NCBI RefSeq assembly: GCF_015207265.1 | Contig: NZ_JADEXE010000027.1 | Location: 1-39,284 of the forward strand | Reading direction: 5' to 3' | Source of the DNA: Nodosilinea sp. LEGE 07298 | GTDB lineage: Bacteria; Cyanobacteriota; Cyanobacteriia; Phormidesmidales; Phormidesmidaceae | Length of the DNA stretch: 39,284 nt | In this document: positions 1 through 39,284 of the stretch, piece after piece | How positions within the stretch are numbered: position 1 is the stretch's first letter | Layout of the letters: each line of letters opens with the position of its first letter | Position numbers and translations under genes: made by a program | The notes under the pieces: generated by a model | Seen by the model: only the letters and a program-made list of their open reading frames with translations | Told to the model about the DNA's origin: nothing | Database searches by the model: none

Positions 1-1236
1 GAGGGTGGGCTGAGCGATGTAGCCTCTGGGGTTGGCGCGAATGCGATCGCCAAATTCGGCCCTTTGCTCATCGGTGGCGTGGGGGCCAACCAGCATACCG
101 TAGCCGCCCGAGGCGTTGGTGGCCTTGACCACCAGCTGATCGAGGTTGTCGAGAACGTGGGCCTGCTGAGTCTCGTCTTCGCAGAGATAGGTGGGCACGT
201 TGGGAATCAGCTGATCTTCGTCGAGGTAGTAGCGAATCATCTGGGGCACGTAGGCGTAGACCAGCTTGTCGTCGGCTACACCAGTGCCCAGGGCGTTGGC
301 GAGGGCCACTCGTCCTGCTCGATACACCTCCATTAGCCCCGGCACCCCCAGCAGCGAGTCGGGCCGGAAAGCTTGTGGATCGATGAAGTCGTCATCAATG
401 CGCCGGTACATCACATCGACCCGTTCCAGGCCCTTAGTGGTGCGCATCTTTAAGTAGCCATCTGAGACCACCAGGTCGCGGCCCTCCACCAGTTCAGCCC
501 CCATCTGCTGAGCCAAAAACGAGTGCTCGAAGTAGGCCGAGTTATACATGCCCGGCGTCAGCACCGCCACCCGAGGGTTAATCAGCGTGTCGGGCACAAG
601 GTTGAGCAGGGTTTCGAGCAGCTGACTGGCGTAGTCATCCACTGCCGCAATATCCATCGCGGCAAACAGGTGGGGAAAGGTATTCTTCATCACCCGCCGG
701 TTTTCGAGTACGTAGGAGACTCCCGACGGACAGCGCATGTTGTCTTCAAGCACGTACCAGTGGCCATCTTTGTCGCGCACCAGGTCGGTACCGGTAATGT
801 GGCACCAGATGTCGTTGGGCGGGTTGAGTCCCATGCAGGGCTTGAGAAAGCCCGGTGCTGACTCCACTACGTGGCGCGGAATCACGCCGTCGTTGAGAAT
901 TTTTTGGTCGTTATAAACGTCGTGAATGAAGCAGTTGATGGCATAGATCCGCTGCTTGAGACCTTTTTCTATCCACTCCCACTCGTGACCCGGCACAATG
1001 CGGGGAATAACATCGAAGGGCAGAATTCGCTCTGTACCCTGGTTATCGCTGTAGACGTTGAAGGTAACCCCCAGCTTAAATAGTGCATTTTGCGCAGTCT
1101 GCTGCCGCTGCTGTAGGTCGGACAGCGACAAGGCGTTGACCCGCTGCACTAGCAAATCTGCCTCGGGGCGCGGCTTGCCTTGGCCTAAAAACAGCTCATC
1201 AAAAAAATCGCCGGGGTCGTAGGCGTCAAATAGCAC
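1..1236 (-). CDS. Circularly permuted ATP-grasp type 2 family protein (COG2308), 3' end cut by the window
   Basis: This gene runs off the left edge: 412 codons are visible and the C-terminus is missing. The start is a GTG at 1236 (reads V/M-LFDAYDPGDFFDELF), with a GGGAG Shine-Dalgarno just upstream and an in-frame stop at 1261-1263 that excludes a longer form. Features typical of this family are visible: an N-terminal DPGDFFDEL segment, RILPFDVIPRI, HDVYNDQKIL, a central LEDNMRCPSGVSYVLENR stretch and, near the cut end, KATNASGGYGMLVGP, which resembles the glycine-rich ATP-binding loop. Full-length family members are about 470-480 residues, so some 60-70 residues lie outside. In cyanobacteria such genes often precede an alpha-E domain protein and a transglutaminase-like protein, a cluster suggested to make a peptide-like bond; here the downstream partners are out of view. 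The substrate is unknown. Divergent from the FAD oxidoreductase gene. Confidence 0.88.
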   Translation of the reverse strand, partial: MLFDAYDPGDFFDELFLGQGKPRPEADLLVQRVNALSLSDLQQRQQTAQNALFKLGVTFNVYSDNQGTERILPFDVIPRIVPGHEWEWIEKGLKQRIYAINCFIHDVYNDQKILNDGVIPRHVVESAPGFLKPCMGLNPPNDIWCHITGTDLVRDKDGHWYVLEDNMRCPSGVSYVLENRRVMKNTFPHLFAAMDIAAVDDYASQLLETLLNLVPDTLINPRVAVLTPGMYNSAYFEHSFLAQQMGAELVEGRDLVVSDGYLKMRTTKGLERVDVMYRRIDDDFIDPQAFRPDSLLGVPGLMEVYRAGRVALANALGTGVADDKLVYAYVPQMIRYYLDEDQLIPNVPTYLCEDETQQAHVLDNLDQLVVKATNASGGYGMLVGPHATDEQRAEFGDRIRANPRGYIAQPTL

Positions 1237-1620
1237 CAGGGGTCTCCCACAAAATAAGCTTCAGATATCGATATTGATGGCTAGAGCGCCATAGGCTGAT
1301 CATTACCGGGGAGGGCTGCCCTAAGGCTGTAGCTTATGATACGAATTTGGGTTGCTCCCCGGTTCAGACCGTTCTCTTCAGCGCTGTGGCGACTTGGGTT
1401 GGCGCTGCGATCGCACTAGGCCTAGCCTCGCCAGGGCAAGCTCTTTTTTGCGGCTAGAAGATTTATTTTTCTGTACTAATGCGATCGTTTTTTATCGTTT
1501 TTCCACGGGTCGTAAACGCAGGATCAATGATCTAAGTAGATTCACCAGAACCACCGATCGGTTTTGACATCGAGTTCTAACGTCCTTGTCGCTTGCTGTA
1601 TCTACAGGAAACACTGCGCT
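1237..1620. other. Divergent intergenic region with an inverted repeat
   Basis: This is the shared upstream region of two divergent genes. It contains a perfect 9-bp inverted repeat, ACCGGGGAG at 1305-1313 and CTCCCCGGT at 1355-1363, with a 41-nt spacer. The rest is unremarkable, with a T-rich tract around 1440-1505. I see no convincing small gene; an in-frame extension of the downstream gene to a TTG at 1564 lacks family similarity. Confidence 0.5.
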
Positions 1621-3159
1621 ATGGAACAGTTTGACTACGTTGTTTTAGGAGCAGGGTTAGGAGGTCTCTCGACCGCCGCCTGTCTGACTCGCCAGGGCTA
1701 TCGGGTTGCGGTGCTCGAAAAGCACTACCTGCCGGGGGGCTGCTGCCACACCTTCGACTATGGTGACTACCGCTTCTGTGCCGATGTGCACTACATCTAC
1801 CAGTGCAGGCCGGGACAGGCGGTCGATCAATTTCTGCACTACATCGATCGCGACGTGACCTTCAATTCACTCGATCCCGGCTGCATTGATCGGGTGGTTA
1901 CCCCCGCTGTAGACTTTGCCATTCCGCTGGGTTGGGAAACGTTTCGGCACCGCTTGCTGAACCAGTTTCCGGAGGCCGCAGGCCCAATTAACCGCTACTG
2001 CGACGAAATCAAGCACCTCCACGACGAGATTCGCCACCTCGGTCAGGAGATGCGGTGGTACGACCAGAAGTGGCACGACTGGCTGAAGCTGCCCAAGTAC
2101 TTAAATCTCTTTCAGAAGCGCCACTGGACGCTGCAAGACCTCTATGACCATGTGGGGATGCCGCTTAAGCTGCAGGCCCTACTAGCCGGTCAAAGCGGCG
2201 ACTATGCCCTACCGCCCGAGGAAATTGCCCTGCTTACCCATACGGCGTTGGTGTGGGACTACTCCGAGGGGGCCTACTACCCGAAGCACCACTTCAAGGG
2301 GTTTGTTGACACCGTTGTCGATGCAATTGTCGAAGGGGGCAGTACCGTGCGCTACATGGCCCCAGTGGAGCACATTGAGGTGCGCGACGGCCAGGTGCAG
2401 TGGGTCACAGCCGGGGGCACCGATTACGCCGCAACCCACCATTACATCAGCGACCTTGACCCCAAGCTCACCGTAGAGCTAATGCATGGGGCCAACCTCA
2501 GTCCGGCCGAACGCCAGCGCCTGACCGGCTATGAGTATTCGGCTAGCGCCTTCAACATCTACTTGGGCCTAGACGATCGCTTTGACCCTGCTAACTACGG
2601 CATCGGCAACTGGAATATCTGGTACTACCCTACCGGCGATCTCAACCAGGAGTATCGGCGGCAGCTAGAGGGCAACCTGGAGCATCCGTGGATCTTTCTC
2701 TCATGCCCCACGCTCAAATCAACCGCGCCCGGTATGGCTCCTGCCGGTCACCACGTGCTCGAAATTGCCACGGTGTGCCCCTACGAGCCCTTCAAGCAGC
2801 TGTGCGAAACCGACCCTAAAGCCTACAAGGCGAAAAAGCGCGAGGTCTATCAGATGGTGATGGCCAGCGTGCGCGACCTGATTCCCGACGTCGATCGCTA
2901 CGCCCGCATGAAGGTCTACGGTACGCCGACCACCAGCGAACACTACCTGGGCCAGCCCCAGGGCAACATCTACGGCGCTAAGCTGGTGCCCCAGCAGGTG
3001 GGGCTAAACCGTCTGGGCTACCACACTGAGCTACCCAACCTGTTTTTGGTCGGGGCCAGCGCCGGGTACCCCAGCGTGCCGGGGGTGATCAACAACGGCA
3101 TGGATGTGGTGGAGCTGATGACCGGCCAGTCGGTGCGGCGATCGCTGGCGTTGGTATGA
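1621..3159 (+). CDS. FAD-dependent oxidoreductase, CrtISO / RetSat (phytoene desaturase-like) family
   Basis: This 512-residue flavoprotein belongs to the carotenoid isomerase / all-trans-retinol 13,14-reductase / phytoene desaturase superfamily. The N-terminus carries a Rossmann dinucleotide-binding motif (GAGLGGLSTAACL, residues 10-22), followed by the acidic residue E33 that normally contacts the ADP-ribose, then the LPGGCCHTF segment. The C-terminus has the second FAD signature (NLFLVGASAGYPSVPGVINNGMD). The start at ATG 1621 is preferred because it follows AGGAAA and places the FAD motif at residue 10; reading in from TTG 1564 adds 19 unrelated residues. A polyene such as a carotenoid or retinoid is the likely substrate, but sequence alone does not say whether the enzyme isomerises, saturates or desaturates. 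No carotenoid gene is adjacent. It converges on the transaldolase gene, with a long inverted repeat between the two stops. Confidence 0.85.
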   Translation: MEQFDYVVLGAGLGGLSTAACLTRQGYRVAVLEKHYLPGGCCHTFDYGDYRFCADVHYIYQCRPGQAVDQFLHYIDRDVTFNSLDPGCIDRVVTPAVDFAIPLGWETFRHRLLNQFPEAAGPINRYCDEIKHLHDEIRHLGQEMRWYDQKWHDWLKLPKYLNLFQKRHWTLQDLYDHVGMPLKLQALLAGQSGDYALPPEEIALLTHTALVWDYSEGAYYPKHHFKGFVDTVVDAIVEGGSTVRYMAPVEHIEVRDGQVQWVTAGGTDYAATHHYISDLDPKLTVELMHGANLSPAERQRLTGYEYSASAFNIYLGLDDRFDPANYGIGNWNIWYYPTGDLNQEYRRQLEGNLEHPWIFLSCPTLKSTAPGMAPAGHHVLEIATVCPYEPFKQLCETDPKAYKAKKREVYQMVMASVRDLIPDVDRYARMKVYGTPTTSEHYLGQPQGNIYGAKLVPQQVGLNRLGYHTELPNLFLVGASAGYPSVPGVINNGMDVVELMTGQSVRRSLALV

Positions 3160-3165
3160 GGGGAG

Positions 3166-3230
3166 GGTATCGGGTATTAGGTGACAGGTATCAGGCTTAG
3201 CCCAACACCTGACACCTAACACCCAATACC
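3166..3230. repeat. Long imperfect inverted repeat between convergent genes (possible bidirectional terminator)
   Basis: A 23-nt left arm (3166-3188) and 23-nt right arm (3208-3230) are complementary with three mismatches around a 19-nt loop. The arms consist of GGTGTCAGGTG/TTAGGTG-like words, a pattern that recurs between genes in many cyanobacterial genomes (recalled, not searched). It fills most of the 81-bp gap between the FAD oxidoreductase stop (3159) and the transaldolase stop (3241). On the plus strand it is followed by TTTT, so it could act as a terminator. A similar word, CCCAACACCCAAT, occurs just before the permease start near 38881. Confidence 0.65.
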
Positions 3231-3240
3231 TTTTACCTAC

Positions 3241-4425
3241 CTACCTAGCCACTTCAAAGGCCGGACCTAGCCCAGCAACAATTTCTGAGGAGGAAAGTTT
3301 GCCGTCGTGGTCGAGATCAAGGGCATCGAAGGCGGCGTCGGTGCCCAGCCATTCCTCCCGAGTAATAAAGCCGTCACCATCGAGGTCGTAAGCTTTGAAC
3401 AGGTCAAATTGGTCATCCTTGGCTTTGGAGGCCGCGCCTTCGCTCTGGGTGAGTTCGGTGAGTCGGGTGGCCAGCAGGTTTTCCAACGATTCGAGGGCCT
3501 TGCTGAAGCCCTTAATGCCTTCGTCGAGCTTTTCTGTGGCCATGCGATCGCTCTCATGCATCGAGCGGAAGGTGGCTTCATCCATCGTCATCTTCTCAAT
3601 GTCTAGGGACTCAGCTTTGGAAGGGTCGAGCTTGCGGGGCAAGTCGCCCTCTGTGCTGTCGAGCTGAGCCAGCAGCTTGGGGGAAATAGTCAGCAGATCG
3701 CAGCCTGCTAACTCAGTGATTTCGCCTAGGTTGCGGAAGCTGGCCCCCATTACCTCGGTTTTGTAGCCAAACTTTTTGTAGTAGTTGTAGATTTCCGTGA
3801 CTGACATAACGCCGGGGTCTTCGGGGGCGGGGTACTCTTCGCGGCCAGTGTCTTTTTTGTACCAGTCGAGAATGCGGCCCACAAAGGGCGAGATCAGGGT
3901 AGTGCCCGCCTCGGCACAGGCGATCGCCTGATGAATGCCAAACAGCAGCGTCAGGTTGCAGTGAATGCCTTCTTTTTCAAGAATTTCGGCGGCCTTAATG
4001 CCCTCCCAGGTGGAGGCAATTTTGATCAGCACGCGATCGGGGGTAATGCCCAGCTTGTCGTACTGCGCAATGATGTCGCGGGCAGTAGTGACGGTAGCCT
4101 CGGTGTCGTAGCTGAGGCGGGCATCGACTTCGGTAGAGACGCGACCGGGGATAATGTTGAGAATCTTGTGGCCAAAGGCTACCGCCAGATTTTTAAAGGC
4201 CAGGTTGGCGATGTCTTTGTCGGACGCCCCTGCCCCAGAATCGGCCTTGGCCTTGAGCAGGGTGTCATCGACAATGGCTTGGTACTGAGGCATTTGCGCC
4301 GCCGCCGTGATCAGTGAAGGGTTGGTGGTGGCATCGCGGGGAGTAAACTGCTCAATCGCTTGGATGTCTCCGGTGTCGGCGACAACAACGGTCATTTGCC
4401 GAAGCTGCTCTAAGAGGCTGGCCAT
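3241..4425 (-). CDS. tal: Transaldolase with C-terminal EF-hand pair
   Basis: Transaldolase moves a dihydroxyacetone unit between sedoheptulose 7-phosphate and glyceraldehyde 3-phosphate in the cytosolic pentose phosphate pathway. Residues 1-320 are a class I (TalB-type) barrel: DTGD at 17-20, [12 protein letters not shown] at 28-39, [17 protein letters not shown] at 91-107, the Schiff-base lysine K135 in [18 protein letters not shown] at 157-163 and [10 protein letters not shown] at 179-188. After a helical linker come two EF-hand loops, [12 protein letters not shown] (347-358) and [12 protein letters not shown] (370-381), each with acidic residues at positions 1, 3, 5 and 12, so calcium binding is plausible. 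Total length is 394, compared with about 317 for the E. coli enzyme. EF-hand transaldolases are known in other cyanobacteria. The ATG at 4425 follows AGGAG. No other pentose phosphate genes are adjacent. Confidence 0.95.
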
Positions 4426-4745
4426 GGGTTTCTCCTGGAAATTGGGGGAGCAAGGGGACTTCTGCTAGTTGTTCACATTCTAAACAGGGGATTTAAGGGC
4501 AGCATTAACCCTTAATTAAAGCTACGGGGCCATTACGAAACATTGCCGCCCCCTTGACCTCCTAGTTTTCCTCAAGGTTTCTTAAGGGTTCAGGGGCTAA
4601 GGCCAAGGGATTAAGGCCGCGTCATGGGCTCTAGGACTCAGACCCTAAACCCAATTTTCGCTGCCGAGAGAGATCAATTGGGTGCCCCAACTCAGCCAAA
4701 GCTTGGCATGATGAGAAGGATTTAATCGCACCTGTCTATCGCCCT
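4426..4745. promoter_or_regulatory. Divergent promoter region of tal and ictB
   Basis: This 320-bp gap between two divergent genes must carry the promoters of both. It includes the AGGAG ribosome-binding site of tal just upstream of its ATG. An A/T-rich segment with repeated TTAA words lies at about 4490-4520. I cannot define a -10/-35 pair or an operator with confidence, and see no small gene. Confidence 0.4.
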
Positions 4746-6146
4746 ATGCTGACCTCTGTTTGGCAACAGCTCACCCTGTCGACCCTGGCCTTGGAGCAAT
4801 GGCGCGAAGCTAGTGTTTTGCACCAGCTACTGGCTCCGCTGCGACAGTGGCGGCAGGGCAGCTGGCTCCTGCGTTGGGACGACTGGATTGGCCTAGCCAT
4901 TGTGGTCGTGCTGTTTGCCCTGGCTCCCTACGTTTCGACCACCCTGATTGGGGTGCTGCTGCTGGCGGCGGCGGCGCTGTGGGCCTTGCTGACCCTGACT
5001 GACGAGGCGGGGCCGGGTCTGTCCCCTGTACATGTTGCGGTAGCGGTTTACTGGGGGATCATGGTGCTGGCCACGGCTCTGTCGCCGGTGCGGGGGGCGG
5101 CTCTAGCGGGGTTGATCAAACTCTCGCTCAACATTCTGCTGTTTTTATTGATTGCGCGGGTGGCACGGCAGCCCAGGGCCAGGGGCCTGCTGATTTTGGC
5201 CTACATTTTGACGACGCTGCCGGTGGCGGTGTACGGGCTGCGGCAGTACTTTTTTGGGGCCACGGCCTTGGCTACCTGGGTCGATGCCAACTCGGCGGTG
5301 GCCGATGTGACGCGGGTGTACAGTTTCTTGGGTAACCCTAACCTGCTGGCGGGCTATCTCATTCCAGGAATCATGATGAGCGCAGTTGCGGTGTTTGCCT
5401 GGCCTCGCTGGGTGCCCAAGGGGCTGGCGCTGCTAGCCACCCTGATCAACATGTTGTGCCTGATTTTGACCCTCAGCCGGGGCGGTTGGATCGGCTTTTT
5501 AATTGCCGGTTTTGTACTGATGATTTTGGTCGTGCAGTATTGGAGCATTTGGTTTTCGCCCTTCTGGAAGCGCTGGGCGCTGCCGATCCTGATGGGGGGT
5601 GCCATCGCGGTGGTTGTGCTCGGGGTGATTTCCGTCGATTCGCTGCGGGCGCGGGTGCTGAGTATCTTTGTGGGGCGGGCCGACAGCAGCAATAACTTCC
5701 GCATGAATGTGTGGGCCGGGGTGATAGATATGATTCGTGCCCGCCCCATTTTGGGCATTGGCCCTGGCAATGATGCGTTTAACAGCGTATACCCGCTGTT
5801 TCAGCGGCCTCGCTACACGGCCCTGAGCGCCTACTCGGTGTTTCTAGAGGTGCTGGTAGAGGGCGGTCTGGTGGGGCTACTGGCGTTTTTGTGGCTGCTG
5901 CTGCTGCTCTTTCACCAAGCCTGGGTGCAGCTTCAGCGGCTGCGAGAAGCTCAGGATGCCCAAGGCTACTGGCTGATGGGGGCGATCGCATCGATTGCCG
6001 GCATTTTGGGCCAGGGCATTGCCGATACGGTGATGTATCGGCCCCAGATTAGTACCCTGTGGTGGATGTCGATTGCGATCGTGGCCAGCTACTATCCGGC
6101 CCAGCAGATCTTAAGCAAGCGTTCCTTCAAGCTGCGTCAAGAGTAG
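4746..6146 (+). CDS. ictB: IctB family membrane protein (O-antigen ligase superfamily; putative bicarbonate-related)
   Basis: This 466-residue polytopic inner-membrane protein has about 10-12 hydrophobic segments from residue 45 to 455. Length and layout match cyanobacterial IctB, first linked to inorganic carbon accumulation in Synechococcus and later grouped with the O-antigen ligase/polymerase superfamily, so direct bicarbonate transport is doubtful. Visible family features are YSFLGNPNLLAGYLIP, LILTLSRGGWIGFL, the long loop with NNFRMNVWAGVIDMIRARPILGIGPGNDAFNSVYP, and SAYSVFLEVLVEGGLVG. The N-terminal 40 residues (SVWQQLTLSTLALEQWREASVLHQLL and on) are cytoplasmic and also typical of IctB. 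The ribosome-binding site is weak. It faces the following small gene tail to tail with 10 bp between the stops. Confidence 0.9.
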   Translation: MLTSVWQQLTLSTLALEQWREASVLHQLLAPLRQWRQGSWLLRWDDWIGLAIVVVLFALAPYVSTTLIGVLLLAAAALWALLTLTDEAGPGLSPVHVAVAVYWGIMVLATALSPVRGAALAGLIKLSLNILLFLLIARVARQPRARGLLILAYILTTLPVAVYGLRQYFFGATALATWVDANSAVADVTRVYSFLGNPNLLAGYLIPGIMMSAVAVFAWPRWVPKGLALLATLINMLCLILTLSRGGWIGFLIAGFVLMILVVQYWSIWFSPFWKRWALPILMGGAIAVVVLGVISVDSLRARVLSIFVGRADSSNNFRMNVWAGVIDMIRARPILGIGPGNDAFNSVYPLFQRPRYTALSAYSVFLEVLVEGGLVGLLAFLWLLLLLFHQAWVQLQRLREAQDAQGYWLMGAIASIAGILGQGIADTVMYRPQISTLWWMSIAIVASYYPAQQILSKRSFKLRQE

Positions 6147-6156
6147 TGTCTCAGGC

Positions 6157-6474
6157 CTAGTCATCTCCCTGGGTGCCGTCCCAGGTCGCGTGGGGCATGA
6201 GCTTGACTTTGCCCTTGAAGGGTAGGGTTTGGCCCGTAGCCAAAGTGCCACCGTTGAGAGCGAGGTGCGCCTTGAGGCGTTTTTTAGCCTCGGCGATAGA
6301 GGCTACCCGCAGGTTGAGAATGTAGAGGTAGGGCGATGGGCTTTGATCGAGGTCGGTGGCGCTTTCCCAAATGCGCAGCCGAATGCCGTCGGCGTCGTTG
6401 ATGATTTTGTAGAACAGTAGATGATCAACAACTGGGGCATAGTGGCTGAAGCTGGCGGAAAATGGAGTGTGCAT
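6157..6474 (-). CDS. Hypothetical protein, 105 aa
   Basis: I do not recognise this family. The likely start is ATG 6474 (MHTPFSASFSHYAPVVDHLL); an extension to TTG 6510 is possible but adds residues with no clear support. The protein looks soluble, with no signal peptide or membrane segment. A central YLYILNLRVASIAEAKKRLKAHLALNGG segment suggests a beta strand followed by an amphipathic helix. Codon use matches the neighbours, with HIP1-like sites absent because of its size. It lies 10 bp from the end of ictB on the opposite strand, and a 325-bp region precedes it. The reading frame covers the region better than its antisense alternatives. Confidence 0.6.
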   Translation of the reverse strand: MHTPFSASFSHYAPVVDHLLFYKIINDADGIRLRIWESATDLDQSPSPYLYILNLRVASIAEAKKRLKAHLALNGGTLATGQTLPFKGKVKLMPHATWDGTQGDD

Positions 6475-6799
6475 GTTCCAAACACCAAGAGCAAACGACC
6501 GACCGAACAACCTGTGCCATCAGCACTTCCCTTGAGATTACCCAGGTGAAGGTGTGAAATCTAAGAGGCCTTCATAATTTCCTGACATACGCGCTGGGAA
6601 TGTCTGGCCGATAAAGGGCGAGAGTACGCCGCAAGATAATCGGGGATCAGGAACACGCCTCAAGTTATCCACAGAGCCAAGAATGACTCATAACCTGAGC
6701 CATTGACCGCTGCACATGTATTTAGTATCCAGTAAAGCGCAATTCCAACTACGGGGTTTTCGGGCAAACTCCGTAAAACTGCCTAAAAATTTATATTCC
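6475..6799. other. Intergenic region with a 10-bp hairpin
   Basis: This 325-bp region lies between two minus-strand genes. A stem of ten pairs including one G-U (TACGGGGTTT at 6750-6759 with AAACTCCGTA at 6766-6775, loop of six) lies 25 bp past the stop of the SRPBCC gene in its direction of transcription and may end that transcript, although no clear U run follows it. I see no RNA gene or small coding sequence in the rest. Confidence 0.45.
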
Positions 6800-7378
6800 C
6801 TAAAGATTAGACGAAGCCGCTCGCCGCTCCATTTCTGCCCGTAAAGCTTTCATCGTGTCGACTAGGCCCGCTTCAAACAAGTTATAAAACAGTGACTTAA
6901 AAGGGCCGACATCGGCTTCGGCCCGCACCTGCTGCGACAGCAGGCACACCAAACCGCGACCCAACGACGGCGGGGCGGCATCAATGCGCCAGTGGCCGTA
7001 CATATATTCAAGATTGCCTTCTAGCAGGCGAAAGCTAATCTGCTGCCCGTCTAGCTCCAGGTTTTCGGTCAGCACTTTAGATTCCATTGTGTGGAGCAAA
7101 ATGCGCCGCCTGTCAATCTGTTCGACAACGGTGCGATCGCCCTCGGTCTCAACCACCTGGCTTCTGACCACCGTGGGCAAGAATGTGTCAAAGCTGCTGT
7201 AGTCGGTCAGCACAGCCCACGCATCGGCATGAGAAACCGTGGTGGCAATCATCAAGCCATACTGACCCTGCCCGCCCTTGACCACGACATCGCGTTTGGC
7301 CAGGGTGGCCCAATCAGCATCGGTTAGTTTGGCCAGATAGGCCTCAGCCGACTGAACCTGACGGGATAGACGCGACAT
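6800..7378 (-). CDS. SRPBCC family protein (polyketide cyclase/dehydrase-like lipid-binding fold)
   Basis: This 192-residue soluble protein has the START/SRPBCC pattern. After an N-terminal helix there is a strand (DVVVKGGQGQYGLMIATTVSHADAWAVLTDYSSFDTFLPTVVRSQVVE), where ADAWAVLTDYSSFDTFLP is the hallmark helix-loop of polyketide cyclase/dehydrase proteins. Alternating beta strands follow, with a long C-terminal helix (FKSLFYNLFEAGLVDTMKALRAEMERRA). Such proteins bind hydrophobic ligands in a central cavity; the ligand here is unknown. ATG 7378 (MSRLSRQVQSAEAYLAKL) is preferred. Upstream in-frame sequence runs into the palindromic element at 7445-7511 and is not family-like. It is transcribed divergently from the HugZ-like gene across that element. 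Confidence 0.78.
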   Translation of the reverse strand: MSRLSRQVQSAEAYLAKLTDADWATLAKRDVVVKGGQGQYGLMIATTVSHADAWAVLTDYSSFDTFLPTVVRSQVVETEGDRTVVEQIDRRRILLHTMESKVLTENLELDGQQISFRLLEGNLEYMYGHWRIDAAPPSLGRGLVCLLSQQVRAEADVGPFKSLFYNLFEAGLVDTMKALRAEMERRAASSNL

Positions 7379-7444
7379 AATACCAGAGAACCAAACTTCA
7401 ATTACTGTAGCGCAACCCGCCGTGGCAGCTACAGTATTCTCGGT

Positions 7445-7511
7445 TGTATACCAAGTCCAGCTCGGAATCTGCAGTTTTCTCACAGGCAGAACTCCATTTC
7501 TGGACTTGGAT
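7445..7511 (-). repeat. 67-bp palindromic repeat element, copy A (MITE-like)
   Basis: Read on the minus strand, the element begins ATCCAAGTCCA and ends CTGGACTTGGTATACA, so CCAAGTCCAG and CTGGACTTGG form terminal inverted repeats; the inner halves are also partly complementary. By direct comparison, 56 of 67 positions match the copy at 25664-25730, with no gaps. It sits between two divergent genes, 31 bp before the HugZ-like ATG (7543) and 66 bp before the SRPBCC ATG (7378). There is no coding capacity for a transposase, so it would be non-autonomous if mobile. Confidence 0.8.
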
Positions 7512-7542
7512 GACGTTTATTTACAGCGTGCCCGCCATTGCC

Positions 7543-8046
7543 ATGCCCAGTTTTGATGCAGTTTTAGCGGCCTACCAGGGGCTACCCACCCGAGTGCACA
7601 GCCTGATGTTGAGCACTGTCAGTAGTGAGGGCTCGCCCCACGCCAGCTATGCCCCCTATGTTCTTGACGATAACCATTGGCTTTATATTTTCACCAGTGG
7701 CCTGTCGGCCCATACTCAAAACCTGCAGAACACGGGCCTAGCCAGCGTTCTACTAATTGAGGACGAGGCTGAGGCTGCTCAGGTGTTTGCTCGCCAGCGC
7801 ATTTCCTACGACTGTCAGGCCCAGCTGTTGCCCGGTGGCACCGCCGACTGGGAGGCTGTAGCCGATCGCTTTGAGCAGCGCTTTGGCGACATTATTACCA
7901 TGCTGCGATCGCTGGAAGATTTTCAAATTTTTTGTCTCAGCCCCCAGGGCGGGCGATTTGTGATGGGGTTTGGGGCCGCCTACGCCGTCGATGCTCAAAA
8001 TCTGAGCCAGTTGGTTGGCCCTCCCCAAACAGGGCCGGATAACTAG
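7543..8046 (+). CDS. HugZ-like pyridoxamine 5'-phosphate oxidase fold protein
   Basis: This 167-residue protein has the split-barrel FMN-binding fold of the pyridoxamine phosphate oxidase / HugZ (heme utilisation) group. Supporting segments are HSLMLSTVSSEGSPHASYAPYV, a typical first hairpin; WLYIFTSGLSAHTQNLQNTGLASVLLIEDE, the second strand pair with the conserved SxHTxNL-like loop; and the C-terminal GGRFVMGFGAAYAVD, which resembles the closing motif of HugZ-type proteins. Cofactor (FMN or heme) and substrate cannot be told from sequence. ATG 7543 is chosen because upstream in-frame codons translate the palindromic repeat. The stop overlaps that of the convergent EamA gene by 4 bp (CTAG). 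Confidence 0.78.
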   Translation: MPSFDAVLAAYQGLPTRVHSLMLSTVSSEGSPHASYAPYVLDDNHWLYIFTSGLSAHTQNLQNTGLASVLLIEDEAEAAQVFARQRISYDCQAQLLPGGTADWEAVADRFEQRFGDIITMLRSLEDFQIFCLSPQGGRFVMGFGAAYAVDAQNLSQLVGPPQTGPDN

Positions 8047-8924
8047 CCGTTGACCAGAATGGCAATGCCCGCCAGAGCTACTACCGCCCCGGCCACCGCC
8101 CGCAGACTGACGCGATCGCCCAGGGCCGCCGCCAGCGGCAGCACAAACAGCGGGCTGGTGGAGGTCAGCGCCTGGGCTACCCCGGTCGCCGCATACTTGA
8201 GGGCGATTTGCTGGAGGTAAATGGCCAGGTAGGTGCCTAGCACTGCGGCCAGGGCCACGCCTGCCAGTAGTCGGGGCGATCGCAGCGGTCGCAACGCCCC
8301 GACTACTGGCCCCTGGTAGCGCAAAATACTCAGAATAATTACACAGCCCCCCGCTAGCCGCAGCAGCGAACTCCAGAGGGGGGCAACAGCTGTATCGGCC
8401 AGCACCGCCCGCGACATCACAGCCCCCGTGGCCTGGCCCAGGGCGGCCAGCACGCCGTAGATTATGCCCTGATAGTTAGCCCTACCGGGAATGGTACCGC
8501 CGGGCACCCGCTCGGCAATCACCCACACTACCCCGGCCAGAGTGAGGGCGATCCCAAGCCAGGCCCGGACGCTGAGCGACTCCTGCAAAAACACCAGAGC
8601 CATTAAAGCCGCGATGGGCGGGGCCAAGATTTCGAGCAGCAGTGCTCGCCGGGGGCCAAGCCGATTGATGGCGGCAAAGTAGGCCGTATCGCCCAGGCCA
8701 ATGCCAATCACGCCGCTGAGGGCTAACCAGCCGATCGCCGGTCGGTCTAAGCCAGCGGTGCTCTGCCCCAGCAGCACCAGGGTAAGGGCCAGCAGCACCA
8801 GGGCGATCGCCCCCTTGGCTAGGTTGAGGACCAGGGGCGACAGCGCTTTGCCCAATCGCCCAAACATAACCGTGGCTACTGCCCACAGACAGGCCGCCAT
8901 GAGTGCCGCTAATTCACCCCGCAT
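8043..8924 (-). CDS. EamA/DMT superfamily transporter
   Basis: This 293-residue membrane protein has about ten hydrophobic helices arranged as two EamA repeats. The first is about residues 3-137 (LAALMAACLWAVATVMFGRLG, ending in LGIALTLAGVVWVIAE). The second runs from about 150 to 291 (GIIYGVLAALGQATGAVMSRAVL, ending in VVALAGIAILVNG). Each repeat carries the usual small-residue and LxE/LGD patterns. Members of this drug/metabolite transporter group export amino acids, nucleotides or other small molecules; the substrate is not predictable here. ATG 8924 opens directly into the first helix. Its TAG shares CTAG with the stop of the HugZ-like gene on the other strand, so the two convergent genes overlap by 4 bp. 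Confidence 0.9.
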   Translation of the reverse strand: MRGELAALMAACLWAVATVMFGRLGKALSPLVLNLAKGAIALVLLALTLVLLGQSTAGLDRPAIGWLALSGVIGIGLGDTAYFAAINRLGPRRALLLEILAPPIAALMALVFLQESLSVRAWLGIALTLAGVVWVIAERVPGGTIPGRANYQGIIYGVLAALGQATGAVMSRAVLADTAVAPLWSSLLRLAGGCVIILSILRYQGPVVGALRPLRSPRLLAGVALAAVLGTYLAIYLQQIALKYAATGVAQALTSTSPLFVLPLAAALGDRVSLRAVAGAVVALAGIAILVNG

Positions 8925-9090
8925 AGGCGCTTGGGTCGGCGTTTGCCGATATCCTGCAAAACTTAAGTAATGCCACCATAGCGGAATGCAACAGAATCTT
9001 TACACTTCTGTCCCAGGATTGTGCTGATCGACAGCTCGACTGCCGTAGAGAGAACCAAGACAGTTTGACTAATCCTAGGAATTTTGAGTT

Positions 9091-10722
9091 ATGCGCGTCT
9101 GGGCTCTAGCATCCTGCAGCGGGCTACTGGCATTGGCGGCCTGTAGCGCCGAACAATCCAGCCCTCCAGATTTGGGCACAGCCCCACCCGATGGTGATGA
9201 TGCCGTTGAGGTCAACGCTCAGCCAGGGTTGAGGGCGACCTCCTCTAGCCCTATGGCCCGCCCCGAGTTGCCATCTCGCCAGGGAGGACTCGATCGGGCT
9301 CGCTTCAGTCCGCGATCGCAGCAGTCTGGTCCCCAGGCCAGCCGGGCTAGTAGCGCTGGGCAAACCCTGCCCCAAGCCGATCAGCTGCGCGAACGGCTAC
9401 AGCGCCTGCGGGCTCAGCACGGGTCGAGGCTGTCGTCTAATACGCCTATAGCCACAGCCCCGCTGCCTGCTGCCCTGACCTCCACGCCCCCTCGTCCAGT
9501 GCCTCAGGAGGTGGCAGAGCAACCCTCAGAAACGCGCCCGATTGATAACGCGATCGCAACCCCTGGTCTTGAACCCTCACTGCGACCTGTGGGAGTCACC
9601 GCTTTGCCTACGCCACCACGACCCAATGTGGCGGCCCCAGAACTTGGGCTGTCATCGACGGCTAGCACGGCCATCGACCTGGGGCCGGTTGCCTCTGGTA
9701 GCCTGGCTCCTGTGCAGCATCAGGGCTATAGTACGCGATCGCAGCGACCTGCCCCGACGATTACCACCGCCGCCCCCGAGTCGTCGGGAGGGTTAACGGC
9801 CAGACTGCACGGGGCCACGCCGATCTCGCCATCAGGCAGCCCAGCGACGGTAGCAGCGGCTCAACCCTCGCCGCCCGCCACCGCAGAGCTACCCGCGGCC
9901 GCAGCCCCAGCACCTGCCCAGGCTGAATCTGCTCCTGAATCTGGCCCTGAAGCTAGTCCTCTAGCTACCACTGCTGTAGCGGTTGGTGCTGCTCCAGCAG
10001 GCGCTGATCCTGGCCCAGCGATCGCCCATCAGTCAAGTGCCACCCCTGCCCTGACGCTAACGCCCCAGCCCGTGGAGGCCTCCGTCCCGCCAACCCTTGC
10101 CCGCCATAGTCAGGGGATCGCTGCTCGACCCGAGACCGCGATCGCCCCTTGGGGCCGGTCTGCAACCACCGCTCCCCCCGAAAGCCTGCCCCTCAACCAG
10201 GGCACACCTCGCCTCAGCCCCTTGCGCCCAGCTGCTGCCGCAACCCCGCCTGATGCCACCTCTGCTGTCCCCCAAGTGACTCCCCAGGCGTGGGAGGCGC
10301 GGTCAACTGAGGTACAAGCTTCAGAAACCGGGGTTTCAGAGATTCAAACACCAGAAGTCCAAATTCCAGCGGCCCAAACACCCGGTTCGGCATTTTCAGC
10401 TCACCAGGGCCAGTCTCAGCTGGAATCTTTGAGCCTTAGGCCCCAACCCAAAGACCTGCCCGCCGCCTACTGCCTCCAGGCCAGCGGATTGCCCCTTAGC
10501 TCCGAGACTCAGCTTGAGTTTGATCCCCAAAGGGCTAACCCACAGCTCGATCAGCTGTCTACGGCCATCCGCCTCGGCGCAGCCGATGCTGCCCTGGCAC
10601 GGGAAGGAAGGTTGAGCAAAGCTGAGACTGCCGCTGCCTGTCTAGAAGAGAGCAGGGCTGCCGCTGAACCCGCTGCCGATGGGGCTGACTCTGAGCTGAC
10701 CTGGGATGAAGCCCTAGACTAA
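9091..10722 (+). CDS. Large Pro/Ala/Ser/Thr-rich lipoprotein, function unknown
   Basis: This 543-residue predicted lipoprotein has a signal peptide MRVWALASCSGLLALAAC with lipobox LAAC, making C18 the lipidated cysteine. Residues about 20-440 are low-complexity, rich in Pro, Ala, Ser and Thr, with a short helical patch (DQLRERLQRLRAQHG) near residue 96-110. This part is probably an extended periplasmic linker. The last 90 residues (from AAYCLQASGLPLSSETQLEFDPQ) are more ordered and contain two cysteines (YCLQ and AACLEE) that could form a disulfide. At least five GCGATCGC sites fall inside the gene. I do not recognise a family. The architecture (lipid anchor, long Pro-rich spacer, small terminal domain) resembles proteins that span the periplasm or peptidoglycan; that is inference. 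An AGGA ribosome-binding site precedes ATG 9091. Confidence 0.75.
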   Translation: MRVWALASCSGLLALAACSAEQSSPPDLGTAPPDGDDAVEVNAQPGLRATSSSPMARPELPSRQGGLDRARFSPRSQQSGPQASRASSAGQTLPQADQLRERLQRLRAQHGSRLSSNTPIATAPLPAALTSTPPRPVPQEVAEQPSETRPIDNAIATPGLEPSLRPVGVTALPTPPRPNVAAPELGLSSTASTAIDLGPVASGSLAPVQHQGYSTRSQRPAPTITTAAPESSGGLTARLHGATPISPSGSPATVAAAQPSPPATAELPAAAAPAPAQAESAPESGPEASPLATTAVAVGAAPAGADPGPAIAHQSSATPALTLTPQPVEASVPPTLARHSQGIAARPETAIAPWGRSATTAPPESLPLNQGTPRLSPLRPAAAATPPDATSAVPQVTPQAWEARSTEVQASETGVSEIQTPEVQIPAAQTPGSAFSAHQGQSQLESLSLRPQPKDLPAAYCLQASGLPLSSETQLEFDPQRANPQLDQLSTAIRLGAADAALAREGRLSKAETAAACLEESRAAAEPAADGADSELTWDEALD

Positions 10723-10997
10723 GCCCAAGCCGTTTACCAAAACCACTTTCACCCCCAAGGGCGATCGCTCTTTATAGAATCCTCATTAGCTATGAACCCC
10801 AGTCGCCAGCGCGGGCTAGGGTTCGTTCATTTGGGGATCAACAACGGGCATTCGTGGCGGTTCTTGTTCATGCGCCTAAAGGGTTAAATCTGCCCGGTCT
10901 TAACGGGTACCGGTAATCTAACCGCTGAGTCCTTAGAATAAAGCCGAGCCAGCATTATGGTTAGGTAACGACGCTAGGGTTCAAAATTGGCCACGCT

Positions 10998-11828
10998 ATG
11001 CGACTTCACTGCGAAATTCGAGGTTCTGGCTTCCCCATTCTGTGCCTGCATGGGCATCCTGGCTCGGCCAAAACCATGTCAGTGTTTACCGAAAGCTTGA
11101 GCGATCGCTACCAAACCTTGGCCCCTGACCTACGCGGCTACGGCCACAGCCGGACGCGATTGCCCTTTGATCTAGAAGATAGCCTTACCGACCTAGTGGA
11201 ACTGCTCGATACTCAGGGGATCGAGCGCTGTCTAGTGCTTGGCTGGTCGTTAGGGGGCATTTTGGCGATCGAACTAGCCCTGCGCCACCCCGATCGCGTC
11301 ACCGGACTGATTTTAATTGCGACGGCGGCTCGGCCCGTAGGTGCTCATCCACCGGTCACCTGGCCAGAACTGATCAATACTGGGCTAGCTTCGGTGCTTA
11401 ACCTGCTAACACCGGGAAACCCCTGGATCATTCGGGAACTGGGAGAGCGGTCGCTGTACCGATATCTGCTGCGACAGCACACCCCTGAGGCCTACCGCCG
11501 CCTGGCCAAAGAAGGCTTTTGGGCCTACCTGGGCACCTCATCTCAGGCCAACCGTGCCCTCAATCAAGCCCTGACGCGCCGCTACAACCGACTGCCCGAC
11601 CTGGGGGCGATCGCGGTACCCTGCCTGGTGCTCTGCGGAGCCAAAGACTGCCACATTACCGCCCAAGCCAGCCTAGAAACCGCCGCTCACCTGCCCGTAG
11701 CTGATAGCTATTGCTATCCCAATACCGCCCACCTGCTGCCCTGGGAAATTCCAGGGCAGATGCTGCAAGATATTGACCACTGGCTAGAGCAGCATGCACA
11801 AGCACTGGACCTAAAGTCCAAGGCCTAA
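10998..11828 (+). CDS. Alpha/beta hydrolase
   Basis: This 276-residue cytosolic alpha/beta-hydrolase has a complete predicted catalytic triad: nucleophile S84 in the elbow GWSLGG, acid D217 in VLCGAKDCHIT, and H245 in NTAHLLPWE. The oxyanion-hole segment HGHPGS follows strand 3 (LCLHGHPGS, residues 16-23), and the DLRGYGHSR loop (44-52) is standard for the family. The cap region (about 115-195) is helical. Substrate is not predictable; esterases, lipases and C-C hydrolases all share this layout. The 275 bp upstream holds no recognisable gene. The start at ATG 10998 lacks a strong ribosome-binding site but leads directly into the first strand. It converges on the DUF1816 gene, with 24 bp between stops. 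Confidence 0.88.
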   Translation: MRLHCEIRGSGFPILCLHGHPGSAKTMSVFTESLSDRYQTLAPDLRGYGHSRTRLPFDLEDSLTDLVELLDTQGIERCLVLGWSLGGILAIELALRHPDRVTGLILIATAARPVGAHPPVTWPELINTGLASVLNLLTPGNPWIIRELGERSLYRYLLRQHTPEAYRRLAKEGFWAYLGTSSQANRALNQALTRRYNRLPDLGAIAVPCLVLCGAKDCHITAQASLETAAHLPVADSYCYPNTAHLLPWEIPGQMLQDIDHWLEQHAQALDLKSKA

Positions 11829-11852
11829 GGGTGAATGAATTAAACCTTAGGG

Positions 11853-12146
11853 CTAGGGACGGCCACTAAAGGCTGGAGTCGAAAACCCGCCTACTGGGGT
11901 ATCCCATTCATCAGTGATGGTGAGCTGCTCAGGGCGGCTGCACAGCTGCACTACGGTTTGAATGTTCTGTGCACCTTCTTGTTCAAGATCTTCGATATAG
12001 CCACCCTTGGCTGCGTAGGCCTCAGATTCGGTATCGAAGGGGCCAAAGTAGTAGGTGCAGGCGGGTTGACTGGTTTTGATCTCCACCCACCAGGCTTTAC
12101 TCCGACCTAAAACAATCGCTAAAATACGACCTAAAAGATTCTTCAT
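11853..12146 (-). CDS. DUF1816 domain-containing protein
   Basis: This 97-residue protein matches the cyanobacterial DUF1816 pattern: WWVEIKTSQPACTYYFGPFDTESEAYAAKGGYIEDLEQEGA followed by a hydrophobic strand and a CSRPEQLTI end. These small proteins are found almost only in cyanobacteria; some relate distantly to CpcD-type linker modules, but no biochemical role is established that I know of. The N-terminus (KNLLGRILAIVLG) is hydrophobic and amphipathic and might associate with a membrane. ATG 12146 is preceded by AGGAT at suitable spacing. It lies 51 bp from the rlmB stop on the same strand and could be co-transcribed from upstream. Confidence 0.85.
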   Translation of the reverse strand: MKNLLGRILAIVLGRSKAWWVEIKTSQPACTYYFGPFDTESEAYAAKGGYIEDLEQEGAQNIQTVVQLCSRPEQLTITDEWDTPVGGFSTPAFSGRP

Positions 12147-12197
12147 AGATCCTGCCTATCTGCCGAGTTCTAAAGACTTTTTATGGGGTAATCACGG

Positions 12198-13607
12198 TTA
12201 CAAACCGTCCTGGGGCAACGCTATCCCATGTTTCGTTATACTGCCTTGCTTTTGATTTTGCAAAGAGGAAATTTGCAGCTGCGCCACCCACTGATGACGA
12301 TAGATCTCATAGAGAGCCATGCCTGTAGCCACCGATGCATTTAGGCTAGGAACCGTGCCGCGCAGCGGAATCGATACGAGTGTGTCGCAACTCTGCTGCA
12401 CGGTGAGGCTAAGACCACTGCCCTCGGCCCCCACCACAATAACCGTGGGCCGATCGAAGGTGGTGCGGTGTACCGGCTGGCTGGCCTCTGACGACAGCCC
12501 GTAAATCCAAAATCCCTTTTCTTTAAGGGTGTCAAGGGCGCGCTTGAGGTTGACTACCCGCGCTACAGGCAGGTGTTCTAGGGCACCTGCGGCCACTTTG
12601 GCAACCGTGGAGGTCACACCCGCCGCCCGCCGCTGGGGGATCACCATCCCCTGAGCACCTAGGGCTTCGGCGGTACGAATAATGGCCCCCAAATTATGGG
12701 GATCGGTGATGCTATCAGCCGCGATAATGACTGGCACCTTGGCAGCTCCCAGGGCGGTCTCGATCATGTCGTCGAGGTCGTGGTAAGTATGGGCAGCGGC
12801 TTGGGCGGCGATCCCCTGGTGATTAGCCCCGGCCGTGATTTGGTTGAGCCGTTTGGTGTCGACCTCGTCGATCACGGCACCGTTAGCCTTGGCTTCATCA
12901 ATTAGTGACAAAAATCGGGGATCGTAGCGAATGCGATCGTTGACCCATACGCGATTGAGAGGGCGCTGGGCCTGTAGGGCCGCCTCGACCGCATGACGAC
13001 CGTAGATTAGATCGGTTTCGTCTTGTCTGTCATCGCTTTCGCCCAGATCTTGACTACTAGCACCCATCTGGCGGGGCGAACCAGCCGTGGGGCGACGGAA
13101 CGAATCACTGCTCTGGTAGCGGGGCTTACCCTCATCGTAGCGAGGCTTATCGCCCTGGTAGCGAGGCTTATCGCCCTGGTAGCGAGGTTTTTCATCTTTG
13201 TGGCGGGGCTTATCATCCCCACGCGGCTTGCTGCTGTCAAAGCGGGGCTTACTGTCCCCATAGCGGGGTTTGTCGTCTTTATAACGAGGTTTATCATCGC
13301 TGTAGCGGGGTTTGGCACCAGCGTAGCGGGGCTTACTGTCACCCTGACGAGGTTTGTCACCCTGGTAGCGGGGCTTGTCGTCGTTACGGTGAGGTTTGGC
13401 ACCGTCGTAGCGGGGTTTATCGTCGCTGTAGCGAGGTTTATCGCCCTGGTAGCGGGGCTTGCTGTCGCTATGGCGGGGCTGATCGTCACCGTAGCGGGGT
13501 TTGCCCTCGCCATAGCGGGGCTTCCCCCCCCGGTAGCCTTCAGACTGCTGGCGAGGCTTTGCCCCAGAGGGACGGTTAGGGTTGCGAGAAGGCTTTGGGG
13601 ACGACAT
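12198..13607 (-). CDS. rlmB: 23S rRNA (guanosine-2'-O)-methyltransferase RlmB (SpoU/TrmH family) with N-terminal KPRY heptad array
   Basis: The C-terminal part (about residues 199-455) is a SPOUT methyltransferase: an L30e-like substrate-binding domain ([13 protein letters not shown]), then the knot domain with [30 protein letters not shown] and [16 protein letters not shown], the three SpoU motifs that bind S-adenosylmethionine. RlmB methylates G2251 in the 23S rRNA peptidyl-transferase loop in E. coli. Residues 29-164 form 20 units of KPRYxxx, seven residues each except one of six, strongly basic and disordered, likely RNA-contacting (inference). N-terminal basic extensions are common on cyanobacterial RlmB. 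The total of 469 compares with about 245 for E. coli RlmB. ATG 13607 follows AGGTG; a GTG at 13613 is an alternative. The extreme C-terminus (about 20 residues) is not conserved in my recollection. Confidence 0.92.
13116..13523 (-). repeat. 21-bp coding tandem repeat array in rlmB
   Basis: About 20 tandem units of 21 bp encode KPRYxxx heptads; one unit is 18 bp (KPRGDD). Most units differ by several bases, but two adjacent units near 13140-13182 are identical, suggesting recent slippage or duplication. All units keep frame. Because of the periodicity, other frames in both directions also stay open here and give repetitive artefact reading frames. It is not a CRISPR array: there are no unique spacers between units and the repeat is in frame within a conserved gene. 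Confidence 0.9.
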
Positions 13608-14114
13608 GGCCACACCTGATACGGGTTAGAAACCAAAAATTGCGCAGAAAATCTAGGCTAGCACGCCTTATCCCTAACCCTAGCATTCTGTTTTTTATGG
13701 CCCCAACTTTGCTCTGGGGGGAACTATCAATGGGAATTTCTGTGGGATCGCCCGTAGATTGGGAGTCAGGTTAGAACCGTCACCCTCAGAAAGGGGTTTG
13801 GGACTCGAAAATTAATAAAGTCCCAATGTCATTCCTGCGCAGGCGGGAATCGATTATGGAGTAGCTACTCTAGCTGGCACTTTATTTTGAAGCGCATCCC
13901 TTTGCCCTCTAAAACGCCAGCCACCTGTCAATCTTTTCGTCTACAACCCCCTAGACCGACCTAAACAGCCCCTGTGGTCACTGCCGATCGCCCCCAGCGC
14001 TATTGGAGCCAGGTTCAAAGAAACTTAAATTCTCAGCATCTGGTGACACATTGACCACATCCCCAAAATAATCCTTCACAATGGAAAATAACATGCCCAA
14101 CCGGAGTGATGCCA
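13608..14114. other. Divergent intergenic region with a dispersed hairpin repeat
   Basis: About 500 bp separates rlmB from the divergent HxlR gene. At 13831-13850 lies ATTCCTGC-GCAG-GCGGGAAT, an 8-bp stem (one G-U) and 4-nt loop, preceded by GTC. This closely resembles a GTCATTCCCGC-type repeat found dispersed in many bacterial genomes (recalled, not searched). The A-rich segment at about 14055-14098, ending near the CGGAG ribosome-binding site, probably holds the HxlR promoter. I see no gene in the region. Confidence 0.5.
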
Positions 14115-14510
14115 ATGCCTCACCCATCCAACGGTACGAAGCTCGATTGTCCGGTTCATCTGGTGTTGTCGTACATTGGCAGCAAATGGGCCATTCTCAT
14201 TTTGCAAGAGCTGTTCCAGGGAAGCCGTCGCACTAACGAGTTTTTGTCGGCGCTACCTGGTATTAGCACCAAGACTCTTACCGCCCGACTGCGAGAGCTA
14301 GAAAGCTATGGCTTGGTAAAGCGCACGGTTTTTCCAGAGGTGCCCCCGCGAGTTGAGTATTCGCTCACCGCTAAGGGGCGGGAGGTGCAGCCCATTATGG
14401 CTGCCCTTAACCAGGTGGGGCAGCACTGGCTGGTACATAGCCCTGGCGATTCATGCAGCGATCCCCCGAGGAATCGCCCGGCGACACGCTACGGCCCTCG
14501 AAGCCGTTAG
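14115..14510 (+). CDS. HxlR family transcriptional regulator
   Basis: This 131-residue winged-helix DNA-binding protein matches the HxlR family across its length: DCPVHLVLSYIGSKWAILILQEL, RRTNEFLSALPGISTKTLTARLRELESYGLVKR (recognition helix), and the wing VPPRVEYSLTAKGREVQPIMAAL. C12 in DCPV sits at the N-terminal cysteine position that serves as a redox or electrophile sensor in several characterised HxlR proteins (HypR, QorR), so thiol sensing is possible. Start at ATG 14115 is chosen because CGGAG (14102-14106) gives eight bases of spacing; GTG 14106 and ATG 14109 lie too near that site. The last 25 residues (HSPGDSCSDPPRNRP and on) are basic and not family-like. Its stop abuts that of the DUF4327 gene with zero spacing. 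Its target is unknown. Confidence 0.9.
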   Translation: MPHPSNGTKLDCPVHLVLSYIGSKWAILILQELFQGSRRTNEFLSALPGISTKTLTARLRELESYGLVKRTVFPEVPPRVEYSLTAKGREVQPIMAALNQVGQHWLVHSPGDSCSDPPRNRPATRYGPRSR

Positions 14511-14753
14511 TTAATCGTTGCTCCAGGTTTCGTGGGGGATCAAGTCGCCTATGCGATCGCGCAAACAATAGTCATTTTCCTCTAGCTCAGCCTCAATGAA
14601 GGGCCACTCCCGCGCGGCGATATAGCCGCAGAGGGCACAGATGGGCTGGCATCTATCTAGGGTGCCGCCGTCTACTAATTGCTTGGCCTCGTCGCGAATA
14701 GCATCGATGGTGTAGTGTCGGCCAAGCGTTGATTTTATCGCTGTCGTTGTCAT
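14511..14753 (-). CDS. DUF4327 family protein
   Basis: This 80-residue protein matches, from memory, the cyanobacterial DUF4327 family: YTIDAIRDEAKQLVDGGTLDRCQPICALCGYIAAREWPFIEAELEENDYCLRDRIGDLIPHETW. The most characteristic parts are the IRDEA.QLV helix, QPI..LC.YI.AREW, and the closing LRDRIGDLI. No function is known to me. Three cysteines (in RCQPIC and LCG) lie close together, and a further one is near the C-terminus. The stop is directly adjacent to that of the HxlR regulator on the other strand (TAGTTA at 14508-14513). The gene reads out of a 369-bp region. Confidence 0.82.
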   Translation of the reverse strand: MTTTAIKSTLGRHYTIDAIRDEAKQLVDGGTLDRCQPICALCGYIAAREWPFIEAELEENDYCLRDRIGDLIPHETWSND

Positions 14754-15122
14754 AGCTGTAGCCCTCCAATAGTGGATGGCAGTGAGAACATTTACTTACC
14801 ACCCATATACATAGTGCAACCCTAATTTTTGCGATCAAAGCAGTTGATGCGTATCCTTACCTTTGTTTACCAAGCGCAATACTGTAGCCTGGCACACCGT
14901 TTTAGGGCCGACCTAGAGTCGCTACACCAGTGGATATCAGAAGTGCTGATTTGTTGGCACTCCAGCCCGACTTATTTATGACCACTTTGCGCAATCTCCG
15001 AAACTCCCGCTCGGAAAAGATTTTGCCGTTTTCATGGTTTTGGCAGTGCGTTTTTATACACGAAGCTTAAAACTGAATGCCCGAGGGGTTTCAGAATTGT
15101 TCAAAGCTCTAGTAAATTCAGG
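14754..15122. other. Intergenic region, nothing recognised
   Basis: This 369-bp gap lies between the CYP152 gene's 3' end and the start of the DUF4327 gene, both on the minus strand. It is somewhat A/T-richer than its surroundings. It should contain the DUF4327 promoter. I found no tRNA, strong terminator or credible small coding sequence. Confidence 0.4.
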
Positions 15123-16379
15123 CTAAACCTGTGTTTTGACCCTGACGTTGCTAATCACAAACCCGCTCTCTGGCAAAGTCGGCATTCGAGACAATTTGAC
15201 CTGCAAGTCTTGAGGCGGCACATCGTATTCAAGCTCATTGACCAAAAAGCCCAGCACCTGATTCATAACCTGAATTGTCAACCATTCTCCGGCACAGCGA
15301 TGATTTTTATAGTGGTCGCCGCCGCCTTGAGGGATAAAGTCAAAAGCACTGCCGTCCCAGTGGGTAAATCGCTCGGGCCAAAATTCTTCTGGCTTGTTCC
15401 ACAGGTCAGAGTCATGGTTGGTGCCGTAGAGATCGAGCAGCACCAAAGTTTCTTGAGGAAAGCGGTAGTCTTGCCAATCAAACGCGTGTCGGGTGCGGGC
15501 TGCCGCAAAGGGAAAGAAGGGATAAAACCGCCGCACTTCTTGAGTGAAAAGGGTGGTGTAGTCTGCCTCGTCGGCCTGTAGCTTTTGGCGACATTCGGGG
15601 TGCTGGTGTAGGGCCAAAGCCGCAAACACAATGTAGCGACCAATAGCGACGGTAGGGCGCAGCACGTTAAGCAGATCTACAGCCGCTATAGCAGGGCTCA
15701 GCGGAGTGCCGTTGGCATCATGGCTGTGGGCAAAGGCTGCCGCTGCCGTATTCTCAGGCACTTGAAGCCGTCCAGCCCGAATATCTTCAATCAGGCCAGC
15801 CAGCCAGGCTTCGAGGCGTTTGCGGGCCTGCACCCCCTGCAAGTATCTAAACCCCAGGGCCGAAGCGCTGTCGATCAGAGCCGCCATTTCTAAGGTGCGC
15901 TGGGCTACGTCACCTTCAGCCAGCGGCACCCCCGACCATGCACAAACGGCCAGACAGAGAACTTCATTCACTTGATCAAACAGGACAACCTGCTCCTGCC
16001 GCTCCCACTGCCAGGCGTACTCGTGACAGTGGTGCACCACCAGGTCGCCCATCTGCTGTAGCCGTTCGGGCGTCATTAGCCCCATGAAGATTTGCTTGCG
16101 CTGGCGGTGGGCTTCGCCGTCTAACCCCTGCACGCCGCCTTCACCCAGCAGCGTTTTTTGCATTCGCTGGGGCGCAGCATTTTTACGGGAAAATTTTTCG
16201 GTGTCGTAAAATACCTCGGCGGCCTCTTTACCGCGCATACAGATCGCTTTCTCTAGCCGCAGACGGGTCTGAAAAATATCGGTGTGCATGCGATCGCAGC
16301 GTTTAGAGATAAACTCATAGCCGTCGAACAGCAGGCCTAAGGTGCTATCGATTACGGGTTCAGCAGGAATATTAGCCAT
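15123..16379 (-). CDS. Cytochrome P450, CYP152 family (fatty-acid peroxygenase/hydroxylase type)
   Basis: This 418-residue protein closely follows the CYP152 family (P450 BSbeta, SPalpha, OleT), which uses hydrogen peroxide to hydroxylate fatty acids at C-alpha or C-beta, or to decarboxylate them. The heme-ligand loop is FDFIPQGGGDHYKNHRCAGEW with C362. The K-helix ExxR is E281-R284. The I-helix has LLNVLRPTVAIGRY, with R241-P242 replacing the usual acid-alcohol pair; in BSbeta the equivalent arginine binds the substrate carboxylate. The B-C region GGVQGLDGEAHRQRK has Gln84 at the position that is Gln in hydroxylases and His in the decarboxylase OleT, so hydroxylation is the better guess. LPESGFVISNVRVKT is the family C-terminus. 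There is no membrane anchor and no redox-partner gene adjacent, consistent with peroxide use. The A/T-rich start context has a weak GAG site. Confidence 0.93.
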   Translation of the reverse strand: MANIPAEPVIDSTLGLLFDGYEFISKRCDRMHTDIFQTRLRLEKAICMRGKEAAEVFYDTEKFSRKNAAPQRMQKTLLGEGGVQGLDGEAHRQRKQIFMGLMTPERLQQMGDLVVHHCHEYAWQWERQEQVVLFDQVNEVLCLAVCAWSGVPLAEGDVAQRTLEMAALIDSASALGFRYLQGVQARKRLEAWLAGLIEDIRAGRLQVPENTAAAAFAHSHDANGTPLSPAIAAVDLLNVLRPTVAIGRYIVFAALALHQHPECRQKLQADEADYTTLFTQEVRRFYPFFPFAAARTRHAFDWQDYRFPQETLVLLDLYGTNHDSDLWNKPEEFWPERFTHWDGSAFDFIPQGGGDHYKNHRCAGEWLTIQVMNQVLGFLVNELEYDVPPQDLQVKLSRMPTLPESGFVISNVRVKTQV

Positions 16380-16527
16380 AGTTTTAAATCTCGGTGAGGA
16401 GCTGCGATCGGGTTAGCCACTATTCGGGTAATCCAACCGCAGGTACGAACCGCAACTGGGGAAGCCCAGCCACATTAATTTTTCAGATGTTGCCCTGAGG
16501 GTAGCCCCGACAGGCTACTTTTTGTGT

Positions 16528-17388
16528 CTAGGCTCCAACCACAACACCGCCATTGGGGTGCAGCACCTGTCCGGCCATGTAGGACGCATCTTCGGAGGCT
16601 AAAAAGACAAAGCTTGGCGCAACTTCCTTGGGCTGCCCCGGTCGCTGCATGGGTACCTGCTTACCAAAGTTCGACACGTTTTCACCACCGAACGCATCGG
16701 GAATAAACGGTGTCCAAATCGGGCCAGGAGCCACGCCGTTGACGCGAATGCCCTTCTCCAACATAGGCCCCGCCAGCGAGCGGGTAAAGGCCAAAATGGC
16801 CCCTTTTGTAGTGGAGTAGCTGAGCAAGCTGGAATTGCCCTTATAGGCATTGATCGAAGTGGTGTTGATCACGGCGCTGCCCGGCTTCATGTGGGGGGTA
16901 GCGGCTTTAGCAAAGTAAAACATTGAGAAAATATTGGTGGCAAACACTTCGCCGAGCCGAGCCGCATCAATTTCTTCCAGGCTGGGCTCCTGGTACTGCA
17001 CCGCTGCATTGTTAACTAAAATATCGAGCTTGCCAAACTCCTGCACCGTCTTTTGCACGGCTTCGTGGCAAAACTGCTCGTTGCGAATGTCTCCCGGAAT
17101 CAGCAGGCAGCGGCGTCCCTACTCCTCCACCGCTTGCTGGGTTTCCTGGGCGTCGTCGTGCTCGTCGAGGTAGGCAATGGCTACATCGGCCCCCTCTTTG
17201 GCATAGTAAACCGCCACCGAACGACCAATACCGCTGTCGCCGCCGGTAATCAACGCCACTTTGTCCTGAAGTTTGCCGCTGCCTTTGTAGTCGGGGTCGT
17301 CGTACTGCGGTCTAGGCACCATTTCCGACTCTAGGGCAGGGGTGCGCTCTTGGTTTTGAGCCGGAATTTGGTCGGGGGTAATCGGCAT
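16528..17388 (-). pseudogene. SDR family oxidoreductase interrupted by an in-frame amber codon
   Basis: The frame from ATG 17388 (good AGGAG site upstream) to 16528 encodes a glucose-dehydrogenase-like SDR of 286 codons. It is broken only by TAG at codon 90 (17119-17121), within AVEE-stop-GRRCLLIPGDIRNEQ. Before the stop: an N-terminal extension typical of this subgroup, then the cofactor motif TGGDSGIG (48-55). After it: DILVNNAA, catalytic S178, Y191 and K195 (YSTTKGA), and PGPIWTPF. Homologues usually have Gln, Glu or Lys at this position, so one substitution (CAG or GAG to TAG) explains the stop. The rest of the frame is intact. Either this is a fresh pseudogene, a sequencing error, or a site of readthrough or internal reinitiation; the 176-residue downstream piece (ATG 17058) lacks the cofactor-binding half. 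Members reduce or oxidise alcohols with NAD(P). The window sequence supports the stop as written. Confidence 0.85.
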
Positions 17389-17870
17389 ACGTGATCTCCT
17401 TGTGGGGGCTGTAATCAGAAATCAGATCGAGTAGGTACAAAAATTTAGTGACGCTAGCCACAGCTGGCTTCAGCGACTGGCTTAGGACAAATCCCTGTAT
17501 AGAAAGCTAAAAATCTTAGCTAGAACACGCCAGCATTCCGTATTAAATCTGGGGTCAGATCTGGCCCTACTGTAACGACTGGAAATAGGTCGGGTTATCG
17601 TCCCTTAGAATGAATCCTTTTCCCAAGGCCAGATGGTAATTAATCTGCCGACCAAAATATTGACTGTACTAAATCAGACCAATCAGCAGGCTAAAACAAT
17701 ATCTTCTGTGAATTTATGTCTAGAGGTATATGACTAAAGCCATTTTTCTATCGGAAGATATAGAGCCATATGAAGGCAGGTTATATAGCTCGAACGTTAA
17801 TTCTTCTTAAGAGCAAGCTGCGAACTAAGGCCAAGGTTATGTTTTTGGATGCTGCTGACCTTAGACTGCA
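17389..17870. other. Divergent A/T-rich intergenic region upstream of hybrid kinase 1
   Basis: This 482-bp region separates the broken SDR from hybrid kinase 1. Positions about 17640-17820 are notably A/T-rich compared with the window. They include TATA-like words (for example at 17727 and 17790) and a 26-codon open frame, 17730-17810, with AGAGG just upstream, 60 bp before the kinase ATG. The region probably holds the kinase promoter. I do not recognise a binding site. Confidence 0.45.
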
Positions 17871-20531
17871 ATGACGTTACATGTGTTTTACCTACGGCCT
17901 AGGGCGTATGGCCTAGCGATTCTCAGTGTGGCGATGGCTCTTTTGCTAATGTGGGCACTCGACCCCATAGCGAATATGGTCATGACCCCGTTTTTGCTGT
18001 TTTTTGGGGCGGTGGTAGCAGCGGCTTGGTGGGGTGGAGTTGGCTGCGGGCTATTGACCACGATATTAGCAGCCCTGGTTAGCAACTATTTTTTCATTCT
18101 GCCGCAGTACACCTTTAGGTTAGAAGCTGCGGCGATCGTTCGGCTCAGCGTGTTTGTCATTCAGTGTGCCGCTATCAGCATGATCTGCGGCTCGTTGAGA
18201 ATGGCTCATCAACGGCTGGAGCGCAACTCGCTCAAACTACAGGAGAGTGAAGCTTCGTTACGTCACACCAACCTGTGGATAACGGCCATTTTAGAGAGCA
18301 TTACCGAGGGGTTTTATGCTCTTGATGTGCAGTGGCGGTTTGTATACATCAACCCCCAGGCCCAGCGATTGTTTAAGCGCCCGCTACAGGAACTGCTCGG
18401 CCAACCGATTTGGGATGTGCTGCCCGATCTGGAGGGCACCACCATGGGAAACACGTTTAGGCGGGCAATGGCGGGTCGGCAGCCCGTCATGATGGAAACG
18501 CCAGGCGTGGTCTACCCCGATCGCCTGTTTGAGATGCACATGAATCCGTTGGCTAACGGGCTGGCGGTTTATCTGCGTGACTTGACCGATCGCCGCAAGG
18601 ATGAGCAGCAGCTGCGGCAGCAAATGCAAATGCTGGATCTAGCCAACGACAGCATCATGATTCGGGAACTAGACAGTGCCGTGATTACCTACTGGAACCA
18701 GGGGGCCGCGCGTCACTACGGCTGGTCGGCAGAGGAAGCGATCGGGCAATCGACCATTGATCTGCTGAAAACCGTTTTGCCAGAGCCAATGGAAACCATT
18801 CGGGCCGCGATTTTGCAGGCGGGACACTGGATAGGGGAACTGATTCAGACTACCCGCAGTGGCCGCACGGTAATTGTGAGCAGCCGCTGGACGCTACAGC
18901 AGACCCCGGTGGGCCAACCCCGTGCCATTCTCGAAATTAACTATGACGTTACCGAGCAAAAGCAGACAGAAGCGGCCCTGCGCAAGAGCGAGCTGCACTT
19001 TCGCACCCTGGCCAACTCGATGCCGCAAATGTTTTGGACGGCTCGGCCCGATGGTCAGCTAGAGTACTGCAACCAGCGCTGGTACAACTACACAGGTTTA
19101 ACCGCTGCCCAGAGTTTTGACCAGGGCTGGCTATCGGTGCTGCACCGCGACGATCGAAAGCGTTGCCAGGCGGCCTGGGCTGAGGCGCTGCAAACAGGGC
19201 AACCGCTGGCGCTGGAGGCCAGACCGCTGCGAGCGGTAGATGGTCAGTATCGCTGGCACCTGGTGCGGGCGTTTCCGCTGCAGGGCGAAGGGGGGGAGGT
19301 GCTGCGGTGGTTTGGCTCCTCGACCGATATTCACGATCAAAAGCTAACGCTGGTAGAACGCGATCGCGCCCTAGCCCAGGAGCGCGTAGCACGTACCGAG
19401 GCCGAGGCCGCTAATCGGATCAAAGACGAGTTTTTGGCCATGCTCTCCCACGAGTTGCGCACGCCTTTGAACCCAATTTTGGGCTGGATATCGCTGCTGC
19501 GATCGCGCTCTTTAGACGCCACTACTCAAACCCGCGCCTTCGAGACCATCGAGCGCAACGCCAAAATTCAAGCCGATCTAATCGAAGACCTGCTGGATGT
19601 ATCGCGAATCTTACGGGGCAAGCTGATACTAGACATCCACACCGTGAACTTGGCCAGCGTGATCAACGCCGCTCTGGAGACGGTGCAGCTGTCGGCCCAG
19701 GCCAAAACCATTACCCTCCACACGGATCTCGACCCAGCGGTGGGGCCAGTGTCGGGAGACCGCAACCGGCTCCAGCAAATCGTGTGGAACTTGCTCTCTA
19801 ACGCCATTAAGTTCACCCCTGAGGGGGGTGAGGTCACCGTCAGGCTCTGCCAGGATGGCAACCACGCCGTCATTGAAGTGCAGGATACGGGCCAGGGCAT
19901 TAGCGCCGATTTTCTGCCCCACGTGTTTGAGCAGTTTCGTCAAGCCGACAGCAGCAGCACCCGTGCCTACGGCGGTCTGGGCTTGGGTCTGGCGATCGTG
20001 CGCTACTTGAGCGAGCAGCACGGCGGTCAGGTAGCAGTCATTAGCCCTGGCGAGGGGTTAGGAGCTACCTTTACGGTGCGGCTGCCCCAGCATGAAGGTG
20101 TGCCAGTGCCCTCAACTCCTACCAAACGCGACGGCAGCGTGAGCCTAGCCGGGCGGAAGGTTTTAGTCATTGATGATGACTTCGATTCGCTGCTGCTGCT
20201 GACGGCCTTGCTGGAAGAAGACGCCATAGAGGTGCTGACGGCGGACTCGGCTGAGGCAGGCCTGCACCTGGTCACCCAGCACCATCCCGACCTGCTGATT
20301 AGCGACATTGGCATGCCCGACCAGGACGGCTTTATGCTGATTCGCGCTCTGCGGCAGCGGCCTGCGGCAGAGGGGGGTAACATTCCGGCGATCGCCCTCA
20401 CGGCCTACGCGGGCGACCAAAACCGCGATCGCGCCTTAGCGGCAGGCTTTCAGCGGCACCTGACCAAGCCCATAGACCTGCAGGAGCTGCGCCTCACCCT
20501 AGTCGATCTGCTCTATGGCGGCGATTGCTAG
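17871..20531 (+). CDS. Hybrid sensor histidine kinase (KdpD-type 4-TM sensor, three PAS, HisKA, HATPase, REC)
   Basis: This 886-residue membrane-bound hybrid kinase starts with four closely spaced helices (about 12-108) with the DUF4118/KdpD-like WWGGVGCGLLTTILAALVSNYFFI pattern. PAS modules follow at about 130-245, 250-365 (ending YDVTEQK) and 372-500 (ending SSTDIHDQK). HisKA contains the phosphoacceptor H527 in FLAMLSHELRTPLNP. The HATPase domain has an N box (NLLSNAIKF), a G1 (DTGQGIS) and a G2 (GGLGLGLAIV). The C-terminal receiver has D812 in ISDIGMPDQDG and the conserved K in LTKPID. Signal enters from membrane or PAS ligands and phosphate moves from H527 to D812; the output partner is unknown because no free regulator or DNA-binding domain is nearby. 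Its C-terminal half closely resembles that of the second kinase at 21305-24577. Start ATG 17871 has a poor ribosome-binding site. Confidence 0.92.
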   Translation: MTLHVFYLRPRAYGLAILSVAMALLLMWALDPIANMVMTPFLLFFGAVVAAAWWGGVGCGLLTTILAALVSNYFFILPQYTFRLEAAAIVRLSVFVIQCAAISMICGSLRMAHQRLERNSLKLQESEASLRHTNLWITAILESITEGFYALDVQWRFVYINPQAQRLFKRPLQELLGQPIWDVLPDLEGTTMGNTFRRAMAGRQPVMMETPGVVYPDRLFEMHMNPLANGLAVYLRDLTDRRKDEQQLRQQMQMLDLANDSIMIRELDSAVITYWNQGAARHYGWSAEEAIGQSTIDLLKTVLPEPMETIRAAILQAGHWIGELIQTTRSGRTVIVSSRWTLQQTPVGQPRAILEINYDVTEQKQTEAALRKSELHFRTLANSMPQMFWTARPDGQLEYCNQRWYNYTGLTAAQSFDQGWLSVLHRDDRKRCQAAWAEALQTGQPLALEARPLRAVDGQYRWHLVRAFPLQGEGGEVLRWFGSSTDIHDQKLTLVERDRALAQERVARTEAEAANRIKDEFLAMLSHELRTPLNPILGWISLLRSRSLDATTQTRAFETIERNAKIQADLIEDLLDVSRILRGKLILDIHTVNLASVINAALETVQLSAQAKTITLHTDLDPAVGPVSGDRNRLQQIVWNLLSNAIKFTPEGGEVTVRLCQDGNHAVIEVQDTGQGISADFLPHVFEQFRQADSSSTRAYGGLGLGLAIVRYLSEQHGGQVAVISPGEGLGATFTVRLPQHEGVPVPSTPTKRDGSVSLAGRKVLVIDDDFDSLLLLTALLEEDAIEVLTADSAEAGLHLVTQHHPDLLISDIGMPDQDGFMLIRALRQRPAAEGGNIPAIALTAYAGDQNRDRALAAGFQRHLTKPIDLQELRLTLVDLLYGGDC

Positions 20532-20605
20532 GCCCGCGTCAGCGTCTATTGCCCTAACGACCTGATGGCCCACCCTCTAAGTCAACCACTCAATAAGGAC
20601 AACCT

Positions 20606-21301
20606 ATGAACATTCTGATGGTGCTCACCTCCCACGACCAGCTGGGCGATACCGATCAAAAAACCGGCTTTTGGCTAGAAGAATTTGCGGCCCCCTACTA
20701 CGTATTTAAAGACGCCGGGGCCACGATTACCCTGGCTTCTCCCGAGGGAGGCCAGCCGCCCCTCGACCCCAAAAGCGACGCTCCCGATGCCCAAACCGAA
20801 GCCACCAAGCGCTTTAGAGGCGACCTTGATGCCCAGGCGGCTTTGGCCAATACCGCGCGGCTGGTGACCATTGCCGCTGATGACTACGATGCAGTGTTTT
20901 ACCCCGGTGGCCACGGCCCCCTGTGGGATCTAGCCGACAATCCCCACTCGATCGCGCTGATTGAATCCGTCTACGGGGCGGGCAAACCTGTGGTTGCCGT
21001 CTGCCATGCCCCTGGGGTACTGCGCCATACCAAAGCGCCCGATGGGTCGCCCCTAGTGCAAAACAAACCTGTAACCGGCTTTACCAATACCGAAGAAGCC
21101 GCTGTTGGCCTCACCGACGTGGTGCCCTTTTTGGTCGAAGACATGCTGAAGCAAAACGGCGGCCAGTACTCCAAAGCCGACGACTGGCAGCCCTATGTGG
21201 TGCGCGATCGCAACCTGATTACCGGGCAAAACCCGGCCTCTTCAGAGGCCGCCGCCCACGCCCTGCTAGAACAGCTCAGCGCTACGGGGCAGCGGGTATA
21301 G
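20606..21301 (+). CDS. DJ-1/PfpI family protein (Hsp31-like type 1 glutamine amidotransferase fold)
   Basis: This 231-residue cytosolic protein has the DJ-1/PfpI fold in the Hsp31-like branch: NILMVLTSH first strand, GFWLEEFAAPYYVFKDAG with E25 near the active site, ITLASPEGG, the FYPGGHGPLWD loop, and the nucleophile elbow AVCHAPGVL with C133-H134. E25-C133-H134 is the typical arrangement. Related proteins act as chaperones, glyoxalases or deglycases that handle methylglyoxal damage; sequence alone cannot choose among these. ATG 20606 is preceded by AAGGA. It lies 74 bp after hybrid kinase 1 on the same strand, so the two might share a transcript, and its stop is 3 bp from the stop of hybrid kinase 2 on the other strand. 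Confidence 0.9.
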   Translation: MNILMVLTSHDQLGDTDQKTGFWLEEFAAPYYVFKDAGATITLASPEGGQPPLDPKSDAPDAQTEATKRFRGDLDAQAALANTARLVTIAADDYDAVFYPGGHGPLWDLADNPHSIALIESVYGAGKPVVAVCHAPGVLRHTKAPDGSPLVQNKPVTGFTNTEEAAVGLTDVVPFLVEDMLKQNGGQYSKADDWQPYVVRDRNLITGQNPASSEAAAHALLEQLSATGQRV

Positions 21302-21304
21302 GGG

Positions 21305-24300
21305 TTACGATCGCCCCCGAGTCAGCTCGATGATGGCCTGCACCAGCTTTTCTGGGTCGAGGGGTTTGGCTAGGTGTCGCTGGTAGCCACTGGCCAGCGC
21401 CTGCTGCTGGTCTTCGTAGCGGACGTAGGCGGTGAGTGCGATCGCGGGTAGGTCTCCCCCCTGCTCAGGAGGCAGCGTGCGAATTTGCTGAATTAGGCTG
21501 TAGCCATCAATTTCGGGCATGCCAATGTCGCTGATTAACACGTCGGGTCGCCAGGTTTTGAGCTTGGTCAGCGCTTCGCTGGCCGAGCCTGCGGTGACGA
21601 CATCAGCGCCGTACTGGCTCAGCAACACCGTCAAAAACTCGCGGGTATCGGCCGAGTCGTCCACCGAAAACACGCGAATGCCGACCAGATCGAGGGCGGG
21701 CTGAGGCAGAACCACCGCCGCGTTGTCTGTCACTTCGAGGGCCAGCTGGGGTAGGCACACGCTAAAGGTAGCCCCCAGCCCCTCACCAGAGCTACTGGCC
21801 GTAATGGTGCCGTTATGAACCTCAACCAGCTGACGCACGATCGCCAGCCCCAACCCCAGTCCGCCATGCTTGCGGGTAATCGAAATATCTTCCTGGCGAA
21901 ACGACTCAAACAGATACGGTAAAAAGTCGGGGCTAATGCCAATACCGGTGTCTTGCACGCTAATTTCGGCCTGACCGTGCAGCGATCGCAGCGTAACCGT
22001 AATCTGACCGCTATTGGGGGTAAACTTAACGGCGTTTGACAGCAGGTTGCCCACAATTTGCTGTAGACGGGCAGCATCTCCAGCCACGCGTACCGTGCGG
22101 TCAAGCTCTAGCTGCAAGACAATAGACTTCTCTGCCGCCGCTGCCTTCACCGTTTCTAAAGCCGACTCAACCACCCCAGCCAAATTGATCGAAATAGGGG
22201 TGAAATGGAGCTTGCCACGCAAAATTTTAGCTAAATCGAGCAGGTCATCCACCAGCTGAGCCTGTAGCTGAGCGTTGCGCTCAATGGTAGCCAAAGCGCG
22301 TTTGGTTTTATCGCTGTCAAAGCTGCGGGTTTGCAGCAGCCTTGACCAGCCCAAGATAGGGTTGAGGGGCGACCTCAGCTCGTGGGAGAGCACGGCCAAA
22401 AACTGATCCTTTAGTCGGTTGGCCTGCTCGGCCTCTTCGCGGGCCACGCGCTCGCGCTGTAGCAGTTGTTCGCGCGCTTGCTCGCTCTGCTTGAGCGCCG
22501 TAATTTCGGTAAAACCACCGATTGCTCCCCGCACCTGCCCCGTAGCGTCATAGAGCGGCACCGCCTTGCCATAGATCGAGCGCACCGTGCCGTCAGGGTA
22601 AACAAACTCAATCTGGTCGGTTACGTCCTGTCCGGTACGAATGGCCTTTTGCATGGGCAGGTCTTGGGGCAGCATTTCTTGCCCCTGCTTGTACTGTTTA
22701 AATGGCAGCAACCCCATGCCTTCTGGAGGAGTAGCGGTCGCCAATGTCCCCGGCTCAGTTTGCATCAGCTCATAGGCCATTCGGTTGGCCGTCATTTGAT
22801 GACAGTTGGCGTCGTGGGCAATCCAGATGGCAGCGGGGACAGTTTCCATTAGAGCGGCCAGTTCTTCTGCCTGGGTACGCGCGATCGCTTCGCTTTCTAT
22901 CAGCGCCTGCTCAAAGCGCTTTTGCTCGGTAATGTTAATGGCAATACCCGTCATGCGAACAGGCGTTCCCGCCGCGCCGTAAAACGTTTGGCCTCGCATC
23001 ATAATCCAGCGCTGCTCGCCGTTGGGATGCTCAATGCGAAAATTAATCTTGAGATCTTTTCGCTGCTCGATTACGGCCTGAATTTCTTGCTCAACCCGAA
23101 GCCTATCGATCGGTAAAATAAAGGCCAGCCAATTCTCGTAGGATGGCGACATGCAGTAGTCTGCACCGTGGAGGTGATAGTACTCCTCCGACAAGGTTAT
23201 TTTGTTGGTCTCCATGTCCCAATCCCACAGACCTGCTCCAGCAGCGCGCTGGGCCATGCGCAGCTGTTCCTCACTTTTGCGCAGGGTAGCTTCGGCCTGT
23301 TTGTGCTCGGCTTCCAGCTGGGCTCGCTCGGTAATGTCTACGGCAGCACAGGTAATACCAACGATGCGATTAGAGCGATCGCGAATGGGGTCAATGGTGA
23401 GATCGTAGGTGTTTGGCTCGATCTGTACCTCAGCCCGCAGGCCTACTCCGGTATTTAGCACCTGCTGCTTAAGCTGCCTTAGGTGAGCAGCAGCATCGAC
23501 AGACACCAGGTCGTCATCGCGCTGCCCTAGCATTTGCTCTTTTGAGTAGTTATGAGTAGGATTGTGCACCCATGTGTAGCACAGATCGAGGTCTTGGTTA
23601 AACAGCGTAATCGGGGCACTTTTGAGGGCAACATTCAAGCGATTTGTAGCCTGCTCAAGGGCCTTTTCTGCCTGTCTTAGCCCAGTAATGTCAGTATTAG
23701 TACCCACCCACCGCAGCACCTGCCCCTGCTCGTCTCGCACCGGGGTAGCACGGGAGAGAAACCAGCGATACTGGCCGTCTTGCCCCCTCAGGGGAAAGGT
23801 ATCCTCCCAGACTTCACCCATGGCAAAGCAGTGGCTGACTTTCTCAACCACTCGATTGACGTGGTCAGGATGGTGTACCTGCTGCCAGCCCCAGCCCCGC
23901 ATTTGCTCCAGGGTGGTGCCGGTAAAGTCAAACCAGCGCTGGTTGTACCAAAAAATTGAGCCGTCAGCGTCTGCCATCCAGGCCAGCTGCGAAATGTTGT
24001 CGGCCAGGTGGCGAAAGCGCTCCTCACTTTCGCGCAGCGCCACACTACCCTGGGCAGCAGCCCCATTACTGGCCCCGACATCCTTAGCCCCGAAAGCCCC
24101 AAGATCCTTGGCACTGGGCGTACCGATGGCGAGCACTCCGCCGATTTGGCCAGCCTCAGTCCAAATAGCGCTACAGACCCAGCTGTGGTTGGCGGTCAAA
24201 GGGTTAGCAGTTTGAGCAGTACCTTGGGCAGTATCTTGGGCGGCGGCTAAGGATTGCGATCGCCCGGTAGCCAATACCTGCTCGATGCTTGTCCCGATCG

Positions 24301-24577
24301 CAGCCCAGCCTTCAGCCTCAGCCAGGGGTTGGCCCATCAACCCAGCAACGGGCAGCAGCGCAGCGCAGGCCTCGTTATAAAACACCCTGCGATCATCGCC
24401 CCACACGCACCCCATAGGCGTACCTGCGCTGAGCACAATGCCCAGCGCAGTTTTTAGCGCAGCAGGCCAGTTAGCCGCCTCACCTAGGGAAGTGTGGGAC
24501 CAGTCGCGCGATCGCATCAGCGTCACCACTGGACTCTGGTCCATAAATACAGCTTGGGTTACTCCTTGAGGAGTCAT
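21305..24577 (-). CDS. Hybrid sensor histidine kinase (soluble, multi-PAS, HisKA, HATPase, REC)
   Basis: This 1090-residue protein has no membrane segment. Domains in order: an N-terminal PAS-like domain (about 10-150) with the NWPAALKTALGIVLSAGTPM motif seen in many multi-sensor kinases; an Ala/Thr/Gln-rich linker with a near-repeat AKDLGAFGAKDVGA (about 150-175); PAS modules at about 180-300 (FRHLADNISQLAWM), 305-420, 425-555 and 560-700; HisKA with H732 in FLAVLSHELRSPLNP; HATPase (NLLSNAVKF, DTGIGIS, GGLGLGLAIV); and a C-terminal receiver with D1017 in ISDIGMPEIDG. The PAS 180-300 YNQRWFDFTG and YRWFLSR words are shared with kinase 1. ATG 24577 follows AAGGA at short spacing; a TTG at 24589 is an alternative start. 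A perfect 16-bp palindrome lies 81-96 bp upstream. The signal is unknown. Confidence 0.92.
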   Translation of the reverse strand: MTPQGVTQAVFMDQSPVVTLMRSRDWSHTSLGEAANWPAALKTALGIVLSAGTPMGCVWGDDRRVFYNEACAALLPVAGLMGQPLAEAEGWAAIGTSIEQVLATGRSQSLAAAQDTAQGTAQTANPLTANHSWVCSAIWTEAGQIGGVLAIGTPSAKDLGAFGAKDVGASNGAAAQGSVALRESEERFRHLADNISQLAWMADADGSIFWYNQRWFDFTGTTLEQMRGWGWQQVHHPDHVNRVVEKVSHCFAMGEVWEDTFPLRGQDGQYRWFLSRATPVRDEQGQVLRWVGTNTDITGLRQAEKALEQATNRLNVALKSAPITLFNQDLDLCYTWVHNPTHNYSKEQMLGQRDDDLVSVDAAAHLRQLKQQVLNTGVGLRAEVQIEPNTYDLTIDPIRDRSNRIVGITCAAVDITERAQLEAEHKQAEATLRKSEEQLRMAQRAAGAGLWDWDMETNKITLSEEYYHLHGADYCMSPSYENWLAFILPIDRLRVEQEIQAVIEQRKDLKINFRIEHPNGEQRWIMMRGQTFYGAAGTPVRMTGIAINITEQKRFEQALIESEAIARTQAEELAALMETVPAAIWIAHDANCHQMTANRMAYELMQTEPGTLATATPPEGMGLLPFKQYKQGQEMLPQDLPMQKAIRTGQDVTDQIEFVYPDGTVRSIYGKAVPLYDATGQVRGAIGGFTEITALKQSEQAREQLLQRERVAREEAEQANRLKDQFLAVLSHELRSPLNPILGWSRLLQTRSFDSDKTKRALATIERNAQLQAQLVDDLLDLAKILRGKLHFTPISINLAGVVESALETVKAAAAEKSIVLQLELDRTVRVAGDAARLQQIVGNLLSNAVKFTPNSGQITVTLRSLHGQAEISVQDTGIGISPDFLPYLFESFRQEDISITRKHGGLGLGLAIVRQLVEVHNGTITASSSGEGLGATFSVCLPQLALEVTDNAAVVLPQPALDLVGIRVFSVDDSADTREFLTVLLSQYGADVVTAGSASEALTKLKTWRPDVLISDIGMPEIDGYSLIQQIRTLPPEQGGDLPAIALTAYVRYEDQQQALASGYQRHLAKPLDPEKLVQAIIELTRGRS

Positions 24578-24657
24578 ACCATCCTTCAAATCTTGATAAA
24601 ATGCAGCGGGCGCTCCATAGCTATGACTGATAATCTGCCTTTTTATAGAAAGCGAGA

Positions 24658-24673
24658 TCTATCCTAGGATAGA
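24658..24673. promoter_or_regulatory. Perfect 16-bp palindrome upstream of hybrid kinase 2 (candidate operator)
   Basis: TCTATCCTAGGATAGA reads the same on both strands. It lies 81-96 bp before the kinase ATG (24577) and about 186 bp before the 69-aa gene on the other strand. It is followed by an A/T-rich tract. The size and symmetry fit a binding site for a dimeric regulator; no regulator is identified. Confidence 0.4.
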
Positions 24674-24858
24674 AAAATATATTTACTTTTATTACGGCAA
24701 AATAGCCCAATCCGCTGTTACTTACTCACTGGCTTTTTAGATCCTTAAGCCCGATTTATCTATTTAGGCAGAAGCTACAGCATTTTTAACCAGATAGTCT
24801 AGCTATGCACAGGTGTCAGCTCGTCATTAGCCGACATTAACCCAAGAAGCACTCAACT

Positions 24859-25068
24859 ATGTTTGTTAAAAACGCTCAAGACCAAACTTTAATTAAGGTA
24901 GTTAATGTTGATGAGTTGTTCGACCCACTGCACGATCAGGTGCAGGGGCGAGAGCAGGCTGGTCAAGAAGAACAGCCTCCCCAGGCCTTCCCCAAATCGC
25001 AGCTACAGTTTCCCTCTGGAGAGGCCCTACCCAAGTGTTGGGTTGATCCAAATTATCAATTGAATTAA
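24859..25068 (+). CDS. Small acidic conserved cyanobacterial-type protein, 69 aa
   Basis: This is MFVKNAQDQTLIKVVNVDEL, then a charged Gln/Glu-rich middle (FDPLHDQVQGREQAGQEEQP), then FPSGEALPKCWVDPNYQLN. The closing pattern FPSGE.LP.CW.DPNY is, from memory, conserved in a family of 60-75-residue cyanobacterial proteins that are sometimes labelled acetyltransferase without clear reason. I treat the function as unknown. There is no signal peptide or membrane segment and a single cysteine. It is transcribed divergently from hybrid kinase 2, with 281 bp between the start codons. The ribosome-binding site is weak. Confidence 0.7.
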   Translation: MFVKNAQDQTLIKVVNVDELFDPLHDQVQGREQAGQEEQPPQAFPKSQLQFPSGEALPKCWVDPNYQLN

Positions 25069-25288
25069 GCTGCATTGCCAGAGTCATCCCTTTTTCTCTC
25101 GATGTAGTGCATCCATTCACCTAGGCAGGCATTTTGACTGGCAGTATTTGATTTTAATGCAGTCTTTCAATGGTCTCTGCCTACGCTTATGCTTTTTGAT
25201 GCGGCCGCCAGTAAATATATCTTCTGATAGAGACCTTGCGGCAAGTAGAATTATAAGCTCACGTCTATCGACTTTTAGAGGAACTTTC

Positions 25289-25465
25289 ATGAAAGTATCG
25301 CGCTTGATGGTGTTGCCCCTTCTCCTTGGCCTCTCTGCCCTAACCGTTGCCTGCGACACCGCTGAAGAGCCCGGCATAAACGAACCTCTTGAGGGTGAGC
25401 AGCTAGAAACCGAGCCTGTACCCGGAGCCCCGGTTGAAGGTGAGGAAGTGGAAGAACCCGAATAA
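25289..25465 (+). CDS. Small acidic lipoprotein, 58 aa
   Basis: MKVSRLMVLPLLLGLSALTVAC is a short lipoprotein signal peptide with lipobox TVAC (C22 if counted from this Met). The mature part is only about 36 residues, dominated by Glu and Pro (TAEEPGINEPLEGEQLE and on), and strongly acidic. ATG 25289 follows GAGGAA with six bases of spacing, better than any upstream codon; a longer frame from 25148 adds 47 residues that spoil the signal peptide. No function can be assigned. A strong hairpin 46 bp after the stop probably ends the transcript. Small acidic lipoproteins are common in cyanobacteria but not conserved in sequence. Confidence 0.78.
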   Translation: MKVSRLMVLPLLLGLSALTVACDTAEEPGINEPLEGEQLETEPVPGAPVEGEEVEEPE

Positions 25466-25510
25466 GTTGAAGGATTAGAATTAAAGCTGCTGGTACTAAG
25501 TAAGCTCAAT

Positions 25511-25547
25511 ACTTCCCACACTCGCCTAGCAAGCGGGTGTGGGAAGT
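25511..25547 (+). terminator. 15-bp stem-loop after the small lipoprotein gene
   Basis: ACTTCCCACACTCGC (25511-25525) pairs with GCGGGTGTGGGAAGT (25533-25547), with one G-U pair and a 7-nt loop. It begins 46 bp after the lipoprotein stop. No U run follows; instead a short tandem GAAGTGCTAT repeat comes after. It is a likely transcript end or 3' stabilising hairpin. Confidence 0.55.
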
Positions 25548-25663
25548 GCTATAGAAGTGCTATGGGATATTGATCCCAAGGCTTCTCCAAAAGAGCCTGT
25601 TAAACTACAAAAGGGCTAACTCATTTTTGCGAATAGCTACACTCAGGAGCTTAAGTAAACCAA

Positions 25664-25730
25664 ATCCAAGTCCAACAGTGCAGTTTTGTCGGTGGGAGAA
25701 CTCCAGATCCCGAGCTGGACTTGGTATACA
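25664..25730 (+). repeat. 67-bp palindromic repeat element, copy B (MITE-like)
   Basis: This is the same element as at 7445-7511, here on the plus strand, with 56 of 67 positions identical and no gaps. It begins ATCCAAGTCCA and ends CTGGACTTGGTATACA. The inner half-sites (GCAGTTTTGTC and GGAGAACTCC) also pair partly, so the RNA can fold into one long imperfect hairpin. The element ends 21 bp before ATG 25752, so a transcript starting upstream would carry it in the 5' untranslated region next to the GAGG ribosome-binding site. Confidence 0.8.
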
Positions 25731-25751
25731 AGCTATTTTTCGAGGCTTAAT

Positions 25752-26222
25752 ATGCAATCGCGGCAACGGCAAAATTCTGATGACTGGACCAAAGGGTCGA
25801 AGGGCATACTTAGCTTTTTCGTCCTTTTTCTGGCGGTAGGCTTTTTGCTATATCAGCTCTTCTCTAGCATCGTCCTCTCCTTCAACTATTCCTTTGGGGT
25901 TGGGGCTCGGGGCGTTGCCGCTGCACTTTTTCCATTCATCGTTTTGATCTACCTGGGGTTTATCGCCAGACTGCAGGTACCTACAAGAGAAAGCCGAGCG
26001 CCTATCATCAATAGCTTCATCGTCTTCCTCTTCTGGACAATGCTCGTCATCGGCATCGATATTGCCAAAGAGACGGCTTATTTTCCGGTTGAGGAACTGC
26101 TCTATTCGTCTACCCTATCGGCGATGCTGTGGCGCTACAAGTATCGAGGCTACTTCAAGGCGCTGCTAGCCTGCTGCTACGGCGTCATAGCCGGAGGGTT
26201 GGCGTCATTGATTATTTTCTAA
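25752..26222 (+). CDS. Four-helix membrane protein of unknown function, 156 aa
   Basis: I do not recognise this protein. From ATG 25752 (MQSRQRQNSDDWTKGSKG) it has a charged N-terminus and four predicted membrane helices at about 19-41, 52-71, 84-106 and 134-155. Two short cytoplasmic or periplasmic loops contain RLQVPTRESRAP and DIAKETAYFPVEELLYSS. A CC pair (ACCYG) lies in the last helix. The GAGG site seven bases upstream supports this start. The in-frame upstream codons from 25686 only translate the palindromic repeat and should not be counted. A clear terminator hairpin follows at 26250-26287. It sits between a small lipoprotein and the glycosyltransferase, with no evident functional link. 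Confidence 0.72.
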   Translation: MQSRQRQNSDDWTKGSKGILSFFVLFLAVGFLLYQLFSSIVLSFNYSFGVGARGVAAALFPFIVLIYLGFIARLQVPTRESRAPIINSFIVFLFWTMLVIGIDIAKETAYFPVEELLYSSTLSAMLWRYKYRGYFKALLACCYGVIAGGLASLIIF

Positions 26223-26249
26223 CGTTGCTGCTCGGCTCACAGAGGCGTC

Positions 26250-26287
26250 TCCCCCTGGCTCTCGGTCACAAGGGCCAGGGGGAATTT
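26250..26287 (+). terminator. Intrinsic terminator
   Basis: TCCCCCTGGC (26250-26259) pairs perfectly with GCCAGGGGGA (26274-26283), and AATTTTG follows, giving a short U run. It lies 28 bp after the stop of the four-helix membrane protein and well before the glycosyltransferase start. Confidence 0.75.
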
Positions 26288-26462
26288 TGATCAATGCCCG
26301 CTGCTGGGGCCGTATTGAGCCGCCCAGTTACTAACTTAGCTGCTAAATTGCGGCAACATTTGGGCCTTTTCTCTACCCCTGAGACCGTCGGGTATTGATT
26401 CAGACATCTTGCGATCGCCACTTGTCCCTATGATGAACCTTATCCGTTAGGGACACCAGGGC

Positions 26463-27722
26463 ATGGACTACAAACAAGAGCTCATTACCACCATCCACGA
26501 TCTGAGCTACCAGACCGATCGCTTAGAGCAACGCCTAACCGAGCTTAGCCAAACCCATCCCACAGCAGTGCTGATTCCGTCCCTTTACGAAGAGCTAAGC
26601 CGCCCGGCCTTGGCCACTATTCGCGACCATCTTACCCACTGCTCCTTCGTCAACAACGTTATTGTCTGCCTCTACGCCGATACCTTCGAGCAGTACCAGC
26701 ATGCGGTGCAATTCTTTGAGCCGCTGCCACAGCCGACCTTTGTGCTTTGGGAAAATGGTCCCTGTATTACCGGCATTCTGCAAACGCTCAAAGATAAGGG
26801 CCTAGACCTGCTGCGGTTTAAAGGCAAGGGCCGAGCCGTGTGGCTGGGCCTGGGGGTAGCTTCACTACATGCCGCTGCGATCGCCCTCCATGACGCCGAC
26901 ATTGTCACCTACGATCGCTCGTATCCGCTCAAGCTGCTCTACCCCTTACTGGAGCAAGAGTTTGGCATCGCCTTCAGCAAAGCCTACTACGCCCGCATTG
27001 GCGATAGCCCCCGCAGCCTGCACGGGCGCGTCACCCGACTGTTTGTAACACCGCTGATCACGTCGCTGATGGAGCTGTTTGGCTACAGCGACTACCTGCG
27101 CTACCTCGACGCCTACCGCTACCCTCTCTCCGGCGAGTTTGCCCTCTCCAGCGACCTGGCTCTCAATACCCGCATTCCGGGCAACTGGGGTCTAGAAGTG
27201 GGGCTATTGGCCGAGGTCTACCGCAATGTGGCCCTCAAGCGCATCGCTCAAATCGACTTGGGCATTTTTGAGCATAAACATCAGACTCTGGGTAGCTCAA
27301 CCGACTCGGGCCTGCAAAAAATGTGCCGCGACATTCTGCAATCGGTGTTTAGAACCCTGACTGAAACCGAGCAGGTGGTGATTGGCCAAGACCACATTCG
27401 TGCTCTACGGATTAAGTACCGCCGCGAGGCTCAAAACCTGGCCCGCCAGTACTTTGTTGATGCCCGCTTCAACGGCCTAGAGTACGATCGCCACAAAGAA
27501 GAAATGACCATCGAAACCTTTGAGCAGGTCATTTTAGAAGCTGGTAATCAATACCTAGACGACCCCACCGGTACCCAAATTCCCGACTGGACCCGCGCTC
27601 TGGCGGTCATCCCCGATTTGCGTGAGCAGCTACTCGACGCTATTCTCTCCGATATGGCTGAAGCGCGATCGGCCCAGGCTGCATCCATAGATGTCACCGC
27701 GATGGCTACAGCCACCGTTTGA
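26463..27722 (+). CDS. GpgS-like glycosyltransferase (GT81; glucosyl-3-phosphoglycerate synthase type)
   Basis: This 419-residue GT-A-fold retaining glycosyltransferase has the layout of glucosyl-3-phosphoglycerate synthase, which joins glucose from a nucleotide sugar to 3-phosphoglycerate, the first step to glucosylglycerate (a compatible solute). Visible motifs are LIPSLYEELSRPAL (near the NDP-sugar site), GKGRAVWLGLGVA (121-133), the metal-binding D144-A-D146 followed by IVTYDRSYPLKLLYPLL, YPLSGEFALSSDLA (220-233) and NWGLEVGLLAEVYR (241-254). An N-terminal coiled region (residues 1-30) and a long C-terminal helical part (from about 330) extend beyond the core. The matching phosphatase (GpgP) is not next to it. 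Related enzymes making mannosylglycerate cannot be ruled out. ATG 26463 lies after AGGGC. Confidence 0.82.
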   Translation: MDYKQELITTIHDLSYQTDRLEQRLTELSQTHPTAVLIPSLYEELSRPALATIRDHLTHCSFVNNVIVCLYADTFEQYQHAVQFFEPLPQPTFVLWENGPCITGILQTLKDKGLDLLRFKGKGRAVWLGLGVASLHAAAIALHDADIVTYDRSYPLKLLYPLLEQEFGIAFSKAYYARIGDSPRSLHGRVTRLFVTPLITSLMELFGYSDYLRYLDAYRYPLSGEFALSSDLALNTRIPGNWGLEVGLLAEVYRNVALKRIAQIDLGIFEHKHQTLGSSTDSGLQKMCRDILQSVFRTLTETEQVVIGQDHIRALRIKYRREAQNLARQYFVDARFNGLEYDRHKEEMTIETFEQVILEAGNQYLDDPTGTQIPDWTRALAVIPDLREQLLDAILSDMAEARSAQAASIDVTAMATATV

Positions 27723-27738
27723 CCATCAACCAGATCAA

Positions 27739-28569
27739 CTAGGCTGGTTTTTTCTGACGAGTGGATTTGGTAGCAGAGCTAGAGCTAATGCTGGTTGGCA
27801 GCGTGTTGCGGCTGCGGAGGGTAACATTCACCCCTTCGCCCGATTGTTCAATTACCAACAGGGGGGTGGGCTTGGCTTTTTGATCCCAGTGCATGTTGGC
27901 AATGCGGCCCTGAATAGTGGGCTGCCAGTGGATTTCTTCGGCCTCGGGGCTCATGAAGTTTTCGATGCAGTCAACCAGCTGACCAATGGTCGAGGAGGTT
28001 GCCTGAGTCGGCAGCTTAGCCAGCCGAATTTGAATGCGAAACAGCACTCGTTTTTTAGCCAGAGGATTGTCGTGGGGGGCGTACTCGACATCAAAGATTT
28101 CATCTACGACTCGGGGCTTACTGGCGATGCCAATCATGCCTTCCTCAGCCTGGCGGGGGCGCAGGGCAACGCTAATTTTTTGCTTCACCTTCACCTTGAG
28201 CTGGTTTACAATCGTTGCGTGGAAATGATCTTCATCCATACGCATGCGCAGGTAGTCGAGGTTAAACTCCCGCGAGTGAATTAGGTCTGGGTTTTGCTCC
28301 ATCTTGCTGATGGTTTTAAGCGCCAGTTTGACCTTTTTTTGCAGCTCTTTATTTTTATAGGTTTCAAACTTAAGCTGCTTCACCAAGCGGCGAGTTTGCA
28401 GGTGAGAATACACCCCCAGCCCTAGCAGTACCAGCAGCAGTCCGCCAGACGACAGCATCCAGGGGTTGTCAACCGGTAGCCGACTGGCGGTAGGCGCTTG
28501 AGCAAGGGTTGAGGGCACCAGAACTGTAGAGGTTTTCATAGCCGGTGAAAAGAAGGATGGAAGTTGCAT
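27739..28569 (-). CDS. Single-helix membrane protein, conserved cyanobacterial type, 276 aa
   Basis: I do not recognise a named family. After a hydrophilic start (MQLPSFFSPAMKTSTVLVPS), one membrane helix (about 38-56, MLSSGGLLLVLLGLGVYSHL) anchors the protein. A charged coiled stretch (58-95, TRRLVKQLKFETYKNKELQKKVKLALKTISKM) follows, then a soluble domain with FNLDYLRMRMDEDHFHATIVNQLKVKVKQKISVALRP and a strand-rich C-terminal part. The last 25 residues are Ser/Lys-rich. ATG 28569 has GAGGGA upstream; M11 (28539) is possible but lacks a site. The helix plus coiled coil suggests a scaffold-like role at the membrane, but this is inference. It converges on the GpgS-like gene with 16 bp between stops. 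Confidence 0.7.
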   Translation of the reverse strand: MQLPSFFSPAMKTSTVLVPSTLAQAPTASRLPVDNPWMLSSGGLLLVLLGLGVYSHLQTRRLVKQLKFETYKNKELQKKVKLALKTISKMEQNPDLIHSREFNLDYLRMRMDEDHFHATIVNQLKVKVKQKISVALRPRQAEEGMIGIASKPRVVDEIFDVEYAPHDNPLAKKRVLFRIQIRLAKLPTQATSSTIGQLVDCIENFMSPEAEEIHWQPTIQGRIANMHWDQKAKPTPLLVIEQSGEGVNVTLRSRNTLPTSISSSSATKSTRQKKPA

Positions 28570-29090
28570 TTATAGTTCCCTCAAAAAAGAGACAGCATCC
28601 GGACTAATCCAAAATTCAGTAATAACTCGGTCATATCTTTAAGAAATAGGCTGTCTTAGCAGTCAAATTATGAAGCGGAGGTTAGGCTCAATGAGCCGTA
28701 CTTTAAAGGGCCATAGCGGCAGGCCCTCAATTTAGATCCAGTTCTGGTCTGGCAGCACCTCAATCAGGTGTACGGTTAGGACAGGGGGCCGCGATCTCAA
28801 CGGAAGCAGGTTTAAAGAGTCGCCCTCCAGGTCTTTCAGCTATCCCCTGTTGTTGTATCCCAGAGAGTTCAAGGCTACCGCAACTGCCACACTCTGCTCC
28901 GTAAAATTCGCCACCGTGAGCCGCCATGAGATTAATGCAGAGACCAACCTCTTAGCCACCGGGTCAGCTTCGGGTTACTTTAGATGCGTATACCCAAGCG
29001 ATAGATCATGCCTTTCGGAAAAGATCTGGTGATCGCTAGCCCACAGTCCGTACTTTTTGGGGTTTAGTCGCCGAGTCACCGAGGGGCTGC
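28570..29090. other. Intergenic region, nothing recognised
   Basis: This 521-bp region lies upstream of the single-helix membrane protein and downstream of the TIGR03643 gene. It includes short open frames in several directions but none with both a start site and a plausible protein. There is no tRNA cloverleaf or recognisable 6S, SRP or tmRNA consensus. A non-coding RNA could be present but I cannot support one. Confidence 0.4.
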
Positions 29091-29342
29091 TTATTTTTGG
29101 TTGGCTGACTTGAATCGGCCCAGGGTAAAGTCGCGGTTGTGCTGGTGCTTGGTTTTGCGCCCCGTCACCCGCTTGCGCCACAGGCGAAAGCTAGAGGGCC
29201 GCAGGAAGCGGCGCATGACCGCAATCACCTGCTTTTCTGTTAAGCCGAACTGGGTCTCAATCGCCTCAAAGGGGGTGCGGTCTTCCCACGCCATCTCAAT
29301 GACGCGATCGGTGGTTTGCGGGTCAAGCTTGGGTAGCACCAT
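29091..29342 (-). CDS. TIGR03643 family protein (DUF2805)
   Basis: This 83-residue basic protein matches the TIGR03643 pattern well: DRVIEMAWEDRTPFEAIETQFGLTEKQVIAVMRRFLRPSSFRLWRKRVTGRKTKH. The first half looks like a helix-turn-helix (EDRTPFEAIETQFGLTEKQVIAVMRR) of the kind found in small DNA-binding or sigma-region-4-like domains; the second half is strongly basic. The function of the family is unknown to me; nucleic-acid binding is inferred from fold and charge. ATG 29342 starts directly at the conserved region. Divergent from the patatin gene, with 161 bp between the start codons. Confidence 0.88.
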   Translation of the reverse strand: MVLPKLDPQTTDRVIEMAWEDRTPFEAIETQFGLTEKQVIAVMRRFLRPSSFRLWRKRVTGRKTKHQHNRDFTLGRFKSANQK

Positions 29343-29503
29343 AAGCCTTCAAAATCAGTGGACAAGGGGTTCTGTACCGTTTAACCTAACGAACTCATCT
29401 ATCCTGGTGCAACCCCTCACCTGTTCTTAAGCAATCCGATCGTTTCTAGACCTGCTAAAGGTTTTATGAAAAGATCGGTGCCATATTGCTAGGGGTAACA
29501 GGC

Positions 29504-30499
29504 GTGAAAAAAATCGATGCTGTGTTCGAAGGCGGTGGGGTAAAGGGCATTGGCTTGGTTGGTGCTTTTTCGGTGATCGAAGAGGCTGGCTACACCCTTC
29601 AAAATATTGCAGGCACGTCTGCTGGGGCGATCGTCGCTGCTTTAATTGCTGCAGGTTATAACGCTGCCGAAGTTAAAAAAATCGTTGAAGACTTAAATTT
29701 CAACCAGATCATGGACGAAGGCTGGGAAGACAAGATTCCTCTCGTTGGTAGATTCATCAGCCTCATTCACGAGAAGGGTATCTACGAAGGTGTCTTCTTT
29801 GAAAATCTAATTCGGAAACTGCTAGCCGATAAAAATATCTACACCTTCAAAGATCTCATTATTGAAGACAACAAAGACAATCCTCGCTACCGCTATAAAC
29901 TACAGGTGATCGCCAGCGATTTGACTGCGGGACGTATGATGGTGCTGCCCCGCGATATTGCTCGCTTTGGCATCGATCCAGACGATATGGACGTGGCTCA
30001 AGCCGTGCGCATGAGCATGAGCATTCCCTTCTTCTTTGAACCCGTTCAGCTTAAGGACTCCGACGGCAAAGACCACTATATTGTCGATGGCGGTCTACTC
30101 AGCAATTATCCTGTTTGGCTATTTGATGACGGCACCGCAGACCCCGCCTGGCCGACCTTTGGCTACAACTTAGTAGACCCTGACCAAAACGAGCCCCACC
30201 CGATCAATGGTCCCATTTCCATGTTCAAGGCGCTGTTCTCGACCATGATGGAAGCCCATGACGCCCGGTACATTGAGGCGCAGCATTTTGTGCGCACCAT
30301 TCCCATTCCCACGGGAGGGGTTCACACCACTGAGTTTGACATTTCCGCCGAGAAGAAAGCGGCTCTGTATGAATCTGGTCGCGAGGCGGCCCGTCAGTTT
30401 CTCGCCACTTGGGACTTTGAAGAGTACAAGCAACAGTTTCGCGCTAGCCAAGTGCCTTCGCGCACCCAAAGACTATGGACGGAGGCTGAAGAGGCTTAA
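29504..30499 (+). CDS. Patatin-like phospholipase
   Basis: This 331-residue predicted cytosolic serine lipase/acyl hydrolase has a Ser-Asp dyad. The oxyanion-hole motif GGGVKGIG (residues 10-17) is followed by the nucleophile S39 in GTSAG and the acid D195 in VDGGLLSNYPV. The DGG-Ser-Asp order and spacing match bacterial patatin proteins. Substrates are probably membrane phospholipids or galactolipids. Start at GTG 29504 is supported by AGGGG eight bases upstream and places GGGVKG at the usual distance from the N-terminus; an upstream TTG (29486) has no site. The 5' half is A/T-richer in codon choice than neighbouring genes, which may hint at different origin but is weak. It faces cysH tail to tail with a 167-bp gap. 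Confidence 0.9.
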   Translation: MKKIDAVFEGGGVKGIGLVGAFSVIEEAGYTLQNIAGTSAGAIVAALIAAGYNAAEVKKIVEDLNFNQIMDEGWEDKIPLVGRFISLIHEKGIYEGVFFENLIRKLLADKNIYTFKDLIIEDNKDNPRYRYKLQVIASDLTAGRMMVLPRDIARFGIDPDDMDVAQAVRMSMSIPFFFEPVQLKDSDGKDHYIVDGGLLSNYPVWLFDDGTADPAWPTFGYNLVDPDQNEPHPINGPISMFKALFSTMMEAHDARYIEAQHFVRTIPIPTGGVHTTEFDISAEKKAALYESGREAARQFLATWDFEEYKQQFRASQVPSRTQRLWTEAEEA

Positions 30500-30666
30500 G
30501 AGAGAGAGCGATCGCGGTGGTGGAAGTGCCTACGCAACCTGCTAAAAAGTGGGGCGATCGCGATTCGGCTGGGTAGCGCCTTGCCCCATTCAGCCATTGA
30601 GCCGATCGCCAACCGGCCACCTTGTTCAAGCTTTCCTAGCCGCAGCCACCTAGCTGACAGAGATGA

Positions 30667-31443
30667 CTACAGCGAGCTAGAGTCAAGACTAGCCGCCTCT
30701 TCGGGCGACTGGGGCAGGTGTAGCCCACACTCCTGCTTCAGCCCCTTAAACCGGGTGTCACGCTCGTTGTCGTCGGCGGCTGTAATGGGGCGGCTAGAGT
30801 GCCAATCGCCTACAGTAACGTAGCCTTTGTCAAACAGCGGATGGTACGGTAGATCGTGGGCCACCAAGTAATCGTACACATCCTTAGATGTCCACTTGAG
30901 AATGGGCAGCAGCTTATAGCGCCCTCCCTGATACCCGATTCGCCCCAGCGATTTGCGGTGGTCAGTCTGATCAGAGCGCAGCCCTGTTAACCAGGCAGTA
31001 GCGCCTAGCTCAGCTAGAGCCCGATGCATCGGCTCTACCTTGCGAATCTGGTCGTAGCGGTTGAATGACTCCACATCGTGCTGCTCCCACAGTCGCCCAT
31101 GGAGCGCCTCCATACGGGCCGGGCTGAGGTGCGATTGATAAACCTTAAGATTGAGATCGAGGCGGAGCGATAACTCGTCGGCAAAGCGGTAGGTTTCAAC
31201 CGGCAGATAACCCGTATCGACCCAAATCACCGGAATGTTGGGCACGACCTGGGTGACCAGGTGCAGCATGACCGCTGACTGGATACCAAAGCTGGTGCTT
31301 AAAACCAGCCCGTCGCCAAAGGTTTTGTGGCCCCACTGCACCAGGCTACTGGCGTCAGCATCTCCCCACTCCTGGTTCACGGCGTTCAGGTCTAGAACGG
31401 GGGCGGCCTGCCTTATGCTTGGCAGGAGCGCGGCATCTGACAT
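30667..31443 (-). CDS. cysH: Phosphoadenylylsulfate (PAPS) reductase
   Basis: This 258-residue enzyme reduces PAPS to sulfite with thioredoxin in assimilatory sulfate reduction (cytosol). The PP-loop-type nucleotide site is [12 protein letters not shown] (49-60), with [18 protein letters not shown] after it, the [15 protein letters not shown] loop (152-166) and the C-terminal catalytic ECGLH with C239. C239 is the only cysteine in the protein, so it lacks the four-cysteine iron-sulfur set of APS reductases and should be the PAPS-specific type. ATG 31443 is preceded by GGAAGGAG with seven bases of spacing; an in-frame TTG at 31467 is less likely. It is monocistronic here; no other sulfur gene is adjacent. 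Faces the patatin gene tail to tail. Confidence 0.94.
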
Positions 31444-32005
31444 GGGTTTACTCCTTCCGTTCAACAAAGTCGTAGCTCCAGTGCCACAATTCTGTGGTGG
31501 TTCTGTAGTGGTAAGCGGGTGGTTATGACGTTCAACCCAGCCAACCGTTAGCAGAATTAGTCGAGTCTTCAGAATACAAGGTTTGAGGCTACACCATCGC
31601 CTTGCTCTTCAGCTCGCTGCCCTTTAAACCTTAGCCACCCCTCGACATTAGCCCATCTATAAAATGATAAACGAGGGGGAACAGACAATTTTGTGACCTT
31701 AAGCCAATTTTTTACGGATAACCGACTTCGGAGGATCCGTTTTGTGGATTAGCTTCGGTACCTTCAGCCATATTCTGCGGAATCAACTGTTACCACTCTA
31801 TGTATGTGTCTGGAATATACAGGCGTTTTCAAGATGATCGATCGCGCCTTAAAGAGCCAGAGTGCCCATTCTAACCTGGGTTCTAAAGCGGAGTTTGGGC
31901 AAGTTACTGGCTATAGTCAGGCCCACCGTTGTGGCTAGACCTGGGAGCGTTTTACCCGTACAATCCAGCCTTATTTCGCGATCCACCTCAATAACGCAAT
32001 TTCCT
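31444..32005. promoter_or_regulatory. Divergent intergenic region, cysH / puuE
   Basis: The 562 bp carry the upstream regions of two divergent genes, including the GGAAGGAG site of cysH near 31451-31458. CCCCTCG (31638-31644) and CGAGGGG (31672-31678) form a 7-bp inverted repeat around an A/T-rich loop; its role is unclear. An in-frame open stretch before the puuE ATG (31862-32005) is not family-like and is probably untranslated. I cannot name a regulator site and see no RNA gene. Confidence 0.4.
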
Positions 32006-32920
32006 ATGGCAGTTACTCCCTCCTACCCCCGCGATCTGGTCGGCTATGGCCGTACCCCGCCGCATCCCCAGTGGCCTGGTAACGCCAAAATTGCGGTGCA
32101 GTTTGTGATCAACTACGAAGAAGGCGGCGAAAACTGCATTCTCCACGGTGATGCGGCCTCAGAGGCGTTTTTGTCGGAGAGCGTAGGGGCCGCGCCGCTG
32201 ACTGGGGTGCGCAATATGAATATGGAGTCGATGTATGAATACGGCAGCCGGGCGGGGTTTTGGCGGCTGCATCGGTTATTTACTGGTCGGGGGCTGCCCC
32301 TGACAGTTTATGCCGTCGCTATGGCTATGGCCCGCAACCCCGAAGCCGTCGCTGCCATGACTGAAGCCAACTGGGAAATTGCCAGCCACGGCTACCGCTG
32401 GATTGACTATCAGTACGTTGGCCTTGAGGCTGAGCGCGAGCACATTCGCCAGGCAGTGGATATTCACACTCAGGTGTCGGGCAGCCGCCCCCTAGGCTTT
32501 TACCAGGGCCGCAACAGCCCCAACACCCGCGCTCTGGTGGTCGAAGAAGGCGGCTTTCTCTACGATGCCGATAGCTATGCCGACGACCTGCCCTACTGGA
32601 GCACCGAGTACGGTAGACCGCACCTGGTGATTCCCTACACCCTCGACAATAACGATATGCGGTTTGCCACCTACGGCGGGTTTAATTCGGGGGATCAGTT
32701 TTTTGCCTATCTGCGCGACGCTTTTGACACCCTCTACGCCGAGGGCGATGAGTGCCCCAAAATGATGAGCATTGGCCTGCACTGCCGCTTGGCGGGGCGA
32801 CCGGGACGGACGGCGGCGCTGGCGAGGTTTTTGGATTATGTGCAGGGGCGCGATCGCGTCTGGATCTGCCGCCGTATCGATATCGCCCGTCACTGGCATG
32901 AACATCACAAACCAGCCTAA
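32006..32920 (+). CDS. puuE: Allantoinase, PuuE type (polysaccharide deacetylase fold)
   Basis: This 304-residue protein matches the PuuE branch of the NodB/polysaccharide deacetylase superfamily, which opens the allantoin ring to allantoate in purine catabolism. The N-terminal YPRDLVGYGRTPPHPQWPGNAKIAVQFVINYEEGGENCILHGD is highly characteristic, as are EYGSRAGFWRLHRLF, ASHGYRWIDYQ, GFYQGRNSPNTR and LPYWS. Length fits the usual 300-310. ATG 32006 gives that N-terminus; the upstream open frame from 31862 is unrelated. No other urate or allantoin gene (uricase, HIU hydrolase, allantoate hydrolase) appears in the window, so the pathway is not shown here. A hairpin follows before the convergent gatC. 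Confidence 0.93.
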   Translation: MAVTPSYPRDLVGYGRTPPHPQWPGNAKIAVQFVINYEEGGENCILHGDAASEAFLSESVGAAPLTGVRNMNMESMYEYGSRAGFWRLHRLFTGRGLPLTVYAVAMAMARNPEAVAAMTEANWEIASHGYRWIDYQYVGLEAEREHIRQAVDIHTQVSGSRPLGFYQGRNSPNTRALVVEEGGFLYDADSYADDLPYWSTEYGRPHLVIPYTLDNNDMRFATYGGFNSGDQFFAYLRDAFDTLYAEGDECPKMMSIGLHCRLAGRPGRTAALARFLDYVQGRDRVWICRRIDIARHWHEHHKPA

Positions 32921-32929
32921 CCTAGAGGG

Positions 32930-32977
32930 GTTGGCAGGGCCTGGACCACATTGCTTGCATGGGTGTGGTCAGCCAAC
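32930..32977. terminator. Bipartite hairpin between convergent puuE and gatC
   Basis: An outer 6-bp stem (GTTGGC 32930-32935 with GCCAAC 32972-32977) encloses an inner 7-bp stem (GACCACA 32944-32950 with TGTGGTC 32964-32970), with an 8-nt bulge on the left. It begins 10 bp after the puuE stop and ends 47 bp past the gatC stop in that gene's direction, so it may end both transcripts. There is no U tract. Confidence 0.45.
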
Positions 32978-33024
32978 GATTGGGCTAGCAAGTTGACGCC
33001 AAATAACGGCAGCTTAGCCTGCAC

Positions 33025-33312
33025 CTACTCATTTAGGATCTTGGGCACCCTAAAGAAGCCGTCCTCGCGATCGGGAGCGCAGTCGAGAATAGCGGCTCGT
33101 TCTGCGAAGGGCTGGAGGCGATCGGTACGGGTAACGTTGCTCAGCTCGATCGCGCGAGTGGTGGGTTCCACATCATCGGTGTTGAGCTCTTTAAGCTGCT
33201 CTACGTAGTCAAGAATGCCGCTGAGCTGCTCGGTAAACTGCTCTTCCTCGGCGGCAGACAGCTCTAGACGAGCCAGCAGAGCCACTTTGCGAACCTGTTC
33301 GAGATCGATCAT
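33025..33312 (-). CDS. gatC: Asp-tRNA(Asn)/Glu-tRNA(Gln) amidotransferase subunit C
   Basis: This 95-residue protein is the small subunit that holds GatA and GatB together in the transamidation complex; in cyanobacteria this supplies Gln-tRNA(Gln) from mischarged Glu-tRNA. The whole length matches GatC: VRKVALLARLELSAAEEEQFTEQLSGILDYVEQLKELNTDDVEPTTRAIELSNVTRTD, with C-terminal FFRVPKIL as the tail that contacts GatA. ATG 33312 begins the family-typical MIDLEQVRKVA. It lies downstream of ycf3 on the same strand, separated by a 163-bp segment with dispersed repeats, so a joint transcript is possible. gatA and gatB are elsewhere. Confidence 0.95.
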   Translation of the reverse strand: MIDLEQVRKVALLARLELSAAEEEQFTEQLSGILDYVEQLKELNTDDVEPTTRAIELSNVTRTDRLQPFAERAAILDCAPDREDGFFRVPKILNE

Positions 33313-33339
33313 GGGAATGCAGTTTAGAAGAAAGGGCTA

Positions 33340-33460
33340 AGGCTTGCAAGCCGTAGGTTGAGGGGAATGCAGTGGAACCCAACACATCGGGTTGGATAAG
33401 CCAGAGCAAAGCCCTACCTACGTAGCTGCAAGTGGGTGGTGGGCGGTGCCCACCCTACGA
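33340..33460. repeat. Dispersed short palindromic repeats between ycf3 and gatC
   Basis: Two words resemble repeats common in cyanobacterial intergenic regions (recalled, not searched). One is CCAACACATCGGGTTGG near 33379-33395, part of an AATGCAGTGGAACCCAACAC-like unit. The other is the palindrome GGTGGGCGGTGCCCACC at 33438-33454, within GTGGTGGGCGGTGCCCACCCTAC. The second forms a strong 7-bp hairpin. Their position between two co-oriented genes may separate the ycf3 and gatC transcripts. Confidence 0.6.
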
Positions 33461-33475
33461 CCGGATTGCAAGAGC

Positions 33476-33997
33476 CTAAAAGAAGATATCGTTCTTCATG
33501 CGCCCTGTGTTCTTCATCCAGTTTTGAGCTTCGATGTAGTTATTGGGGGCAATGGTAATCGCCTCTAGCCAGTAGCGAGCCGCTTCGTCAAACAAGTTTT
33601 CAGCGGTATCGGTGTCACCAGCGGCCTCTGCTTGTTCACCCTTGTAGTGGTAAATGACCGCAATGTTGTTGAGCGCCTGGCACAGACGAGGATTGAGATC
33701 GAGCGCCTCTTGATATTTTGCTAGGGCAATCTCGTGCTCGCCGTTGCTGGCGTGGATGAGGCCCATGTTGTAGAGAATGAAGCTCTTGTCGTAGGGCTCT
33801 TCTTCTAGCAGCAGGGCCTCACGGTAGTTTTCCATCGCTTCGGCGTACTCTCCATCGGCCTGGGCCGACATGCCGTCGCGGTAGTAGGCAAAGGCTTCCT
33901 TCTCGCTCTTCTTGGCAGGCATCATCTTGAGGATCATGTCGGCCATGACGGTGAAGGATTTGTCGATGAAGTTGTCGTTGCGTTGGGTTCTTGGCAT
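33476..33997 (-). CDS. ycf3: Photosystem I assembly protein Ycf3
   Basis: This 173-residue TPR protein is needed for photosystem I assembly at the thylakoid membrane, where it chaperones PsaA/PsaD insertion. The sequence from [24 protein letters not shown] to [16 protein letters not shown] matches Ycf3 over its full length. Three TPR units lie at about 34-67, 72-105 and 119-152 ([29 protein letters not shown] is the first). The start is ATG 33997; the in-frame TTG at 34012 adds five unsupported codons. There is no Shine-Dalgarno-like sequence; CCTCCCC precedes the ATG, which is unusual for this window. It is transcribed toward gatC and divergent from the small membrane-anchored gene at 34277. 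Confidence 0.95.
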
Positions 33998-34276
33998 GGG
34001 GAGGGCGCGCAAATGAGGGACTTAACGCTTACCTAAACCCGGTAACGGCGGTGTCGCCGCCGCAAATCTCCAGGCGTTAGGCCAGACAAATATATAAATA
34101 ACACTAGCAAACCCTGGCGGTTTAATGGCAACTGGTGCGGAGAGGCCAGCCAGGCGGCGGCATTTTTGTGTAGAACTGAGGTAGCCCTAGTTCAGCGTCA
34201 GGAATGAGTTCACCTGTAGGTGTAGTTTATTTCTGATCAGGGGCTTTGTGTTTGATGGTGACTTTACTCCGTTGGA

Positions 34277-34576
34277 ATGGATTTATCTCTACTACTGGCG
34301 ATCGCACTGCTTGGTGCGCTTATTTTTTGGCTCAACCGCCGCCAGGGCCGCCGCCGCCCAGGCGGCTACCGCATTAATACTCCCGAACCCGCTACGGCCC
34401 CAACTCGCCCTGTGCGCGGCCATACCCAGCGAGAGCTGCTACGCCTGGTGGGGGGCAACCGGGCCGTGGCCGATCGCTTAGTTGAGCAGGTGCAGTTGCG
34501 TAACCCCAACCACAGCGAGCAGTGGTGCTGGGAGAAAGCAATTTACGATATTCAGCGCGATCGCCACAGTTCCTGA
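34277..34576 (+). CDS. Small membrane-anchored protein, 99 aa, function unknown
   Basis: An N-terminal membrane helix (LSLLLAIALLGALIFWL, residues 3-19) is followed by a basic stretch (NRRQGRRRPGGYR). After a Pro/Thr-rich linker comes a conserved-looking helical module, QRELLRLVGGNRAVADRLVEQVQLRNPNHSEQWCWEKAIYDIQRDR. The end module recalls small hypothetical proteins found in many cyanobacteria, but I cannot name a family. The positive-inside rule places the C-terminal module in the cytoplasm. ATG 34277 has a weak upstream site. Its TGA abuts the stop of nadK on the other strand (TGATCA, 34574-34579) with no gap. Divergent from ycf3. Confidence 0.75.
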   Translation: MDLSLLLAIALLGALIFWLNRRQGRRRPGGYRINTPEPATAPTRPVRGHTQRELLRLVGGNRAVADRLVEQVQLRNPNHSEQWCWEKAIYDIQRDRHSS

Positions 34577-35497
34577 TCAGTTTCTGTGGTTGTTTGCGTA
34601 GCTAATCCGGGTACCGGCCCAGTTGAGCTTGCTGCGCAGGGTGCCGTAGTAAGAATGGTTTTGCCGCAGAATAATGAAGTGGGCCATGGCCTCGGCGCTG
34701 CGCACGTCGACCCGCTGCCCCGGCCAAATAGCGGTACCCAGTATCCCATCGGTCCACAGCTTGGTAGTGAGGTCAGGGTCGGCCAGGGGCCACACGCTCA
34801 CTACCGAGCCCGGCGGCAGCACAATCGGGCGACTCGACAGGCTCAGGGGACAAATCGGCGTCACCACAATGGCATCCATACCGGGGTGAATAATCGGGCC
34901 GCCTGCCGCTACGGTATAGCCCGTAGAGCCAGTGGGGGTGCTGATCAGCAGACCGTCGCCCTGGTACTGGTCCACAACTTCGCCGTCGATCTCCATTTCG
35001 AGCATGGAGGTGATCATGCGATCGGGGGAAGCGGGCTTGATCGACATCTCATTGAGGGCCAAATAGACCTCACTGACTGGGTCTAAATTAGTGCGGTGCC
35101 CCTCGTATATCCGAGCCTGGAGCATCATCCGTCGCTGTACGGCAAAGCGATCGCTCAGCAGACGCTCCCACACCGCTTCGGTATCGTCCATCTCCTCAGA
35201 GCTTTCGGTCAAAAACCCCAGGTGGCCGCCAATATTGACTGCCAAAATGGGAATATTTTCTGCGGCTAGATTACGTGCTGCGGTTAGGGCAGTACCATCG
35301 CCACCAAACACGATAGCCAGGCTAATGGGTCGACTAACCGAGGCTAGAAAGACCGGGTAAGGGTTATCTTTAGGGCCGCTAGGGCCACGGAGCACCTTGC
35401 TGCCCAAGGCTTCCAGTTCACGGGCACACTTCTCGGCCCACGTCTGGCTCAGCCGATTACCGGCTTTATGGACAATAATGACTTGCTCAAGTTGCAC
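34577..35497 (-). CDS. nadK: NAD(+) kinase
   Basis: This 306-residue enzyme phosphorylates NAD+ (possibly also NADH) to NADP(H). Motifs: GGDGT at 65-69 (phosphate donor site), N149-E150 in LALNEMSI, and the glycine-rich DGLLISTPTGSTGYTVAAGGPIIHP that forms the central NAD site. The PPGSVVSVWP and DGILGTAIWPGQRVDVR strands complete the family core. Cyanobacteria usually carry two NAD kinases; the N-terminus (QLEQVIIVHKAGN) resembles the roughly 305-residue type. The start is a GTG at 35497, chosen by homology; the ribosome-binding site is poor. The ndh operon lies upstream on the same strand, with a long hairpin (35617-35681) in between, so nadK is probably transcribed separately. Confidence 0.95.
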   Translation of the reverse strand: MQLEQVIIVHKAGNRLSQTWAEKCARELEALGSKVLRGPSGPKDNPYPVFLASVSRPISLAIVFGGDGTALTAARNLAAENIPILAVNIGGHLGFLTESSEEMDDTEAVWERLLSDRFAVQRRMMLQARIYEGHRTNLDPVSEVYLALNEMSIKPASPDRMITSMLEMEIDGEVVDQYQGDGLLISTPTGSTGYTVAAGGPIIHPGMDAIVVTPICPLSLSSRPIVLPPGSVVSVWPLADPDLTTKLWTDGILGTAIWPGQRVDVRSAEAMAHFIILRQNHSYYGTLRSKLNWAGTRISYANNHRN

Positions 35498-35616
35498 AAC
35501 AAGAGGCCGTGGGTTGATGGGGCAAGGGGAATGGGGTTAATAAGCAGCAGGTTAGGGCTGCGGTCAATTCACCTATGGTGTCCTAGAGCATAGCAACACC
35601 GCCGCTTCCTAAACAC

Positions 35617-35681
35617 AATTGTAGAGGGAGTGATAATCAAGAACTGGCTTCCAAAAAGCCAACGCCACCCCCTCTACAATT
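35617..35681. terminator. Long stem-loop between ndhE and nadK
   Basis: A 16-nt left arm (35617-35632, AATTGTAGAGGGAGTG) pairs with a 16-nt right arm (35666-35681, CACCCCCTCTACAATT), with one mismatch. Inside the loop is a smaller hairpin, GGCTT...AAGCC, at 35646-35660. It lies 40 bp past the ndhE stop in the direction of transcription. No U run follows on the minus strand. It could end the ndh operon transcript or protect its 3' end. Confidence 0.6.
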
Positions 35682-35720
35682 CAGAAAAACCCAGATTTTT
35701 TGCGTTTTAGAAGTCTAGGC

Positions 35721-36026
35721 TTACCACTTCAGCAGATTGAACTGTTCCATATCCACTGTGTCGCGGTTGCGGTAAATAGACAACACAATGGCCAAGCCAA
35801 CTGCCGCTTCCGCCGCTGCAATGCTAATTACAAATACCGCAAACACCTGGCCGTTGATACCCACCGGATCAAGGTAGTTAGAGAACGCCATCAAGTTCAG
35901 GTTGACCGCATTGAGCATCAGCTCGATGGACATCAGTACCCGAATCACATTGCGGCTATTCACCAGGCCGTATATACCAATGCAGAAGAGAGCGGCGGCG
36001 GTCAGCAGAAAATACTCAAGTTGCAT
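35721..36026 (-). CDS. ndhE: NAD(P)H-quinone oxidoreductase subunit 4L
   Basis: This 101-residue subunit (NuoK homologue) belongs to the membrane arm of the NDH-1 complex, which oxidises ferredoxin and reduces plastoquinone in respiration, cyclic electron flow and CO2 uptake. It has three membrane helices: [41 protein letters not shown] (with the conserved membrane glutamate in SIELMLN) and [24 protein letters not shown] (with a second one in AAEAAVG). ATG 36026 gives the family-typical MQLEYFLL; a TTG two codons earlier is unlikely. Last gene of the ndhA-I-G-E operon. A long hairpin follows at 35617-35681. Confidence 0.96.
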
Positions 36027-36116
36027 AGCCAAAAAGAACCTGTTCTAAACTAACTAGCGACAATTGAAACGCCAACACTCTTTAATATCTAAGCAAGTCT
36101 AAGACTGCCTGTCAGA

Positions 36117-36731
36117 CTAGCTTTCTATCTCTGGGGTCGATACCGATGACACCAGCTCGCGGGGGCGTTCCGGCAGCTGCAACGCCTCCGAAGCGAGATC
36201 TCCAGGAGCCACATCAGGGATAAATTCTCGCCGAGCCAGTACGATCGCTCCAATCAGCGCAATTAGCAGCAGCACCGAAGCCAGCTCAAAGGGCAGCAAA
36301 TAATCGGTAAAGAAGTGAATCCCAATAGCTACGGTGGCCATATCCCCAGTGGGTACCTCGCCAGAGATGGCCCAGGGCGTATTTAAGGTGGAGGCGGCCA
36401 GCAGAGCAAACAGGCCCACACAGACCCCGGCCGTAGCGGCCTTGCCCAGCCAGGCCCGCTTCATTGGCACAAAGGCCTGTTCCTTATTCACCAGCATGAT
36501 CCCAAACAGGATCAGAACGCTGACCGCACCTACGTAAACCAGCACCTGAGCGGCGGCCACAAACCCAGCATTGAGCAAAATATAGAGGCCCGACATGCTG
36601 GTGAATACGCCCCCCAGCAAAAACGCCGAGTAGACAATGTTATCTAACAGCACAACTCCCAGGGCACCCCCCAGCGTCATCGCGACCAGTATGCCAAAGG
36701 CAACGAGTTGTACCCCTTCCGCTAGCGTCAC
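36117..36731 (-). CDS. ndhG: NAD(P)H-quinone oxidoreductase subunit 6
   Basis: This 204-residue membrane subunit of NDH-1 (NuoJ homologue) has five helices; the conserved third-helix region NAGFVAAAQVLVYVGAVSVLILFGIMLVNKEQ is clear, and NIVYSAFLLGGVF precedes it. The start is a GTG at 36731 with AGGAG nine bases upstream, giving the typical MTLAEGVQLVAFG. The C-terminal 35 residues (REFIPDVAPGDLASEALQLPERPREL and on) are hydrophilic, as in other cyanobacterial NdhG. It lies 82 bp after ndhI and 90 bp before ndhE; spacing suits one transcript. Confidence 0.96.
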   Translation of the reverse strand: MTLAEGVQLVAFGILVAMTLGGALGVVLLDNIVYSAFLLGGVFTSMSGLYILLNAGFVAAAQVLVYVGAVSVLILFGIMLVNKEQAFVPMKRAWLGKAATAGVCVGLFALLAASTLNTPWAISGEVPTGDMATVAIGIHFFTDYLLPFELASVLLLIALIGAIVLARREFIPDVAPGDLASEALQLPERPRELVSSVSTPEIES

Positions 36732-36813
36732 AGTTCTAAACTCCTGGCGATAAATTGAGCAGTCGTAACAGTCATACTTTAGGCGAATGTATCATGGAAC
36801 CCCGAAGGGCGCA

Positions 36814-37440
36814 TTAGCCTTCGGTTTTAGCGTCAGCCTCAGTTTTGGCTGCGGCCTCGGCCTGGGCAGCCTCTAAAATCTCCTGAGGCATTTGGCCTGC
36901 CCGACGTGCGTCAGCTGGCAGGTTGTGAGGATCCATAACTCCCTTGGGCAGATAGGCCAGCTCGCGCAGCGGCGTAACCATAGGATCTTGGGTGACCTTA
37001 TAAGGTAAGCGACCTAGGGCTACGCTATCGTAGTTCAGCTCGTGGCGATCGTAGGCCGCTAGCTCGTACTCCTCGGTCATGGAGAGGCAGTTGGTGGGGC
37101 AATACTCCACGCAGTTGCCGCAAAAGATGCAGACCCCAAAGTCAATGCTGTAGTGCTTCAGGTCTTTCTTCTTGGTGGCCTTATCAAACTCCCAGTCGAC
37201 GACAGGTAGGTTGATAGGACACACCCGCACACAGACTTCGCAGGCGATGCACTTGTCAAACTCAAAGTGAATGCGTCCCCGGAATCGCTCGGATGGAATT
37301 AGCTTTTCGTAGGGGTACTGCACTGTCACCGGACGCCGACTCATGTGATCGAAGGTTACAGACAGCCCCTGGCCAATATATTTAGCCGCCTGTAAGCTTT
37401 CTTTGGCATAGTCGCTGACTTGTTTCAGAAAACCCAGCAT
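36814..37440 (-). CDS. ndhI: NAD(P)H-quinone oxidoreductase subunit I (2 x [4Fe-4S])
   Basis: This 208-residue peripheral-arm subunit carries two ferredoxin-type 4Fe-4S clusters that pass electrons toward plastoquinone. The cluster motifs are C64-IA-C67-EV-C70-VRV-C74-P and C104-IF-C107-GN-C110-VEY-C114-P. The N-terminus ([33 protein letters not shown]) and [23 protein letters not shown] are typical of cyanobacterial NdhI. The last 25 residues are an Ala/Glu/Lys-rich tail ([18 protein letters not shown]), likely disordered and variable. It is the second gene of the operon, 109 bp after ndhA. Confidence 0.97.
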
Positions 37441-37549
37441 AGGGGAGCCTCCAGAGTTTTACAGAGTAGTTGGTGAGATGTCACAGGAACAGCGCTAGGG
37501 CCTCAACCGAGAGAACTACCTACCTATAGGGTAAGGCAGTAGCCCTAGG

Positions 37550-38668
37550 CTAGCCACCGAAGGCCATGGGGAAGGTGAGCTTGAGGGCGGCAGTCAGGAG
37601 CAGGTTAACCAGAGACACCGGCAGCAAAAACTTCCAACCAAAGTCAAGCAGCTGGTCAATGCGAATGCGGGGCATGGTCCACCGAATCAGGACCGCAATA
37701 AAGACCAGAGCGTAGGCCTTGAACAGCGTCATCATGATGCCAATCGAGGCGGTAATTACTTGAAGCCAGGGCGTTGTTTCGCTAACTCCTAGCAGGCCAG
37801 CCAGCCAGCTTACCGAAATGGGAAACTCCCAACCACCCAGATACAGAATGGAAACAATCAGCGCCGACAGCACCAGGTTGACGTAAGAACCCACGTAAAA
37901 CAGGCCAAATTTCATGCCTGTATATTCGGTCTGGTAGCCTGCCACCAGCTCTTCCTCTGCCTCGGGCAGGTCAAAGGGTAGGCGCTCGCACTCAGCCAAC
38001 GCGGCAATCCAAAAGATCAAAAAACCGGCGGGCTGTCGCCAAATATTCCAGCCCAAAATGCCATAGCCCGACTGCTGATTGACGATGTCAATGGTGCTCA
38101 GGCTATTGGACATGAGCACTACCGCCAGCACCGCCAGCGCCATAGGAATTTCGTAGCTGATGGACTGCGCCGCCGCCCGCAGGCCCCCCAGAAGCGAGTA
38201 TTTGTTGTTGGAGGAATAACCTGACATCAGCAGGCCGATGGGGGCAATGCTGGAGAGGGCAATCCATAAAAAGATGCCGACGCCGATGTCGGTAATTACC
38301 AGATTTTGGCCAAAGGGCACAATCAAGTACGAGAGAAATACCGGAATTACCACGATCGCAGGCCCCAGCGTAAACAGCAGCGGGTCGGCCTTAGCGGGGG
38401 TGATATCTTCTTTAAAGATAAGTTTGATGCCGTCAGCGGCGGCTTGAAGCGACCCTAACGGCCCGGCAAATTCGGGACCAATGCGCTGCTGGGCGGCGGC
38501 AGAAATCTTCCGCTCAAGCCACACCGTCACAAAAATGCTCACGGTGGCCCCAACCAAAATAACCACCATTGGCAGGGGCAGCCACAGGGCTTTAGCGGCC
38601 CCAGCAGGTATGCCCAGGTCAACTAAAGCGTTGACGAAGCTACCCTGTAGGTCAATTCCTTGGTTCAT
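37550..38668 (-). CDS. ndhA: NAD(P)H-quinone oxidoreductase subunit 1
   Basis: This 372-residue membrane subunit (NuoH homologue) joins the peripheral and membrane arms of NDH-1 and forms part of the quinone channel. It has eight hydrophobic helices. Characteristic segments are [94 protein letters not shown] (the acidic loop) and [22 protein letters not shown]. Length is typical. First gene of the ndhA-ndhI-ndhG-ndhE operon, the usual cyanobacterial order, transcribed away from the lactate permease gene. The 223 bp upstream include a direct repeat at 38773-38795. Confidence 0.97.
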
Positions 38669-38772
38669 GGGCCAGTCCTTAGCAACGGTACGATTGACTC
38701 TAGCGAGGAAAAAACAGTTTTTTAGATTCTACCGTCATCTCCCCCGATCTACCGGAGCTGTAGCGCACGATT

Positions 38773-38795
38773 CATAGGAATTTGCCATAGGAATT
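38773..38795. promoter_or_regulatory. Direct repeat in the ndhA / permease divergent region
   Basis: CATAGGAATT occurs twice, at 38773-38782 and 38786-38795, a 13-bp period. A related inverted word, ATGTTTCCTATC, follows near 38809-38820. The repeats are 105-127 bp before ndhA and 97-119 bp before the permease ATG. They might be half-sites for a regulator of either gene. Confidence 0.35.
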
Positions 38796-38891
38796 CTTAG
38801 GTAATGCTATGTTTCCTATCCACTTCACCCACCCCACCTACTCCATCCTCGCCCTGATCATCCTGATAAAAAACCAACTACCCAACACCCA

Positions 38892-39284
38892 ATGCTGACC
38901 TTTCTCATTGCTCTGCTGCCGATCGCAACGGTGTTTCTGCTACTGGTAGTGGCGCGGCGTCCGGCTAGTCAGGCGATGCCTGGGGCGCTGGTGGTGACAA
39001 CGCTGGTGGCGGGGCTGATATGGGGGGTACCACTCAACTACATCGCGGCTTCGCTGGTGCAGGGGCTGGCGATCGCCGCAGAGATTCTTTTCATCGTGTT
39101 TGGGGCTATTTTGCTGCTCAACGTGCTGCAAGCCTCGGGGGCAATTAGCGTCATTCGCCAGAGCCTGCTTACCCTGTCGCCCGATCGCCGCGTGCAGATG
39201 ATTATTATTGCCTGGCTGTTTGGCAGCTTTATTGAGGGGGCATCGGGCTTTGGCACGCCAGCGGTGGTCTGTGTGCCCCTGCTG
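38892..39284 (+). CDS. L-lactate permease family transporter, 3' end cut by the window
   Basis: 131 codons are visible from ATG 38892. The protein is a polytopic membrane transporter of the LctP/LldP (lactate permease) family: an N-terminal helix ([20 protein letters not shown]), [44 protein letters not shown], and the strongly family-specific [22 protein letters not shown] at the cut end. Family members use the proton gradient to bring in lactate or glycolate; in cyanobacteria such carriers may handle glycolate or lactate, but specificity cannot be read here. Typical length is about 500-550 residues, so roughly three quarters are missing. No clear ribosome-binding site; CCCAACACCCA precedes the ATG, a word also found in the inverted repeat at 3166-3230. 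Divergent from ndhA. Confidence 0.88.

Follow-up and report, generated by a model that had tools for sequence, protein, structure and literature searches.

The window, by which the whole analysed stretch of 39,284 nucleotides from Nodosilinea sp. LEGE 07298 is meant, holds two short palindromic sequences that closely resemble each other, and the question raised by this locus is whether they represent a mobile element, a conserved hairpin or a fortuitous similarity and, if mobile, by which means such a short sequence would be moved.

Identity, boundaries and genic context of the repeat

It had been reported in a preliminary description of this DNA that the two copies, here called A and B, match at 56 of 67 positions, gap-free and in opposite orientation, and recomputation gave the same figure, against a best chance match of 37/67 for copy A in 60 simulated windows (Markov-1). 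The inverted arms CCAAGTCCA/TGGACTTGG, described there as shared, were indeed found in both copies (those of copy A are also given as CCAAGTCCAG/CTGGACTTGG, with CCAAGTCCA/TGGACTTGG for copy B). The repeat thus stood, but its boundaries had to be redrawn, since two flanking bases too many had been included on the left and eight bases, with the consensus terminal GGTTTA, had been missed on the right. As set by the consensus and by empty sites, the unit is 73 bp long counting the terminal TAs, for an element of about 71 bp, and the window contains two copies only: copy A at 7447-7519 on the plus strand (66/73 identical to the consensus) and copy B at 25656-25728 on the minus strand (65/73), the two being identical at 59 of 73 positions from TA to TA. 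In copy A the left terminal repeat, TACCAAGTCCAG, occupies 7449-7460 of the plus strand, with its arm at 7451-7460, and the right end (7500-7517, plus strand) consists of the inner arm CTGGACTT, a 6-nt spacer and the terminal repeat (consensus GGTT).

Both copies lie directly upstream of start codons, as had been claimed, with a distance of 23 nt between the end of the copy and the ATG in each case (ATG 7543 and ATG 25752). Copy A is neighboured by a Polyketide_cyc (SRPBCC-type) family gene (6800-7378, minus strand) and a PNPOx_N gene (7543-8046, plus strand), which is HutZ/HugZ-like at scores below the NCBIfam cut-offs; these two genes diverge, in agreement with the SRPBCC/HugZ-like pair recognized earlier, and the same intergenic region is found without the element in four relatives. 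The copy also brings an ATG at 7510 (7510-7542) that is in frame with the PNPOx_N gene and is a putative start, 11 codons upstream of ATG 7543, the start common to the element-free relatives. The gene that begins 23 nt after copy B is a 156-aa ORF (25752-26222, plus strand) without Pfam or NCBIfam match. A crude ORF rule placed 5 host copies in divergent and 2 in tandem contexts (7 classified of 20 prepared) and, for 62 copies in named loci, counted 30 tandem, 17 divergent and 5 convergent contexts, 5 copies without a neighbour and 5 at an edge, counts which are too crude for any claim.

Copy number and taxonomic range

The view of a two-copy element specific to this lineage did not survive wider searches. 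Using copy A as query, 24 matches at E<=1e-3 were obtained in its own genome (7.25 Mb, 617 contigs), and matches occurred in 18 of the 38 genomes of the relatives set, namely its own, 16 of 22 same-genus relatives and one genome of another family (G024). Of the 388 genomes sampled from the class, 32 matched the consensus at E<=1e-4, comprising 19 of the 25 of the genus, 4 from other genera of the family and 9 from four other families, so that 13 of the 32 lie outside the genus and 9 of these outside the family. In Nodosilinea sp. P-1105 (G001), left ends number 116 and right ends 118, with control counts of 4 and 0 respectively. The exact 22-base core was present in 54 named stretches, 29 from Nodosilinea sp. 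P-1105 and 9 from Shackletoniella antarctica (G038 being a Shackletoniella bin), with Nodosilinea LEGE 06152, Tildeniella and Phormidium pseudopriestleyi among the remainder. Viral contigs yielded no exact match to the 22-base pattern, and plasmids and phages no BLAST match to the element. In being short, dispersed and multi-copy, the element is like a MITE.

Anatomy of the element

The consensus of 141 distinct ungapped copies reads TATACCAAGTCCAG, 39 nt, CTGGACTTGGATTAGGTTTA, and the ends of the element are TAWACCAAGTCCAG and CTGGACTTGGAYNNGGTTTA. This is also the sample used for covariation, drawn from 158 copies of which 13 gapped ones were dropped and 145 ungapped ones were reduced to the distinct sequences. 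Two pairs of terminal inverted repeats are present, TAWACC/GGTTTA and AAGTCCAG/CTGGACTT, and a 6-nt spacer is found in the right arm only, so that this arm exceeds the left by 6 nt. The related subfamilies of G178, from the same family, and of G159, from another, follow this plan in the order TAWACC, AAGTCCAG, a palindromic middle that varies, CTGGACTT, the 6-nt spacer (for example GGATTT, GGACAA or GGGCAA) and GGTTTA.

Empty sites and recent movement

Joined flanks were prepared for 20 host sites, 12 of which were searched for empty orthologues, a check proposed with the preliminary description. A clean uninterrupted orthologue was found at 9 of the 12, as expected for MITE insertion: at copy A, in four genomes (G007, G017, G039 and G009), and at L029, L030, L035, L028, L039, L031, L032 and L037, the last with a 14-nt gap in one flank. 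The junction dinucleotide of these nine empty sites is TA at seven, CA at one and GA at one. At the copy A site, G007 and G017 read GGTTGTATTTGCAGC where the window reads GGTTGTA, the element and TATTTACAGC; G009 has CA instead of TA. For copy B no clean empty site was found, since G007 and G017 keep the start of the neighbouring gene without the element while the far flank differs; L036 was ambiguous, and L043 had no uninterrupted orthologue among the matches listed.

Insertions of different age can be recognized. The element at L030 is present in the host genome (G000), G007, G017, G039 and G009 and absent from G008, G012, G003 and G013, and this insertion is therefore older than copy A. In P-1105, five identical 73-bp copies have different flanks, which indicates recent movement in that genome; none of the 15 intact ungapped copies of the host genome comes within 5% of the host consensus. 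The earlier proposal of a small non-autonomous mobile element is borne out by the number of copies, by the clean empty sites and by the occurrence of identical copies at separate loci, and the element is almost certainly a MITE.

Several individual copies may be recorded here. L042, L015-L018, L020, L021 and L024 represent one insertion (left flank gagagcgtta), old and retained in the host genome and seven relatives. In L025 (1503-1673; G024, of another family) the element is split by a nested short insertion that, by eye, apparently has inverted repeats of its own; in L109 (7463-7535) the left end of the copy is replaced by tandem GGACTTGGTGGTC-like units; and L359 (476-511, P-1105) is a 36-bp element made of the two ends only, a minimal deletion derivative.

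Target site and orientation

The target was analyzed in 197 sites with intact ends, which remained after 292 hits had been reduced to 215 distinct sites and 18 of these dropped. TA is found at both ends in 125 of the 197 and in 53 of 68 young copies. Among the young copies, G occurs at -1 in 1 and C in 38, C at +1 in 0 and G in 30, G at -4 and A at -3 in 30 each, T at +3 in 40 and C at +4 in 27, so that their target is close to GANC-TA-GNTC and near-palindromic round C-TA-G. Insertion of IS630 elements has a preference for CTAG, and the young copies show a TA target with this very preference; the symmetry of the target round TA suits an enzyme of the IS630 type.

When oriented by the element, on the other hand, the flanks are not equivalent, with T at +2 in 48% and A at -2 in 12%. 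None of 2000 random flips over the 197 sites was as extreme at positions 1-4; by group, the flips reaching the observed asymmetry numbered 5 of 2000 for G000, 0 for G001, 1 for G038, 0 for G178 and 0 for the pooled other genomes, and polarity is not significant in G159 (282/2000). The asymmetry is strongest near the junction, weak at positions 7-10 (75/2000) and absent at positions 12-15, 20-23 and 30-33. Orientation is thus strongly dependent on the target, and this remains an anomaly.

The terminal dinucleotides are a further case in point. Left and right differ in 71 of the 197 copies; the 33 copies with a non-TA right end have the same left end in only one case, and 39 of the 45 with a non-TA left end have TA on the right. 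Among young copies of G178 the dinucleotides disagree in 9 of 19, against 2.4 expected from mutation; for the young copies of P-1105, G159 and G038, mutation is a sufficient explanation. At L032 the junction is GA in G009; the right end is GA in both the host genome and G012, with TA on the left in the former and CA in the latter. At L035 the empty-site junction is CA, the right end CA and the left end CG; at both of these non-TA targets the right end alone equals the empty-site junction, and the disagreement between the ends remains an anomaly. A true 2-bp duplication of TA is a plausible, if doubtful, account of most copies, of which it is the majority state.

Search for a transposase and an autonomous partner

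The host genome carries an IS630 group element (L051, G000:C14; DDE_3, NF033545 transpos_IS630) of about 1150 bp with its transposase in two overlapping frames, and relatives of this element occur in G012, G009, G021 and others. The ends of the group share a 10-base core, TAYCAARTCC, with the repeat and differ in the rest; as in the repeat, the core lies just inside the flanking target bases. In 16 of 20 rows the group is flanked left and right by an identical TNA triplet, and two of the rows represent a single copy shown twice. Loci with the same TNA include L167, L183, L184, L192, L193, L168, L072, L076, L078, L171-L174, L185, L179 and L188, and at the exceptions, L169, L176, L069 and L194, the middle base differs. 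Since TNA is one base longer than the TA of the repeat, this transposase-coding group is a relative or possible helper rather than a demonstrated parent.

A search for an autonomous copy with the ends of the repeat gave none in the part examined (P-1105, G038, G178 and G159), which is a point against the explanation favoured below. The borders of DDE_3 loci were without these ends in P-1105 (3 of 3 matches), G038 (1 of 1), G178 (10 loci examined, 23 matches) and G159 (23 loci examined, 63 matches). Among the ends listed for P-1105, that is 100 of 116 left and 100 of 118 right ends, at least 61 left-right pairings fall at 30-120 bp, 54 of these at exactly 73 bp, at least 5 are spaced by 144-298 bp, and no pairing spans 500-3000 bp. 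An autonomous copy was likewise missing from 20 regions around ends that seemed to stand alone, which showed ordinary or degraded copies and one 36-bp derivative. Left ends without a recognized right end are L342, L344, L356 and L358, two of which are partial copies; the ORFs beside L342 and L358 include an alpha-amylase and no transposase. Near a lone left end, at 12-338 of L358 (P-1105), there is a small ORF with a match to Pfam TcA_TcB_BD. In G002 one and the same DDE_3 fragment recurs on many contigs, each time 21 bases in from the contig start, as an assembly-breaking multi-copy element.

Which explanation is favoured

The explanation favoured overall, at a probability of roughly 0.78, is that of a TA-targeting MITE moved in trans by an IS630-type transposase, of which the involvement of an IS630-type enzyme is the less certain part and may be called probable. 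Such a transposase (DDE) would act in trans on the element by recognizing its terminal repeats and joining them to TA, and the palindrome would descend from a master copy, with per-copy selection playing no part in keeping it. That the similarity of copies A and B arose by chance, or from two duplicated intergenic regions, might be thought from the window, which has two copies only; given a best chance match of 37/67 against the observed 56/67, flanks that do not align and the 24 matches in the host genome, this has next to no probability. A structured RNA or cis-regulatory hairpin that is conserved for its function would agree with RNA folds that beat those of shuffled sequences (copy A, z -4.6, 0/200 as good; copy B, z -2.4, 5/200), with both copies stopping 23 nt short of an ATG, and with arms that pair in 94% (shared stem) and 85% (inner stem) of cells, far above slid partners. 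The compensatory changes by which such a hairpin was to be recognized did not rise above the level of shuffles, however, and the paired columns covary no more than shuffles do: the inner stem is paired at 84.7% against 84.6% in shuffles, with 6 against 6.2 pairs showing two-sided change, and the shared stem at 94.2% against 94.2%, with 2 against 1.2. Because the covariation of stem pairs equals that of shuffles, conservation as RNA is disfavoured; moreover, no Rfam match above the gathering score was found in the window or the loci of four relatives, and orthologous places in relatives lack the element. A functional hairpin is consequently very improbable, and the palindrome looks inherited, not maintained by selection.

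A more serious competitor is a polar process without true target duplication, involving either a folded single strand (HUH/Y1) or a recombinase whose crossover core is a 2-bp TA, in which one terminal TA would come from the element and the other from the target. HUH/Y1 (IS200/IS605) elements make no target duplication, insert in polar fashion beside a fixed motif and have a hairpin at each end. In favour of such a process are the L032 junction, GA in G009 and matched by the right end only, the non-TA right ends that are nearly never duplicated (1/33), the polarity of the flanks (0/2000 flips over 197 sites) and the folding of four subfamily consensuses as single-stranded DNA (z -2.8 to -5.1). 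The flank asymmetry with respect to orientation also counts against the IS630-type reading, because a symmetric DDE complex would not be expected to give it. The target is, however, mostly palindromic round TA (-4 G/+4 C, -3 A/+3 T), as for a symmetric TA-targeting enzyme, L035 needs fewer changes under duplication, the mismatch exceeds mutation only in G178 among the four genomes tested, G159 is without significant polarity, and the element has one long palindrome rather than a hairpin at each end. The polar process is therefore judged unlikely. The wider proposition that a family of 71-bp folded elements spreads by polar insertion across several cyanobacterial families, with ends that the conserved right-arm spacer makes non-equivalent, an asymmetric target (about GAKC-NA-DTTC) that sets the orientation, terminal dinucleotides of mixed origin (the element for one, the target for the other), and an enzyme that is not of the plain IS630 type, is likewise rather doubtful; were it true, the apparent TA duplication would not be a true one.

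Relation to known elements and significance

A close parallel in the literature is RUP (repeat unit of pneumococcus), which according to PMC2229807 is 107 bp long, has terminal repeats highly similar to those of IS630-Spn1, is inserted at TA and has been suggested to depend for its movement on the IS630-Spn1 transposase acting in trans. A short repeat with terminal repeats, TA insertion and proposed IS630-type help in trans are common to both (PMC2229807); compared by description, the present element differs in its length of about 71 bp, in sharing only the 10-base core with the resident IS630 and in the mostly TNA flanks of the latter. For ERIC and Correia/NEMIS, Table 1 of PMC2229807 gives terminal inverted repeats, termini of TA and a duplicated target; these repeats resemble the element, by description only, in the first two features; their hosts, in the portions of PMC10969869 and PMC2229807 concerned, are enterobacteria and Neisseria, as opposed to cyanobacteria here. 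Nezha, a paper on which stands in the reference list of the review PMC10969869, and other cyanobacterial MITEs are alike in being MITEs of cyanobacteria. No earlier description of a Nodosilinea MITE was found in the open-licence PMC literature, and one may exist elsewhere. The element represents a new family within a well-known class of repeats.

In conclusion, these findings add to Nodosilinea and its relatives a MITE family that is compact, widespread and of recent activity. The presence or absence of its copies at orthologous sites provides potential species markers, and the insertion polarity, which can be put to the test, has a bearing on the choice of orientation by non-autonomous elements.
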